Assembly: GCA_036476315.1 (NCBI GenBank)
Contig: JAZGBI010000011.1
Coordinates: forward strand, 1-57,987
Origin: Candidatus Neomarinimicrobiota bacterium
Lineage (GTDB): Bacteria > Fidelibacterota > Marinisomatia > Marinisomatales > S15-B10
Direction: 5' to 3'
Length of the DNA stretch: 57,987 nucleotides
Shown here: in pieces, positions 1 through 57,987 of the stretch
How the letters are laid out: each line of letters starts with the position of its first letter
How positions within the stretch are numbered: the stretch's first letter is position 1
Notes under the pieces: generated by a model
Seen by the model: the letters and a program-made list of their open reading frames with translations, nothing else
Told to the model about the DNA's origin: nothing
Database searches by the model: none
Position numbers and translations under genes: made by a program

Positions 1-833
1 TCGACCCCTTTCATGGCCTTCTTCAGTCCATAAGAGACTTCCCCCAGCTTTGTCGGGTCATTGTAGTAGGTTACTCCGGCGACAATTGCCTTTCCCCTCG
101 CAGGGGGATCCTCAGATTTGAAGATTCCGGATCCTACAAAGACGCTTTCAGCCCCAAGTTGCATCATTAGAGCGGTATCGGCGGGCGTGGCGATGCCTCC
201 GGCAGCGAAGTTAGGCACAGGGAGTTTTCCCAATTTGGCCACCTGTTTCACCAGACTGTAGGGAGCCCCCAATTCCTTGGCTTTTGCCATCATTTCCTCT
301 TCGCCAAGAACCGTCAATTCCCTTATCTGATCCTGGACACTTCTCATATGCCTCACAGCTTCCACGATGTTTCCACTTCCCGCCTCTCCTTTGGTCCGGA
401 TCAGCGCAGCTCCCTCGCCGATCCTTCGAAGGGCTTCACCGAGATCCCGGCATCCACAGACGAACGGAACCTTGAAAGGGTGCTTGTTGATGTGATGAGC
501 TTCATCGGCAGGAGTCAATACTTCACTTTCATCGATAAAATCAACACCGATGGCCTCCAGAATCTGTGCCTCGGCAAAGTGACCTATGCGGCATTTTGCC
601 ATCACCGGTATGGACACTTCCTTCTGAATGGTCTCAATCATCTTGAGGTCTGACATCCGGGCAATGCCCCCCTCCTCGCGAATGTCCGCCGGTATCCGCT
701 CCAAGGCCATAATCGCCACGGCACCCGCATCCTCTGCGATCTTCGCTTGCTCGACGGTTGTGACATCCATAATGACACCACCTTTGAGCATCTCAGCAAG
801 ACCGACCTTGACCTCAAATGATCCCTTTTCCAT
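1..833 (-). CDS. pdxS: Pyridoxal 5'-phosphate synthase lyase subunit PdxS (3'-truncated by window edge)
   Basis: PdxS makes PLP from ribose 5-phosphate, glyceraldehyde 3-phosphate and ammonia supplied by the glutaminase PdxT (cytosolic, DXP-independent route). I translated this frame from the ATG at 833; it stays open to base 1, giving about 277 residues of a family of roughly 290. Visible family marks are Asp23, the Schiff-base lysine Lys80 in [10 protein letters not shown], and the second lysine near residue 148 in [11 protein letters not shown]. The start is supported by a strong GGAGGTGAGG ribosome site just upstream. It overlaps the end of ispH by 20 nt, so it is probably translated from the same mRNA. 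pdxT is not visible and may lie beyond the window edge. Confidence 0.95.
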
Positions 834-1689
834 CTTTCCTCACCTCCTCGACTTGTGCCGAAATTTCTTCAATGGTTGTCTTGACTTCCTCAATCAAATA
901 ATCGGGTGTCGACGCACCCGCCGAGATGCCGACCCTCTCCGCTACTGAAAGCCAGGAAGAGTCGATCTCATCTGAGGAATTCACCTGATATGTATTTGGA
1001 TTAATCTCCCGGGCAAGCTCGGTCAGCCGCTTGGAATTCGCGCTTGTAAATGATCCGATAATGATCATGACATCACTATCCCGGGCCAGTTCCTTGATTT
1101 GTTGCTGATTGCGCTTCGTGGGATAACATATGGTATTGATAAAGTGGAGATCATACACCTTGGTCATCAAAATGTTGACAATCGCCTGAACGTTTTCGAT
1201 GGTCTGAGTCGACTGGCTCACCACTCCTGCCTTCTTCATCTTGCGAAGCCCCTGGGCCTCCTCAGGCGTAGCCACAATGACGGGATCCTTCACCTGGCTC
1301 GCAATCCCAACGACCTCGTCATGTCCGTGATCTCCAATGATAATGATGGGACGGCCCTCTTTTTCGAGACTCTGAACCTCACTGTGTATCTCCTGGACGA
1401 GGGGGCAGGTGGCATCAATAATGTTCATGCCCTTCTCCTGGGCTTTGGACCAGATTGCTGCTGCCGTCCCGTGGGCCCGGAACAATACCGGGGCTTTTTC
1501 AGGAACATTGTCCAGGTTTTCCACAACCCGTGTCCCGGCCTCCGACAGGTCTTTCACCACACGCTCGTTGTGAACAATATGCCCCAGCATGAAGACTTCC
1601 CCGTTATGGCTGGCGTTTTCGTACGCCAAGCTTACGGCGTCTCTGACACCGAAACAGTATCCGGCGTCCTTGGCTATCGTTATCTTCAC
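814..1689 (-). CDS. ispH: 4-hydroxy-3-methylbut-2-enyl diphosphate reductase (IspH/LytB)
   Basis: Last step of the MEP isoprenoid pathway: a 4Fe-4S enzyme reducing HMBPP to IPP and DMAPP. The 291-residue protein has the family's normal length. Three conserved cysteines for the cluster are visible: [10 protein letters not shown] near residue 12, DATCPLV near 95, and [11 protein letters not shown] near 187. The start codon is GTG (1687-1689), overlapping the stop of the upstream DHH gene as GTGA, a typical coupled junction. pdxS overlaps its 3' end. Identification is secure. Confidence 0.96.
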
Positions 1690-2732
1690 GCAGCACTCCC
1701 GTTGGCCATCTGAGACTCCAATTCTCTCAACGTATTTGAAACGACATACTCAACGGCCTGTTCCAGCCCCATCTGGACGGTGGTGCCCGCAGCAAACGGG
1801 TGCCCCCCTCCCCCCATCCGGCGTGCCACCATGTCGATCCTAACTCGCCCTTTTGACCGGAAATTCACCCGGCAGCTATCCCCCGTGAGTTCGTGGACCA
1901 TTACCGCAACTTCAACTCCTCGAATCGATCTGACGACGTCCGTAAATCCGCTGACGTACTCGGGGCGTGCCCCCACTTTCTTGATCATCTCCCTTGTGAC
2001 CGTGAACCAGGCCAATTTTCCTCCTCCGGTCAACCGGACCGTCTCAAGAGAATCTGCCATGAGAAGAATCCTCTCCACGGGTGTCGATTCATACACGCGT
2101 TGGTATAAGTCATAAGGCCTGATTCCAAGGCGAATCAATTCGCTGGCCATTTGATGAGCTCCGGCCGAGGTATTGTTGAAGCGGAAAGAACCTGTATCGG
2201 TCATTAAGGCAACGTACAGTCCCTCGGCAATTTCTTTCGTGAGTCCGTCATCACCACCCCAACGGGCCGTGGCATATTTCATATATTCGTACAAAAGATA
2301 GCCGGTTGCGCAGGCGGAAACGTCATGCAATGTGTATACAAAACCATTGGGATTGGGATGAGGATGATGATCGAGGGAAAAGGTGGGTACGGTCAGTCTT
2401 CTGAGATCCTCCCCCAGTTGAGCAAGGCGCTTGTAGCTTCCACTGTCGAAAATCACCGCAAGATCCACGTGCTCCAGCCAGTGGGCGTGTGATGCCCGGT
2501 CGTAGTACTCAAAAGGGGCCAGATCTGACAGGAACAGATACGCATCGGGAAGCGGCGAGGGATTGAGAATTCTACACTTCTTACCCCGGAGCGAAAGAAA
2601 CTGATACATAGCCACCTGCGAGCCGAGCCCGTCCCCATCGGGCTCCACGTGCGTGGAGAAGACGATTGTCTGGGCGGTCCCAATCAAGCTGTGAAACTCC
2701 GCCCAACGCTCATCCGGTCCGTTCTGACTCAT
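1686..2732 (-). CDS. DHH-family phosphoesterase, NrnA-like (nanoRNA/pAp phosphatase)
   Basis: A DHH/DHHA1 phosphoesterase, most like NrnA, which degrades 2-5 nt RNA and dephosphorylates pAp. N-terminal DHH motifs: STHVEPDGDGLGS (about residues 26-38), AVIFDSG, and the name-giving LDHHPHPNP. The DHHA1 signature GGGGHPFAAG is near the C-terminus. The frame is open to 2795, but I prefer the ATG at 2732 (348 aa) because AGGAGGG precedes it; the longer N-terminus looks like non-coding sequence. pAp is produced when PAPS is used, so this activity would fit the PAPS enzymes and sulfotransferases at the other end of the window; that link is inference. The exact substrate cannot be told from sequence. 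Confidence 0.88.
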   Translation of the reverse strand: MSQNGPDERWAEFHSLIGTAQTIVFSTHVEPDGDGLGSQVAMYQFLSLRGKKCRILNPSPLPDAYLFLSDLAPFEYYDRASHAHWLEHVDLAVIFDSGSYKRLAQLGEDLRRLTVPTFSLDHHPHPNPNGFVYTLHDVSACATGYLLYEYMKYATARWGGDDGLTKEIAEGLYVALMTDTGSFRFNNTSAGAHQMASELIRLGIRPYDLYQRVYESTPVERILLMADSLETVRLTGGGKLAWFTVTREMIKKVGARPEYVSGFTDVVRSIRGVEVAVMVHELTGDSCRVNFRSKGRVRIDMVARRMGGGGHPFAAGTTVQMGLEQAVEYVVSNTLRELESQMANGSAA

Positions 2733-2848
2733 TTTCCCTCCTGACGTTTTACGGCGAAAAGCCCGGGACTCACCTCCGAGACCCGACGGTGACATAGGCG
2801 TCTGTTCCGAAATATGGAATCACCTGTTTAAGTTTCTGCCAGAAAATA

Positions 2849-2876
2849 AATTTACGCTTATAAACGAACATGTCAA
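2849..2876 (-). promoter_or_regulatory. Candidate sigma70-like promoter for the DHH-ispH-pdxS operon
   Basis: On the minus strand TTGACA (2871-2876) and TAAATT (2849-2854) are separated by 16 nt. They lie in the 181-nt gap between dprA and the DHH gene, leaving a leader of roughly 110 nt. The -35 box is perfect and the -10 box matches 4 of 6. Confidence 0.45.
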
Positions 2877-2913
2877 AATCATACATCGATTCCTTACCTG
2901 AAACAACAGTCGT

Positions 2914-4035
2914 CTACTTCCTTACAAACCGCTTTCCACTCAGTTGAACAACTGCATCCTTTAACTCCAGCCTGAGCAACAAGTCCAGGACAGACGAGGG
3001 TTGGAGGTTCATTTCTTCAACTATGGCATCCACATGCTTCGGTTCATTTGAGAGAACCGAATAAACTTTCATCTCGTCCGATTTTAGGTCGAGGTTCAGC
3101 TCTTTCTGAACAGGTTTGGACGGGTGTTTCAACTTGGGATTTACGATATCTACAATCTGTTGCACACTTTCCACTGGTATGGCTCCGTGGCGAATGAGAC
3201 GCAGGCATCCAGTGCTCATCCTGTCTGTGAGACGCCCGGGAACGGCAAACACCTCCCTGTTCTGGTCAACAGCGTTAAAAGCCGTCAACAACGCTCCGCT
3301 GCGATTTCCTGCTTCAACCACGATGGTGGCGTGACTCAATCCACTGATAATCCGATTGCGGCGGGGAAAGTTCCCGGCATCGGGTTTTGTCCCAAAGGGA
3401 AACTCAGATACAAGGGCACCTCTGTCTTCAATCAACGGGAGTAGCCTCCGGTTTTCAGGAGGATAGGTGATATCCAGACCATTTCCCAACACGGCAACGG
3501 TCCTGCCCCCGGCTCGAAGGACCGCTTTGTGAGCCAGTGTGTCAATTCCCCGGGCCAACCCGCTAACAACGGTGAGGCCAACTCTCGCCAGTCCCTCCGC
3601 GATATTGTTGACCACCCCCATCCCGTACGGGGAAGGCTTTCGAGTCCCCACAATGGCCAGACAGTCTTCATCCTTCCCCGTCAACGATCCTCTTACAAAC
3701 AGAAGGACGGGTGGATCATAAATCTTTTTCAGCAGATCGGGATAACTGTTGTCCCATAACGTCACGACATCGGTGTGCAGTTTCTTTGCCCTTTCAAGCT
3801 GATCACGCGCAAATGGAGACGAAGGGTGCTCGGTGATCTTCTGTGCCAGTTTGATGTCCACTCTTTCCACCCGACAAAGGGCTCTCAAAGATGCGTGGAA
3901 AACATCTTCAGGGCTTCCGAACTCTTCCACAAGCAGCCTTATCCGAGTAGGTCCGAGGCCCGAGACTTCAATTAGCCGGAGCAGGGAAATAAGATCACTG
4001 TTTTTCATCGATGAACGAGGATAGCTTTTCGACAA
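2914..4035 (-). CDS. dprA: DNA processing protein DprA
   Basis: DprA loads RecA onto incoming single-stranded DNA in natural transformation. Order of domains: helix-hairpin-helix/SAM-like region (about 10-75); Rossmann-like DprA core (about 80-290) with VSGLARGIDTLAHKAVL and the ssDNA-binding PRRNRIISGLS; and a C-terminal winged helix (about 315-373). Length 373 is normal. The start is ambiguous: an in-frame Met at residue 10 (base 4008) would begin MKNSDLISLL and overlap obgE by only 14 nt, against 41 nt for the longer form. Together with the ComEA-like gene near 10.3 kb it suggests DNA-uptake ability. Confidence 0.94.
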   Translation of the reverse strand: MSKSYPRSSMKNSDLISLLRLIEVSGLGPTRIRLLVEEFGSPEDVFHASLRALCRVERVDIKLAQKITEHPSSPFARDQLERAKKLHTDVVTLWDNSYPDLLKKIYDPPVLLFVRGSLTGKDEDCLAIVGTRKPSPYGMGVVNNIAEGLARVGLTVVSGLARGIDTLAHKAVLRAGGRTVAVLGNGLDITYPPENRRLLPLIEDRGALVSEFPFGTKPDAGNFPRRNRIISGLSHATIVVEAGNRSGALLTAFNAVDQNREVFAVPGRLTDRMSTGCLRLIRHGAIPVESVQQIVDIVNPKLKHPSKPVQKELNLDLKSDEMKVYSVLSNEPKHVDAIVEEMNLQPSSVLDLLLRLELKDAVVQLSGKRFVRK

Positions 4036-4972
4036 GTTGTTTCAATCCAAAACCGGAGATGCTGGAGATGGCCACGGTTTCATAATCATTCACCATAGCG
4101 GGTAACCGATTCTTGTCCTGAAGCAAATCGACTTTGGTGAGAACGACAACCGTCGGCAAAGCAATGAGTTTCTCACTGTAAGATTCCAGTTCCTTCGCCA
4201 AGCTGGCGCATACCGAACCGAGATTCTCCTCCGTCGACTCAATGAGAATGGCAAGAGCCGAGGTTCGTTCTATATGCTTGAGAAAACGAAAACCGAGTCC
4301 TTTTCCCTTACTCGCACCCTCGATCAGACCGGGAATATCCGCCATGACAAGCGATCGAAAATCACCGTACTTGACGATTCCCAGGTGTGGTTGCAGAGTC
4401 GTGAACGGGTAATCGGCGATTTTGGGCCTGGCTGATGACAGTCTTGACAGGAGGGTTGATTTGCCCGCGTTGGGTAGCCCTACGAGCGCCACGTCGGCCA
4501 AAACTTTTAGCTCAACTTCATATATCAATTCTTCCCCATTTTCACCGGACTCTGCATAGCGGGGAGCCTGGCGTGTTGGGGTGGTGAATTCAGCGTTCCC
4601 CTTTCCCCCTTTTCCACCGTGTGCCGCGATGAATTGGCCGCCGGTTTCCACGAGGTCGGCGAGGACAGCGTCTTTCCCTTTCCCCCGGAAGACGGTTCCC
4701 ACCGGCACAGGGACGATCACGTCCTCACCACCCTTCCCGGTTTTCCTTCCGCCAGAGCCGTCACGGCCGTTGGCTGCCCGATAATGCTTTCTGTATCGAA
4801 CGTCCTGAAGGGTATGGAACTGTGAATTCGCCCTGAATATGATATGTCCACCTCGCCCACCATTACCGCCATCGGGACCACCTTTCGGGATGTACTTTTC
4901 CCGGCGAAAGGAGACACATCCGTTTCCTCCGTGGCCCGCCGTAACTCTTATTTTTGCATAATCCACAAACAT
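3995..4972 (-). CDS. obgE: Obg family GTPase (ObgE/CgtA)
   Basis: Ribosome-associated GTPase involved in 50S maturation and stress control. The glycine-rich Obg domain occupies residues 1-158 (GHGGNGCVSFRREKYIPKGG). The G domain follows, with GLPNAGKST (G1), the FTTLQP switch region (G2), DIPGLIEGA (G3), TKVDLL (G4) and SSISG (G5). At 325 residues it lacks the variable C-terminal extension found in some Obg proteins, as in many bacteria. No strong ribosome site precedes the ATG. It overlaps dprA downstream and follows icd by 131 nt. Confidence 0.96.
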   Translation of the reverse strand: MFVDYAKIRVTAGHGGNGCVSFRREKYIPKGGPDGGNGGRGGHIIFRANSQFHTLQDVRYRKHYRAANGRDGSGGRKTGKGGEDVIVPVPVGTVFRGKGKDAVLADLVETGGQFIAAHGGKGGKGNAEFTTPTRQAPRYAESGENGEELIYEVELKVLADVALVGLPNAGKSTLLSRLSSARPKIADYPFTTLQPHLGIVKYGDFRSLVMADIPGLIEGASKGKGLGFRFLKHIERTSALAILIESTEENLGSVCASLAKELESYSEKLIALPTVVVLTKVDLLQDKNRLPAMVNDYETVAISSISGFGLKQLVEKLSSFIDEKQ

Positions 4973-5103
4973 GATAGGGACGAGATAAGCCTCGATTATG
5001 CGAACTTATACCTGCTGTCTGAATACGACTACCGAATGGCCTAATGCGCGCGAAGGGGAATAAAAAACAGACATGAAGAAAGTACGGAGAGTATGAAGGT
5101 AGA

Positions 5104-6420
5104 TCACATATTTCCGATAACGTCGTCGGCGAATTTCGATGTTGAAACCTTGGTGGCGCCCTCCATCTGACGCTCAAGATCATAGGTCACGGTCTTCTGC
5201 AAGATGGTCTGCTCCATGGCCCGAACCACCGCATCTGCCGCCTCCTGCCACCCAAGATATTCCAGCATCATGACACCCGACAGAATAAGAGAACCGGGGT
5301 TCACCTTATCCTGACCGGCATACTTTGGGGCAGTCCCGTGAGTCGCCTCGAACACGGCCACATGGTCTCCAATATTGCCTCCGGGAGCCATTCCCAGACC
5401 CCCCACCTGGGCAGCGGCGGCATCGGAAAGGTAGTCACCATTTAGATTTGGCGCACATATGACGTCGTACTCATCCGTCCTCGTGAGAATCTGTTGAAAC
5501 ATGGAATCGGCAATACGATCTTTTACCACGATTCTTCCACCGGGATTCCCAGGGGGGTTTCCGTTTCGCAACCGGGCAAAAGCTCCGGGTTTGGTGACGG
5601 GCGTAACCCCATTCTCCGCCCAGGTCTCATCCCATAATTCTGCCTCCGTGATGATCCTGTCACGGAATCGCTCGATTGCCTCTTCGTAACCCCAATCCTT
5701 AAAGGCCCCCTCCGTAAACTTCATGATGTTTCCCTTGTGGACGATCGTGACCGATTTGCGGTTTCGGTCGGTGGCGTACTCCAGGGCTTTCCTCACGAGA
5801 CGCTTTGAGCCGAAAGGACTCATGGGTTTGATCCCGATGCCCGATTCCGCCCGGATGTTCTTTTGGAAATTGGTATTGACGAACTCGATTAGCCTGCTGG
5901 CGTCCTCACTGCCCCCCTGCCACTCAATGCCCGCGTACACATCTTCCGTGTTCTCCCGGAAGATCACCACATCCATCCTTTCGGGATGCCTCACCGGAGA
6001 TGGTACTCCTTTCAACCAGCGCACCGGGCGGACGCATGCGTAAAGGTCCAGGAGTTGCCTTAAAGCAACATTCAAACTACGGATCCCTCCCCCCACGGGC
6101 GTGGTAAGAGGACCTTTAATTGCGACAAAGAATTCGCGGATGGTTTCAACGGTCTCCTCGGGCAGCCATTGGCCGGCCGCCTCGTACGACCTGCTTCCTG
6201 CCTGGACTTCCTTCCAAATGATTCTGCGCTTGCCCGTGTACGATTTTTTCACGGCCGAATCCAATACGCGCACGGCTGCGTTCCAGACGTCCGGGCCTAT
6301 GCCGTCACCTTCAATAAAGGGAATGACTGGACTATCCGGAACGATCAGTCTGTCGTTTTGCAGAACGATGTGCTCTCCACCTTCAGAAACCTCCATATCC
6401 CTATCGTTTCCCATAGTCAA
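5104..6420 (-). CDS. icd: Isocitrate dehydrogenase, NADP-dependent, type I
   Basis: TCA-cycle oxidative decarboxylation of isocitrate to 2-oxoglutarate. The substrate loop [16 protein letters not shown] is intact, with Ser115 matching the regulatory Ser113 of E. coli Icd. The cofactor site reads [11 protein letters not shown]; the Lys-Tyr pair is the known marker for NADP rather than NAD. Length 438 against 416 in E. coli; the extra residues are N-terminal. The frame begins with TTG at 6420, overlapping the fmdB stop as TTGA; an ATG two codons later (6414) is the alternative. No AceK kinase/phosphatase is present in the window. Confidence 0.95.
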
Positions 6421-6698
6421 TCACCCTTATCCCCGTCGGTTGATGTCTTCTTACCGTCTGACTTCTTCTCTTCTCGCTCAGGTTTTGAACTTGATTTTTC
6501 TTCTCCCTTCGATGAATCCTTCCGGTAATCAGTAACGTAGAACCCCGATCCTTTGAAGATAAGACCTGCTCCGGCGCCTATGAGACGACGGACTGCTCCG
6601 CCACATACCGGGCATTCTGTCAGAGGCGCTTCAGTTATACTTTGCAGAAATTCGAACTTGTGTCCGCATGCGTCACATCGATAATCATAGGTGGGCAT
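6417..6698 (-). CDS. FmdB-family zinc ribbon protein
   Basis: Small putative regulatory protein of the FmdB/CxxC_CxxC_SSSS family. The zinc ribbon occupies residues 1-40: [16 protein letters not shown] followed by a second CPVCGG knuckle, giving four cysteines. Residues 60-93 are a Lys/Glu/Ser-rich, probably disordered tail. First gene of a two-gene unit with icd (TTGA overlap), downstream of a long intergenic region with palindromes. Function is not established for this family outside amide-utilisation operons, and I infer none here. Confidence 0.88.
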
Positions 6699-6851
6699 TG
6701 TCCCTCCTTCGATTCACCTCTCACCGTGCCTTTTAGTGGTCAAGGAAGAAACCACAAAAAATGAAACAAATCATCAAAGAATTTACTAAATGCCAGCCGG
6801 TTTTGAAGAGTAATTACGTCCTAATCTGAATTGCTCATCGGCGAAGATAGA

Positions 6852-6866
6852 GTAAATGTTATTTAC
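6852..6866. promoter_or_regulatory. Operator-like palindrome upstream of fmdB-icd
   Basis: GTAAAT-GTT-ATTTAC, a perfect 6-3-6 inverted repeat about 155 nt upstream of the fmdB start. The short, AT-rich arms resemble a dimeric regulator site. No regulator is identified. Confidence 0.35.
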
Positions 6867-6870
6867 AGGT

Positions 6871-6896
6871 GAGACAAATACATTTCTATTTGTCTC
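6871..6896. repeat. Perfect 9-bp inverted repeat upstream of fmdB-icd
   Basis: GAGACAAAT (6871-6879) and ATTTGTCTC (6888-6896) with an 8-nt loop, 4 nt beyond the 6852-6866 palindrome. No T-tract follows on either strand, so a rho-independent terminator for coaD is not well supported. It could be an operator or a weak transcript-end hairpin. Confidence 0.45.
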
Positions 6897-6997
6897 CGTT
6901 CTTCCGATGAACAATTCACCGATTGGTCCCGCCCGGCGGGAGGTTAGCCTCGCCTGTCTGACCGCCAGGCAGGCAGTCCCGAAAGTTCTCGGGACAT

Positions 6998-7034
6998 GCG
7001 GCCCGTCGAAGATCCCGTAGAATGCAGGGAAGGG
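6998..7034 (+). repeat. Dispersed repeat core, copy A
   Basis: This 37-nt stretch matches the reverse complement of 31073-31109 at 35 of 37 positions. Similarity continues discontinuously on both sides: a CACCGATT block before it in both copies, and a GTCGGGATGAA plus TGATCAGGC block after it. This suggests one repeat family of about 120-160 nt with indels. Confidence 0.75.
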
Positions 7035-7035
7035 T

Positions 7036-7071
7036 GATCAATTCATCCGGACCGGTCGGGATGAATTGATC
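7036..7071. repeat. 36-nt near-perfect palindrome
   Basis: Arms GATCAATTCATCC (7036-7048) and GGATGAATTGATC (7059-7071) are exact reverse complements. The 10-nt centre contains the palindrome GACCGGTC, so the whole 36 nt is self-complementary except for one G/G pair of positions. It abuts repeat copy A and may be its terminal part. Confidence 0.75.
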
Positions 7072-7135
7072 AGGCCAAAAAACAGATTTCTGACTATTCC
7101 GGTACCCGAAAGAAGGATTGAGCGAATAGTGTGGT

Positions 7136-7630
7136 CTATCTCTTTCCGGAGAATTTTTCTCTCAGACTGAGCGCGACACCTGGTGGAACAAGTTCATGAA
7201 CGTCTCCTCCAAGCTCTGAGACCTCGCGAATGATTGTGGAATTGAGATGAGTATATTTGGCATCAGTCATGAGAAAGACGGTGACAATTTCCTCGCTCAG
7301 ACGTCGATTCATCCAGGCCATCTGAAACTCAAACTCAATATCGCTCACAAACCGCAGTCCGCGAATCAGCGCGCATGCCCCGATACTTTTTGCGTACTCC
7401 ACAACAAGACCTCCGGTGGAGGTTACCTCCAGGTTTGAGTAATTCCGCGTGCATTCTTCGATCATGTTCTTACGTTGCTCCAGATCGAATAGAGGCTCCT
7501 TGTCCCGGTTAGTGGCAATGGTAATTACTAGATGGTCAAAGAGTTTCGTCACCCGGTCTATGATATCAATATGCCCTTTCGTAATGGGATCGAAAGAGCC
7601 CGGATAAATGGCTTTTCTCACGGATTTCAT
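7136..7630 (-). CDS. coaD: Phosphopantetheine adenylyltransferase
   Basis: Penultimate step of coenzyme A synthesis, joining AMP to 4'-phosphopantetheine. A nucleotidyltransferase Rossmann fold of 164 residues, normal for CoaD. Motifs: YPGSFDPITKGH at residues 9-20 (T/HxGH), ALIRGLRFVSD in the middle, and HLNSTIIREVSELGG (ISSTxIRE-like) near residue 130. ATGA overlap with the rsmD stop shows translational coupling. It is the last gene of the hrcA operon. Confidence 0.96.
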   Translation of the reverse strand: MKSVRKAIYPGSFDPITKGHIDIIDRVTKLFDHLVITIATNRDKEPLFDLEQRKNMIEECTRNYSNLEVTSTGGLVVEYAKSIGACALIRGLRFVSDIEFEFQMAWMNRRLSEEIVTVFLMTDAKYTHLNSTIIREVSELGGDVHELVPPGVALSLREKFSGKR

Positions 7631-8151
7631 TCTTTCTTGAAGAGTGAGACCTGTGTATCCCCGTAGCGCTTGATGGTCGCATGCCCGTCACGCCACCCAT
7701 CCCGGAAGGCCGACTCAATTATGAGAAAACCGCCACCAATCAGGTGGGTCCATGCCGACGTTTTCAAGACCGGAAGATTCACCTCACCATAGGGCGGATC
7801 GGCGAAGATGAGATCGAAATTCTCATCAGAACGACTAAGATATTCAAAGGAATCCATGCGTGCAACTTCAACGTCATGACCACGGAATAACTTCCCGTTA
7901 AGCTCAATTATCTCGATTGCTCGCCTGTCATGATCGACGAACATGACCGAGGACGCACCGCGGCTCAATGCTTCAAAACCCAGCGTGCCGCATCCGGCGT
8001 ACAAATCCAATACCTTCGCCTCAGAGACGTTCGGAACCATGTTGAAGATGCTCTCCCTTATTCTCGAAGTTGTAGGGCGGAGGTGTCTCACATCCCCCGT
8101 CTGGATCCGTAACCCTTTGAACACTCCGGCCTGGATCAATAGTGCGATCAC
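7627..8151 (-). CDS. rsmD: 16S rRNA (guanine966-N2)-methyltransferase
   Basis: Methylates G966 of 16S rRNA using SAM. SAM-binding motif I LDLYAGCGTLGFEALSRGA lies near residue 50, and the catalytic DPPYG motif in FDLIFADPPYGE near residue 117. Residues 13-38 (FKGLRI ... RPTTSRIRESIFNM) are typical of RsmD. Start is GTG at 8151, overlapping the upstream stop as GTGA. rsmD next to coaD is a very common bacterial arrangement. At 174 aa it is slightly short but complete. Confidence 0.94.
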   Translation of the reverse strand: MIALLIQAGVFKGLRIQTGDVRHLRPTTSRIRESIFNMVPNVSEAKVLDLYAGCGTLGFEALSRGASSVMFVDHDRRAIEIIELNGKLFRGHDVEVARMDSFEYLSRSDENFDLIFADPPYGEVNLPVLKTSAWTHLIGGGFLIIESAFRDGWRDGHATIKRYGDTQVSLFKKE

Positions 8152-8390
8152 GACCCGGGTCTCATCATGAATTCGTCCGGTGTATACTCCTTCACCTCGG
8201 ACTTAACGAAGGACTTCAGCGAAAAAAACCACCAAACCAGGAGACCCAGCGCGATCGCCACAAGGACGGCCAGAAACTCATTAAGTGAAAACCGATGAGA
8301 TTTCTTCGGGGATTTTTTCTCCTTTCCCTTGTCCGCTTCTGATTTCCTCTCTTGAAACCCGGACTTGCTGAGAAGATCGATGTCGTTCAT
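8148..8390 (-). CDS. Small single-pass membrane protein, unknown
   Basis: Eighty residues: a Lys/Glu/Ser-rich cytoplasmic-looking N-terminus (1-37), one hydrophobic segment (about 38-58, FLAVLVAIALGLLVWWFFSL), and a short charged tail. Not recognised. It overlaps the upstream possible PilM-like gene by one base (TGATG) and the downstream rsmD by four, so it is surely translated. By position it might be a reduced PilN/PilO-type partner of the upstream protein, but no sequence feature proves that. Confidence 0.75.
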   Translation of the reverse strand: MNDIDLLSKSGFQERKSEADKGKEKKSPKKSHRFSLNEFLAVLVAIALGLLVWWFFSLKSFVKSEVKEYTPDEFMMRPGS

Positions 8391-9316
8391 CAGTCAAGCT
8401 CCAGCAGCAACAGCCCTAAAACATGCACGAACCAGGAACCCTGTGGAGTATCGGGCAACTTAATCTTACCCGTCCTCATGTGTGAAAAAGGATGTACCAA
8501 CGTAACAGAATCTGAATAATCATCTGGCAGGAGAATTTCCAGCTGTTTGTCCGAAAATTCACCCACCAAAAAAAGATGAAAATCCATCACAGGTTCGGAC
8601 CCTCCGCCGTGGACGAGGTGGTTCAAATTAGAGAGGCACTGTTTCGCAAAGGCTGAATCACCTTTTACATACCTGTCACGGAACTTTCCCGATTGGAGCC
8701 TTAGTTCCGCCAAGGATCGCAACTGTCCTCTGTCATAGAATTGCACTCCATACCCACCCGCATGAGGCTCCATTACCACTGCGGAAACTGAGGGTCCCGG
8801 GTCCATCTTTGCCACCACTCGCCCAATAGACTGTACACTCGACTCCATCCACCTGGGGCGACCCCCCGTGGCATTGACCGCTGACTTAATCACTTCGATG
8901 AGTCCCCTCAGGGCGAGGCAAGATAAGACCTGAGGTGACTTGTTTCCACCGTTTCCCTCATCCTGAAAAAAGGCAACCGTGTCATCCCAAAGGGTTCCCA
9001 GCCGCTGTTTCAAGATCCAATTCAAATACCCCTCTTTTCCCTCGTCGGTCAGCCGGCCGTCCGCCTCCAGCAGAAGGCACTCTATCCACTCTTCTCCGAG
9101 CGACACGTATACGTCCCTGTCCGGTACACTCGAGGAAGAGACGATCCCCTGGAAAAGTTTTTGAAACTCCCCGGCCATTTCCGGAGATCCCTGGTCGAAC
9201 GACTTCAGTTCGGCTGGAAGGGGATGACCATCGAGAAGGTTAAGCACCAGCGACTGGTCTTCTATATCAGCCTGGGCATATCGAACCCAATCATCCTTGA
9301 TTCCAACAGCAAGCAT
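8390..9316 (-). CDS. Unknown protein, possibly PilM/GspL-like (actin fold)
   Basis: A 308-residue soluble protein with no signal peptide. The start (MLAVGIKDDWVRYAQAD) and the section VYVSLGEEWIECLLLEADG followed by a helix-rich KEGYLNWILKQRLG have the rhythm of PilM/GspL cytoplasmic actin-like domains. Later come SAVVMEPHAGGYGVQFYD and a possible second subdomain. No clear ATP-binding phosphate loops can be picked out, so the assignment is weak. Partners fit loosely: a single-pass protein downstream, another membrane-anchored unknown upstream, then a ComEA-like protein. Alternative: a lineage-specific envelope protein. Confidence 0.6.
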   Translation of the reverse strand: MLAVGIKDDWVRYAQADIEDQSLVLNLLDGHPLPAELKSFDQGSPEMAGEFQKLFQGIVSSSSVPDRDVYVSLGEEWIECLLLEADGRLTDEGKEGYLNWILKQRLGTLWDDTVAFFQDEGNGGNKSPQVLSCLALRGLIEVIKSAVNATGGRPRWMESSVQSIGRVVAKMDPGPSVSAVVMEPHAGGYGVQFYDRGQLRSLAELRLQSGKFRDRYVKGDSAFAKQCLSNLNHLVHGGGSEPVMDFHLFLVGEFSDKQLEILLPDDYSDSVTLVHPFSHMRTGKIKLPDTPQGSWFVHVLGLLLLELD

Positions 9317-9322
9317 GGGTAT

Positions 9323-10084
9323 TCAGAATCGAGCCCAGCTCTTTTCAGCGTTTTCAACACTGCCGTGAGATTCGGCTCGAAAGGAGAATAACAGGTAACG
9401 CGGCTCTTCATAAGATTTCACAATAGGACTCTCGACTTTCAGCCCCTCTTCTCCAGCCTCAACGATATAGGGAAGATTCGTCAGGGGACAGAATAGCATG
9501 GACGAATCGGGCATGTAGGATTCATAATAGCTCACGACCTCAATGTGGGTGGAGATCGCAGTATCCGGAATGCCCACCAGGGTTGTATCCTCCAAAAAGG
9601 GATCAATCTCTTCCAGGCGGACAAAGGAGGTATCATTGAGCGATAGTTCCCGGTTGAACCGTACAACCGTCAGAACGGTGTCCACAAGCGTGTCTTTCCT
9701 CGTCCTAAAATAGCCAAAGGATGTATCGAATGAAGCACCGTATCCCGAATACATATCCACCAGAACGTTTTCCCCATCAAGAATAATGTGCCGGGGACCC
9801 AGAAATGTGGAATCCGCCGTGAGGGAATCCCGTGCAGCATTTATGACCCTCAACGCAAGAAGTGGATCCGCGGTCCTGTCGCCCGTGAGTGTCTCAAAGA
9901 AGCTCAATATGTCATACACATTTTCCATACGAAATCGACTTTCATCCCTGATCTCGTTCTCCTCATCCCAAATTGATCTTGGAATATAGATGACAGCCAT
10001 GAACACCAGCATTGCCACAAGAATCCCCAGTTCCAGAAGATCTCCCAACCACCACTTGTATCTCACATCCGATAGTTCTGCCAT
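9323..10084 (-). CDS. Membrane-anchored protein, unknown
   Basis: 253 residues with one membrane segment near the N-terminus (about 16-36, LELGILVAMLVFMAVIYIP). A mostly acidic, beta-rich extracytoplasmic domain rich in Asp/Thr follows. I recognise no family. It sits 15 nt after the ComEA-like gene and 6 nt before the possible PilM-like gene, so all are one transcript. A bitopic protein with a periplasmic domain beside a PilM-like protein could play a PilN/PilO- or minor-pilin-like part; this is speculation from context. Confidence 0.7.
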   Translation of the reverse strand: MAELSDVRYKWWLGDLLELGILVAMLVFMAVIYIPRSIWDEENEIRDESRFRMENVYDILSFFETLTGDRTADPLLALRVINAARDSLTADSTFLGPRHIILDGENVLVDMYSGYGASFDTSFGYFRTRKDTLVDTVLTVVRFNRELSLNDTSFVRLEEIDPFLEDTTLVGIPDTAISTHIEVVSYYESYMPDSSMLFCPLTNLPYIVEAGEEGLKVESPIVKSYEEPRYLLFSFRAESHGSVENAEKSWARF

Positions 10085-10099
10085 CCGGTCTGCCTCTCC

Positions 10100-10537
10100 T
10101 TACTCTTCTTCAAAATCCTTCTGATTTTGACCCTCAACAGTCACCCACTCGCGAAGTCCCTGGACTGTTTTTTCTCCGATGCCCTTCACGCGGGCAAGCT
10201 CCTCAATCGATTCAAAATCACCATGGTCTTCTCTGAATATGAGTATTCGTTCCGCTAGGGCGGGCCCCACACCTGGTAACAACATCAATTGATATTTGGG
10301 CGCGTTGTTCAGGTTTATCTTTTCTCCTGTTTCGACACCCGTATCCATCCTGTCGACTTTGAGATGCCGGGCACGCGTGTTTTCCGCAGCGGCTGCGACT
10401 TTCTCCGCCATTGCCTCCGGATCTACCAACGTTTCAAGCGACGGCGAAAACCAGGTCCTTCTGACGAACCCGACGACCAAGCCGACGGCCAATACGGTTA
10501 ACAGAAAACGTAGGATCAGCTTTTCGTGGGACGTCAT
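10100..10537 (-). CDS. ComEA-like helix-hairpin-helix DNA-binding protein
   Basis: 145 residues: one N-terminal membrane segment (about 8-25), a spacer, then a tandem helix-hairpin-helix module beginning KINLNNAPKYQLMLLPGVGP and continuing to VKGIGEKTVQGLREWV. This is the ComEA/competence layout: a membrane-tethered dsDNA receptor in the periplasm. It lies 4 nt after dnaJ in the heat-shock operon. With dprA it points to DNA uptake, though short HhH proteins of this type occur in non-competent species too. Confidence 0.85.
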   Translation of the reverse strand: MTSHEKLILRFLLTVLAVGLVVGFVRRTWFSPSLETLVDPEAMAEKVAAAAENTRARHLKVDRMDTGVETGEKINLNNAPKYQLMLLPGVGPALAERILIFREDHGDFESIEELARVKGIGEKTVQGLREWVTVEGQNQKDFEEE

Positions 10538-10541
10538 GGCA

Positions 10542-11657
10542 TTAGGTAGGGATTCTTCGCACCACCGTTTTCCCCATGCTTCCGTTGGAGGAAGCCAGCT
10601 CCTTCAGGAGAGCCTTCTCCTTCGAATTCAGAGAAGTAGGCGTCTTCACCTGGATGCTAACGAGCTGATTCCCTCTCCTGCTCCCTCTCAATTCAGGAAT
10701 TCCCTTACCCTTCATTCTCAGCACTTGGCCGGACTGGATACCCGCTGGAATGGTGAGCCTGGCCTTGCCCGTGAGGGTTGGAATTTCTACCGAATCCCCC
10801 AATGCCGCCTGAGAAATCGTAATCTCAGCCTGGGTAAGGATGTCGACACCGTGACGCGTAAAGTACCGATGCTCTTTCTCCTCAAAAAAGATGATCAAGT
10901 CGCCATTTTCCGCCCCTCGCGGGCCTTTGTTCCCTTCACCTCTCTGTGTCATATAATTCCCTGTCGAGACTCCGGCTGGAACTTCCACCTTAACCTGTAC
11001 CGATCGCCTGACCCTTCCCTCGCCGGAGCAGGTGCGACAAGGGTCGGTGACAATCTCGCCTTTCCCTCCACAGTGAGGACACTGACCCACATTCACGAAT
11101 TGTCCGAAAAGGGAACGGGAGATCTGTCTAACCTGTCCCGTTCCGTTGCAGTTGGGACACTGAGACGGTTTCGTTCCGGGCTGGGCACCACCGCCGCCAC
11201 AGGTATCGCATATCTCGAGCCGTCTTAGCTTAACCGTTTTCTCTACTCCCAGGGCGACTTCTTCAAGGGTCAGCTCCAGCGTAATCCTGAGATCCCCGGC
11301 CCTGCGCCTCTGCGGCCGACGTGTGGCACCCCCAAAGAAATCATCGAATGAACCGAAACCTTCCATGAACGTGCGGAGAGCATCGGATAGATCGAAATCA
11401 GCGAATCCAAAACCACCAAAACCCCCGGTTCCTCCTTCCATTCCCGCATGACCGAACTGATCGTACTGCGTCCGCTTTCCGGGATCACTCAGGACAGAAT
11501 ATGCTTCAGCCGCCTCCTTGAACTTCTGCTCTGCTTCACCGTCACCGGGGTTCCTGTCAGGATGATATCGCATGGCGAGTTTCCGGTATTTTCTCTTAAT
11601 CTCGCTTTCGGCTGCGTTTCTGTCCACACCTAGAATCTCGTAGAAGTCTTTTCTCAT
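10542..11657 (-). CDS. dnaJ: Chaperone DnaJ (Hsp40)
   Basis: Co-chaperone that delivers substrates to DnaK and stimulates its ATPase. J domain at residues 1-66 with YHPDRNPGDG, Gly/Phe-rich linker (71-100), then four zinc-binding repeats: CDTCGGGG, CPNCNGTG, CPHCGGKG and CRTCSGEG. The C-terminal substrate and dimer domains follow. Full length at 371 aa. It follows grpE by 3 nt. Confidence 0.98.
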   Translation of the reverse strand: MRKDFYEILGVDRNAAESEIKRKYRKLAMRYHPDRNPGDGEAEQKFKEAAEAYSVLSDPGKRTQYDQFGHAGMEGGTGGFGGFGFADFDLSDALRTFMEGFGSFDDFFGGATRRPQRRRAGDLRITLELTLEEVALGVEKTVKLRRLEICDTCGGGGAQPGTKPSQCPNCNGTGQVRQISRSLFGQFVNVGQCPHCGGKGEIVTDPCRTCSGEGRVRRSVQVKVEVPAGVSTGNYMTQRGEGNKGPRGAENGDLIIFFEEKEHRYFTRHGVDILTQAEITISQAALGDSVEIPTLTGKARLTIPAGIQSGQVLRMKGKGIPELRGSRRGNQLVSIQVKTPTSLNSKEKALLKELASSNGSMGKTVVRRIPT

Positions 11658-11660
11658 CCG

Positions 11661-12230
11661 CTATTCACTTTCGTCGCCCGATGCTGAATTCACCACGACC
11701 TTTGCGTGGCGAATCACCTTGTCCTTGAACCTGTATCCTTTCGTGAATTCCTGGGTAATCTCATGATCTTTGTGGCTGTCCGACTTCTGGGTCATCATCG
11801 CTTCATGCAACTCGGGATCGAATGTCTCTCCCACGGACTCAAATGGCTCCACCTCCAATTCTTTCAATCGCTTCATCAGCTTCTCCAGAACCAGGTTTAC
11901 CCCGTCGATGACGGCATCCACGTTCTCAGGTTTTCCTCCGTCAACGGAACGGACAATCCTCTCAAGATCATCCACAACTCTGAGGAAGCCTCGAGTAATC
12001 TCCTCCCCTTCGTATCTGAGAAGCCTGGCAAGTTCCCTCTCCTTTCTCTTACGGTAATTGTCAAATTCTGCCCTCAAACGGAGGTGTCTGTCCTCAAATT
12101 CCGACAGAGACGCCTTCAGACGGTTTACCTCATTTTCGAGGCGGGATACCTTGGAGGGTCGGGCGGCCTTTTTGGGCTTGGCTTTCGACGCCTTCGGCGG
12201 CGTTTTGACGGTCTTTTTCTTCTCAGCCAT
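11661..12230 (-). CDS. grpE: Nucleotide exchange factor GrpE
   Basis: Exchange factor for DnaK. A basic Ala/Lys/Pro-rich N-terminus precedes a long coiled-coil (about 30-75) and the conserved RAEFDNYRKRKERE segment. The C-terminal four-helix and beta domain includes FDPELHEAMM. I chose the ATG at 12230 (189 aa), which overlaps the hrcA stop by 8 nt; a start seven codons upstream (12251) is possible. It sits in the classical hrcA-grpE-dnaJ order, but dnaK does not follow. Confidence 0.94.
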   Translation of the reverse strand: MAEKKKTVKTPPKASKAKPKKAARPSKVSRLENEVNRLKASLSEFEDRHLRLRAEFDNYRKRKERELARLLRYEGEEITRGFLRVVDDLERIVRSVDGGKPENVDAVIDGVNLVLEKLMKRLKELEVEPFESVGETFDPELHEAMMTQKSDSHKDHEITQEFTKGYRFKDKVIRHAKVVVNSASGDESE

Positions 12231-13266
12231 GGAAGAGCTGCCGCATGACACTGGAAAAGGTTTTCACCAGGCCGTGTACGTCATGGTAATCCATGCGCGT
12301 GGGACCGATAACACCCAGACGTCCCCCCACATCTCCAATTCTGAAACGTCGCGACACCACTGAACAGTTTCTGAGAGCTTCGACAGAGTTTTCCTCGCCT
12401 ATGAATGTCAGTGTCCTGCTGCGATCGGCGTAACTCGAGAGGGAATTGAAAAGCGTCTCCTGGTTATCCAGTGCCGAAACAATGGATTGCAGCCGGTCGG
12501 ACTTGCTGAACTCGGGGTGTCGGAGAAGAAAGCTTTTTTGAGACGTGCAGAGATTCTGACTTGCAAATGGAGAAAAGTACTCCTCCCGATTCTCGATGAG
12601 AATCTGGACGATGTCGCTTTCGTAGACCAATTGACCCTTGAGTCGCTCACCTATGGTTTTTTCTATGTTGTCAATGGTCAGGTCCAGCAGACGTTCCCTC
12701 AGCACTGAAGCGACGGTATTCACGTGGGCATCCTTCACCTCAACCGAAGGATTGAGGATAACCGTCTTTATCTGCTGCGACTGGAAACCGAGCACCAGGA
12801 GGACGCTACCTGAACTCAACGGCACCAGTTGGAGATCGGCCAATCTGGCCTTTTCGTTGGAGGAGAGAAGAACGAAGCCGAAAAGATTGCTCACCTGGGC
12901 CAGGCAATTCGCAGTTACCTGAATCAATTGGTCCACGCTCGAAGCAACAGTCGACAATTCCTCCAGGATCTGAAGCTTTAGCAGATTAGACTCCTCGGCG
13001 GCCTCCATCAATTCGTCGACGTAAAACCGGTACCCGTGATCGGTGGGCACCCTGCCGGAGGATGTGTGAATATGATTCAAATGACCGGAACTCTCGAGTG
13101 TCTGCAGTGCTTTTCTGATGGTAGCTGGACTCCATGAAACCCGGAATTTTTTCTTCAGGCGCACAGAGGGGACCGGGATAGCCGTCTCGATGTAATCTTC
13201 GACAACCATCTTGAGGATGGCCTGTTCCCTCTCCGTGGGAGACTCTAATCTGCCGTTTGATTCCAT
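12223..13266 (-). CDS. hrcA: Heat-inducible transcription repressor HrcA
   Basis: Represses heat-shock genes by binding CIRCE elements; needs GroEL for activity. The N-terminal winged helix spans about residues 8-80, with SPATIRKALQTLESSGHL and the conserved TSSGRVPTDHGYRFYVDEL. The HrcA effector domain fills the rest (347 aa, normal). First gene of a nine-gene co-directional set ending at coaD. I found no TTAGCACTC-N9-GAGTGCTAA element upstream, so self-repression is not evident here. Confidence 0.95.
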   Translation of the reverse strand: MESNGRLESPTEREQAILKMVVEDYIETAIPVPSVRLKKKFRVSWSPATIRKALQTLESSGHLNHIHTSSGRVPTDHGYRFYVDELMEAAEESNLLKLQILEELSTVASSVDQLIQVTANCLAQVSNLFGFVLLSSNEKARLADLQLVPLSSGSVLLVLGFQSQQIKTVILNPSVEVKDAHVNTVASVLRERLLDLTIDNIEKTIGERLKGQLVYESDIVQILIENREEYFSPFASQNLCTSQKSFLLRHPEFSKSDRLQSIVSALDNQETLFNSLSSYADRSRTLTFIGEENSVEALRNCSVVSRRFRIGDVGGRLGVIGPTRMDYHDVHGLVKTFSSVMRQLFHG

Positions 13267-13292
13267 GATGTACTCTGCAACCTAATCACGAC

Positions 13293-13321
13293 AAATTAAC
13301 TTCATAAAGCAGGAGAATCAA
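13293..13321 (-). promoter_or_regulatory. Candidate sigma70-like promoter for hrcA
   Basis: Minus strand TTGATT (13316-13321) and TAATTT (13293-13298) with a 17-nt spacer, 27 nt upstream of the hrcA ATG in the 84-nt ftsX-hrcA gap. Reasonable boxes but short leader. Confidence 0.4.
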
Positions 13322-13350
13322 GGCCTACGTATCCTCCTGATGAATATACT

Positions 13351-14220
13351 CTAACGGAGGAATTTTCGAACGGCTCGCCCGCTTCCCGCAACCGAAAAGA
13401 CGACCACGACGCATACAAGGAGAGCGACAATCCGGATATCCCAAGCGAGCCTCTGCTTTGTGAACAAAGAGAGAAAGTAGTTAGCACCCCGCACGAACCC
13501 GTATGTGACAGCACCCGCGAGGAGAGCACCTAACACACCCTCAATAACCCCTTCAACCAGAAAAGGGAATCGGATGAACCGATTCGTCGCCCCCACCAAT
13601 CTGAGCGTTTCTATGAGATCCTTCCGGGAATAAATCGTTAACCTAATCGTATTTGAGATGAGAATCACTGTTCCAATGAGGACAATGACCGCAAGACCAG
13701 TAATCAAAGCAAAAAAGCCCTCATAGTATCGTTCAATAGTTGAGATCACCCCCCCCTGATATCGGACCTCGTCCACATGGCCAAGAGCCTGCATGCGGCT
13801 CACAATGGGACTCACATCCAAGGGCTGGCGTCCCTCTTGAATCAACGTCACCGCACAACTTGACGGAAGAGGATTTTCCTCCAGCAGCTCAAAAATGTTT
13901 TCCCCAAATTGCCTTTCGAAGATTTCCGCTGCTTCCTGCTTGGTAACCAAGGTGGCCGATCGCACACCCGGGATTTTCCCAATCTCAACGACCACGCTGG
14001 ATGCCTCCGAATCCGTAATCAGGGGATGAAAAAACACTTCCAGTTTGTATTGCGAGCGTGCAATATGAATCAGATTGGAAAAACTCTCACCCAGGATCGC
14101 GCCGAAACCCACAAGGCTCATGGCAACCCCGATAGCCGTGATGGAAGCGAATGCTGAAAGTTTCGCTCTCCAAAGACTCCGAAATCCCTCAGCAATCAGG
14201 TAGAGGAACTTATCGGTCAT
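13351..14220 (-). CDS. ftsX: Cell-division membrane protein FtsX
   Basis: Permease-like partner of FtsE; the complex controls septal peptidoglycan hydrolases. Four membrane segments: about 20-43 (AFASITAIGVAMSLVGFGA), 165-188, 218-240 and 262-282, with a periplasmic loop between the first two carrying the extracellular domain. 289 residues, normal. Coupled to ftsE by an ATGA overlap. Confidence 0.93.
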   Translation of the reverse strand: MTDKFLYLIAEGFRSLWRAKLSAFASITAIGVAMSLVGFGAILGESFSNLIHIARSQYKLEVFFHPLITDSEASSVVVEIGKIPGVRSATLVTKQEAAEIFERQFGENIFELLEENPLPSSCAVTLIQEGRQPLDVSPIVSRMQALGHVDEVRYQGGVISTIERYYEGFFALITGLAVIVLIGTVILISNTIRLTIYSRKDLIETLRLVGATNRFIRFPFLVEGVIEGVLGALLAGAVTYGFVRGANYFLSLFTKQRLAWDIRIVALLVCVVVVFSVAGSGRAVRKFLR

Positions 14221-14879
14221 CCGCTGACATAGCCGTCTACGATTCTCATTATCCGATGGCCTCGATCTTTTATCAGATTGTAATCGTGCGAAGCCATGAG
14301 TACGGCAGTACCATTCTTGTTGATCTGTTCAAGGAGTGTCACGATTTTGAAGGAGGATACGGGATCCAGATTGCCCGTGGGTTCATCGGCCAACACAACC
14401 ATCGGCTCCTTGACAATCGCCCGGGCAAGAGAGATGATCTGTTGTTCCCCACCCGAAAGTTCGGAAGGAACATGGTTACGTTTCCCCTCCATTCCCAGCT
14501 CTTCTAACACCTGGTTAACACGTTGTCTGATGTCCCTTGTTTTCATCCCTATCACCCTCAGGGGGATCGCCACATTCTCAAAAACGTTCCTGTCCTCCAA
14601 CAACTCGAATTCCTGGAATACCATGCCAACTTTTCGCCTGAGGTGAGGGATATGACGCCGCTTTATTTTCGAGGAAGAGAATTTCTCCACGGTTACTCTC
14701 CCTTCTTCGGGAAAGATGTCCATGTAGACTAACCGGAGGAGAGTCGTCTTTCCCGCTCCCGTGGGGCCAATGATACAAACGAATTCCCCCCTGTTTACCT
14801 CAAAGCTTGCGTCGATGACACCCGGATCACTGACAAAACTGCAGGTGACGTTCTCAAACTTGATCATCGGTGAAATCAA
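14217..14879 (-). CDS. ftsE: Cell-division ATP-binding protein FtsE
   Basis: ABC-type ATPase of the FtsEX complex. Walker A GPTGAGKTTLLRL near residue 38, Q-loop in VGMVFQEFELLEDRNVFEN, signature LSGGEQQ, Walker B VVLADEPTGNLDP, and the switch His in MASHDYNL. 220 residues. An internal Met at residue 5 (14867) is an alternative start that matches FtsE N-termini better. It follows the antiporter gene by 22 nt. Confidence 0.95.
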   Translation of the reverse strand: MISPMIKFENVTCSFVSDPGVIDASFEVNRGEFVCIIGPTGAGKTTLLRLVYMDIFPEEGRVTVEKFSSSKIKRRHIPHLRRKVGMVFQEFELLEDRNVFENVAIPLRVIGMKTRDIRQRVNQVLEELGMEGKRNHVPSELSGGEQQIISLARAIVKEPMVVLADEPTGNLDPVSSFKIVTLLEQINKNGTAVLMASHDYNLIKDRGHRIMRIVDGYVSG

Positions 14880-14901
14880 ATGGGGAGACTTTTGCCACAG
14901 A

Positions 14902-15822
14902 TTATCGCGTGAACAGGGTTATGAGAAAGGTAACGTATCCCAGGAACAATGCAAGAGCATACAATTTCGAGATTCTTTTTTTCATGACAAGCACAGGGTA
15001 AAGCGCGAGGGAAAATGCAATCATAATGGGGAGTTCAAAAGTAAAAACCTCTCGATCTACTGTGAGTGGGGAGACGAGGGAGACAAGACCGATCACGCCC
15101 ATCATGTTGAAAAGGTTTGACCCAATTATGTTTCCTATGGATATATCGCTTTCTCTCCTGAAAGCCGCAACCAGGGATGTCGCCAGTTCAGGTAATGATG
15201 TGCCATACGCCACAACAGTTAGTCCGATAACGAGTTCCGCAACACCCAGGGTTCTTGCCAGCTGAGAGGCACCGTCCACAAACATTTTCGCTCCGAATGC
15301 CAGTCCCAGTGTCCCGAAAACCAGGAGAGCTAAGTTGGCAGGTACGGTGCCAGGTTTACCACTGGATGCGCTATCTCCTTTCCCGGCAACAATGCGATAG
15401 TAAGTGTAGGCAATGATCCCGACGAATAGGGCGAGTCCCTCCCATCTTGCTACGTAGCCATCGAGGAGCATTACCCCGAAGAGAACGGTGACTCCGAGCA
15501 TGATATTCATATCCCTTAGAAACCTCTTGCCTGAAACGGCTACATGAAACACGATCGCACTTAGCCCCACAATCAGCCCAACATTCGCAATGTTCGACCC
15601 AATGACATTTCCCACGGCGATGGCTTCTCGGCCCTCCAGCGCTGCCACGAGGCTCACCACGAGTTCGGGGAGGGATGTCCCGAACGCCACTACCGTGAGG
15701 CCCGCGACCATGGGTGAAATCCCAAGTAGCCTGGCCATCCGGCTGCCACCCCTCACGAGAAACTCACCACCCACGTACAGGAGGAGAGCGCCGCCCAAAA
15801 GAAGGATTATGACCTGCAGCAT
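14902..15822 (-). CDS. Na+/Ca2+-exchanger family antiporter (YrbG-like)
   Basis: Ten-segment CaCA-superfamily cation exchanger of the inner membrane, 306 residues. Two inverted-topology halves each carry the ion-binding alpha repeat: VAFGTSLPELVVSLVAA with GNVIGSNIANVG, and VAYGTSLPELATSLVAA with GNIIGSNLFNMMG. This matches the bacterial YrbG/CaxA-like group. Whether Ca2+ is the real substrate cannot be read from sequence. It lies between nadD (6 nt) and ftsE (22 nt) with no evident functional tie. Confidence 0.93.
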   Translation of the reverse strand: MLQVIILLLGGALLLYVGGEFLVRGGSRMARLLGISPMVAGLTVVAFGTSLPELVVSLVAALEGREAIAVGNVIGSNIANVGLIVGLSAIVFHVAVSGKRFLRDMNIMLGVTVLFGVMLLDGYVARWEGLALFVGIIAYTYYRIVAGKGDSASSGKPGTVPANLALLVFGTLGLAFGAKMFVDGASQLARTLGVAELVIGLTVVAYGTSLPELATSLVAAFRRESDISIGNIIGSNLFNMMGVIGLVSLVSPLTVDREVFTFELPIMIAFSLALYPVLVMKKRISKLYALALFLGYVTFLITLFTR

Positions 15823-15828
15823 TGGCGA

Positions 15829-16413
15829 CTACCCGTATAGACCATGCTCCTTGATGAACTCCCAGACAGGATCAAGGACCATATACCGCACGGTTAGACC
15901 ATCTCGGATTCTCTGCCGAATCTGAGAGGAGGAGATTTCAATCTGGGGGGCTCTGACAAAGCGAATGCGTGATAGGATCTGCGGAGAGATCTGGCTGGCG
16001 CGGAACCCCGGCCTGGCTGCCACGAGAACCTGACATTCCTTCAGTATTTTCTCGTAATCTTTCCAAAGATGGAAATCAAGGAGAGAGTCTGATCCCATGA
16101 GGAAATGAAGCTCGGAAGAATCAGGACGGTAGTGGGACTTCACCTCTCTGATGGTCTCCAGGGTATAGGAAATACCACCCCTGTTGATTTCCACGCTGGA
16201 CAACTCGAAATCCTTGTCGCGGTCGAGACAGAGCCTGAGCATCTCCAGCCTTTCTTTTGTCGATGATACACGGGAGCGGCTTTTCAGGGGCGGAACGAAG
16301 GCGGGAACAAAAATCATTCTGTCAAAATCTTCAGATTCCTTGACGATCCTGCCGATAATCAAGTGACCCACATGCGGAGGATCGAAAGTACCGCCAAAAA
16401 GACATATCCTCAC
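15829..16413 (-). CDS. nadD: Nicotinate-nucleotide adenylyltransferase
   Basis: Makes deamido-NAD from NaMN and ATP. Motifs GGTFDPPHVGHLIIG at residues 7-21, FLMGSDSLLDFHLWKDYEKI mid-protein, and ISSSQIRQRIRDG (SSTxIR) near residue 168. Length 194 is usual. Nine nucleotides after the BamD-like gene and six before the antiporter, so it is co-transcribed. Confidence 0.95.
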   Translation of the reverse strand: MRICLFGGTFDPPHVGHLIIGRIVKESEDFDRMIFVPAFVPPLKSRSRVSSTKERLEMLRLCLDRDKDFELSSVEINRGGISYTLETIREVKSHYRPDSSELHFLMGSDSLLDFHLWKDYEKILKECQVLVAARPGFRASQISPQILSRIRFVRAPQIEISSSQIRQRIRDGLTVRYMVLDPVWEFIKEHGLYG

Positions 16414-16422
16414 GATTGTCTC

Positions 16423-17181
16423 CTAATCCCTCATGCCTTTCTCTTCGGAAATAAGTGCCCTCGCTTCTTCGAGGAAGTTCTTGTTATCGAATCTAGATTC
16501 ATTCTCCGCGAAGAAATTCTCCGCTTCCTCGAACTTTTCCGCCTTAAGATAAGCCTCCACGATTTTCAATCGAGCCTTGTCAGCGTAGGGAGTGTCATAG
16601 TAAGTCGCCAGTAAATCGGTAAGATAGTTAACGGCGGAATCGTAGGCCTCCATTTTGATATAGAGAATGGATGATTCGTACTGCTTTCTCGCCAGTTTGG
16701 ACCGGAGGGAATGAATCGTTTTTACCACATCAACGTAGTATTCAGAATTGGGAAAATCCTCCACGAACTCCTGAAGTTTCTGGATCGCCTTTTCAGTGTA
16801 TTCCTGGTCATGATAGAACCTGGGCGATTTCTTCGCGTAGCTGTCACAGATTCGGAATCGGCTCTTTTCCACAAAGGGGCTGTAGGTCATCTGCCTCACC
16901 AGCCGATCGTATTCATTGATAGCCAACAGGTATTCACCATTCAAGAAGTACGCTTCAGCCAGATAGAATTGCGCGTCGTCACCCAGCTCTGTATGTCTTC
17001 CCATGAGCAAGACATGCTCAAATTCTTGCTGAGCGCGGTAGTATTTTTTCTTCTCAAGATACGTCGTTCCATGATCGAAGCGGATCTGAAGATCATCTCC
17101 TGTGGGGTCGACTTTCGCTTTGGAACAAGCTAAGGCGAATGCCAGAATTGGAATCCAGCCGAGGAGGGTTTTAGAGTGCAC
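16423..17181 (-). CDS. bamD: BamD/ComL-like outer-membrane assembly lipoprotein
   Basis: Lipoprotein signal with lipobox FALAC (Cys19), then TPR-like repeats with alternating aromatic and small residues (for example AQFYLAEAYFLNGEYLLAIN). Length 252 and the repeat layout match BamD, a partner of BamA in inserting outer-membrane barrels. Start codon is GTG at 17181. It is followed by nadD and preceded by envelope genes, including a large barrel protein that BamD would help to insert. Confidence 0.85.
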   Translation of the reverse strand: MHSKTLLGWIPILAFALACSKAKVDPTGDDLQIRFDHGTTYLEKKKYYRAQQEFEHVLLMGRHTELGDDAQFYLAEAYFLNGEYLLAINEYDRLVRQMTYSPFVEKSRFRICDSYAKKSPRFYHDQEYTEKAIQKLQEFVEDFPNSEYYVDVVKTIHSLRSKLARKQYESSILYIKMEAYDSAVNYLTDLLATYYDTPYADKARLKIVEAYLKAEKFEEAENFFAENESRFDNKNFLEEARALISEEKGMRD

Positions 17182-17214
17182 CTGCTTTAAGGCCGCGATG
17201 ATGGGAGATACTGC

Positions 17215-18123
17215 CTACCAGCTTATGGAGACTGAAATACCTGCGATACCAAACTTTGATTTGGTGGTGAAAAGGGGACGTAAGGATGTGTTAATTCGAG
17301 GGGAATCCACCGCCCTCCTTCTTGTCACCCAGAAAGCATCTATGGCACTGACAACATGATTGAGCATCATCGCACTTACAGCATAACCCGCTATCTGGAA
17401 AGCCCTGTTGCTATCCTTTCTCAAATCCAGATACCTTCGCTTATTCTTGGTCAATATGATGACTTCCACCGTATCGCCCACATCTTTATAGTGGAGCTCC
17501 CATGCCTGTTCACCATTCTGGTTAAAGATATCGTCCCAACCCGATACAAACTGGTCATACTTCCCCACATTTTCGTAGAATTCCGAACTCCGGATTACCT
17601 CCAGAGCCTCCAGATCGCCTTGCCAGTCCGGCGAACCCAGGGTATCCGAGGATACAAGTCTGCCATCCAGGATGATTTTGAGGTGGTGAGTGCCATCGAT
17701 AATCACATCGTGATACTCCTCACCCTGGGCATAGAGATACCCGGCCCATTCGACCCAGGATTGAAGACTCCAATGTTCATCGGCAAACCGCTCGTAATCG
17801 GTGATTTTGTCCTCACCTTTCCTCCGGAACCGATACCACGCAACCAGTCCTGCCACTTCCAGACCCGCAAAAACCAACGATCTTGTCTTCTCACCGGCAT
17901 ACCATTGACCCGCACCCGGGATGGCCAGGGAGAGGATGAGACCTCTGGCGGGATATATTTCACCGTGAGGAACGGATTCAGAAGTATCCGTCTGGGCCTG
18001 ATCCTGAGTCTTTCCTACGCCCCTGTTGACCTCGTGCCGGTGCACCAGAAGACTGGACTCTCCAGCTGTGGCAACAGAGGTCAATATCAAGGCAAGAAGG
18101 AAAACTGAGAATGAGACTCTCAC
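17215..18123 (-). CDS. DUF5683-like exported membrane protein
   Basis: 302 residues: signal peptide (1-20, FSVFLLALILTSVATAG), then the conserved block RGLILSLAIPGAGQWYAGEK with a second hydrophobic stretch (SLVFAGLEVAGLVAWYRF) typical of the DUF5683 family of FCB-group bacteria. The middle is hydrophilic and aromatic-rich; a final hydrophobic helix (FQIAGYAVSAMMLNHVVSAIDAF) precedes a beta-like C-terminus. GTG start. Function unknown; a role in the envelope is inferred from the 1-nt spacing to the upstream barrel gene and from BamD downstream. Confidence 0.8.
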   Translation of the reverse strand: MRVSFSVFLLALILTSVATAGESSLLVHRHEVNRGVGKTQDQAQTDTSESVPHGEIYPARGLILSLAIPGAGQWYAGEKTRSLVFAGLEVAGLVAWYRFRRKGEDKITDYERFADEHWSLQSWVEWAGYLYAQGEEYHDVIIDGTHHLKIILDGRLVSSDTLGSPDWQGDLEALEVIRSSEFYENVGKYDQFVSGWDDIFNQNGEQAWELHYKDVGDTVEVIILTKNKRRYLDLRKDSNRAFQIAGYAVSAMMLNHVVSAIDAFWVTRRRAVDSPRINTSLRPLFTTKSKFGIAGISVSISW

Positions 18124-18124
18124 G

Positions 18125-21064
18125 TCAAAAGCCGAATAGCAGTGTGAAATAGTACCGGGTTTTCAACGATTTCAACGATTTAAAGTTATCCAATCCTCTG
18201 TGCATTTCCACGCCTATTCCTGTGGGGTAATTATAGAATGAAAAACCTCCGAGACGAAGCTGTATGCCCGCGGATTTTTTGGGACTAAACCGGCCCTTGT
18301 TGCTCGAGTCCCAGGCGTCACCAGTCTGTCCGATGATTCCAAGAACGATGTTCTGCAGAATCAGAGGTCCAAACAAGTAGTGATTTCCCCTCATAAGGGG
18401 AATGCGAAGAGTAAGCGACCCGAGTGCCATCCGATTTCCCGCAATGCTGTAAAAGGGATATCCCTTGATTCCGGGCATGCCCCCTCCGAAGAAAAAGAAA
18501 AAAGAATCGGTTTCCACATGGGACATCCATCCAGCTCTGAGCTCTCCGGTAATGGTCCATCGCTCCGTCCCTGGAACGGCAACGTGAAGGGCACCCTGGC
18601 CCGTGAGTCTGAAGAAATCATAATGGTCATAGACGTAGTCGACCACCGAGCTATCAGAATTGAGAAAACTGTCATCTTCGAACCTCAGATCTATATCCAA
18701 TTGAAAGCCGTTGTTCGGGTTGATGTCGTAATCAATTGTCTTCCGGAATACGTCGCTGGTCCATCTGGCCCCAAGATGCTTTCCAACATAGTAGTTTACC
18801 CCTGACTTACCGGTGAGCACATTCTCCGCTCCAATCAGCCAGTTGGCGCTGGCCCTGTAATTCTGATATGAGGCATACAGCTTCAACTCGTTGACCCCGC
18901 GGATGGGTATCCGGATTCCACTGTCCAACTGGAACAGTCGATAAAGAACATCGACATCGAAATCGTAGACGTCCATCAGCTTCGATTTTTCCGAAATATG
19001 CCGGGTGAGGAAGTAGACTTCCGTGAACAGGGTCGGATAGAAGTTCCGAAATTCGAACAGGAGAAACAGGTCGAGATCCCGTACCAGGTTTACTGAGGCT
19101 CCGCCAAATACGTTCAGACGATTGACAATCTCGCTGGAATAGAAGTAAAGACCTGGCTTTAACATGCCATAATCCATCATTATCTTGGGAAAAATGAACA
19201 TGGGTGAAAAATGGTCTTCGTAGGGTACCGCTTCCTGTCGATTTTGTGTGTCAAGAGGGGAAGGTAGATTTGCGAATTTCGCGTAGTAGTTGGGGCCATA
19301 TCCCACCCGTTCAGAATCGATCAATTCCATGGAATCCAAGACTGCAATCTTATAGCCTCCGTCTTCAAACAGTGAGTAGACAATTTTTCCACTTCCATTC
19401 ACGTCCGGCATGAATGCACCGCCCAGAACATTGGTTATGAATCCCTGACTCCCATCGGCCGGATTGATGTAGCACAGATTGAATATGCCGCTTCTGTCAC
19501 ATGCATAGATGAGACCTCCTGCCGGGGTGGATGTGACATCTCGTTCATCCCACTCCTCCGTGGCCAAAAGGTTCGAAAAACTCGTGTCACCGAGACTGAG
19601 TGTGGCAGTATTCCTGAAATGGTTGTAGACATAGTCGAACATGAGCCACTCATGGGTGGAATCATACGCCAGTCCGAAGAGCTGTTCACCATCATCAAAA
19701 TTCGTGATTTTTTCCGACTCCTTTGTTTTCAGGTTGATGAGGAAGACATTGTGTGTACCATCCTTAATGGACAGGTAAGCCAGCAAGCTGTCGCCAGGGA
19801 GGAGCACGGGGGAAAAAGTCCTGGCGCCGCGGGTAAGCCTGCTTTCCTTTTTCTCTTCAAAAGAGTATTCATAGAGGTCATACCATCTTGAACCATGGAG
19901 ATCGGGTTCGGCCTTCCTGGCATAATAAATCTCATCGCCCGAAGAAGCCCACGAAGGTGCCGAAATGACGACATCGGCAATCTTTTCTGATCTTCCATCC
20001 TCAAGGGAATAAATGAAAAGACCAGTCTGAGAGAAGAAGTCGTTTCCGGCATTTGAAAGATAGGCAATGCGATCAGCTCCCGGCGACCATTTGGGATGAA
20101 TATTCGTCGTCCCGTCAGTCAGAAGAATCTTGCCTTTCAATTCGCTCGTGTTGATGGTCCCGGTGAGCGCTCGGTACCGATCCTCCAGAGTCTGCTTGAA
20201 GTCCTCGTAAAGCGCCGACCCGCTGACGCCCACCGCTTTCTTAATGGCCGAATCGACGGAAAATTGAAAAGGTCTGGCCAGATGGTCGAGAATCTCCATC
20301 AAAATCCCGTCCCCGTACTTGTAAGCTATGAATCGAACGAAGGCAAATCCTGTGTTGTACGTTAGCTCGTTCCCGATTCCCCGTTTCCCGAAAGTGTTTA
20401 TTTCCGTGAATGAAAGAAGGTTGCCGTTCAATACGGCATCGCGAAGTATCATATCCCGGTGAGTATCCCAGAAATCGTGTCTGGATCCTTCAAACAGATA
20501 TTGTGCAGTTCCCTCTGCCAGCCAAGGAGGGACTGTCAACCCTGGAATCGGATATGAAGCCAGAGTTTGGGGATAACCGTACAGCACGTCCTTCCTCTTG
20601 TAGTCCTCATATCCTATCCACTGTAGATAGGCTCCTGGAAAACTCCTGCCGAACTTCATCGCTTTTTGAATGGAAACGATGTGGGTGAATTCATGGGTGA
20701 TCACGTTCTGCAGCCAGCGGTGGCTTCCCCGCAATTCGAAATCGAGGGGAGATGCCCAGATCTCAATCTTATTGTCGTAGGCGTAGGCAATACCGTTTGA
20801 CACGTCGTCGGTGTCAAGAAAGATAATGTGTGTCTTGACGGGAGGCTCGTAGTCGTAAAATTGGGTAACATGAGGGTAGATGCTTTCCGCAACAAACGCT
20901 CCCTCACGGGCCGAACGCTCCGTTTCCCTGGAGAAATGAATGTAGAAATGCTTTGTTTCAAAGGTCTTCCATGCAATTTCGGGATGATTGTATCCCACCT
21001 GTGAAAACGCTGCGGAAAACAAGAGCGTAAGATGAAGAGTCGTTCTTCCCAGCCTATGACTCAT
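18125..21064 (-). CDS. Predicted gluzincin metallopeptidase fused to a beta-propeller and outer-membrane barrel
   Basis: 979-residue exported protein with three parts. (1) After a signal peptide (1-22), a gluzincin-like domain with HEFTH at 124-128 (HExxH) and a likely third zinc ligand Glu184 in PPWLAEGTAQYL. (2) From about 300 to 620, TolB/PD40-type propeller repeats such as HPKWSPGADRIAYLSNAG. (3) From about 640, a bacterial-surface-antigen (BamA-like) beta-barrel with alternating aromatic strands, ending in a terminal Phe as outer-membrane barrels do (TRYYFTLLFGF). All zinc ligands are present, so it should be active. Substrate unknown. It heads the operon that continues with the DUF5683-like gene and bamD. 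Confidence 0.85.
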   Translation of the reverse strand: MSHRLGRTTLHLTLLFSAAFSQVGYNHPEIAWKTFETKHFYIHFSRETERSAREGAFVAESIYPHVTQFYDYEPPVKTHIIFLDTDDVSNGIAYAYDNKIEIWASPLDFELRGSHRWLQNVITHEFTHIVSIQKAMKFGRSFPGAYLQWIGYEDYKRKDVLYGYPQTLASYPIPGLTVPPWLAEGTAQYLFEGSRHDFWDTHRDMILRDAVLNGNLLSFTEINTFGKRGIGNELTYNTGFAFVRFIAYKYGDGILMEILDHLARPFQFSVDSAIKKAVGVSGSALYEDFKQTLEDRYRALTGTINTSELKGKILLTDGTTNIHPKWSPGADRIAYLSNAGNDFFSQTGLFIYSLEDGRSEKIADVVISAPSWASSGDEIYYARKAEPDLHGSRWYDLYEYSFEEKKESRLTRGARTFSPVLLPGDSLLAYLSIKDGTHNVFLINLKTKESEKITNFDDGEQLFGLAYDSTHEWLMFDYVYNHFRNTATLSLGDTSFSNLLATEEWDERDVTSTPAGGLIYACDRSGIFNLCYINPADGSQGFITNVLGGAFMPDVNGSGKIVYSLFEDGGYKIAVLDSMELIDSERVGYGPNYYAKFANLPSPLDTQNRQEAVPYEDHFSPMFIFPKIMMDYGMLKPGLYFYSSEIVNRLNVFGGASVNLVRDLDLFLLFEFRNFYPTLFTEVYFLTRHISEKSKLMDVYDFDVDVLYRLFQLDSGIRIPIRGVNELKLYASYQNYRASANWLIGAENVLTGKSGVNYYVGKHLGARWTSDVFRKTIDYDINPNNGFQLDIDLRFEDDSFLNSDSSVVDYVYDHYDFFRLTGQGALHVAVPGTERWTITGELRAGWMSHVETDSFFFFFGGGMPGIKGYPFYSIAGNRMALGSLTLRIPLMRGNHYLFGPLILQNIVLGIIGQTGDAWDSSNKGRFSPKKSAGIQLRLGGFSFYNYPTGIGVEMHRGLDNFKSLKSLKTRYYFTLLFGF

Positions 21065-21095
21065 GAACGCATATCCTTCTTTAGCCTCGATTGTT

Positions 21096-21161
21096 CACCA
21101 CGAAGCCACACCTGCCCGCCCTCCCGACGAGGATGGAGCAGGCGGGAAAGTCACAGAGAAG
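21096..21161 (+). repeat. CACCACGAAG-type intergenic repeat with an internal GC-rich insert
   Basis: Starts CACCACGAAG (21096-21105) and ends TCACAGAGAAG (21151-21161), the flanks of a degenerate intergenic motif I know from many environmental genomes. Here they are interrupted by a GC-rich stretch with CCCGCC (21115-21120) and GGCGGG (21141-21146). Confidence 0.45.
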
Positions 21162-21278
21162 TATAATTAACATAGGTTTAGAGAAACATGACGTGTCTAA
21201 GATACTCTCACGAATAGATTTGAAATGAACCATTATGAGTTTCTTGATATCAGATTGATATGCTCTGTGTTCACCCTG

Positions 21279-21295
21279 TCCCGATCAAGTCGGGA
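21279..21295. repeat. Short hairpin shared with the dispersed repeat
   Basis: TCCCGA-TCAAG-TCGGGA. The surrounding 20 nt match the flank of repeat copy B (31055-31073, reverse strand) with a single-base length difference, so this may be a fragment of the same family. Confidence 0.5.
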
Positions 21296-21332
21296 TGTGG
21301 CCAATGAGCAGTTCAGGTTAGTAAAAAGAACT

Positions 21333-24206
21333 CTAGTGTACCACCGCAATTTTCAAGATTTTGCTCTCCGACCGGGACCCCCGGGTGGCGATCACGTTGG
21401 CAAAGTAAACTCCGCTATCCACGGCGGAGACATCCCAGGCAATTTCATTGACCTCTCCCTGGACAGGCGATTCCATGCTGAGCCTGTCCAGATAGAATCC
21501 GGCCACGTCGTAAATGAGAATCTCCACTTTCTCTGCCGAGCCCACGTATACGCGAAGAGTCGTGGAATTGTCCTGGGTTGGATTGGGATAATTGTAGGTC
21601 CGAGCCGCATCCATGAGACTTTCTGCCGGTGGAGCCCTGAACGCCGATGTTCCCTGAAACCTGCGACGGTTTGTTGGGTCATGGTGCACGTACGCCCAAC
21701 GGTTTCCCCCAGAGGTCGACGTTCTGTCAAAAAGCCATATGGCAGATTCCGCCGCGATACAGTTTCGACCCAGATAATGGCTCAGCATTCGCAGCTGGCT
21801 CCCTCTCGGGTTTGCCAGCCGATACAACTCATTTCCCTGCCAGTCCACGACCACAATATCAGAGGAATCCACCTGAGCCACAAGCTCGGGATGGCCATCC
21901 CCGAGAAGGTCCTGAGCCAGAACAGGGGAGGTAACGTTGAAGAAAATCGGAAACCCGGATTCAACCGTGAAATTTCTGTTTATAACGTACAATCTTCCTT
22001 CTGTGTCGACACCGGTTATCTCGATTTTTCCGTCGAGATCGAGATCGACCGCGCCGATGGTGCGAAAATCGACCTGTTCCATGCCGTATGCTATCGAACC
22101 TTCGTGCTCCACCAGCAATCCCCCCTGTTCCTGTATGGAGATTATTGAGACTTCGCTGGAATCCGATTCGAGGTCCTTCATTTCCGCGACAACTGTCCTG
22201 GAGGGATCCGGGTCCCCAGGAATCTGTTCTACAGTTTCCACAGAATCTCCCGTTACAATGATTTCTGTCGGTCCCCAATTGAGAACCACCATGACTGAGT
22301 CAGGAAACCCTGAAGAGAGCTTCGGTAAGCCCGAGGCTGACACGTGGTGGTCCCACTCGAGCACGAAACCGGAGTTATCATTTTCGAAAGTGAATGCAGA
22401 TACACGCAACACCTCATTCCCAAGGTCCATAACGGCTACCAAGGCGGGTGCTGTAGACTCGTAATTGGTCACCGCCAGTTGGAATGAATTGGAAGGCAAT
22501 TCGAAGAAATTGACCCTGGACAGTGAATCTGAGTCTGACCACCAGAGGGAATCCAATCCTCCTATCAATTCGGGTTTCCCATCACGGCTGAAATCGTATA
22601 AAAAGTGAATGTGGAGGGAGGTGTCCGGAAACCCGCTGGCCATAAGAGAATTGTCAACTGTGAACGACATGATATTGCCTGCTTTTGAGATCCCGTCTAT
22701 TTGAATGTAGGTGTCTGATCCTTTGTTGCTGCGCGTGTTCGGAAAGGTATCGTGGCCGAAAGATGGCGGCTGACCTTTGAATCCGGGATTCGCCAAATAG
22801 TATTCTGAATTTCCTGAAAACCACATATCTGACCAGAGACCCGAGGTGGGGTCCGTGAAGAGAAAGATCAGTGGATACCCAATATCCTGTGCACCGTCCG
22901 CCTCTTCAAGGTCAATCCCGCGATGCTCCCTATCACCGTTAACGGAGTACGTTACCAGGCCCTCATTGATCTTCTGTTCATCCACATGCCATATGATAAG
23001 CCCGGATCCCGGGAGGCCGAGATCATAGTTGGGGACGGAAGTGACGACGTGGAACACACTGTCAATGTCAACGCCGCCGGAATCCATCAACATTTCCAGG
23101 TAGGAGGGGACGATGACCTCTCCGTTCTTCTGTCGACGATTCCGCCACCGCATTGAGTCTATGTCCACGCCATTGACAACCCAGTTGTTCCGGTTTTCTA
23201 TGAGGAAGTATTCAGATGGAGTGATGTCGATTCGCACAATCTGATCCGGCACGGAATCTCTCGCCATCAAGTCTACGGTATTCGTCGGCCTGACAACGGT
23301 GGGAACCTCCCACCCCGCATGTGTGCGGGTCCAGGCATCGGGGGGGGAAGGAACGACACCCCTCCCGTTGTTGGACCCCTGGTCCATCAATGCAAAAACG
23401 CCAACCCCGCTTTCACCCGATTCCGTGTTCCACAGGGGTGGTAAGCCTATGGCAAATCCGAGCATGAGGGCAAAAGTACCCGTCAGGCCAAATTGATAAT
23501 CGCAGGGGTTTGATATGCCCAGGAAAATTTGATCGGAAATGTCATAGAAAAGATGATTCTGTGTTTCCGGAAGAATGATCCCCGAAGAAACGGAATTCCC
23601 TTCAGCGAATATGATTTCAGGTTCCCCCAGTTGCTCAGTCAGGAAATCAGAATCGACATAGGCTGAGTTGATGTCTTCGGGGGTGGGGTCGAGAAATGGC
23701 AGGGCGAAATCCTGGCCTATGCCCGCGTGGAAGATAACGATGACATCAAAAGAGCCAAAACTCAGACTGTCCTCTTGATAGGCCCTTGTGAGTGACGCCC
23801 GGAAGAATTCGGCAAGTCTCCGGTCCTGGAGTGCCTCGTCACCAAACGGATGGAAGTAAGCCATGGTTGTATCCAGTGAATAGCTTCCCGATTCGTCGAG
23901 GGGAAAGATTCTCGATTCTCCCAGATCGATGCCAAAACTGCCCACCGAAGCAGATCTAAAATAACTATCAACGGCACGCAGCTGGGTTTCGAAATAGGTT
24001 CGATTGTGGGGAGGGCGGTCGATGGAATAATCCCCACATGGCTCAAGGGCAGCTTCGGTCAAAAAGGTACCGTCTCCCGTTGTGGACTCATCGCCGTCAG
24101 GCTGAAATGAAACACGAATCCCAAGGACAGCAATGCTTCCGGTACTGTTTGCGAACTGCCCGGCCAGGCAGGAGACGACGATGAAAGGCAGAACGATGTG
24201 TCTCAC
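21333..24206 (-). CDS. Degenerate M6-type peptidase homologue with a T9SS-like C-terminal sorting domain
   Basis: 957-residue secreted protein. Residues 60-480 follow the immune-inhibitor-A/M6 layout: the stretch GVGVFALMDQGSNNGRG, then a proline- and tryptophan-containing segment (AWTRTHAGW), and later GSGLIIWHVDEQ. The zinc site is destroyed: where M6 enzymes have HEFGH, residues 247-251 read LMLGF, so both His and the Glu are gone. Residues 500-840 look like FG-GAP/propeller repeats. The last 85 residues (NYPNPTQDNSTTLRVYV, VEILIYDVAG, DSGVYFANV) form a Por-type sorting domain for outer-membrane export and cell-surface attachment. Probably a binding or structural protein, not a protease. 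64 nt downstream of the PorV-like gene. Confidence 0.85.
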   Translation of the reverse strand: MRHIVLPFIVVSCLAGQFANSTGSIAVLGIRVSFQPDGDESTTGDGTFLTEAALEPCGDYSIDRPPHNRTYFETQLRAVDSYFRSASVGSFGIDLGESRIFPLDESGSYSLDTTMAYFHPFGDEALQDRRLAEFFRASLTRAYQEDSLSFGSFDVIVIFHAGIGQDFALPFLDPTPEDINSAYVDSDFLTEQLGEPEIIFAEGNSVSSGIILPETQNHLFYDISDQIFLGISNPCDYQFGLTGTFALMLGFAIGLPPLWNTESGESGVGVFALMDQGSNNGRGVVPSPPDAWTRTHAGWEVPTVVRPTNTVDLMARDSVPDQIVRIDITPSEYFLIENRNNWVVNGVDIDSMRWRNRRQKNGEVIVPSYLEMLMDSGGVDIDSVFHVVTSVPNYDLGLPGSGLIIWHVDEQKINEGLVTYSVNGDREHRGIDLEEADGAQDIGYPLIFLFTDPTSGLWSDMWFSGNSEYYLANPGFKGQPPSFGHDTFPNTRSNKGSDTYIQIDGISKAGNIMSFTVDNSLMASGFPDTSLHIHFLYDFSRDGKPELIGGLDSLWWSDSDSLSRVNFFELPSNSFQLAVTNYESTAPALVAVMDLGNEVLRVSAFTFENDNSGFVLEWDHHVSASGLPKLSSGFPDSVMVVLNWGPTEIIVTGDSVETVEQIPGDPDPSRTVVAEMKDLESDSSEVSIISIQEQGGLLVEHEGSIAYGMEQVDFRTIGAVDLDLDGKIEITGVDTEGRLYVINRNFTVESGFPIFFNVTSPVLAQDLLGDGHPELVAQVDSSDIVVVDWQGNELYRLANPRGSQLRMLSHYLGRNCIAAESAIWLFDRTSTSGGNRWAYVHHDPTNRRRFQGTSAFRAPPAESLMDAARTYNYPNPTQDNSTTLRVYVGSAEKVEILIYDVAGFYLDRLSMESPVQGEVNEIAWDVSAVDSGVYFANVIATRGSRSESKILKIAVVH

Positions 24207-24270
24207 GATTACTTACAAAAAAGTCCCGTAATCAGCGATTACAGGACTCGAATTCACTGTCGGATCGTCG

Positions 24271-25596
24271 CTAAAACTCCATGTTGAGGGAGAATCTCAT
24301 GGTATTGGTCAACGGATGACCCGGTTCTCCAAGGGTAAATCCCGCATCAAATCCGTAGCCGCCGAAACGAAGTCCGATACCGAAAGTGGGATTATTGATC
24401 TTTCCCATCCGATCATAGTAGAACCCTGCCCGGATGGCGAAGTACTTGGAGTACCAGTATTCTGCACCAAAATTCATGATCATTTCTTCTATCTCTCTCT
24501 TGAAGGCTCGCTGGTCACCGGTGCCCAATTCGAGTTCTCCGGCGTCGTTGTACTTTCCGTACCCCGACTCGCCCCACTCCTGATCGTCTGTCGCCGAGAG
24601 ATTCCCGTCACCATCGCGGATATAACCACCAATTCTGCCGTCAGACGTGCCGTCCTTTCCAGGCTTGTCGATATCACCACCCAGCAGCCAGTCGTCCAAC
24701 CATGACGTCACGATTCCCAGGAAGATGGGATCGGTATGAGCGACCTCGAGCTTGCCCTTTTCGTTGTAATCACCGCCGGGACCTTCGAAATTCCCTCTCT
24801 TATCGTAGTGGCCCACCACTCCGTCGCCGTCCCAATCCATGTCAGGATACGAAGCCACGAGCATCTTGTGCAAATCCATGACAAAACTGAGCTTATTATG
24901 TTCTGTATCCACGAGTCTGTAGTTGAACCCAACGGTGAAATTCGTGGGCATGGGGTCCGCTTGCGCCTCATCGATGAATGCAATCTTCGGACCGATATTT
25001 GTCAGGGTTATGCCCAGATCAAGGCGCGAAGTCAGGAACCTCTTCTTATAGTAGGCAACGTCAAAGGCAAAGTCCGTAGACACACCTTTGCCTTTCTCAG
25101 CCCCTGCACCGATTTCCGCCAGCTTCTGGTGGAGCAATTTTACGTTGAAGCCCACGGATGAATTCCTTGAGATGTGGGCTCCATACGACCCGGAGATTGC
25201 TAACATAAAACTGTTGAAAGTGCCGAGATTTTCGCCCTGTTCGTCAGTGCGCACCTGCTCTCCGAGGTTCAGGAAGATAATGTGACCGCCCAGTGTCCCC
25301 AGTGTCGGAAAATGATGCCTGAATGCCAAGAACTCATAGTACATGTCCGAAACCAAATTGGGAAGCCAGTTGACGTGCATCAGAGCAATTTCACTGCTCG
25401 AGAGGAAGGCGAGTCCGGCCGGATTCCAGTAGCTGGCGTAGGCATCGTTGGCAACGGCCACCTGGGCCTCACCCATTCCACCTGCCCGTGCTCCTGGTGA
25501 TATGAGAAGAAACAAGGCGCCGGCCTCACTGACTGCCGTGAGCGGAGCTGACAACAGGATCGTCACCAACACCGTACCATACCAAGTCTTCTTCAT
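24271..25596 (-). CDS. PorV/PorQ-like outer-membrane barrel with an acidic loop insertion
   Basis: 441 residues: signal peptide, then LLISPGARAGGMGEAQVAVANDAYASYWNPAGL, split across the usual PorV/UPF0164 start with its NPAG motif, and a FadL-like barrel ending in SLNMEF with a C-terminal Phe. PorV is the shuttle that carries T9SS cargo at the outer membrane; the next gene encodes such cargo, which supports the call. Odd feature: residues about 255-370 form a very Asp/Gly-rich insertion with EF-hand-like DMDWDGDGVVGHYD and RDGDGNLSATDDQEW, suggesting an extracellular calcium-binding loop. Transcribed from a good promoter at 25688-25716. Confidence 0.85.
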   Translation of the reverse strand: MKKTWYGTVLVTILLSAPLTAVSEAGALFLLISPGARAGGMGEAQVAVANDAYASYWNPAGLAFLSSSEIALMHVNWLPNLVSDMYYEFLAFRHHFPTLGTLGGHIIFLNLGEQVRTDEQGENLGTFNSFMLAISGSYGAHISRNSSVGFNVKLLHQKLAEIGAGAEKGKGVSTDFAFDVAYYKKRFLTSRLDLGITLTNIGPKIAFIDEAQADPMPTNFTVGFNYRLVDTEHNKLSFVMDLHKMLVASYPDMDWDGDGVVGHYDKRGNFEGPGGDYNEKGKLEVAHTDPIFLGIVTSWLDDWLLGGDIDKPGKDGTSDGRIGGYIRDGDGNLSATDDQEWGESGYGKYNDAGELELGTGDQRAFKREIEEMIMNFGAEYWYSKYFAIRAGFYYDRMGKINNPTFGIGLRFGGYGFDAGFTLGEPGHPLTNTMRFSLNMEF

Positions 25597-25687
25597 ATTA
25601 CCTCTTCCACAACTGTTTTCACTAAGGCATTATACTGTCGCCTGAACCACGTGTTCCTGACGGATTCTCCCCGGAATACCAATTTTC

Positions 25688-25716
25688 AATATATCCTCAC
25701 CTAGTCCATTTGTCAA
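25688..25716 (-). promoter_or_regulatory. Sigma70-like promoter for the PorV-like gene
   Basis: Minus strand TTGACA (25711-25716), 17-nt spacer, TATATT (25688-25693). This is close to consensus, with a leader of about 85 nt to the start at 25596. Confidence 0.65.
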
Positions 25717-25765
25717 GAATTAGAATCATTTCTTCTGTTCTTCTCAGGGCCAATCCTGCCCCGGG

Positions 25766-27589
25766 TCACGGCGTCCCGCCAACAAGACCCAGGGAGATTA
25801 TGGGAATGTACGTGATGGCGAGCACTGCCAGCAGCCTTATGAGAAAAAACGGAAGCGTGGCCACATATATCTCTGGCATCGACTTATTAAACCTGTAAGC
25901 CGAAAGGAACAGATTCATCCCTACGGGAGGCGTCAAGAATCCCAGTTCAAGATTGGCGATGAATATGACGGCAAGGTGAACCGGATCAATCCCAAAATGA
26001 ACACCCATGGGAACGATCAGAGGCACGACCACTATGATGGCGGAGAAAATGTCCATCATGCAACCCACGATCAGGAGAAACCCGTTCAAGGTCAGCAGGA
26101 AGACGAGCTTGCTGTCAATATTTGACTTCACCCAATCGAGGGCATGCATGGGTACCTGGGCGTCAACCAGGTAATTCGTAAGTCCCATCGCTACTCCCAG
26201 GATAAGAAGAACGCCACCCACTAACGTGGCGCAATTCACGATGACTCCTGGCACCGCATTGGGCTTCAGGTCCTTGTATATGATCGCCTCCACCAGAAGT
26301 GCATAGATGACCGTAAAGGCAGCGACCTCCACCAGTGTTGTGAATCCGCCGAAAATCCCCCCGAGAATGATCACCGGAAGAAGAACCTCCCATTTTGCTT
26401 TCCAGAGTGCAGCGAATGCCGGCCCGGGTTCAAATGGAGTGCGTTCAATACTGGACTTGGCTCCCTGCCGTACACCCCATAACGCAACCAGGATAATAAG
26501 AAGGAGACCGGGGATGACGCCGGCGAGGAATATGCGGTTGATGGCTACGCCCGCTGTTACACCGTAGAGGATTGCCGGCAAACTTGGGGGGAAGAGGAGT
26601 CCAAGAGAACCGGAAACGGTAATAAGGCCTATGGAGAATTTCTTGGGATAATTCTGGGCCACGAGCATGGGGAGGAGAAGTCCTCCCAGAGCCAGAATAG
26701 TTACGCCGGAACCACCGGTAAGAGCCGTGAAGAAACCGCTGAGCAGTGCCACCATAACAGGAGTACCTCCCGGGATCCAGCCAAACCAGAGGCGGAACAC
26801 TTTTATCAGCCTGCGAGAGGCCCCCCCCTCCGCGAGAATATAGCCCGCAAGGGTAAACAGGGGGATGGTTGGCAATGTGGGAGAGACGACAATCCTGTAC
26901 ATCTCGGTTGGGACAGCGGAAACGGGTACGGCGTCGTGCCAAAACAGGAGCACGGCTATACCACCCAGACCAACAATCAGGGGTGCACCAAAAACGAGTG
27001 CAACACCCAGACCGGCGACGCCAATCCAGAGCATGATTGAAGTTCGAAGACTTTCCCCCAGGCCGATTGCGCACACGATGACCACAATGGCGAGCATAAG
27101 GGATCGCCAGACAGGTTCCCTGTTGCTTTGCCTCCATATTTCAATGGCGATCAGGAGAAAACCAATGGGCATAATTGACTGTACAACCCATATGGACACT
27201 CCCGGGAGCACTTCCCTTGGGAAAGCGGCCTCCACTTGAACGAGTTTGAAACTGGCCCAGGCGAGCATGACCACCACGGTTACGGAGATTGTGTTCGCTA
27301 TCCAGGTTCCTACACCCCCCCCGTCATCCTTTTCCGGAAATTGCCTTCGAGTAAGGGCAAGCAGCTTATTCTGGCGGGCGGCGAGAATCGCCCCAAGGAA
27401 AGCGATCCAGAGGGTCAGATGTTGGACTATGACGGTGGAACCGGGAATCCCTGGAAGTCGAAATAACCGAGTGATTGCTTCAATGCAGGGAAGCGCCGCC
27501 ATGGCCAGAAGGGCTGTCGAAGCCAGAATATCCTCCCCGAGACCCATGGTCTCATGAAGGGGCCTGGAAGACTTCAACGGTGATTTCAT
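25766..27589 (-). CDS. TRAP transporter membrane protein, fused DctQ-DctM
   Basis: 607 residues. The first about 190 form the four-segment small subunit (DctQ-like, with TLWIAFLGAILAARQNKLLA). The remainder is the 12-segment DctM subunit, for example LLSGFFTALTGGSGVTILALGG and GLLFPPSLPAILYGV, each a typical DctM re-entrant region, and near the end NLELGFLTPPVGMNLFLSAY. TRAP systems import organic acids with Na+. Separate genes are the norm in many bacteria; the fusion is known but worth noting. 14 nt after dctP. Confidence 0.92.
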   Translation of the reverse strand: MKSPLKSSRPLHETMGLGEDILASTALLAMAALPCIEAITRLFRLPGIPGSTVIVQHLTLWIAFLGAILAARQNKLLALTRRQFPEKDDGGGVGTWIANTISVTVVVMLAWASFKLVQVEAAFPREVLPGVSIWVVQSIMPIGFLLIAIEIWRQSNREPVWRSLMLAIVVIVCAIGLGESLRTSIMLWIGVAGLGVALVFGAPLIVGLGGIAVLLFWHDAVPVSAVPTEMYRIVVSPTLPTIPLFTLAGYILAEGGASRRLIKVFRLWFGWIPGGTPVMVALLSGFFTALTGGSGVTILALGGLLLPMLVAQNYPKKFSIGLITVSGSLGLLFPPSLPAILYGVTAGVAINRIFLAGVIPGLLLIILVALWGVRQGAKSSIERTPFEPGPAFAALWKAKWEVLLPVIILGGIFGGFTTLVEVAAFTVIYALLVEAIIYKDLKPNAVPGVIVNCATLVGGVLLILGVAMGLTNYLVDAQVPMHALDWVKSNIDSKLVFLLTLNGFLLIVGCMMDIFSAIIVVVPLIVPMGVHFGIDPVHLAVIFIANLELGFLTPPVGMNLFLSAYRFNKSMPEIYVATLPFFLIRLLAVLAITYIPIISLGLVGGTP

Positions 27590-27603
27590 GGAGAGAGGCG
27601 GAC

Positions 27604-28638
27604 CTAGTTATCCTGGTCTTTCTGAACGCTCAGCTGCTTCTGCAGTTCGATCGCTCTGTCGAAGATTCCTTCAGGAATCAGGTTGCCTCGAAGATGAGGA
27701 TAGAAAGATCTTGTAAACCGAAGCCATGTATCCCTTTCCTCCTGAGAGGGAATGTGGATTTCCAGTCCGTGCGCTTGCATCGCATCGAGGGCTTTCCGGG
27801 CCTGCGGCAGTAAGGATCTTGCCCGATCCTCTGTATGTTTGGCAATTTCGAGAAGATCCGGGTGATATTCCGCCGGAATGGCGTCCCAGGTCTTCTTGCC
27901 AATGATGACGGCACCTATCAAGGGTCCCCACTTTAATTTGAGCATATATGGTGCCAGGGCGAACCACTGCATGGACAGGGCCACAATCGGCGCGGTCGCG
28001 AACGCATCCACGAGTCCCGTTTGCAGAGAAGGTAGTACATCAATCGATGCCAGTGATACGGGCTGAAAACCACCCAGTTTCCACAGCTCTGTCCAGCGAT
28101 AATCGCCCGCCCAGCTAAAAATCCTGAGATCCATCAGATCTTGTGGAGTCCGAATGGGCTCCCTTGTGAACCAGTAGGCCCATCCAACGTCAGCCCAGCT
28201 GAGCAGTTTGAATCCATTCCTTTCCAACTCTGATAAAAGTTGGGGCTCCATCTCATCACGAAGAGCATCCAGCTCTTCGAACGAAGAGACAAGCAGAGGT
28301 ATGAAGAAAACGTTCATGTCCCGACTGATTTCCGTCAAACCCTCGACAGTAACTGCAGCGGCATGAATCTGTCCAATCCGAATTTTTCGGATCATGTGTC
28401 TTTCGTCTCCTGCGACACCGCCAGGGTAGATTCTGAGTTGAACCTCGCCACCAGTCACCTCATACCATTGCTGGCCCATCTCCACCAGGATCTCATGCCA
28501 TGGGGAGCCATCTGGAGCGAGGGTGGCCATTTTGACAACGAGAGTCTTTCCCGCTCCGCAAACCGGTACCATGCAACAGAGAATCAAAATGCAGAGTGAT
28601 CGCAACACTTTGTCGTCAGAAGAAAAGTTCATCCACAC
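27604..28638 (-). CDS. TRAP transporter solute-binding protein (DctP family)
   Basis: 344 residues: signal peptide (about 1-30, with CILILCCMVPVCGAG) then the DctP fold starting VVKMATLAPDGSPWHEIL. The family's substrate-contact Arg region is WFTREPIRTPQDLMDLRI, and the helix GLVDAFATAPIVALSMQWF lines the site. The start is uncertain: the frame opens at GTG 28638 within the end of tatT, and a later GTG (28608) would give a more normal signal peptide. Substrate not deducible; candidates are C4-dicarboxylates, other acids or hydrophobic ligands as in TatT-associated systems. Confidence 0.92.
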   Translation of the reverse strand: MWMNFSSDDKVLRSLCILILCCMVPVCGAGKTLVVKMATLAPDGSPWHEILVEMGQQWYEVTGGEVQLRIYPGGVAGDERHMIRKIRIGQIHAAAVTVEGLTEISRDMNVFFIPLLVSSFEELDALRDEMEPQLLSELERNGFKLLSWADVGWAYWFTREPIRTPQDLMDLRIFSWAGDYRWTELWKLGGFQPVSLASIDVLPSLQTGLVDAFATAPIVALSMQWFALAPYMLKLKWGPLIGAVIIGKKTWDAIPAEYHPDLLEIAKHTEDRARSLLPQARKALDAMQAHGLEIHIPSQEERDTWLRFTRSFYPHLRGNLIPEGIFDRAIELQKQLSVQKDQDN

Positions 28639-29536
28639 GTTCTTTCAACCACCTGGCTTTCTCCTGGGCCACCAGGTTGGCCAACCTTGAGGAGGGATCC
28701 TCATCGACGTCGATGGAGATAGCCTGATCAAGTAGGTTCAAGAATTCCTCTCGCTCCTGTTTCCTCACACAAATGGACTCGGCATAATTGACATAAACGG
28801 ATGCTCGATTTCCACCCGAGAGCTCGAGAGCACGTTCGTAGTGGTGCTCTGCCTTTTCTATCCCGGCGCTGCCCGCATCGGGACGATTGATGGAGTACGA
28901 TATCATGACTTCGTGAATAGCCCCTTTGTCATAGCCGTCGTCGAGTTCCAGGGCTCGTTCCAGAAAGCGCCCCACATGGGGGAGATCAACGATGACCCCC
29001 GGATTATCCTTTGAAGATGAAATGAGACTTCCCCATGAAACGGCCGCCCAATAGAGGAGACAAACATCTTCCTTTTCTACCCGATTTAGCGACTCTACAG
29101 GCCACGCGAAATAGGTTTCCCGAAACCGAGGGTACTTCACCTCCAGGGCGCGGAACGCAAACTCCCTCGCCCGAAGGAAGAGCCGGCTTGACCGCTCACG
29201 GAGACGTCTTGCCTCATCAACGTCATGAGCGATTGCCACTTCAGCATCCCTCAGAACAAACGCATAGCCGTAGAGAGTAAATGCCTGTGCGGCCGCTAAA
29301 AGAAGTCCCGGATTGTCGGGTGAATTCTGCAAAAACAATTCCAGCATCTTGAGCGTGGAAGGCATTGACTCCCGTACCAGCTGGGGATCATTTTCCGTCA
29401 GATAAAGCTCATCCAGCTCCTCCATGGGAGCCACCAATCTGTTCGTGATGAATCTCGCAGGCGAGCAGCTCATCACACAGAGGATGAGAAGCAAAATGAG
29501 GATGGAAAATTCTTTTCTGCGGGAAAACCTTGCCAT
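28616..29536 (-). CDS. TatT-like TRAP-associated TPR lipoprotein
   Basis: Matches the TatT (T-component) family described with the Treponema pallidum TRAP system: a lipoprotein trimer of TPR-like helices that docks to the binding protein. Lipoprotein signal ILILLLILCVMSC with Cys24, then helices such as SMPSTLKMLELFLQNSPDN, and RLFLRAREFAFRALEVKY. The frame is open to a GTG at 29581, but the ATG at 29536 gives a proper lipoprotein signal (306 aa), so I chose that. First gene of the order tatT-dctP-dctQM; overlaps dctP. Confidence 0.88.
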   Translation of the reverse strand: MARFSRRKEFSILILLLILCVMSCSPARFITNRLVAPMEELDELYLTENDPQLVRESMPSTLKMLELFLQNSPDNPGLLLAAAQAFTLYGYAFVLRDAEVAIAHDVDEARRLRERSSRLFLRAREFAFRALEVKYPRFRETYFAWPVESLNRVEKEDVCLLYWAAVSWGSLISSSKDNPGVIVDLPHVGRFLERALELDDGYDKGAIHEVMISYSINRPDAGSAGIEKAEHHYERALELSGGNRASVYVNYAESICVRKQEREEFLNLLDQAISIDVDEDPSSRLANLVAQEKARWLKERVDELFF

Positions 29537-29656
29537 GGATGGAAGGTTCAAATAATGGAAACGACCGGTTAGATTATCCACGGTGAAAGTTTACCAAGTA
29601 AGAAACAGATAAGCAACACCGCGGGCAGACCGATACCCAGTCGGCAGGAGAATCGA

Positions 29657-30985
29657 TCAATTCTGAAGATCGGAATAGAGCGGGAAACGGGAACAGAGTT
29701 CTCGAACTTCTTCCTGCGCTTTCGACACTACCTTCTCATCGTCCATCTGTCTGAGTACCCGATCGATAAGGTCGGCTATCTGATGCATCTCACTCTTTCC
29801 CATACCGCGCGTCGTTATGGCAGGAGTGCCCAACCTGATTCCGCTCGTGACCATGGGACTCCGTTCATCGAATGGCACCATATTCTTGTTTACCGTAATG
29901 CCGGCCTTTTCAAGGGCCGCCTCGGCAGCTTTGCCCGTCATGTTCTTTTGGGTGAGATCCGCAAGGACTACATGAGTGTCCGTTCCTCCACTCACAAGCT
30001 CATAGTCCCGCTCAATAAGTGCCTGAGCCATCTCCCTCGCGTTGTTCACGACTCTTCGGCAATACTTCTTGAACGGCGGTCGGAGCGCCTCTCCGAATGC
30101 CACCGCCTTGGCCGCAATGATATGCATGAGAGGACCTCCCTGAGTCCCGGGCATTACGCTCGAGTCAATCAGCTCGGAAACCATTTTGGTCCGACGCGAC
30201 TTCGGGGCCACGATACCCCACGGATTTTCCCAATCCTTTCCCATGAGAATGAGACCGCCCCTGGGACCCCTGAGAGTCTTGTGAGTCGTGGACGTCACAA
30301 CGTCGCAGTGTGGCCAGGGGGAAGGGTGAATACCCGTGGCCACAAGTCCTGCTGGATGGGCAATATCCGCCATGAGAAACGCTCCCACATCATCACAGAC
30401 TTCCCTGAACTTCTCGAATTCAATGAACCTGGGATATGCGCTGCCACCGCATACAATCATCTCGGGTCTTGCCTCTCGCGCGAGTTTCAGGAGCTCGTCA
30501 AAATCTACTCTTCCCGTTTTCTTTTCCACCTGGTAGGACACTACATTGTAGAGCCTTCCTGAGAAGTTGACGGGACTCCCATGAGTGAGGTGCCCACCGT
30601 GCGCCAGATTGAGACCCATCATCGTGTGGCCGGGCTTGAGGAAAGTAAAATAGACAGCCATGTTTGCCTGAGAACCTGAATGCGGCTGCACGTTCACGTA
30701 TTTGGCACTGAAGAGCTTTTTCGCCCTTTCCCGGGCCAGATCCTCTGCAACGTCGACCCATTCGCATCCGCCGTAATACCTCCGGCCCGGATAGCCCTCC
30801 GCATACTTGTTGGTCATGATACTCCCAGCTGCCTCCAGAACAGGATAGCTGACGAAGTTTTCGGAGGCAATCAATTCAAGAGTCTCATCCTCCCTCATGA
30901 TTTCGCGGTGAATGGCCTCATAGACCTCCGGGTCCTGTCGGCGGAGAGCCCCCGCGGTGTTAGCTGATTTGGACGTATTGCTCAC
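29657..30985 (-). CDS. glyA: Serine hydroxymethyltransferase
   Basis: PLP enzyme converting serine and tetrahydrofolate to glycine and 5,10-methylene-THF. Motifs: [21 protein letters not shown] near the N-terminus, [18 protein letters not shown], and the PLP lysine in [16 protein letters not shown] (about residue 236). 442 residues, slightly longer than the usual 415-420 by an N-terminal extension. Preceded by a 320-nt repeat-containing gap; 75 nt before the TRAP operon. Confidence 0.97.
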
Positions 30986-31305
30986 GGATTTCCCTCGTTG
31001 TGGAAGATGCCTGAGTCTATCGCGGCATTGTAGCCTGATCTATTCATGAGTTTTCATCCCGACTTATCGGGACCCTTCCCCGCATTCCACGGGATCTTCG
31101 ACGGGCCGCCCCGCAAAATGCGGGGCGGGACGAATCGGTGGATAATTCATCAGAATGAATATTAATCTGGTACAAGTGTTTATTATTCTTTTACATAAGC
31201 AATATCAGAATAATGCTGATGAATCTCATCTCAAGATCCTTTGGAAGATCCTGTGGATTATCCAGGTTAGAAACCTATGACCTCAGAAGTGATAGATAAA
31301 TGGGT
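30986..31305. other. Intergenic region (320 nt) carrying repeat copy B
   Basis: Between a TPR lipoprotein gene and glyA, both on the minus strand. Roughly 31040-31160 is repeat-derived and GC-rich, including hairpin GCCCCGCA/TGCGGGGC at about 31107-31126. The rest is AT-rich and presumably holds the glyA promoter, though I could not pick convincing boxes. No gene seen. Confidence 0.75.
31073..31109 (-). repeat. Dispersed repeat core, copy B
   Basis: Inverted relative to copy A (6998-7034); 35 of 37 positions identical, the two differences being G for A on the reverse strand. Flanked on the reverse strand by CACCGATT-like sequence before, and by a TCCCGA-TTATC-like hairpin and a TGATCAGGC-like tail after, as in copy A. 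Confidence 0.75.
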
Positions 31306-32619
31306 CTATTTCCAGCTTGGATCTTTAGTCAAGGATTCCGTCGCCCAGCTGTAGCAATCGCTGGAGGGGGCGATGGAGCCCTGCCGCTTCACCTCTTCGT
31401 CGAGCATGAACCAGTTAGCTTGCCCGAACATGAGATCATCCTTGTTATCTTCAAGATATCTCCTGTCACGCAGGAAACGTTTGAAGTTCAACTGCTCACC
31501 CTCAACAAAGTATTTGTGAGCGAGTGAGGCGATAATCCTGTCGTCTGAAGAAGGGAAGTCTTTGCGACATTCCTGGAATGCCCTGTAGTAGACAAGTCCT
31601 TTATGACCGTAAATCTCTCCGTTGTCGGGGGCGATTTCAATTGATTCTTCAACCCACCTCATCGCCTTCGCAAAATTCAGAAGATCTATGTTTATCTTCA
31701 CCACGTCCAGGGCAGTAGTGAAATCCCTGGGGTCAAGCTCGAAGAGCTCTTCGTACGTGCTGGAAGCCTCTTCAAGTCTGTCCACGCGATAATATGCCTG
31801 GGAAAGTTTCTTAAGAACGAGTTTCATGGAAACAGATCCGTTTGTGGCATTCGCATTCTTGAGTCTGTTGAGTACACGAATGGCCTCTTCGTGTTCTTCT
31901 GCAGCGGTCAATTGATCCGCGAGGTCCAGTCCGAACGAGAGATTGTCTGAATTATCCGCGAATCTTTGGCGGTAAATGTCGAGCGGATCTTTCCCCGTCT
32001 GTTCATATGCCTGGGCAAGGTCCCCCTGCGCGTCCTTATTGTCCGGCTCCAATTCGAGGATTTTCTCCAAATAATATATTTGATCCTCATGAAGACCTGC
32101 TTCACCGTACAACTCACTCAGCCGCTTCAACGGTTCAGTGTCCTGGGGAATCAGGTCTATGATACGTTGGTACTCAAAGATTTCTTTTTCCCGGTTTCCA
32201 AGACGCTTATAAGCGTAAGCGAGGCGGTTATGGAGATTGATATTCTCAGGTAGGTGCTTCAAACCTTGAAGTAGAACATACTCAGAACTGTCGAATTTCC
32301 CCAAATACTCGTATGCAATAGCCCAGTATTGATAGACCTCCTCTTCACTCCCAGCGTCACATCCAAGGTCAACTAATTCGTCATAGACTCGAACTGTCGA
32401 CTTCCAATCCGTGTTCTTGTAATACTCCGCTGCCGAACTCAAGAGTCGGAGACACCTTATATCGTCCGCACTCTCTCTTGCCGCATCCCCTCCTGCGTCC
32501 GCATCTTCCCCTGTTTGAGAGGATGGCGGCACGCATCCCATGAACACAAAGACAACGGACGGACCAATAATGATCAGGAAAAAACCAAAAATGCTCGCAA
32601 TCAAGCGGCGATTTCTCAT
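31306..32619 (-). CDS. TPR-repeat lipoprotein
   Basis: 437 residues: signal with lipobox VFMGC (about Cys29), low-complexity linker, then about eight tetratricopeptide repeats between residues 60 and 380 (for example HNRLAYAYKRLGNREKEIFEYQ, broken here by the consensus A/G positions; and AQGDLAQAYEQTGKDPLDIY). A periplasm- or outer-membrane-facing scaffold; partner unknown. It starts 1 nt after the preceding barrel gene, so the two are coupled, and the barrel is a candidate partner. Confidence 0.85.
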   Translation of the reverse strand: MRNRRLIASIFGFFLIIIGPSVVFVFMGCVPPSSQTGEDADAGGDAARESADDIRCLRLLSSAAEYYKNTDWKSTVRVYDELVDLGCDAGSEEEVYQYWAIAYEYLGKFDSSEYVLLQGLKHLPENINLHNRLAYAYKRLGNREKEIFEYQRIIDLIPQDTEPLKRLSELYGEAGLHEDQIYYLEKILELEPDNKDAQGDLAQAYEQTGKDPLDIYRQRFADNSDNLSFGLDLADQLTAAEEHEEAIRVLNRLKNANATNGSVSMKLVLKKLSQAYYRVDRLEEASSTYEELFELDPRDFTTALDVVKINIDLLNFAKAMRWVEESIEIAPDNGEIYGHKGLVYYRAFQECRKDFPSSDDRIIASLAHKYFVEGEQLNFKRFLRDRRYLEDNKDDLMFGQANWFMLDEEVKRQGSIAPSSDCYSWATESLTKDPSWK

Positions 32620-32620
32620 C

Positions 32621-33892
32621 TTATCTCCTTCTTCGTTTCACCAACCAGACGTCGCCGATGGTGACCCCAAGGGAAACCTGCCTCACGAATTCCGGGTCCT
32701 CCGAAAAGAATCCATCCCTTCGCGAAAGAAGGAATCCGAAGTCTAGCTGGTTCAGCTTCGACCCAAAGGGAATTCCAATTCCCACGGAGAATCCCTGTTC
32801 ACTCAGGGCTCCGTTCGAGCGAAAAATGTAATGTTGTCTCCGGAAAAATCCAACGCGGTAATGAAACAGACTGAAGAAATCACTGGAACCCGGAATTCTC
32901 TCTCTGAGCAGTCCCACACCCAGTGACGACCCGGTTTTCACGCCACTTCCACTTTCTATGGAACTCAACGTTGACTCAATTTTTCCGGGGAAGCGCCTTG
33001 CAGAAATCTCAAAGTTGATATGAGTTTGCGCTGTCAAATGGTAAACCCAGCCAAGGGAAACGGTGGAAGGGAGCGAAAAGGCGATATGGTTGACAGTCTT
33101 TATGACTTCACCGGGAAGGGGCCGATCGGAGTTGGTATGCTGCCCGTCCTGACCCTGATCCAGAAAGAGAGGCTGATCGGTTACCGCAATTTCCCCACCC
33201 CAAAGTGGAAACTGTCCACCCAAATAGAGGGTAGAGTTTGCCAGGACTTTTCCCAAGAACGAACGGTAGTATACAGAGAAAAGCGTTCCCCTGTATTGAA
33301 GATCTCTGCCAGCAACGACAGGGGGACCTCCATCCAATCGTGAGGAAGTGACTTCGTGGAAGACCCCAAAAAGGAAATCCAGACGAGCGCCCACGGCGGT
33401 GTTATCATCGATTTTCCAGGACCCTCCGGTGAAAAGGCTGCTGATGCCGCCAGTTCCGTCAATTTTCTTCGACCGCATCAACGTATCGGAGGAAAAGATA
33501 AGGGTGGAATCCTGACTCCCTTCCATGGAAAAATTCTTTCGCGAATAGGGTCTGAGTCCGAATCCCCACGCATACGTTCCTCTGATTGGTACCACGAATG
33601 CAATATTCTCGAGCTGGCCAAACTCACTTCTGAAATCCTGGTCTGGATATTCAACTCTGCCAGTACCGTAATGTGCCGTGAGGTAAGCAAATCTCATTGC
33701 GTGCCACGTGGAAGGATTCAAGTAGGAAACTCTCGAATTGTGAGAGGGGACAAGTCCGACACTCCCCTGGGCCAGACTCGACGCCTCGCCGCCGTTGAGA
33801 ATAATCCCGTGGGAGATACTGTTATATGGAGACTGGGCAGAACAAATGACAGCCAAGACGGAGATCAGGGCGCTCGCTCTATGGTGTTTCAT
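32621..33892 (-). CDS. Putative outer-membrane barrel protein, unknown
   Basis: About 423 residues from the ATG at 33892 (a start four codons upstream is possible). Signal peptide ALISVLAVICSAQ, then SLAQGSVGLVPSHNSRVSYLNPSTW, which resembles the PorV/FadL-like start where NPA follows a Gly-rich strand. The rest alternates polar and hydrophobic residues as in beta strands, but the protein ends in a basic VKRRRR, unlike classic barrels. Overlaps the end of the upstream lipoprotein gene. Not assigned to a named family. Confidence 0.75.
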   Translation of the reverse strand: MKHHRASALISVLAVICSAQSPYNSISHGIILNGGEASSLAQGSVGLVPSHNSRVSYLNPSTWHAMRFAYLTAHYGTGRVEYPDQDFRSEFGQLENIAFVVPIRGTYAWGFGLRPYSRKNFSMEGSQDSTLIFSSDTLMRSKKIDGTGGISSLFTGGSWKIDDNTAVGARLDFLFGVFHEVTSSRLDGGPPVVAGRDLQYRGTLFSVYYRSFLGKVLANSTLYLGGQFPLWGGEIAVTDQPLFLDQGQDGQHTNSDRPLPGEVIKTVNHIAFSLPSTVSLGWVYHLTAQTHINFEISARRFPGKIESTLSSIESGSGVKTGSSLGVGLLRERIPGSSDFFSLFHYRVGFFRRQHYIFRSNGALSEQGFSVGIGIPFGSKLNQLDFGFLLSRRDGFFSEDPEFVRQVSLGVTIGDVWLVKRRRR

Positions 33893-35129
33893 ACAGTACC
33901 TCAATCCGTGGTGAAAGATCTCCTTCCATCGCCGTATGAAAGGCCACGTGATCGAAAAGAGGGGAGGAATTGTGAGCGACTAGCTTGAATCCGAAGTTCT
34001 TCAATGGAACGTCATTCACAAGTTTCTTCACCACAAACCCCTGGACTATATCACTGATGTCCAGGGCGAGTGTCGAATCTTTCTGGATGGATGTGCCTGA
34101 ATAATATATCCCCAGCGGAGAGAGAGGATCGAAAATATCCTCGTTGAACCACTCCGATTCTCCCCACTCACTTTTCTCGACACTATCTTGAAGCAAGAAC
34201 ATCTGAAACGCCATGCCGGGCGTTTCGGTCAAAAGGCTTGTCTCGAAATCAACGGGAAGTATCAGATTTCCCCTGGTAATCACGGCGCTGCCGGGAATTC
34301 CCAGACTGTCAATATCGACAAATACCAGCGACCTGAGACCCGCTCCCCAGCCGACGTAGCTCCGCGTGGAATCGAAGTTGTCGACCTCCAAACTGGGCGG
34401 TGTCACGATGGTCACGTCGGAACGGAATCGAATGATTGTGCCGGTATCGGCCGCGGCAGTATCTTCTGTTGTATAGAAGACCTTCATGAAAGGATAGAAT
34501 TCCGATTTCTCGCTGGAATGGAAAGCATATAGACCCGCAAAATCACCGGCGGCGGACTCCAGAATAAAGAGGGGTTCTGTAGTGTCGCTTTCCACCCATG
34601 TTTCTATGAGCGCAGGTTCAATATGAAACCTGACATATGGCGATAACGTGTCTCTCTCCCCTACCCGGGAGGAATCCAGAAACGGATAAGTTTCGGGTAC
34701 CAACTCATCTATATTGAAATAGTTCGTTTCCGATTCCGAATAGCTGGAATCGAAGTCAAAAAAGAATCCAAGAGTAAGTTCCTCTTGCCACAGTGATGTG
34801 TCTGAATCCTCACTATTGATAGTGATTTGAACGAATGCACTGTCAATCGTGATCTGACTGTCTCTGAGGACATCCAGACTTGCGAGACTCATTAAGGATA
34901 ATGGCATAACATAGTCGTCCTTCGTGCCTAGAAAGAGGACAGGATAATTCCCAAGCATTGGTGGTATCTGATAACTCTTGAACTGGATAGCCGTTGATGA
35001 AACAATGTGCACCTTCAGGGGGGTGTTGTCAAGATCGGTGAGAAATGCTTCTTCGGAACAACCTGACAGCGTGAGGATGGCCAAAACGACCGCGTATTTC
35101 TGAAGAAGACTCTCGGGATAACTGCTCAA
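33879..35129 (-). CDS. Putative lipoprotein, unknown, beta-rich
   Basis: 416 residues: signal with lipobox TLSGC (about Cys24), then a long Asp/Ser/Thr-rich beta-type protein. Segments such as IRFRSDVTIVTPPSL, STLALDISDIVQGFV and NFGFKLVAHNSSPLFDHV recall DNRLRE/DUF4270-like surface proteins of FCB bacteria, but I cannot name it. Coupled to the downstream barrel and TPR lipoprotein; the three probably act together in the envelope (inference). Confidence 0.75.
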   Translation of the reverse strand: MSSYPESLLQKYAVVLAILTLSGCSEEAFLTDLDNTPLKVHIVSSTAIQFKSYQIPPMLGNYPVLFLGTKDDYVMPLSLMSLASLDVLRDSQITIDSAFVQITINSEDSDTSLWQEELTLGFFFDFDSSYSESETNYFNIDELVPETYPFLDSSRVGERDTLSPYVRFHIEPALIETWVESDTTEPLFILESAAGDFAGLYAFHSSEKSEFYPFMKVFYTTEDTAAADTGTIIRFRSDVTIVTPPSLEVDNFDSTRSYVGWGAGLRSLVFVDIDSLGIPGSAVITRGNLILPVDFETSLLTETPGMAFQMFLLQDSVEKSEWGESEWFNEDIFDPLSPLGIYYSGTSIQKDSTLALDISDIVQGFVVKKLVNDVPLKNFGFKLVAHNSSPLFDHVAFHTAMEGDLSPRIEVLYETP

Positions 35130-35172
35130 CGGAATGACTTTACTCGCCGGGATTCGGCCCTAGGCGTGAGAA

Positions 35173-36012
35173 TTAGGAGAAACGATCCTGAAGGAGGTCG
35201 TTGATATGGTCGGCCGCGGATCTATAGCTTTCCTCTGAAGTATCATCGTGAGTCACCGTTTCAAGTTTTTTCTCAATAGATTCATATGCCGCTTTAAAGT
35301 CCGCATGTTTGGAAAGTTCCTTCGATATCTTTCTCTCGGGACCATCCACGGCGATGACCATGTCCGCAGAATCAGAGGCGATGGCAAGAGAATTTACCTC
35401 CTCCCCTTCCAATTCACTGGGGAGGGATACACCCAGCTTGTCGTAGGTGGCACGCGATACGGCGGAATAATCATTCAGTGAATGAATGATCTGAACAGTC
35501 TTAATATTCCTGTAGAAGTCCTGATCCTTATAGAGCTGCTTGTACAGAATCGGAATGAATGAAGACTGCCAGTCATTGCATAAAATCACATTCGGACTCC
35601 AGAACAGATGTGTTAACATATTCAGCGCCGTCTTCCCGAAGAACCCAAACCTGTCGTCATTGTCAGGTAAAGGTCTCCCGTTCCTCGACTTGTAGAGAAG
35701 AGGGTTCAAGGGTTGAAACCATGACGGATGTTCCATGAAGTAAACCTGCACACGAGTTTGAGGAATGAATGCCGATTTCGCCGAGGCCATGATGATCTCA
35801 TCTCCCATCTCGCACTCAATCTCGCGGAGCCGGATTACCTCTCTCAGTATATATTTTCGTTCACTGATGAAACCGTATTTAGGAGCCGTGAGACGTATGT
35901 CGTGTTCATGCCCCTGTAGTCGAATAGGGACATACTTGGAGAAATGTGCAAGGGGACCAGTCTCAGCGAAGGGAATAATCTCAGATGTTAAGAAATAGAG
36001 TTTCAGAGGCAT
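35173..36012 (-). CDS. Half-length starch/glycogen-synthase-like protein (GT5 N-terminal domain)
   Basis: 279 residues that align by eye with only the N-terminal catalytic half of GlgA: LKLYFLTSEIIPFAETGPLA at the start, KYGFISE, VQVYFMEHPSWF, RFGFFGKTALNML, and NDWQSSFIPILY. The C-terminal GT-B half with the nucleotide-sugar site is absent, and the ADP-glucose motif KTGGL is changed to ETGPL. So it is unlikely to be a glycogen synthase; the residues after about 215 are helical and unrelated. Possibly a sugar- or protein-binding derivative. No glg genes are nearby; neighbours are envelope genes. Confidence 0.75.
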   Translation of the reverse strand: MPLKLYFLTSEIIPFAETGPLAHFSKYVPIRLQGHEHDIRLTAPKYGFISERKYILREVIRLREIECEMGDEIIMASAKSAFIPQTRVQVYFMEHPSWFQPLNPLLYKSRNGRPLPDNDDRFGFFGKTALNMLTHLFWSPNVILCNDWQSSFIPILYKQLYKDQDFYRNIKTVQIIHSLNDYSAVSRATYDKLGVSLPSELEGEEVNSLAIASDSADMVIAVDGPERKISKELSKHADFKAAYESIEKKLETVTHDDTSEESYRSAADHINDLLQDRFS

Positions 36013-36052
36013 GGCACTCTTCTCCCGGGAAGGATTTCAGCTTTGGAAACAG

Positions 36053-36907
36053 CTAGAGTTGACGGAGATACTGTTGAGCTTTCTGATAGTATTCGCTATC
36101 CGGGAAGTGATCCAGGAGCTTTTGGAACTCGCTTTTCGCCCTATCAGTGTTCCCGATCCTTTGATAGCATAACCCAATCTTTAGCTGGGCGTCATCCCAT
36201 TTGTCCCCGCCCTTAAATTCAAAAACTCGCCCAAATTCTTTTATGGCCCGTCTGTAATTCTTCAGGGCATAATAAGACTCGGCCAGCCAGTACTGACTGT
36301 TATCCGCAAGCTTGTGGTCAAGCCCTGACGCAGCCAACGAAGAAAAACCGTCAATCGCGATCTGGAAATGACCGTTCTGGTATTGACTCAACGCCTCAAC
36401 ATATTTCAGCCTGAAGTCATCTCCACGTATCCTTAAATCGCCCGGTTCGACAACTCCGGATCTGAGAGCATACAATTCGTTGAAGCTACGCGTGAGTGTC
36501 ACGATCTTGTTCTCAATCATCAGCAGTTGCTCAAGCATCTCAAGATTTGTACTGTCCGAGTATTCGGCCCTATCCTCCACAATCTTCATCTTGTTCTGAA
36601 TGGTATTGATCCTGTTGATGAGCAGAATTGTGGTACTGTCTGACTGGGCTCTTGACTTGACCACGACATTCAGCGCATTTTCAACATCGGGGACAATCAC
36701 CCCCATAAGCTGATTCAGTTTACTCTCCAAAGCATCCACCCGTTGAGACAGCTCCTTCAGCTGGTCCTGCTGGGCATTCGACCGGGTTGGCGGTCCGGTT
36801 CGCTGCATCTCCCCGTTGGTAGGTGAGGGAGAACGGGCAGCCAGGCAATAGAAATTACTGAGAATCAGAAGTGCGATGACAGGAACACGAGCGCTACATT
36901 TTTTCAC
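36053..36907 (-). CDS. YbgF/CpoB-like coiled-coil and TPR periplasmic protein
   Basis: 284 residues: signal peptide (PVIALLILSNFYCLAA; a lipobox is not clear), coiled coil (about 45-135, LKELSQRVDALESKLNQLMG), and C-terminal TPRs (165-284) of the CpoB type, such as QYWLAESYYALKNYRRAIKEF and KSEFQKLLDHFPDSEYYQKA. CpoB links Tol-Pal constriction to peptidoglycan synthesis. No tol genes are adjacent; instead it lies 93 nt downstream of rodA at the end of the rod-shape operon. Confidence 0.82.
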   Translation of the reverse strand: MKKCSARVPVIALLILSNFYCLAARSPSPTNGEMQRTGPPTRSNAQQDQLKELSQRVDALESKLNQLMGVIVPDVENALNVVVKSRAQSDSTTILLINRINTIQNKMKIVEDRAEYSDSTNLEMLEQLLMIENKIVTLTRSFNELYALRSGVVEPGDLRIRGDDFRLKYVEALSQYQNGHFQIAIDGFSSLAASGLDHKLADNSQYWLAESYYALKNYRRAIKEFGRVFEFKGGDKWDDAQLKIGLCYQRIGNTDRAKSEFQKLLDHFPDSEYYQKAQQYLRQL

Positions 36908-37000
36908 AGTAAGATGGGTAGTTATAGTGGATGTCCGCAGAATTTGATGCAGAAATTACCCTTTCCGACGGTGAATAACAATGATTTTCAGGCGGCCGTA

Positions 37001-38224
37001 CTATTCCAGCGCTTCCACGCTCACATTCATAGCGAGACCGATCATAGCGTAACATGAAACGAGGAACGAACCACCGTAGCTCAGAAATGGGAGAGGCAGG
37101 CCCTTCACCGGAAGCAGGTTGATCGTCATCCCCACGTTGACGAACATATGAGTAAGAAAGAGAGTCGCAATTCCGATGAGTATGAGACTCGAGAATCTCT
37201 CACTGGACACGTAAGCCGCTCTTATGAGGTCGAGGATGAGCAGAGCGAACAGAAGCAGTATGAGACATACAGCAATAAACCCCAATTCTTCCCCTATGAC
37301 TGAGAAAATGAAATCTGTCTCCTGCTCCGGCAGGAACTTCAGATGCGTCTGCGTCCCTCTGCCCCACCCCTTTCCAAAGAATCCTCCAGAACCGATTGCC
37401 GTCTGAGATTGAATAACCTGGTACGCAGCCCCTCTTGGGTCCCTGGAGACATCGAGCAGCACCAGGAATCTCTCCTGCTGGTAGGATTTCAATTGTCCCC
37501 ACAGAACGGGGGTAAGCAGACCGATGAAAATATTCACGAAGAAGTTTGAGAGCTTCGCCCTGAACGTTGTATTGGATAGATAAAGAATCACGGCTACCAA
37601 CACTATCCAGAAAGTGAAGGTATAGAAATTGAATGCGGTGATCATGGTTAAAATGGGTGCCACCAGTATGAAGATATGAAAGGACCGTGCTCCCACCCAG
37701 TAAAGGAGTGAAATGATGGGAGCGACAACAATGATCGCCGATCCCAGGTCAGGCTGCCTCATAATCACCACTGCAGGTATCAGCGTTATCAGAATGGGAA
37801 CGATGACAGACCGGATGCTCTTTATCTTGAGATTATGATCAGAAAGATATCGGGCGAGGGCGATGACCAGCACCCACTTCATGATCTCCGAGGGCTGGAA
37901 ACCGACACCACCAAAACTGATCCACCGGTAGGTTCCCGCCACCGGCCCGGTTAGGTGGGGAACAAAGAGCAAGCCAAGGACAAGACCAAAGGCAGCATAT
38001 GCATACTTGTGAATCACCCTGACTGGTATTGCCAGGAAGAAAATGAAAGCACCGGACGCGGGGACTAGCCACAACAGGTGTTTGAAAAAGCGGGAATTCA
38101 TGGACAGCTCCTCAGCATCGGAACCGATGCTGTAGAGAGCAACCAAGCCGAAGCCGTTGAGCGCGAGAGCGACGAAAACCCATCTGAGATTGGCTTCTTT
38201 CAGTTTTCTGAAAAATTGTCTCAT
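37001..38224 (-). CDS. rodA: Rod-shape peptidoglycan glycosyltransferase RodA
   Basis: SEDS-family lipid II polymerase of the elongasome. 407 residues, about ten membrane segments. Signature parts: FGGVGFQPSEIMKWVLVIAL, MRQPDLGSAIIVVAP, and near the C-terminus TINLLPVKGLPLPFLSYGGS. The start overlaps the mrdA stop by 4 nt, the usual PBP2-RodA pairing. Confidence 0.96.
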   Translation of the reverse strand: MRQFFRKLKEANLRWVFVALALNGFGLVALYSIGSDAEELSMNSRFFKHLLWLVPASGAFIFFLAIPVRVIHKYAYAAFGLVLGLLFVPHLTGPVAGTYRWISFGGVGFQPSEIMKWVLVIALARYLSDHNLKIKSIRSVIVPILITLIPAVVIMRQPDLGSAIIVVAPIISLLYWVGARSFHIFILVAPILTMITAFNFYTFTFWIVLVAVILYLSNTTFRAKLSNFFVNIFIGLLTPVLWGQLKSYQQERFLVLLDVSRDPRGAAYQVIQSQTAIGSGGFFGKGWGRGTQTHLKFLPEQETDFIFSVIGEELGFIAVCLILLLFALLILDLIRAAYVSSERFSSLILIGIATLFLTHMFVNVGMTINLLPVKGLPLPFLSYGGSFLVSCYAMIGLAMNVSVEALE

Positions 38225-40005
38225 TTGATTGCCACCTTCAGGCTGTCGGCTCCAAAATAGTGCTCTACAATCCTCCTGGCCAGAGGGGCGGCCGTAGATC
38301 CTCCCTTGCCGCCATGCTCAACGAGTGTCGAAAACGCTATCGTTTCTTCTCCTTTCCTGGCAAAACCTATGAACCACGCATGAGGTTCGCCGTGGGGGTT
38401 CTCGGAGGTGCCTGTCTTTCCAAAGAAATCGATCTCCCCACCCGGCACCCTGCTTGAGAACGCCGTACCCTTAGGACTGTTCAGCACGTTCCACATGGCC
38501 CTCTGTATAATATCCCAAGTCGATTCCTCCAATTCCATCCTATTCCCTTCAGTCTCCTTCTCCGAGGACCTTTCCTCAAGAGTAAGTCGGGGTCTTCTTT
38601 CAAATCCACGCATGGCAACCGTAGCCATGAAACGGGCCATTTGAATGGGTGTGACAAGGACGTCGCCCTGTCCGATGGCCACGTTCAGTAAATGGCCCCC
38701 CGACCAACTATTCTCGCCGTACTTGTCGTTCATAAACGTTGTGTTTGGAGCGATGCCGCTATTCTCCTCGGGCAAGTCTATTCCAGTCTTTTGTCCGAAG
38801 CCAAAAAGCCGTGCATAGCGGAACCATGTGTCCAGGTCGGCTTTTTGAATCAGATGGTAGAAATAGATGTTGCAGGACTCGGTAATTGCGTCCATCAGGT
38901 TCACCTTGCCGTGCCCCTCTGGAACCCAACACCCGAATATCCGATCGCCGTAGAGATATTCGCCCGTGCATGTCACCGTCCAATCGAGGTCCACCAGACC
39001 GTTTTCCAGGGCCATGATGGCGGTGATAGGTTTTATCGCCGATCCTGGAGGATAAAGTCCCGATACCGATCGATTGAAAAGGGGCCTCGATTCATTATCG
39101 GAGTGCTTAGCCCACGTATCCATTTCAATGAATCCTGCAAAATCGTCAAGGGGATAGTCCGGCATGCTTACCAAGGCCAGCACCTCACCTGAGGCAGCGT
39201 TAAGAACCACCGCGGCTCCGGTCCTATCTCTCAGGAGACGTTCGACGTAACCCTGTAGACGGGCATCGATGGTGAGGTATATGTTTTCACCCGGTTCTGC
39301 AGGTATTGGATCTCTCTCCTTCACAGGCCCCACTTCCCTTCCCAGGGCGTCGACCTGCAGAAAAAGAGAACCCTTTTTCCCTCTGAGCCTGGAATCGTAC
39401 CGCTTTTCAATGCCATGGGCCCCAGAGAAATCGCCAGGAGCATAGTCCTCCCCATCATGTCGATCCAGTTCCTCTCGACTGATCTCCCTCAGATATCCCA
39501 AAATATGAGACGCATTCACCTCGGCCTTATTGGAATACCGTCGCACAGGGAATTTGGAATAAATGACGCCAGGCAAGTCGTCGCGATGTTCTTCAATCAG
39601 ACTCAGATTCCTAAAGGATACCTCCCGGGAAACCATCGCTGGAAGGAATCGATCCCGGTAGTACTTGTTCAAATTTGCCTCAATCTCACCTGCAGGGACA
39701 TCCAGATACCTCGCAATCATTTCGAACTCTGTCTCTTCGTCCACAAGTTCGTCCCTGATGACGGAAATGGTATAGACGAATCGATTTGAAGCGAGAACCC
39801 GTCCGTCTCGATCCAGGATCAGCCCTCGGGGTGCATGTATAGTCACAGGACGGATACGATTGTAATCCGCGAGCTCCTGAAACTTTTCATGGCGGTATAC
39901 CTGCAAGTAGTAGAGTCTTGCCACCAGAACGGAGAGCAAAACCATGACCACTCCGTCGGCCACCCTTCTCTTGACCCTGGGGACACGGATTTCACTCTTC
40001 AACAT
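38221..40005 (-). CDS. mrdA: Penicillin-binding protein 2 (elongasome transpeptidase)
   Basis: 594 residues: one N-terminal membrane anchor (about 15-34), PBP dimer domain (about 50-215), transpeptidase domain (about 255-580). Active-site motifs: SAIK with Ser322/Lys325 (YPPGSAIKPITA), SCN in TESCNIYFYHL, and KTG in FFGKTGTSENP. ATG at 40005 is 15 nt after mreD. RodA partner follows immediately. Confidence 0.96.
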   Translation of the reverse strand: MLKSEIRVPRVKRRVADGVVMVLLSVLVARLYYLQVYRHEKFQELADYNRIRPVTIHAPRGLILDRDGRVLASNRFVYTISVIRDELVDEETEFEMIARYLDVPAGEIEANLNKYYRDRFLPAMVSREVSFRNLSLIEEHRDDLPGVIYSKFPVRRYSNKAEVNASHILGYLREISREELDRHDGEDYAPGDFSGAHGIEKRYDSRLRGKKGSLFLQVDALGREVGPVKERDPIPAEPGENIYLTIDARLQGYVERLLRDRTGAAVVLNAASGEVLALVSMPDYPLDDFAGFIEMDTWAKHSDNESRPLFNRSVSGLYPPGSAIKPITAIMALENGLVDLDWTVTCTGEYLYGDRIFGCWVPEGHGKVNLMDAITESCNIYFYHLIQKADLDTWFRYARLFGFGQKTGIDLPEENSGIAPNTTFMNDKYGENSWSGGHLLNVAIGQGDVLVTPIQMARFMATVAMRGFERRPRLTLEERSSEKETEGNRMELEESTWDIIQRAMWNVLNSPKGTAFSSRVPGGEIDFFGKTGTSENPHGEPHAWFIGFARKGEETIAFSTLVEHGGKGGSTAAPLARRIVEHYFGADSLKVAIK

Positions 40006-40020
40006 TTTCCGCTGACCTCT

Positions 40021-40506
40021 CTATTCTTCCGGCTGGATTCTATGAAGAGGAACAATCACCTGCACGATCCCAACGAAGACGAGTGTGTAAATCACAGTGA
40101 ACAGCCAGGTGACCCAAAATTCAAATTTGGAGGAATTGTAGACGCTCTGAAACCTCACGTAAATATACAAAAAGAAATGGATGAGGACGATCGACACCCA
40201 GGCTACGTGAAAAACCACCGGACTCATTCTGGGATACCTCCCGTGCAGTCGACCGAGGAGGAAGCCGGAGAGGGACTTCGTCAGGGATGCCAGACCGAAA
40301 AGCGAACCCGCACTCAACAGATCTTCAAGAAACCCGATAACGAATCCCGTCACGACACCCGTCGGACTTCCTTTTTGCATGGCCATATACATCACAAAAA
40401 TGAGCAGAAAATCGGGTCTGATCCCTCTGATTGTCATCAATTCGGAAAGGAAGAGCTGCGTGAGAAAAACGCCCAGGCCCAGAAAAAGTGTCCTTCGCCA
40501 GTTCAT
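40021..40506 (-). CDS. mreD: Rod shape-determining protein MreD
   Basis: 161-residue polytopic inner-membrane protein with five or six hydrophobic segments, including IRPDFLLIFVMYMAMQKGSP and a GFVIGFLEDLLSAGSLFG segment typical of MreD. Placed between mreC (4-nt overlap) and mrdA (15 nt), which confirms an otherwise weakly conserved family. Confidence 0.92.
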   Translation of the reverse strand: MNWRRTLFLGLGVFLTQLFLSELMTIRGIRPDFLLIFVMYMAMQKGSPTGVVTGFVIGFLEDLLSAGSLFGLASLTKSLSGFLLGRLHGRYPRMSPVVFHVAWVSIVLIHFFLYIYVRFQSVYNSSKFEFWVTWLFTVIYTLVFVGIVQVIVPLHRIQPEE

Positions 40507-41294
40507 CCCCCCACTTTTCCGGCCACGAACACGTGCTCCAGTACTCCGAAATCGGTGTAGGCCCGGGCAAGAACAACCGTCTCAAGCAGATCTGGGAAAT
40601 CGACAAACCCTATCACTTCACCCACTGGCAGATCCTCTGGAAAAATGTTGCTATAACCTGAGGTGAGAATCCTTTCCCCTATTCTCGGCTCCACTGTTTC
40701 GGGAACCTCCCAGATTTCGAACACACCTTGGTCCTTCCATCTGAGAATTCCCGTGGCTCCTGACTCTTCAAATTTCACGCTGAGTCGGAAATTGTAGTCC
40801 GTCATGATCTGGACCGTGGACGTCTTATTGCCTACCGATACTGTTTTCCCCACGACACCTCTTATGCTCAACACTGACATGTTCTTTCTCACTCCCTGAT
40901 CCCTCCCCACGTCGATGGAAATGGAGGAGACCATAGGAGAAATTCCTTTGCCGACAACGCGCGCCGGGATGAGACTCAACTGACTTTTCCGTCTGTAGTT
41001 GAGCATTTCCCGGAGGCGGTCGTTCTCGTATTTATACTTGAGAAGCGTGGAATTCAGCAGTCCGAGTTGTACGGTTTTATCCCGGAGTAATTCATTTTCC
41101 GTCCGCAACTCGTTAATCCCTCTTACCCAAAGGATGGGGCGATACAGTACCGAGAAAAAGCTGTTGGCCTTGCCACGAATGATCTGAACTTCCGAGGACT
41201 CGTCTGAAGAGAGGAAATAGAGGGAGAAACCGATGCTGATAATCAGGACGACGTAATCACGACGTTCATGAAGAAAACCGATGAACCTACGCAT
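40503..41294 (-). CDS. mreC: Rod shape-determining protein MreC
   Basis: Elongasome scaffold in the periplasm. 263 residues: membrane segment (about 13-30), coiled coil (about 58-95, LRTENELLRDKTVQLGLLNS), then the beta-barrel MreC domain with PARVVGKGISPMVSSISIDVG and GVVGKTVSVGNKTSTVQIMT. The loop GERILTSGYSNIFPEDLPVG is typical of MreC. 12 nt after mreB. Confidence 0.95.
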   Translation of the reverse strand: MRRFIGFLHERRDYVVLIISIGFSLYFLSSDESSEVQIIRGKANSFFSVLYRPILWVRGINELRTENELLRDKTVQLGLLNSTLLKYKYENDRLREMLNYRRKSQLSLIPARVVGKGISPMVSSISIDVGRDQGVRKNMSVLSIRGVVGKTVSVGNKTSTVQIMTDYNFRLSVKFEESGATGILRWKDQGVFEIWEVPETVEPRIGERILTSGYSNIFPEDLPVGEVIGFVDFPDLLETVVLARAYTDFGVLEHVFVAGKVGG

Positions 41295-41306
41295 TAAGAA
41301 GCAAGG

Positions 41307-42335
41307 CTATATGAGGACGTCTCTATACTTTTTGATGTCGTTGAGAACAGTCCCGGTACCGATGACTACATCTTGCAAAGGATTTTCGGAAACGTTGGCC
41401 GGAAGATTGGTCCGCTCACGAATATTCTGATCGATGCCTCTTAAGCGAGATCCTCCGCCAGTGAGAATGATTCCCCGTTCCAGGATGTCGACGGAAAGTT
41501 CCGGCGGGGTCTGTTCCAGAGCCCGTTTTACCACATCAACAATCTGAGTGACGCAGTCCTTCAGTGACTGACGAATTTCGTCGGATGAGACCTCGGCCGT
41601 TTTCGGAATACCCGACACGAGATCTCGACCCTTGACCGTGATCATGGTCTCTTTCATTCGCATGGCGGATCCAACTGATATCTTGATTTTTTCGGCTGAG
41701 GGTTCACCGATCTCGAGCTTATGCTCATTCCGGAACCATTGGATGATCGCCTCATCCATTTGTGCTCCTGCCACCCGGACCGTCTCCTTCGTCACAACAC
41801 CATTAAGAGCAATCACCGCGATCTCCGTGGTTCCCCCTCCGATATCCACGATCATGTTGCCCACCGGCTTACTGATGTCGAGTCCAATCCCGATGGCTGC
41901 TGCCACGGGCTCCTCTATGAGGAAAATCTCGCGGGCGTTGGCCCGTTCACCTGAATCTTTAACCGCCCGCCTTTCCACCTCCGTGATGCCGCTGGGAACA
42001 CATATGACCATCCGGGGCCGGGCGATACGGCTGAAACGAATCTTCTTCACGAATCCCTGGAGCATGGCGTCCGTCATGTGAAAGTCTGCGATGACACCAT
42101 CCTTGAGAGGACGGATAGTCTGAATGTCCCGGTGAGTTTTACCAACCATCTCTTTGGCTTCGTTGCCCACGGCAAGAATCGACCCGTCGTTTATGCTGCT
42201 TGCCACGATCGAAGGTTCGCTCAATACGACCCCCTTCCCCTTGATCCAGACGAGCGTATTGGCGGTGCCCAGGTCGATGGCAAGATCCCCGGATACCCAA
42301 CCCCCAACGTTTAGCGCATCTCTGAAAAAGGCCAT
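41307..42335 (-). CDS. mreB: Rod shape-determining actin homologue MreB
   Basis: Actin-like ATPase that guides sidewall synthesis. 342 residues. Nucleotide-site motifs: IDLGTANTLVWIKGKG (phosphate 1), MIVDIGGGTTEIAVIAL (phosphate 2), and IILTGGGSRLRGID (adenosine). The short N-terminus MAFFRDALNVG may bind membrane. First gene of the five-gene rod operon, with a promoter at 42402-42430. Confidence 0.98.
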   Translation of the reverse strand: MAFFRDALNVGGWVSGDLAIDLGTANTLVWIKGKGVVLSEPSIVASSINDGSILAVGNEAKEMVGKTHRDIQTIRPLKDGVIADFHMTDAMLQGFVKKIRFSRIARPRMVICVPSGITEVERRAVKDSGERANAREIFLIEEPVAAAIGIGLDISKPVGNMIVDIGGGTTEIAVIALNGVVTKETVRVAGAQMDEAIIQWFRNEHKLEIGEPSAEKIKISVGSAMRMKETMITVKGRDLVSGIPKTAEVSSDEIRQSLKDCVTQIVDVVKRALEQTPPELSVDILERGIILTGGGSRLRGIDQNIRERTNLPANVSENPLQDVVIGTGTVLNDIKKYRDVLI

Positions 42336-42401
42336 GTTTCTAAGATGGAAGCCAACAAATAGTGATGAGTTTCTCCTCGGAACTAGACTACAATGCTAGG
42401 A

Positions 42402-42430
42402 AAATTAGTCATCAGGATACGGGTTGTCAA
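42402..42430 (-). promoter_or_regulatory. Sigma70-like promoter for the mreBCD-mrdA-rodA operon
   Basis: Minus strand TTGACA (42425-42430), 17-nt spacer, TAATTT (42402-42407), about 65 nt upstream of the mreB ATG. Confidence 0.6.
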
Positions 42431-42513
42431 TTCAAATTCAATTGATCCAGAGTTTCCCAGACAGGGAAAAATGGAAAGGAATTCAAATTTAAACTATATT
42501 CATATACTATTCA

Positions 42514-42667
42514 GGCTAAGGCGAAGGCTGAGGAATTAACAAGATAAGAGGCTGAGGCGAAGGCGAAGGAAATGAAGGGAGAAAACAAAGACTCTTCTCG
42601 TTGAATTTGTAATGAATAGGATTCTCAATTCTTGGCCTTCGCCTCAGCCTCGGCCTTATTCTTAGCC
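42514..42667. repeat. Long imperfect hairpin with 17-bp perfect arms
   Basis: Inner arms GAGGCTGAGGCGAAGGC (42548-42564) and its exact reverse complement (42635-42651) are 70 nt apart. An outer pair, GGCTAAG (42514-42520) and CTTAGCC (42661-42667), is nested around them. Each arm is made of degenerate 6-7 nt units. Could be a small non-autonomous element or a hairpin in the leader of the ArsC-like mRNA. Confidence 0.7.
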
Positions 42668-42714
42668 TAAGCCAAAGCCTGTGTCTTCCAAAGCAAGAAA
42701 GGAGAGAAAACGAA

Positions 42715-43065
42715 ATGAATGAGATTACCGTCTACTTCAACCCGAGGTGACGTAAGAGTAGAGAATCCGTGCAGATTCTCAAAGATCAAGGCGTTGACCC
42801 TCAATTGATTCATTACCTCAAGACTCCTCCTGACCTGGATACTCTGAAGGATATCTCCCGGAAATTGGGACTTGAACCCAAGCATTTCATCCGGAGAAAT
42901 GAAGCAGTTTTCAAGGAGCTCCGACTGAAGGAAAGATTGGATGATAGTGAGGCGTTGCTGCAGGCAATGGCGTCCCATCCCAGATTGATAGAACGTCCCA
43001 TCGCCGTCAAAGGCGAAAGAGCCGTTCTCGGTAGACCACCAGAACGCGTGCTGGAACTGCTGTAA
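42715..43065 (+). CDS. ArsC-family reductase, candidate selenoprotein (Sec12 encoded by in-frame TGA)
   Basis: Reading from the ATG at 42715 gives 116 residues with one internal TGA (42748-42750) at codon 12, exactly the catalytic cysteine position of glutaredoxin-coupled ArsC. The context is ITVYFNPR-TGA-RKSRESV where the family has NPRCSKSRE. The three substrate/catalytic arginines of E. coli plasmid ArsC (Arg60, Arg94, Arg107) are present at the same numbers: FIRRNE, IERPIAV and LGRPPE. Length is normal for chromosomal ArsC. A hairpin with bacterial SECIS geometry follows the TGA (42761-42780). Ribosome site AGGAGAG is 8 nt upstream. Taken together it should be read as selenocysteine, not stop. 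Function: reduction of arsenate or another oxyanion/thiol partner (ArsC/Spx family); substrate uncertain. Starting at the GTG (42769) would delete the active site. A TauE/SafE permease follows 25 nt later. Alternative: a pseudogene with one nonsense change. Confidence 0.87.
42761..42780 (+). promoter_or_regulatory. Putative bacterial SECIS element
   Basis: GAGAATC (42761-42767) pairs perfectly with GATTCTC (42774-42780) around the 6-nt loop CGTGCA. The loop begins 17 nt after the TGA and has G as its second base followed by T. Known bSECIS elements (E. coli fdhF type) have an apical loop about 16-37 nt after UGA with a G in the first two loop positions, so this fits. Confidence 0.75.
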
Positions 43066-43090
43066 CGCTTCCCATGGAGAGTGGAGTCTC

Positions 43091-43861
43091 TTGGATATTG
43101 TAATCGTCACCCTGGTTTCCCTGATCGCCTCCGGTCTAACCCTTTTCTCAGGTTTTGGACTGGGTTCCATCTTGATGCCCGTCATGCTGCTGTTTTTCCC
43201 CGTGGAAGTTGCAGTCGCCGCTACCGCCCTCGTCCATCTCGCAAATAACTTCTTTAAGTTTGCCCTTTTCGGGAGATTTCGGCGCAACGACGTCCTCATC
43301 AAATTCGCCGTGCCGGCAGTGGTTTTTGCTGCCGTGGGAGCCTGGCTGCTCACCGTGATGTCACAGTTCAAACCAGCCTTTTCATATAATTTGCTCGCGA
43401 GAAATCAAGACGTGGAGGTAATCAAGATCATCGTCGCCGCATTAATCACCTTTTTCGCTCTTTTGGAAGTAGTGCCCCGGCTGAGAAATCTGGAGTTCAA
43501 TCCCAAACTCCTCCCTGTGGGCGGCATGGTCAGCGGTCTGCTGGGGGGACTTTCTGGACACCAGGGTGCAATGCGGAGCGCCTTTCTCGCCAAAACCGGA
43601 CTGACAAAAGAACAGTTCATCGGCACCGGTGTAACCATCGCGTGCCTGGTAGACCTGACGCGACTTGCGGTATACGGCGTGCACATAACTCAGATCGGTC
43701 TCAGAAACGTACCCCTTATAATTGCGGCATGCTGCGCCGCCTTCCTCGGAGTGATGGCCGGAAAAAGCCTGGTGGAAAAAGTGACAATGGCCCATATTCA
43801 AAAACTGGTGGCTTTTGGACTCATCATACTCTCCCTGGCGCTGGGAAGTGGCATCATCTAA
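43091..43861 (+). CDS. TauE/SafE (DUF81) family permease
   Basis: 256 residues, about eight membrane segments, in two related halves. Typical features: GLTLFSGFGLGSILMPVMLL and TALVHLANNFFKFALFG in the first half, GLLGGLSGHQGAMRSAFLAKTG in the second. The family exports or imports sulfite, sulfonates and other organic or inorganic anions. Start is TTG at 43091, preceded by GGAGAGTGGAG; a nearby ATG (43074) is out of frame. It begins 25 nt after the ArsC-like selenoprotein candidate, so both are probably one transcript and may handle the same anion (inference). Confidence 0.9.
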   Translation: MDIVIVTLVSLIASGLTLFSGFGLGSILMPVMLLFFPVEVAVAATALVHLANNFFKFALFGRFRRNDVLIKFAVPAVVFAAVGAWLLTVMSQFKPAFSYNLLARNQDVEVIKIIVAALITFFALLEVVPRLRNLEFNPKLLPVGGMVSGLLGGLSGHQGAMRSAFLAKTGLTKEQFIGTGVTIACLVDLTRLAVYGVHITQIGLRNVPLIIAACCAAFLGVMAGKSLVEKVTMAHIQKLVAFGLIILSLALGSGII

Positions 43862-44047
43862 CCTGAGTCATTTGTGGCCAAGAACACCAATGACCTGAAA
43901 TCATAAGCATCAAATGTTCAGTTGTTCAAACATTGAGGTTTCATGTATGGAGAGATTGCTTGGCTCTGTAGCAGTCCAACGCCTCGGGGGAAGAGGTCGG
44001 ACAGGCGCGCTGATGAACAAACCAGGATAGACCACATGGGGGTAAAC

Positions 44048-44521
44048 ATGATCAGAATACGAAAGGCGACAAAAGAGGATCAGAACACAATCGTTGAGTT
44101 TTCCCTGGCGATGGCGAGGGAAACGGAAGACAAAAACCTGGACACTCACAGATTGATGCGGGGAGTGGCCCGGGTTTTCACTTCACCCGGAAAGGGCCTC
44201 TATCTGATAGCCGAGGTAGAGGGAACTATCGCAGGGCAACTTCTGATTACGTCCGAATGGAGCGACTGGCGTAACGCCGAGTTCTGGTGGATACAGAGCG
44301 TATATGTGCACCCTGAGTTCCGAAGACGGGGAGTGTATCGTTCTCTCCATAATGAGACCTTGAAACGGGCCCGGGAAGAGGGGAATGTCTGTGGCTTCCG
44401 TCTGTACGTCCATGGGGAAAACAGCCTGGCCCAGCAAGCATACGGTAGGCTCGGGATGAAAATATCTCAATACATGCTCATGGAATGTGAGCCGCCGTTC
44501 ACAATGGAGGGGGCAAACTAG
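44048..44521 (+). CDS. GNAT-family N-acetyltransferase
   Basis: 157 residues from the ATG at 44048, which begins MIRIRKATKEDQ, the usual GNAT beginning; GGGGGT precedes it. The open frame extends upstream to 43943 but that part reads as non-coding. Acetyl-CoA loop: VYVHPEFRRRGVYRSLH (about residues 90-106), and the motif B region NSLAQQAYGRLGM. Substrate unknown. Last of three plus-strand genes; 186 nt after the permease, so perhaps separately expressed. Confidence 0.9.
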   Translation: MIRIRKATKEDQNTIVEFSLAMARETEDKNLDTHRLMRGVARVFTSPGKGLYLIAEVEGTIAGQLLITSEWSDWRNAEFWWIQSVYVHPEFRRRGVYRSLHNETLKRAREEGNVCGFRLYVHGENSLAQQAYGRLGMKISQYMLMECEPPFTMEGAN

Positions 44522-44574
44522 CTGCCGTCCGTACTTGTCGCAGATGAAATCAAGCGATTCCTTGAATGCATCTT

Positions 44575-44640
44575 ATGGAGTGAATATGGACTGCATCATC
44601 TCCCGATGATGCTGAACCATCAGGAGATGGTTCACTCCAT
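44575..44640. other. Three-stem structured element between convergent genes
   Basis: An outer stem ATGGAGTG (44575-44582)/CACTCCAT (44633-44640) encloses two perfect hairpins: GCATCATC/GATGATGC (44593-44600/44605-44612, loop TCCC) and AACCATC/GATGGTT (44615-44621/44626-44632, loop AGGA). It lies between the converging GNAT and propeller genes. No T-tract, so a plain terminator is not clear; it may be a bidirectional transcript end or a structured RNA. Confidence 0.6.
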
Positions 44641-44654
44641 ATTCCATATTCGGA

Positions 44655-45830
44655 TCAATCGACCCAGCTGCAAATGAAAACATTGGTTTCCCCAGGCTCT
44701 TGGTTGTTGCGATTCGATGCAAACGCGAGCTGATTGCCGTCATGGTTGAACATGGGAAAACTATCGAACCCATCATAAAAAGTAATCTGTTCCAGATTCG
44801 AGCCGTCGACATCAATACTGTAGAGATCGAAATTCCTCCCTCGGGGATTTGCAAGATTTGACGAAAAGATGATCCTATTGTCGTTGGGGAAAAAGAAGGG
44901 GGAAAAGTTAGCACCCTCGTTATCTGTTATCTGGATCTTGTTTGAGCCATCTGCATCCATAACCCAGATTTGCAGCGCCATCGGCTTGATCGCATTGTTC
45001 CGTAGAATCTGAAGGTAGCGCTCTTCCTCCTCTTCTGATTCCGGATAATATGCTCGCCACACAATCTTCTGACCATCGTGGCTGTAGAACGCTCCGCCGT
45101 CGTAACCGAGACGATCCGTAAGCTGGAGCTTGTTTGAACCGTCAGGATCCATCGTCCAGATCTCAAGATCACCTGAGGCGAGAGATGTGTAGACAATTCT
45201 GTTGCCATCGAACGCGTAAGTGGCCTCGGCGTCATACCCATATGTTTCCGTGAGCCGACTCATCTCCGAACCATCCGGCAGAGCCCCGAAGATATCGTAC
45301 GCAGGATGCAACATCCAGACATAGCCAAGTGTCGGATCCGCTTTGGCGGGGCAGGCTTCACCACCCAGATGGGTTGAAGCGTATATGATAGCGTCATCGT
45401 GCGGATATTGAAAGAAACTGCACGTCGTGACTCCCGCTCCCGTCGATACCATCTCAATCCCCCCAGATTCAATATCCAGAATGAATATCTGGTCACAGTT
45501 TTCGTCTCCCTCATGAGCCTGGAAGATCAATCTGGATCCATCGGCACTAAAATACGCCTCGGCATTCTGACCACTGAAGGTCAGCTGGCGCATGGCCTTG
45601 AAATGCTTTTCTCCTTCGACGACGAGGGAAGCGCCTTTGGCCAGTTCATCGTCACCGTAGGATAGATAAACAGTCGATGGATTCTCCTCCGGTTCGGACT
45701 CAGGACTCTTTTCCAGCACGTTCATTCTCATGGCGAGGAATCCCACGGTGGCACTGAAGATAAGGAATAGGAGTATTTGACCTGCCCTTTTCAAACCATT
45801 CTCTCCTCGTTTTCCTTCCAAAATTACCAA
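44655..45830 (-). CDS. TolB-like (PD40) beta-propeller, membrane-anchored
   Basis: 391 residues: one N-terminal hydrophobic segment (about 15-34, AGQILLFLIFSATVGFLAMR) acting as anchor or signal, a linker, then about six propeller blades with WD40/PD40 marks such as AYFSADGSRLIFQAHEGDE, IWTMDPDGSNKLQLTD, IWVMDADGSNKIQITD and LYSIDVDGSNLEQIT. The repeated DxDGSN turns are typical of TolB propellers. No Tol-Pal neighbours, so I do not call it TolB. Divergent from sodB. Confidence 0.85.
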   Translation of the reverse strand: MVILEGKRGENGLKRAGQILLFLIFSATVGFLAMRMNVLEKSPESEPEENPSTVYLSYGDDELAKGASLVVEGEKHFKAMRQLTFSGQNAEAYFSADGSRLIFQAHEGDENCDQIFILDIESGGIEMVSTGAGVTTCSFFQYPHDDAIIYASTHLGGEACPAKADPTLGYVWMLHPAYDIFGALPDGSEMSRLTETYGYDAEATYAFDGNRIVYTSLASGDLEIWTMDPDGSNKLQLTDRLGYDGGAFYSHDGQKIVWRAYYPESEEEEERYLQILRNNAIKPMALQIWVMDADGSNKIQITDNEGANFSPFFFPNDNRIIFSSNLANPRGRNFDLYSIDVDGSNLEQITFYDGFDSFPMFNHDGNQLAFASNRNNQEPGETNVFICSWVD

Positions 45831-45918
45831 TCATTCGTGGTACCATGAAGCGGATTATTGCATAACCGTCAAAAATAGGACAAATTTTATCTGATTTACC
45901 CTGTCCAACTTTGCGGAA

Positions 45919-45939
45919 CGAGGTTAAATTAGCACCTCG
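45919..45939. promoter_or_regulatory. Inverted repeat in the sodB/propeller divergent region
   Basis: CGAGGT (45919-45924) and ACCTCG (45934-45939) with a 9-nt AT-rich spacer, about 107 nt before the sodB start. Architecture like an operator; regulator unknown. Confidence 0.3.
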
Positions 45940-46045
45940 ACAATTTGCCCTCAGAACAAATCTATGCACGTGAGGGAAGCGGATCGAGACGTGAACAAAC
46001 GACCATAACCGATCACTTTGCAGAAAAGAGAAAGGACATTTTGTC

Positions 46046-46651
46046 ATGACTGGAAATGAAGGGCCATTCCAATTACCGCAACTACCCTTTGAAGAAAATG
46101 CGCTTCAACCGGCTATCTCTTCACAGACGGTACAGCTCCACTATGGCAAGCACCATGCGGCCTATTTCAATAACCTGAACAGACTCGTGGAGGGTACTGA
46201 ATTTGCCGACATGCCCCTTGAGGAAGTTGTCCGGCGAAGTTTCGGCAACTCTGACCGCCAGGCTTTATTTAACAATGCCGGTCAGGCATGGAACCATATC
46301 GTCTACTGGGAAGAGATGAAGCCAGGTGGGAGTCCGAAACCTTCAGGCCGGCTTATGCAGGGGATTGAGGAATCTTTCGGGGGCTTCGATCAGTTCAAGA
46401 GTCAATTTGTGACAACGGCCGTTGGTGTTTTCGGGAGCGGGTGGGCCTGGCTCGTAGAGAAAAACGGCTCGCTTGCGATTACGGGTACTCCGAACGCAGA
46501 GAGTCCCTTTGCGGGGGGACAGAAAACGTTGATGGGAATTGACGTGTGGGAACATGCATACTACTTGGATTACCAGAACAGGAGGGGTGACCATGTTGCC
46601 GCCGTGCTGGATAATCTTATCAACTGGGACTACGTGGCAGACAGACTATAG
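46046..46651 (+). CDS. sodB: Superoxide dismutase, iron type
   Basis: Converts superoxide to peroxide and oxygen. 201 residues. Metal ligands by alignment to E. coli SodB: His32 (LHYGKHH), His84 (AWNHIVYW), Asp166 and His170 (IDVWEHAYYLDY). Gln80 in NNAGQAWNH is the outer-sphere glutamine position typical of Fe-dependent enzymes. No signal peptide, so cytosolic. Single gene, with AAAGGA ahead of the ATG, converging on the asparaginase gene 20 nt away. Confidence 0.96.
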   Translation: MTGNEGPFQLPQLPFEENALQPAISSQTVQLHYGKHHAAYFNNLNRLVEGTEFADMPLEEVVRRSFGNSDRQALFNNAGQAWNHIVYWEEMKPGGSPKPSGRLMQGIEESFGGFDQFKSQFVTTAVGVFGSGWAWLVEKNGSLAITGTPNAESPFAGGQKTLMGIDVWEHAYYLDYQNRRGDHVAAVLDNLINWDYVADRL

Positions 46652-46671
46652 GAAATGACTCGATTTCCGTT

Positions 46672-47640
46672 TTAGAGCTGAGTTTCCACTTCAATCACCC
46701 TGTTAGAACCGGATTCATAAAGGGCACATTGAAAGCCGTCTTTCAGGGCGGCTGCCCCCCATTTCCCATCAATTCGGAGGGCGACATAGGCCACCTGGAA
46801 ATCGGCTTTGTCCCCATGACGTCTTCTAATTCTTTGAACGGCTTCCAGGCATGCTTCTTGCGGCAGTCGTCCCTGTCGCATTAATTCCACCACCAGAAAG
46901 CATCCCAGTGTCTTCATAATTTCCTCACCTCGACCTGTTGCCACGGCGGCTCCGACCTCATTGTCACAGAACATCCCGGCACCGATGATGGGACTGTCCC
47001 CTACCCTTCCATGAAGTTTGAATGCGAGACCGCTGGTACTGCAACCTGCGGCCATTTCACCTTCCTCGTTCAGGGCAATCAGGCCAATCGTATCGTGGGA
47101 CTTCCCGGATTCCCCATGATCCCCCTCTCTTGACCTTTCCCTCCACTTCAACCACTTCTCCCGGGATGATTCCGTCAGGAGGTTTTCCTTTCTGAACCCG
47201 TTAGCCAGTGCAAATCTCTTGGCTCCTTCACCCGCCAGCATGACGTGATCAGTCATTTCCATGATCTTCCGGGCTACACTGATGGGATGCTTCACGTCTT
47301 GTAGAAAGACCACGGATCCGGCGTTCCCGTCCGAATCCATGATGCAGGCATCCAGAGTGACATTTCCTTCCTGATCTGGCGTTCCCCCATATCCCACTGA
47401 ACTGACATTCGGATCCTCCTCGGGTACTCTGATCCCCGCCTCAACGGCGTCCACTGCCGATCCACCGTTCATGAGAGTTTTCATGGCTTCCCTGTTCGCA
47501 TCCAGACCGAAACGCCAGGTAGAGATGACCATCGGTTTGCCCATCGATCTCTCGACGGAAGGTTCGGACTGCCCGAGAAAGATGGCGGGATGCAGTGCAC
47601 TCAAGAATCCACTTTTCATGAAAACTCTTCTGGTCAACAT
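46672..47640 (-). CDS. Exported glycosylasparaginase-like Ntn-hydrolase
   Basis: N4-(beta-N-acetylglucosaminyl)-L-asparaginase / family-2 asparaginase. 322 residues. The self-cleavage site and nucleophile are Thr184 in KSHDTIGLIAL; GRVGDSPIIGAGMFCDNEVG and ATGRGEEIMK are the conserved pocket segments of the beta subunit. The N-terminus LTRRVFMKSGFLSAL has a twin-arginine and hydrophobic stretch, suggesting Tat export. Likely removes N-linked GlcNAc-Asn or hydrolyses related amides. GCSTSGLAFKLHGRVG favours glycosylasparaginase over isoaspartyl peptidase. 26 nt downstream of the kinase gene. Confidence 0.9.
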   Translation of the reverse strand: MLTRRVFMKSGFLSALHPAIFLGQSEPSVERSMGKPMVISTWRFGLDANREAMKTLMNGGSAVDAVEAGIRVPEEDPNVSSVGYGGTPDQEGNVTLDACIMDSDGNAGSVVFLQDVKHPISVARKIMEMTDHVMLAGEGAKRFALANGFRKENLLTESSREKWLKWRERSREGDHGESGKSHDTIGLIALNEEGEMAAGCSTSGLAFKLHGRVGDSPIIGAGMFCDNEVGAAVATGRGEEIMKTLGCFLVVELMRQGRLPQEACLEAVQRIRRRHGDKADFQVAYVALRIDGKWGAAALKDGFQCALYESGSNRVIEVETQL

Positions 47641-47666
47641 TCGTACTCCCTCTTATTCCACGGATC

Positions 47667-48887
47667 TCATGAGCCGGTTCTCCCCATGGGAATGGTGATC
47701 TCGAAGACTGTTCCTTTCCCCATTTCCGACCAGCGAACGGAAATCGTCCCTCTCTGGAAATCCTCGATAATCCGCTTCGCGAGACTCAATCCCAATCCCC
47801 AGCCTCGCGTCTTCGTGGTGTAGCCGGGACGAAAGACGTTTTTCCAGTCCCGTTTTGGAATACCTTTCCCGTTGTCCCTGACGGAAATGACGGCTTTCAT
47901 CCCTTGCTGGGCCACGCCTATGGAGACCTCTCCGGTGGGCTTATCGATAGAATCGATAGCGTTCTTCACAATGTTCTCCAAAACCCATGTGAGCAGAACG
48001 GGTGTTCCTCTCACTGTAACGGATTTCTCCTCGTTTACGTTGAGAACGATATTCTTGCTAGTCTGGGGGATACGTCGCCGGAAATAGTCAACGGTGCCGG
48101 AGATAAGATCCTTCAGGTCCACCTCCTCGAGACTCGGGGATGAGCCCATTCTGGCGAATCGGTCGCTAATCTGGCGCAGGCGGGCAATATCGGTTTCCAT
48201 CTGGCCTGATACGTTGTTCGCCTCCTCCGGATAGTCGCGAAGCCTTTCCAACCATCCCATGAGTGACGAGACAGGCGTACCCAGTTGGTGTGCCGTCTCG
48301 CGAGCCATGCCGAACCAGATGTGCTGTTTCTCGTTTCTCCGGATGACCTGGAAGCCACCGTAACCCAGCAAGATAAACAGTGCCACCGCTCCAATCTCAG
48401 CGTACGGCAGAAGCCGAAGCTGCCTGATGAGGCCGGAGTCGCCGTAATGGAGATGCCCAACAACGATTCTTTCGGCCGCTTTTGGGCCGACGGCGGGAAC
48501 CGTAATTTCCAGAGGGATAGGAACATTCTGACTGTCCATATCTCTCATGATCCGCTTTACGTATTTGAGCTCCAGTTCCCCATTCCCTGGAAGATTTCGC
48601 CAGTTGACAGGAATTCCGTCAGGGTCCGAGTGGATAACAGGAAAGCTAACCTTCTGGATGATTTCCCTGAAAACAAACTCAAGTTCTGTGTCGCTCTCAT
48701 CCGTGATTCCCTTGGCGATCAATCGAGCATACAGACTAACGGTCTCCCTGCTCTCCTGTCTCAAATCTCTAATGACAGACTGGGTGTAAAAAAGAAGGCC
48801 GGCAACAAGAACAACAGCAGCCACGAAAAGGGCCGCCTTGATGTTTCCAGCTTGCCTGTAAAGCCTCACCGGTTGAAAACGCCACAC
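47667..48887 (-). CDS. Membrane sensor histidine kinase, orphan
   Basis: 406 residues: membrane segment 1 (about 17-36), a periplasmic sensor of about 120 residues, membrane segment 2 (about 162-180), then the kinase. Phospho-acceptor His200 in ARETAHQLGTPVSSLMGWL, N-box ENIVKNAIDSID, G1 VRDNGKGIPKRDW, F/G2 FRPGYTTKTRGWGLGLSLAKR. The H-box variant HQLGTP marks a PAS-less group of kinases of FCB bacteria. No response regulator is adjacent, so its partner and signal are unknown. Confidence 0.93.
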   Translation of the reverse strand: MWRFQPVRLYRQAGNIKAALFVAAVVLVAGLLFYTQSVIRDLRQESRETVSLYARLIAKGITDESDTELEFVFREIIQKVSFPVIHSDPDGIPVNWRNLPGNGELELKYVKRIMRDMDSQNVPIPLEITVPAVGPKAAERIVVGHLHYGDSGLIRQLRLLPYAEIGAVALFILLGYGGFQVIRRNEKQHIWFGMARETAHQLGTPVSSLMGWLERLRDYPEEANNVSGQMETDIARLRQISDRFARMGSSPSLEEVDLKDLISGTVDYFRRRIPQTSKNIVLNVNEEKSVTVRGTPVLLTWVLENIVKNAIDSIDKPTGEVSIGVAQQGMKAVISVRDNGKGIPKRDWKNVFRPGYTTKTRGWGLGLSLAKRIIEDFQRGTISVRWSEMGKGTVFEITIPMGRTGS

Positions 48888-48893
48888 GGGAGA

Positions 48894-49457
48894 TTATTCG
48901 ATAAAGTCATTCTGTCTAATATAATGAATTATGGAATCAACCTCGTCCCTCAACGCCAACTTGCTGGTGTTCACGGTTATTTCGGGGTTCTCAGGTTCTT
49001 CATAAGGGTCGTCAATCCCGGTGAAGTGTTTGATCTCACCACGACGAGCTTTCGAATAGAGTCCTTTCACATCACGGGCTTCGCAAACTTCCAGAGGACA
49101 TTTCACAAATACTTCGACAAATCTGCCGATTCCCCCTCGAGCGTATCGGCGCTCCTGCTCATAGGGAGAAATAAAGGCACAGAGAACAATAATGCCGTGT
49201 TGAACCAGCAAATTGGCGACAAACGTGACCCTCTCGATATTCTTGTCCCTGTCCTCCTTGGTAAAAGTCAGGTCAGGGGTCAGCTTCTGCCGGACGACAT
49301 CTCCATCCAGTCTCTGGACACGGTAACCCATTGTCTCCAGTTTTTCTTTCAGGGCTATGGAAATCGTGGTCTTTCCCGCCCCGGACAGGCCCGTCAACCA
49401 TACGGCAACTCCCGGAACGGTGTTATCCCCCGGACGGAGAGTTTTCTTACTCTTCAT
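48894..49457 (-). CDS. cysC: Adenylylsulfate (APS) kinase
   Basis: Phosphorylates APS to PAPS. 187 residues. P-loop GLSGAGKTTIS at 23-33, RLDGDVVRQKLTPDL (the DGD motif that binds APS), and the VFVKCPLEVCEARDVKGLY region followed by FTGIDDPYEEP. Full length. Its first 11 nt overlap the end of sat, so PAPS synthesis is one translational unit. No PAPS reductase (cysH) or sulfite reductase follows, so PAPS is likely meant for sulfonation. Confidence 0.96.
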   Translation of the reverse strand: MKSKKTLRPGDNTVPGVAVWLTGLSGAGKTTISIALKEKLETMGYRVQRLDGDVVRQKLTPDLTFTKEDRDKNIERVTFVANLLVQHGIIVLCAFISPYEQERRYARGGIGRFVEVFVKCPLEVCEARDVKGLYSKARRGEIKHFTGIDDPYEEPENPEITVNTSKLALRDEVDSIIHYIRQNDFIE

Positions 49458-50586
49458 GTTGATAATACCTCTTCAAAACCTCCTCCACCTCAGGTCTCGT
49501 GAATTCGACGGGCAGTCTTCCCCCGGATTCCAGTATCTCCCGTATTTTCGTTCCGCTTAAGAATATCTTTTCGTGGTCCAGGGCTCTCGATGTCTTCGTC
49601 GTGGCCATGGAATTCGTTCGCCGACAGTAGAAGGCATGCTCAAAGAACATGGGCTCAATGCCAATCTCTTCCCTGGAAAACGTGTCAAAGATTTTCTGGG
49701 CATCATAGGTTCCGTAAAAATCTTTATATCCCGCATGATCTCTTCCGACAATGAAGTGGGTGCAGCCATAGTTCTTTCTTGCAATCGCGTGGAGTATCGC
49801 TTCCCGGGGGCCTGCATAGCGCATGAAGGCCGGGTAGACAGACAGGAGTGTATGCCTGTGGGGAAAGTAGCTGTCCAGAATGGCCCTGTAACATTCCATC
49901 CTGATTTCGGCAGGGATGTCATCCTCACTTGTCTGTCCAACGATGGGATGAATCAATAGGCCGTCCACCATTTCCAGGGCACATTTCGTTATATATTCGT
50001 GAGCCCTGTGAATGGGATTTCTGGTCTGGAAGCCCACCACCGATTTCCAACCCCTCTTCCTGTACTGTTCCCTCAACTGTGCGGGACTGAGCCGGTAGTC
50101 ACCGAATCGACCATGATGTGGTAGCACGTATGCTTCAACGTCTCCGGAAATATAGTAGTCACCCTGAGAGAAAAGTGCGGCTACGCCGGGATGAGACATG
50201 TCGCTGGTGAGGTAGACCTCCTTTGCCTCCTTCTCCTTATCGTAGTGAAAAACCTCCGAAACCGAAATCCTACCCAGGGCCGTGCCGTCAGGACCCCTCA
50301 AGAATATCGCATCTTCACCTTTCAGATCATCGTATTGATCTTTTGTGATGGGCAAAGTGACGGGAAGGGACCATACCTGTCCAGTGAGCAGCCTGAGATC
50401 TGCAAGTGTCGACAAATAGTCCGCTTTCGACATAAACCCTTTCAGAGGACTGAATGCACCTGTTGCCAGCATTTCGAAATCGGCAAGATTTCTTCTGTTC
50501 AGAATTAGTGAAGGGTTCAGGGAGTCCTCATCTTCCGGCAGCTCCTTCATGAGATCCAGTAGAACGCCTCCATGTGGCTCGATCAT
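49447..50586 (-). CDS. sat: ATP sulfurylase (sulfate adenylyltransferase, homo-oligomeric type)
   Basis: Makes APS from ATP and sulfate. From the ATG at 50586 the protein is 379 residues; GGAAAGGA precedes that start, whereas the longer frame to 50640 adds a poor N-terminus. Motifs: VGFQTRNPIHRAHEYI (the QxRNPxHRAH site), the FIVGRDHAGYKDFYG segment, and MFFEHAFYCRRTNSMATTK with the two metal-like Cys/His residues. This is the Sat/dissimilatory-like form, not CysDN. Paired with cysC. Confidence 0.95.
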   Translation of the reverse strand: MIEPHGGVLLDLMKELPEDEDSLNPSLILNRRNLADFEMLATGAFSPLKGFMSKADYLSTLADLRLLTGQVWSLPVTLPITKDQYDDLKGEDAIFLRGPDGTALGRISVSEVFHYDKEKEAKEVYLTSDMSHPGVAALFSQGDYYISGDVEAYVLPHHGRFGDYRLSPAQLREQYRKRGWKSVVGFQTRNPIHRAHEYITKCALEMVDGLLIHPIVGQTSEDDIPAEIRMECYRAILDSYFPHRHTLLSVYPAFMRYAGPREAILHAIARKNYGCTHFIVGRDHAGYKDFYGTYDAQKIFDTFSREEIGIEPMFFEHAFYCRRTNSMATTKTSRALDHEKIFLSGTKIREILESGGRLPVEFTRPEVEEVLKRYYQHEE

Positions 50587-50696
50587 GACAGTCCTTTCCT
50601 CAACGGTGTGAAAGACTTTGCACAAGAAGTCAGGCGGCAAAATTACAAAACCTGCAAGTTACCTCAATGATTTATGTCCGGTGAAGACCCCTTCAT

Positions 50697-53087
50697 TCAC
50701 ACCTTACTCCTGAATCTTAGAGCCACGCGAACTAACTTATCCCGGTTGATAAAAAGGATCACAAGAAGAACGGCTGACAGCACAATCCTCGAAACTGCAC
50801 GGCATATCCGGAAGAGCTTGGTGTCGTACTCAAACGTGATCGAATGGCCGCCTGCGGGAAGAACGACAGATCGCAGTACATGATTTGTCTGGTAAATCCG
50901 GACAGGCTCGTTGTCTACCGTCGCCTTCCACCCGGGCCCGTAATAGTTTTCAGAGAGGACCAGCAGACCACCGTTCGGTGAAGAAGCCTCTAGGATAATT
51001 TCATTCTCTGAATATTTCCTCACCTCGACAGTTCCCATTCCACCGGGTTCAAACTCCGGACCGTCATAGTTAATGACAACTGCCTCCACTGCCGGATCAA
51101 AAGCAGGATCCGTTGTTTTTCTCAGGGATTCCTCCTGGCTCGACACGGGGTCTACCTGAGATACCAGCCAGGCCTTGGGAAGAACAGTCAGATTCCTGTA
51201 GACCGACTGTTTTTCGCTGAAAGCCAATTGAAAACCTCTCGGCTGAAGTTGTCGGGACGTGACAAGGTATTTCACGTTGAGCATGTTGAGAACGGGCAGA
51301 CTGCTTAACCCTCCTCCGTCCATTAGATCCTGATAGGTCCTCAGCTTCACCGGGCGATACCCTCCAACACTCGACAGACCGAAATATCCGTGGCGATTGC
51401 TATTCATCTCGTCAGCAGGCAGAATGCGGAACAGACTGGAGTCTCTTCTCATGAAATCGATCTCTGGAGTTGTACGAAACCGTTCCGGCAGGTTTACCGG
51501 GTTTTTAAGGTGGAGAAACTCTCTGTCAACCACCCAAAGGTCAACCATCAGAATGCTGAGAAGAATCAGGCCGACCGCTTTCCCGTTCAGGTGCTGCCTG
51601 ATTCCGAGCCAGATGGAAGTGAGTCCCGCGATCGATACGAAAAAGGCCAGAAGAAGACCTCTGTGAAATATCTCTTTCCTGACTGCAGCGAGTTGAGCCA
51701 GCACTTGTGGTTGAAATCTCTCCGCATCACCGCTCTTCACAAAGAGCCCAAGTGCTTCGTAAGTTGAGTCACCAATCAAGAGAAAAACGAGGGACAAGCC
51801 GATGAGCGGCCCAAGAATAAGGAGAACAGATAACCGAAGCCTTTTCACAGTTTCCGCTATTCTCTCTTCCAGGATTTCCATGAGGTTTTCGAGTCCCGTG
51901 GCTGCCAGCACACCCATTGTAAAAGGGAGGAGAACAAAAATCATCGAAGGAATCCTGAATCCGCTGAACAAAGGGGCAAACTTGTAGAGGGACCAGTAGA
52001 GTGGAGGAAAATGTCTTCCGAATCCAACAAGAAGGATTAAGACTGTCGCTATGGCCATGGATAGGGTGAGTCCCGACGGCTTCCGAATGGTGAGCGCCAG
52101 AACGGCAAGAACAACTGTCAGCAAACCTAGATAATGGGTGGACTGTGTAAACGGCATGCGACCCCAGTACGCCGCGGACTTCAAATCTCGAGTTGGATAA
52201 TTCTGAAGTCCGTGGAAATAGGGGTAGATGAACGATACCGACTCTTTGGGATGGAATGACCATTGTGTGGCATAATCCCAGCTTGTACCGCGTTCACTCT
52301 CTTTTGTCTTTTGCAGTGCCGACGCACTTCCTCTCGTAGAATGACCTTGATATTGATACACCGGCACGTTGGGGTCCACGACCATCATGAGAGCCAGGAT
52401 CAGACCGCCGAATATGGCCCCTGTCTGGATTCCCTCCCTCTTACGGCTCCAGGTTCGGCCAAGAAGGGATTTCACCTGCCTCCAGATCCAGAGGAATACC
52501 ACCAGCATCCAGGTATAATAGACAACCTGGGGATGCTTCGCCCAAATTTGAAGCGCCGTTGCAAGAGAAAGATAAAGAACACCTCGCCATGATGAGCGGG
52601 CGAAAATGTACTCGACCATCAAGAAGACGTACGGCAAATAGCCCAGAGAGAGAATCTTTATTCCATGCCCGGCATTGATGAGACCGAACAGGTATGGTGT
52701 TAGACCGTAGACGGCAGAGCCAAACAGAGCAGGTACATATCCCAACCGTCGCCTTCTGAGAAACAGGAACATTCCAACCCCCCCGAGAGAGAAATAGAAC
52801 CAGTACTTCACTCCCAGATTGACAAAAACCGGTCTGAGAACGTTCGCAACGAGGTCGGAGGGCATATACATGTACCCGGCGTACGAGGGGGCCCCTGAAA
52901 ACAGGTGGGGATACCATTGTGGCATCTCTCCTTTTTCCCTGATGAATTCCTCTCCCCACTTTTTGATGGGGTAGTGGGCAAGATAGTCGGGAGCCAGAGG
53001 AGTTTTCCCTGAGATGACCATCTCATTCAGAAACAGGAAAACTGCCGCGGGAATCACCACAATCGAAAATCTGGCCAACCGGTTCAT
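50697..53087 (-). CDS. YfhO-family polytopic membrane protein
   Basis: 796 residues with about 12 membrane segments, a large periplasmic domain near the C-terminus (about 520-740, with SSVGGYRPVKLRTYQDLM and LLVLSENYYGPGWKATVD) and a final segment (about 755-778). This is the layout of YfhO (PF09586-type) proteins, GT-C-like membrane enzymes tied to glycosylation of cell-wall polymers or lipids. The N-terminal loop PLAPDYLAHYPIKKW is where the GT-C catalytic Asp is expected. Stop of the flippase overlaps its start by 4 nt. Confidence 0.85.
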   Translation of the reverse strand: MNRLARFSIVVIPAAVFLFLNEMVISGKTPLAPDYLAHYPIKKWGEEFIREKGEMPQWYPHLFSGAPSYAGYMYMPSDLVANVLRPVFVNLGVKYWFYFSLGGVGMFLFLRRRRLGYVPALFGSAVYGLTPYLFGLINAGHGIKILSLGYLPYVFLMVEYIFARSSWRGVLYLSLATALQIWAKHPQVVYYTWMLVVFLWIWRQVKSLLGRTWSRKREGIQTGAIFGGLILALMMVVDPNVPVYQYQGHSTRGSASALQKTKESERGTSWDYATQWSFHPKESVSFIYPYFHGLQNYPTRDLKSAAYWGRMPFTQSTHYLGLLTVVLAVLALTIRKPSGLTLSMAIATVLILLVGFGRHFPPLYWSLYKFAPLFSGFRIPSMIFVLLPFTMGVLAATGLENLMEILEERIAETVKRLRLSVLLILGPLIGLSLVFLLIGDSTYEALGLFVKSGDAERFQPQVLAQLAAVRKEIFHRGLLLAFFVSIAGLTSIWLGIRQHLNGKAVGLILLSILMVDLWVVDREFLHLKNPVNLPERFRTTPEIDFMRRDSSLFRILPADEMNSNRHGYFGLSSVGGYRPVKLRTYQDLMDGGGLSSLPVLNMLNVKYLVTSRQLQPRGFQLAFSEKQSVYRNLTVLPKAWLVSQVDPVSSQEESLRKTTDPAFDPAVEAVVINYDGPEFEPGGMGTVEVRKYSENEIILEASSPNGGLLVLSENYYGPGWKATVDNEPVRIYQTNHVLRSVVLPAGGHSITFEYDTKLFRICRAVSRIVLSAVLLVILFINRDKLVRVALRFRSKV

Positions 53088-54565
53088 CGATCCAAAGCGT
53101 GTCTAAGACGTTTCCACGTCGATTTGAGCAGGTACGTGAGACCCCTTAACTCCCGCACGCCAATCGTACGCGTCAACCATAACAATGCGGGAAAGAGAAA
53201 GAGGCCAAGAAGCCCCCACTGAAGTCTCCAATCCGGGTGTTGGAACTGCAGGGTGTGGATGGCCCAGAAGACGGCCAACATGGTCACCATAAGCTTTCCC
53301 AGCCGATACCAATTCCAGTCAATTCGAGCAACCTTTTGAGAGGCCAGGTATACACCCGCAGCCAGGATGGCATAAGAGGACAACGTGGCCCACGCAGCTC
53401 CCATGACACCGTAGTTCTTCACGAGCAGAAAGTTCAAGAGGAGATTCAGAATAATGGAAATCGCAGCGGCCCACGCGAGTCTGGGTGTTTGGCCTCCCAC
53501 GGCCGCTCCGGCCATGAAGAATTGCCTGAAGCCACTCAGAAAATAGGCAAGAGTGACGAGAGGAATAATTGCTGCACCTGCGACGTAATCACGCGTGGCC
53601 GCGAGGGAGATGACCTCCCCGGCGAAGAACGAAATGGCAAGAAAAAACAGACCCCCCATCACTGCGAAATAGAATAGAACATCGCGGTGGTATTCGTGAG
53701 ATTCCTCTTCCACACCCATCCGGTACATCATAGGCCCCCAGCCCCGCTGGAGGGGGATAACGAAAAACATACTGATGAGCATTCCGAACTTATAGGCAAT
53801 TCCGTAGACGGCAATTTCTTCGAGACTGACAAACAGCTTGAGGAAGAATCTATCGGATACCGTAAGCACGGGTGCCACCATAGCCAGAATCACGAGCGGT
53901 CCAGCAAACTTGAGCAGTCGCAGGAAGATAGTAAGAGATGGTCTGGCGTTGTTGGACCTGAGAATCTCCGAACCGGTGACCAGAAACGCGATACCATATA
54001 CCACCGATCTGGCAACCAGGACGCCCAGGAGTCCCCAACCCTTCATTACAACGAAAATGAAAGTGACCGCAAGCACGCCGATGAATTGAGTTGACGAAAA
54101 AAGGACGTAAGTGAGAGCTTTACCGTCATATTGAAGAAGACCGAGAAAGAAGCGCGTGCCAAATGCCAGGAAAACATTCAGCAGAAGAATCAGTATGAGG
54201 AAATCTTGACTGGGTCCCAGCCCAACGAACTTTCCCGGGAATCGGTGAAGAACAGCGATGAGACCGAGGACAACGACGTTCAGGACCAGCGAACCCCCGT
54301 AAGCCGATGCGACGACCCGCTTTCTTTCTGTCCCCTTGCCACCTGCCAGGTAGCGCCATACCGCATTGTTGATGCCGAAGGGAATCAGGACAACGAGAAA
54401 CGTCTCTACCATTTCAAGGAGAACAAGGATTCCCACCTGTTCCAAGGGAAGGTATCGAGTATATATGGGAATGAGAAGAAAGGCGGCCAGTTTGGAAGGG
54501 ACATTTCCCAGTCCGTAAATGGCGGTACTTCTTCCCAGTTCTACTATCGGTTTCCTTATCGCCAC
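53084..54565 (-). CDS. Polysaccharide flippase (Wzx/MATE-like, MOP superfamily)
   Basis: 493 residues, about 14 membrane segments; start AIYGLGNVPSKLAAFLLIPI and IYTRYLPLEQVGILVLLEM are typical of O-antigen/exopolysaccharide flippases. Moves lipid-linked glycan across the inner membrane. First gene of the minus-strand pair with the YfhO-like gene (4-nt overlap). Shares a 150-nt divergent region with a sulfotransferase, consistent with one glycan locus. Confidence 0.92.
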   Translation of the reverse strand: MAIRKPIVELGRSTAIYGLGNVPSKLAAFLLIPIYTRYLPLEQVGILVLLEMVETFLVVLIPFGINNAVWRYLAGGKGTERKRVVASAYGGSLVLNVVVLGLIAVLHRFPGKFVGLGPSQDFLILILLLNVFLAFGTRFFLGLLQYDGKALTYVLFSSTQFIGVLAVTFIFVVMKGWGLLGVLVARSVVYGIAFLVTGSEILRSNNARPSLTIFLRLLKFAGPLVILAMVAPVLTVSDRFFLKLFVSLEEIAVYGIAYKFGMLISMFFVIPLQRGWGPMMYRMGVEEESHEYHRDVLFYFAVMGGLFFLAISFFAGEVISLAATRDYVAGAAIIPLVTLAYFLSGFRQFFMAGAAVGGQTPRLAWAAAISIILNLLLNFLLVKNYGVMGAAWATLSSYAILAAGVYLASQKVARIDWNWYRLGKLMVTMLAVFWAIHTLQFQHPDWRLQWGLLGLFLFPALLWLTRTIGVRELRGLTYLLKSTWKRLRHALDR

Positions 54566-54715
54566 TGATTGAGTCTCATCTTCAGGGAGGAGCGCATGGT
54601 CATCTGGTGGGGGAGATAGAATTATTCATGGCAACGGGTTAAATTTAGACGGAGTAATGTACTAATCCAAAAAAGTGTTCGTCTTCTTGACATTAAAGGT
54701 TTATCCTCTTCGCGC

Positions 54716-55723
54716 ATGAGAGAGAATTCAACACCTCCAATCTTGGTAGTTGGTGTTCCACGCAGCGGAACGACCTGGACGGCTCGAGTCCTCAGTGAGG
54801 CCCACCAGACCTCTCTTCTCCACGAACCGGACAACGAGAAGATAAACGTACTCGCATTTCGATGGAAGCACGGATATCACCGGATGCCCTACATAAGAGA
54901 GGCGGAAATGGAGCCGGTGTATGCAGGTTTCTGGAGACACATTCTCGACTATGATTTTCTTCCGAGTGCAACGGTGTTGAACAAGTCCTTGCTAAGGGGA
55001 TTCAATCTGAATTCCACCCGGCTTGAGAATTATGTAAGGGACAAGTGCAGGCAGGCCAATAACAGTCAGCCTCACGCTTTTCAAACATCTCCCTACGACC
55101 AGATCACTCGCGTCCTTAGCAAAGCATCCTTCTTTTATTACAAATCAAGGAGTAGACGGCGGATTGTCAAGTCCGTGCACACGGGACTTGCGCTCCCCTT
55201 CTTGTATCAACATTTTAGACCTCAAGTTCTTCTGGTGTTCCGCCACCCTGCAAACGTGGTATCCAGCTGTCTTCAACTGGGACTGTACGACGCCAACAGG
55301 GAGATTTTCAGGCAGACTGCTCTGGCGGAGGATTTTCTGGAGCCTTACATGGAGAAAATTGAAAGACTCAAGGATCCGGTTGCGTTAATGAGTCTGCAGG
55401 TATCCATCTTTTACTACATTTGGGAACAGCAACTGAAAGAGAATCCCAAATGGTTGTCTGTGACGCATGAATCGCTTTGCAATGAACCTGAAGGCTCGTT
55501 TCGCACATTGTATGAGGAACTTGGCTTGGAGTGGAGAAGAGAGGTGGGTGAATTCCTTCTGACCCACGATACGGATGGAATCGGTTACGAAATAAGGCGG
55601 AAAGCGGCCGGTCAAATCGACAAATGGAGGCAGAAACTGACACCCGACCAAGTGGAATCCGTTCAGAAGGGATACGGCATCCTCCCGGTGAGGCATTACC
55701 ATGAATTCTCCACCAACCGCTGA
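54716..55723 (+). CDS. PAPS-dependent sulfotransferase
   Basis: 335 residues, cytosolic. PAPS 5'-phosphosulfate loop VVGVPRSGTTWTARVL with Arg16-Ser17-Gly18-Thr19-Thr20, and the 3'-phosphate site LVFRHPANVVSSCLQ near residue 175. Family: Sulfotransfer domain, carbohydrate type. With sat-cysC upstream on the other strand it suggests sulfation of a surface glycan or small molecule (inference). ATG chosen because it gives the P-loop at its usual depth. No overlap with neighbours. Confidence 0.92.
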   Translation: MRENSTPPILVVGVPRSGTTWTARVLSEAHQTSLLHEPDNEKINVLAFRWKHGYHRMPYIREAEMEPVYAGFWRHILDYDFLPSATVLNKSLLRGFNLNSTRLENYVRDKCRQANNSQPHAFQTSPYDQITRVLSKASFFYYKSRSRRRIVKSVHTGLALPFLYQHFRPQVLLVFRHPANVVSSCLQLGLYDANREIFRQTALAEDFLEPYMEKIERLKDPVALMSLQVSIFYYIWEQQLKENPKWLSVTHESLCNEPEGSFRTLYEELGLEWRREVGEFLLTHDTDGIGYEIRRKAAGQIDKWRQKLTPDQVESVQKGYGILPVRHYHEFSTNR

Positions 55724-55775
55724 CCGAATCAAGGAAAGTGGCTGACATCGGATAGAGCTACCATCATACACGATT

Positions 55776-56639
55776 ATGTCCGAAAAAGACCGAATCACAA
55801 AACGCATTTTCATCGTTGGGGCCGCCAGATCTGGCACTACCCTTGTGCAGAGTCTTTTTGCCTCCCACCCTGATCTCTGTTCATTTCCTGAAACCCACTT
55901 TTTCAGAGCGACAGTGCCCAAGATATCGTGGATGCGTCCGCTTAAGAAATACGGTTCAGGAGAAAGAAGGATCATGGGTGAATTATTGAACAGGGCTGGA
56001 GACGGAAGTTTATTGCATCTGCTTCCTCAATCAACCTGGTCCACTGAAAGGTGGTCAGCTGCCATCATACGGATTCTGGACGAGCATTGCCTCAAGCGGG
56101 ATTATTCAGCGTGGGTGGAAAAAACTCCCATGCATCTCTACTACATCCACCTCATTAGTTCGGTCAGTCCCGACAGCCGTTTCATTCACGTCATTCGCAA
56201 TGGCCAGGATGTGGTCGCGTCTCTCTACGAGGCGAGTCACAAGCATCCAGAGTACTTTGGAGGAGCCCGATCTGTGAACCGATGCATCAGACGATGGAAG
56301 CATGACGTGTCAATATCCAGGAGGTTCGTTGACTCTGATAATCACGTCCATGTCATGTACGAAAACATCGTGGTAGATCCGGAGAGGGAACTCAAACATA
56401 TTTGTGATGCGATCGGGATCGCCTTTAGCAAGAAAATGCTGAGTTACGAGACAGAGGCGGCCACACTTCGATTACCAGAGGAAACCTGGAAAGTCAGGAA
56501 TAGTGAACCTATTCGTAAAACTCGAAAGTTCGAAACGCTATTCTCGCAGGAGAGGCAGGATTACATCCTGAGGAAGATGAGAAACATAGACCTGAAAGCC
56601 TTCCAGTTACAGAATAGCACTCCCCAAAAGCGTGAGTAA
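55776..56639 (+). CDS. Second PAPS-dependent sulfotransferase
   Basis: 287 residues. 5'-phosphosulfate loop FIVGAARSGTTLVQSLFASH at about 12-31, then the SFPETHFF segment, and the 3'-phosphate site RFIHVIRNGQDVVASLYEA near 135. A different subfamily from the first, closer to the Stf0/heparan-type Sulfotransfer_3 group. 52 nt downstream of the first, so one unit. Its end overlaps the convergent glycosyltransferase by 33 nt. Confidence 0.9.
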   Translation: MSEKDRITKRIFIVGAARSGTTLVQSLFASHPDLCSFPETHFFRATVPKISWMRPLKKYGSGERRIMGELLNRAGDGSLLHLLPQSTWSTERWSAAIIRILDEHCLKRDYSAWVEKTPMHLYYIHLISSVSPDSRFIHVIRNGQDVVASLYEASHKHPEYFGGARSVNRCIRRWKHDVSISRRFVDSDNHVHVMYENIVVDPERELKHICDAIGIAFSKKMLSYETEAATLRLPEETWKVRNSEPIRKTRKFETLFSQERQDYILRKMRNIDLKAFQLQNSTPQKRE

Positions 56640-57686
56640 GTTCTGTCGCTTTTCTTCCCATTCTCTTATCTTGTTCTTCTTTTTCGCAGCGGCCAGGACA
56701 GTATATTTGTCAACAGACTCCGCTACCTCAACGATTGCCTTGTAGATCGCGTCCGGGGTGCTTCGGGCGTAGACCACCGAATCAGAGAAATAGCGGCGGA
56801 TCGTATCCGTTTCCGAGACAACCATCGGCTTAACCAAGGACAGTCCTTCGTAACCTCCTGAGAGCAAAGTACGGTCTCGAGTAGTTAACACGATGAGGAA
56901 ATCAGCCGAGCGAAGCAAAGAGACATATTCCTCTTCAGGCAAGAATCCCGTGAAGGTGATATTCTGCTCGCGGTATTTTTCCAGTGAAAATTTGGCTCTA
57001 TGGTAGTTGCCTGTAATGTAAAAATGGATATGGGCATGCCTCACGGCCGCTTCCAAAAAGGGTTCAATCGGCTCATCCCTGGAAAACCGACTGATTAATA
57101 CCGCAGTCATACCTGAGTTCTTCCACTTGAGCATGTTCTGATCTGATGAACCCGAAAGTACGGGGATGGGATCTTCAAGAACGAACAGCTTTCCCTCCAG
57201 GGAAGGGAATCGGTCACCAAGCGCCTGGGACAGCCCCTCGTTATGAACCAGCAATATGTCACAGTTGCGCCAGAGCATGAAACTGAAGAAATTCACGGGA
57301 AAAGTATCGTAGTCGCTGAAGGCCGCGGTATGAAGATCCGGTATCACTCTGCAACCGGATAGAAGTTTGTAGAACATGGCCGTGAATGTAATGAATGGGT
57401 GCGCTTGAAAGGAGTAGATCACCTTGGGGTGTGATCGGAGGAACTTGATGAAAGTGATAATGGCATTCACCATCAGCCTCAGTATTGCGAGAAAAGTGGG
57501 GGCGTCCTTTCTTTTGAGTCGGTAATACTCTGCACCCAGTTGCTTTGCGAGTTCCTCGCTTCTTCTCGAAACTTCGGTCCAGGCCACAAAGATTCCTTTA
57601 TTCCTGGTCACCCGCTCGACCTGTATTCTCTTTTGGCTAACTGGTTTCAGGGCTACCCATAATACCCCTTTGTGAACCCCGTCCAT
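56607..57686 (-). CDS. Glycosyltransferase, GT-B fold (GT4-like)
   Basis: 359 residues. N-terminal Rossmann half with VIYSFQAHPFITFTAMFYK and a CRVIPDLHTAAFSDYD segment; C-terminal half with a SRFSRDEPIEPFLEAA motif (donor-site start), and GGYEGLSLVKPMVVSETD, the EGx-like donor-binding region of GT4 enzymes. Probably cytosolic, membrane-associated. Donor and acceptor unknown. Its start overlaps the upstream gene by 34 nt; a later start would still keep both domains. Confidence 0.85.
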   Translation of the reverse strand: MDGVHKGVLWVALKPVSQKRIQVERVTRNKGIFVAWTEVSRRSEELAKQLGAEYYRLKRKDAPTFLAILRLMVNAIITFIKFLRSHPKVIYSFQAHPFITFTAMFYKLLSGCRVIPDLHTAAFSDYDTFPVNFFSFMLWRNCDILLVHNEGLSQALGDRFPSLEGKLFVLEDPIPVLSGSSDQNMLKWKNSGMTAVLISRFSRDEPIEPFLEAAVRHAHIHFYITGNYHRAKFSLEKYREQNITFTGFLPEEEYVSLLRSADFLIVLTTRDRTLLSGGYEGLSLVKPMVVSETDTIRRYFSDSVVYARSTPDAIYKAIVEVAESVDKYTVLAAAKKKNKIREWEEKRQNLLTLLGSAIL

Positions 57687-57987
57687 GGGCCCTGTCGGAG
57701 TATAAACCTCTTGACAAATGCAGTGATGAATCCCAGGCCGTATCCAACGATCTGGATGGGCATCACTGCCAGCAAATAAATACCCACCTTGCCACTCTCC
57801 TGTTTCACGGCACCGAGTCCTGAGACCACCAACAAAAGACCTAACCCGAGACCGAGGTGTCGACTGTACCTGTCCGGGTTGGCCAGGAATCCTGCCAGAA
57901 TCGCAAACAGCACGACGGTCAAAACAGAGGGAACAAAATGGAGAGGCTCCAGCATGTCCCGGTCAATCTTCCCCAGGTTCACCCTTG
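57653..57987 (-). CDS. C-terminus of a membrane protein, probably a GT2 glycosyltransferase (5'-truncated by window edge)
   Basis: The frame is open to the window edge, so the true start is outside. The visible 110 residues have three or four hydrophobic stretches (SVLTVVLFAILAGFLA, LGLGLGLLLVVSGLG, IYLLAVMPIQIVGYGLGFIT) after KVNLGKIDRDMLEPLHFVPS. That 'basic motif plus PLHFVP then membrane pairs' layout resembles the tail of ExoA-type GT2 enzymes. The catalytic domain is not visible, so this is only a likely call. Confidence 0.55.
   Translation of the reverse strand, partial: RVNLGKIDRDMLEPLHFVPSVLTVVLFAILAGFLANPDRYSRHLGLGLGLLLVVSGLGAVKQESGKVGIYLLAVMPIQIVGYGLGFITAFVKRFILRQGPWTGFTKGYYG

Follow-up and report, generated by a model that had tools for sequence, protein, structure and literature searches.

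The arsC gene at positions 42715..43065 (+ strand) of the window, as we call the whole 57,987-nucleotide stretch of contig JAZGBI010000011.1 that was analysed, very probably encodes a selenocysteine-containing arsenate reductase of the ArsC type, the glutaredoxin-linked family. That the gene is decoded with selenocysteine (Sec) at its in-frame TGA we hold to be nearly certain; that the substrate of the enzyme is arsenate we regard as probable. The observation from which the original prediction started, a TGA exactly at the active-site codon, is correct, and its interpretation of the gene as a selenoprotein is supported, all of the proposed checks that sequence analysis could answer having turned out in its favour.

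Codon 12 of the arsC gene and its conservation in the order

Preceded by a Shine-Dalgarno-like AGGAG (42700..42704, + strand; read directly, 10 nt 5' of the start codon), the frame runs from ATG at 42715 to a terminal TAA at 43063-43065 (351 bp, 117 codons), without any frameshift and with a single in-frame stop, the TGA of codon 12 (42748..42750, + strand). Read through, it yields a product of 116 residues, MNEITVYFNPRURKSRES...VLELL, whose active-site motif is U12-R13-K14-S15, that is, UxxS, and which scores above the cut-offs of both TIGR00014 (the NCBIfam arsC model; 126.5 bits against 106.05) and Pfam ArsC (58.9 bits against 24). Its alignment to the ArsC of E. coli plasmid R773 (PDB 1i9d, 1jzw) is free of gaps over residues 1-116 and places the TGA opposite the catalytic Cys12, with Arg at 60, 94 and 107 in identical numbering. 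The original prediction had described every other family mark as intact, which holds for the three arginines and fails for residue 8, a change that it missed: the window protein has Phe there (TTC, 42736-42738), in place of the His found in the other aligned homologues, whether these carry Sec or Cys. As had been foreseen for standard annotation, the usual gene caller truncates the protein, starting at GTG 42769 and predicting a 98-aa fragment from which the active site is lost.

Across 130 genomes of the order, 59 ArsC hits were obtained; one of them, a fragment lacking codon 12, was set aside, which leaves 58. Read directly, codon 12 is TGA in 49 of these orthologues and TGC or TGT in the remaining nine, so that the alternation between Cys and TGA which the original prediction proposed to look for among homologues does occur. 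Since the same codon is TGA in 49 of the 58, its presence at codon 12 of the window gene is not a matter of chance. None of the TGA-type genes has a second stop in frame, although contig ends truncate a few of them. Downstream of the TGA, every close pair for which the ratio is defined has a dN/dS below 1 (about 0.08 to 0.21 in seven of the eight close pairs and 0.53 in the eighth, which is the pair with the lowest dS); close ArsC pairs are thus under purifying selection. In the ArsC tree, one Cys clade (families f2 and f6) branches, with strong support, from within a group that includes 13 Sec genes, an arrangement indicating that Sec and Cys have been exchanged within the family. For all 49 Sec genes, the active site is expected to be missed by standard annotation.

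The active-site loop itself varies in several of the Sec copies (L020 (G004), L029, L034, L059, L065, L077 and L082), where USKI takes the place of UxxS or where the loop reads NTRU, NPLU, NPWU, NSRU or NNRU. Nearly all of the Cys copies listed keep HNPRC.

The recoding signal and the selenocysteine machinery

A short distance past the UGA lies a hairpin, GAGAATC-CGUGCA-GAUUCUC (42761..42780, + strand), with a stem of 7 bp and a 6-nt apical loop, CGUGCA, which starts 17 nt past the UGA and has G at its second position. The published bacterial SECIS (bSECIS) model (PMC13188914) comprises a stem of 4-16 bp, a loop of 3-9 nt with G in its first two positions, a distance of 16-37 nt between UGA and loop, and a minimum free energy of at most -7.5 kcal/mol. 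The window hairpin falls within the stem, loop, G-position and spacing limits; taken in isolation it folds at -6.9 kcal/mol, just short of the energy threshold, and the 48-nt stretch that begins at the UGA folds at -11.4 kcal/mol (z = -2.5). All loci were scored by the published bSECIS geometry, with synonymous recodings that preserve the peptide as the reference. The window gene gave p = 0.004, and p fell below 0.05 in 41 of 47 Sec genes as against one of the 17 Cys genes (Mann-Whitney p = 2e-8). Compensatory changes are seen in 27 orthologues, and the hairpin is absent from Cys homologues.

Within this one order and this one gene, the SECIS occurs in two mutually exclusive registers. The loop of register A (29 Sec genes, the window gene included) is 17 nt from the UGA and always reads CGUGNN, and that of register B (19 Sec genes, families f7 and f8) is 30 nt from it and always reads CGUGA; the hairpin of the remaining Sec gene, L081, is of another kind. 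Pairing is complete (100%) at the five core pairs of register A, with 14 compensatory cells, and reaches 99% at seven pairs of register B, where 18 such cells were counted. In both, the covariation score was reached by none of 500 shuffles, and slid structures scored lower. On the ArsC tree, about three changes are needed for each register. Because the two positions differ by 13 nt, which is no multiple of three, the shift does not amount to a gain or loss of whole codons, and the SECIS appears to have re-formed at another place in the coding sequence. We consider it fairly likely that the signal has been re-created in this manner at a new place with SelB still reading the same CGUG loop, and that, in addition, Sec may have freed the window copy from the need for His8. 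Among open-access full texts, to which our search of the literature was confined, we found no description of a two-register SECIS within one order. The two registers would amount to a natural experiment in which to ask how much displacement of the hairpin SelB tolerates and by what steps a recoding signal shifts within a coding sequence.

The original prediction reasoned that the organism must decode UGA as Sec, and tRNA-Sec, selA, selB and selD are all found in the same genome assembly, which has 2.60 Mb in 112 contigs and is 95.8% complete. The tRNA-Sec reaches 62.2 bits, where the gathering score is 47, and is called by ARAGORN as tRNA-SeC with anticodon UCA; selA scores 524 bits and selD 397 bits. 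The selB gene lies in two pieces at contig edges, one on C30 directly behind selA (model positions 1-131) and the other at the start of C94 (163-579), positions 132-162 being unseen between them. In the 61 genomes of the order searched, selA is over the cut-off in 48 and tRNA-Sec in 42. In family f15, whose genomes are small (about 0.9 Mb), both are absent at the cut-off, and ArsC of this kind is absent too. With these components, a ribosome arriving at the UGA of codon 12 would accept the Sec-tRNA-Sec brought by SelB, guided by the adjacent downstream hairpin; the genes and the hairpin are observed, and incorporation is what they would lead one to expect. The selD gene (L016 (G000:C73:62572-63498)) is itself a Sec gene, with its own in-frame TGA in the motif SGUACK; its hairpin is a different one, with a GGUCC loop placed about as far from the TGA as in register B.

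With only one genome to go by, a pseudogene or a sequencing or assembly error at this codon would present the same picture, a TGA within an ArsC gene that is ordinary in other respects, and the unusual Phe8 of the window protein could be taken in the same sense. Against this stand the same TGA in 49 genomes of the order, the purifying selection downstream of it and the specific, conserved hairpin that follows it. The other damage to be expected of a pseudogene, to which the original prediction had drawn attention, is likewise missing: there are no additional stops or frameshifts in the gene, and its close relatives are also undamaged. Since both the TGA and the reading frame are conserved across genomes, this explanation is for practical purposes ruled out, and we attach only a very slight probability to it. 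Even smaller is the probability that TGA has been reassigned throughout the genome to a sense codon (Trp or Gly, for example) and that codon 12 is therefore not Sec. The ArsC frame would indeed be open under such a code, but in this DNA TGA works as an ordinary stop, terminating 20 of the 48 ORFs that exceed 450 bp in the window, and reassignment would leave aside the Sec-decoding gene set, the coincidence of the TGA with the catalytic Cys position and the SECIS hairpin. In sum, all three alternatives, a pseudogene, a sequencing error and a reassigned code, are either excluded or very unlikely.

Arsenic genes, genomic surroundings and probable function

The chemistry of the family, with a nucleophile at position 12 and oxyanion-binding arginines, predicts arsenate reduction with recycling by thiol and glutaredoxin. 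By analogy with what is known of the family, the Sec12 selenolate would attack arsenate in the pocket of R60, R94 and R107, and would then be regenerated by a low-molecular-weight thiol together with glutaredoxin-type partners, releasing arsenite. The same genome encodes an ArsM arsenite methyltransferase (L087 (G000:C98:94548-95345); 323 bits against a cut-off of 263), and reading of contig C98 places ahead of arsM a regulator of the ArsR type that has a CC motif. Efflux of arsenite by Acr3 or ArsB was also considered, and neither pump was detected in the genome, which at about 96% completeness could have lost one to gaps. Because the arsR-arsM pair is present and Acr3 and ArsB are undetected, methylation is the likeliest fate of arsenite. 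The methyltransferase linked to arsR would carry out this last step, and the passage from arsenate to arsenite and on to methylarsenicals makes a coherent route, in which arsenite would most likely be methylated. The arsM frame has no TGA inside.

The replacement of His8 bears on how the first step of this route would proceed. Sec is more acidic than Cys, and Sec12 may for this reason stay ionised without His8. PMC5593903, which cites Gladysheva 1996, names His8 among the requirements for arsenic resistance, on the ground that it lowers the pKa of Cys12. Phe8 would weaken the claim of classical catalysis while leaving the assignment to fold and family standing, and a Sec enzyme may not need His8 at all.

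The window arsC lies outside any ars operon. Upstream and divergent from it is mreB (41307..42335, - strand; Pfam MreB_Mbl), which keeps its place beside arsC in families f1 and f5 and is not part of the system, and directly downstream is a gene for a TauE/SafE-family membrane protein (43091..43861, + strand; Pfam TauE, 75 bits), which neighbour clustering found to be common to seven loci of f1 and f5, the window included. The order mreB - arsC - tauE is kept in these two families, and neighbours differ between families, so that context says little about function; we accordingly dropped it as a functional guide. Elsewhere in the order, a nitroreductase-family gene (BluB-like, below cut-off) is found upstream of arsC at L021, L036 and other loci, in several genomes of f6, f7 and f8. 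The gap between mreB and arsC contains, at window positions 42513-42686, purine-rich imperfect repeats of the AGGCTGAGGCGAAGGC type as well as an inverted repeat of 21 nt (42548-42568 / 42631-42651, 95% complementary); the exact core has no other occurrence in the genome. The window also carries, at 48894-50640 (- strand) and 54716-56639 (+ strand), APS kinase and ATP sulfurylase, which have two sulfotransferases close by.

The main rival to arsenate reduction is a different role in thiol redox chemistry: the gene would encode a genuine ArsC-fold selenoprotein, with some other thiol or selenol reaction as its job, as is possible for YfgD-type ArsC homologues generally. We see this as the less probable function, though one of appreciable weight. 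The closest solved homologues, 3rdw (the nearest by sequence) and 3f0i, are themselves only putative arsenate reductases, and the literature searched held nothing useful on the function of YfgD. The undetected arsenite pump, the lack of an ars operon around a gene whose neighbours vary by family, and Phe8 all fit such a role. It has also been reported that some ArsC-like genes play no part in arsenic resistance, and that two ArsC-like genes of Pantoea conferred no arsenate resistance (PMC5360009). Both of these, however, lacked R60 or R107, whereas the window protein keeps R60, R94 and R107 and passes the TIGR00014 cut-off, and its genome has the arsR-arsM pair. Arsenate remains, in our judgement, the better candidate for the substrate of the window enzyme.

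Relation to known selenocysteine-containing ArsC proteins

The original prediction stated that ArsC-like proteins with Sec had turned up in surveys of marine metagenomes, and rightly so. Arsenate reductases that carry Sec in a UxxS motif were reported from the Sargasso Sea in 2005 (14 sequences; PMC1088965) and from the GOS data in 2008 (77 sequences; PMC2398784), and the family is for this reason not novel. In two reviews it is entered as COG1393/UxxS (2022; PMC9312934) and as TIGR00014/UxxS (2026; PMC13188914). What the present genomes add is that Sec at the ArsC active site is used by members of a whole bacterial order, beyond isolated metagenome reads, and that a single genome ties Sec-ArsC to an otherwise complete Sec machinery and to an arsR-arsM pair.

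Set against the classical enzyme of plasmid R773, the window protein is alike in its ungapped alignment over 116 residues and in its retained arginines, and differs in having Sec12 for Cys12 and Phe8 for His8, in lacking the C-terminal tail past residue 116 and in being encoded outside an arsRBC operon. The UxxC selenoproteins known as arsenate reductase 2 or arsenate reductase-like (cd03032, NF041106) likewise place Sec in an ArsC-like thioredoxin fold, but with a UxxC motif, in contrast to the UxxS motif and TIGR00014 assignment of the window gene. With the UxxS Sec-arsenate reductases ('ArsC 1'; COG1393/pfam03960/TIGR00014; for example MBT3519430.1), the window gene shares the fold family, Sec for the catalytic Cys, the UxxS motif, a predicted bSECIS directly 3' of the UGA and the existence of Cys homologues. 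Nothing sets it apart from that family, the window copy having Phe8, and it is a well-supported further member of the UxxS Sec-ArsC family known since 2005.
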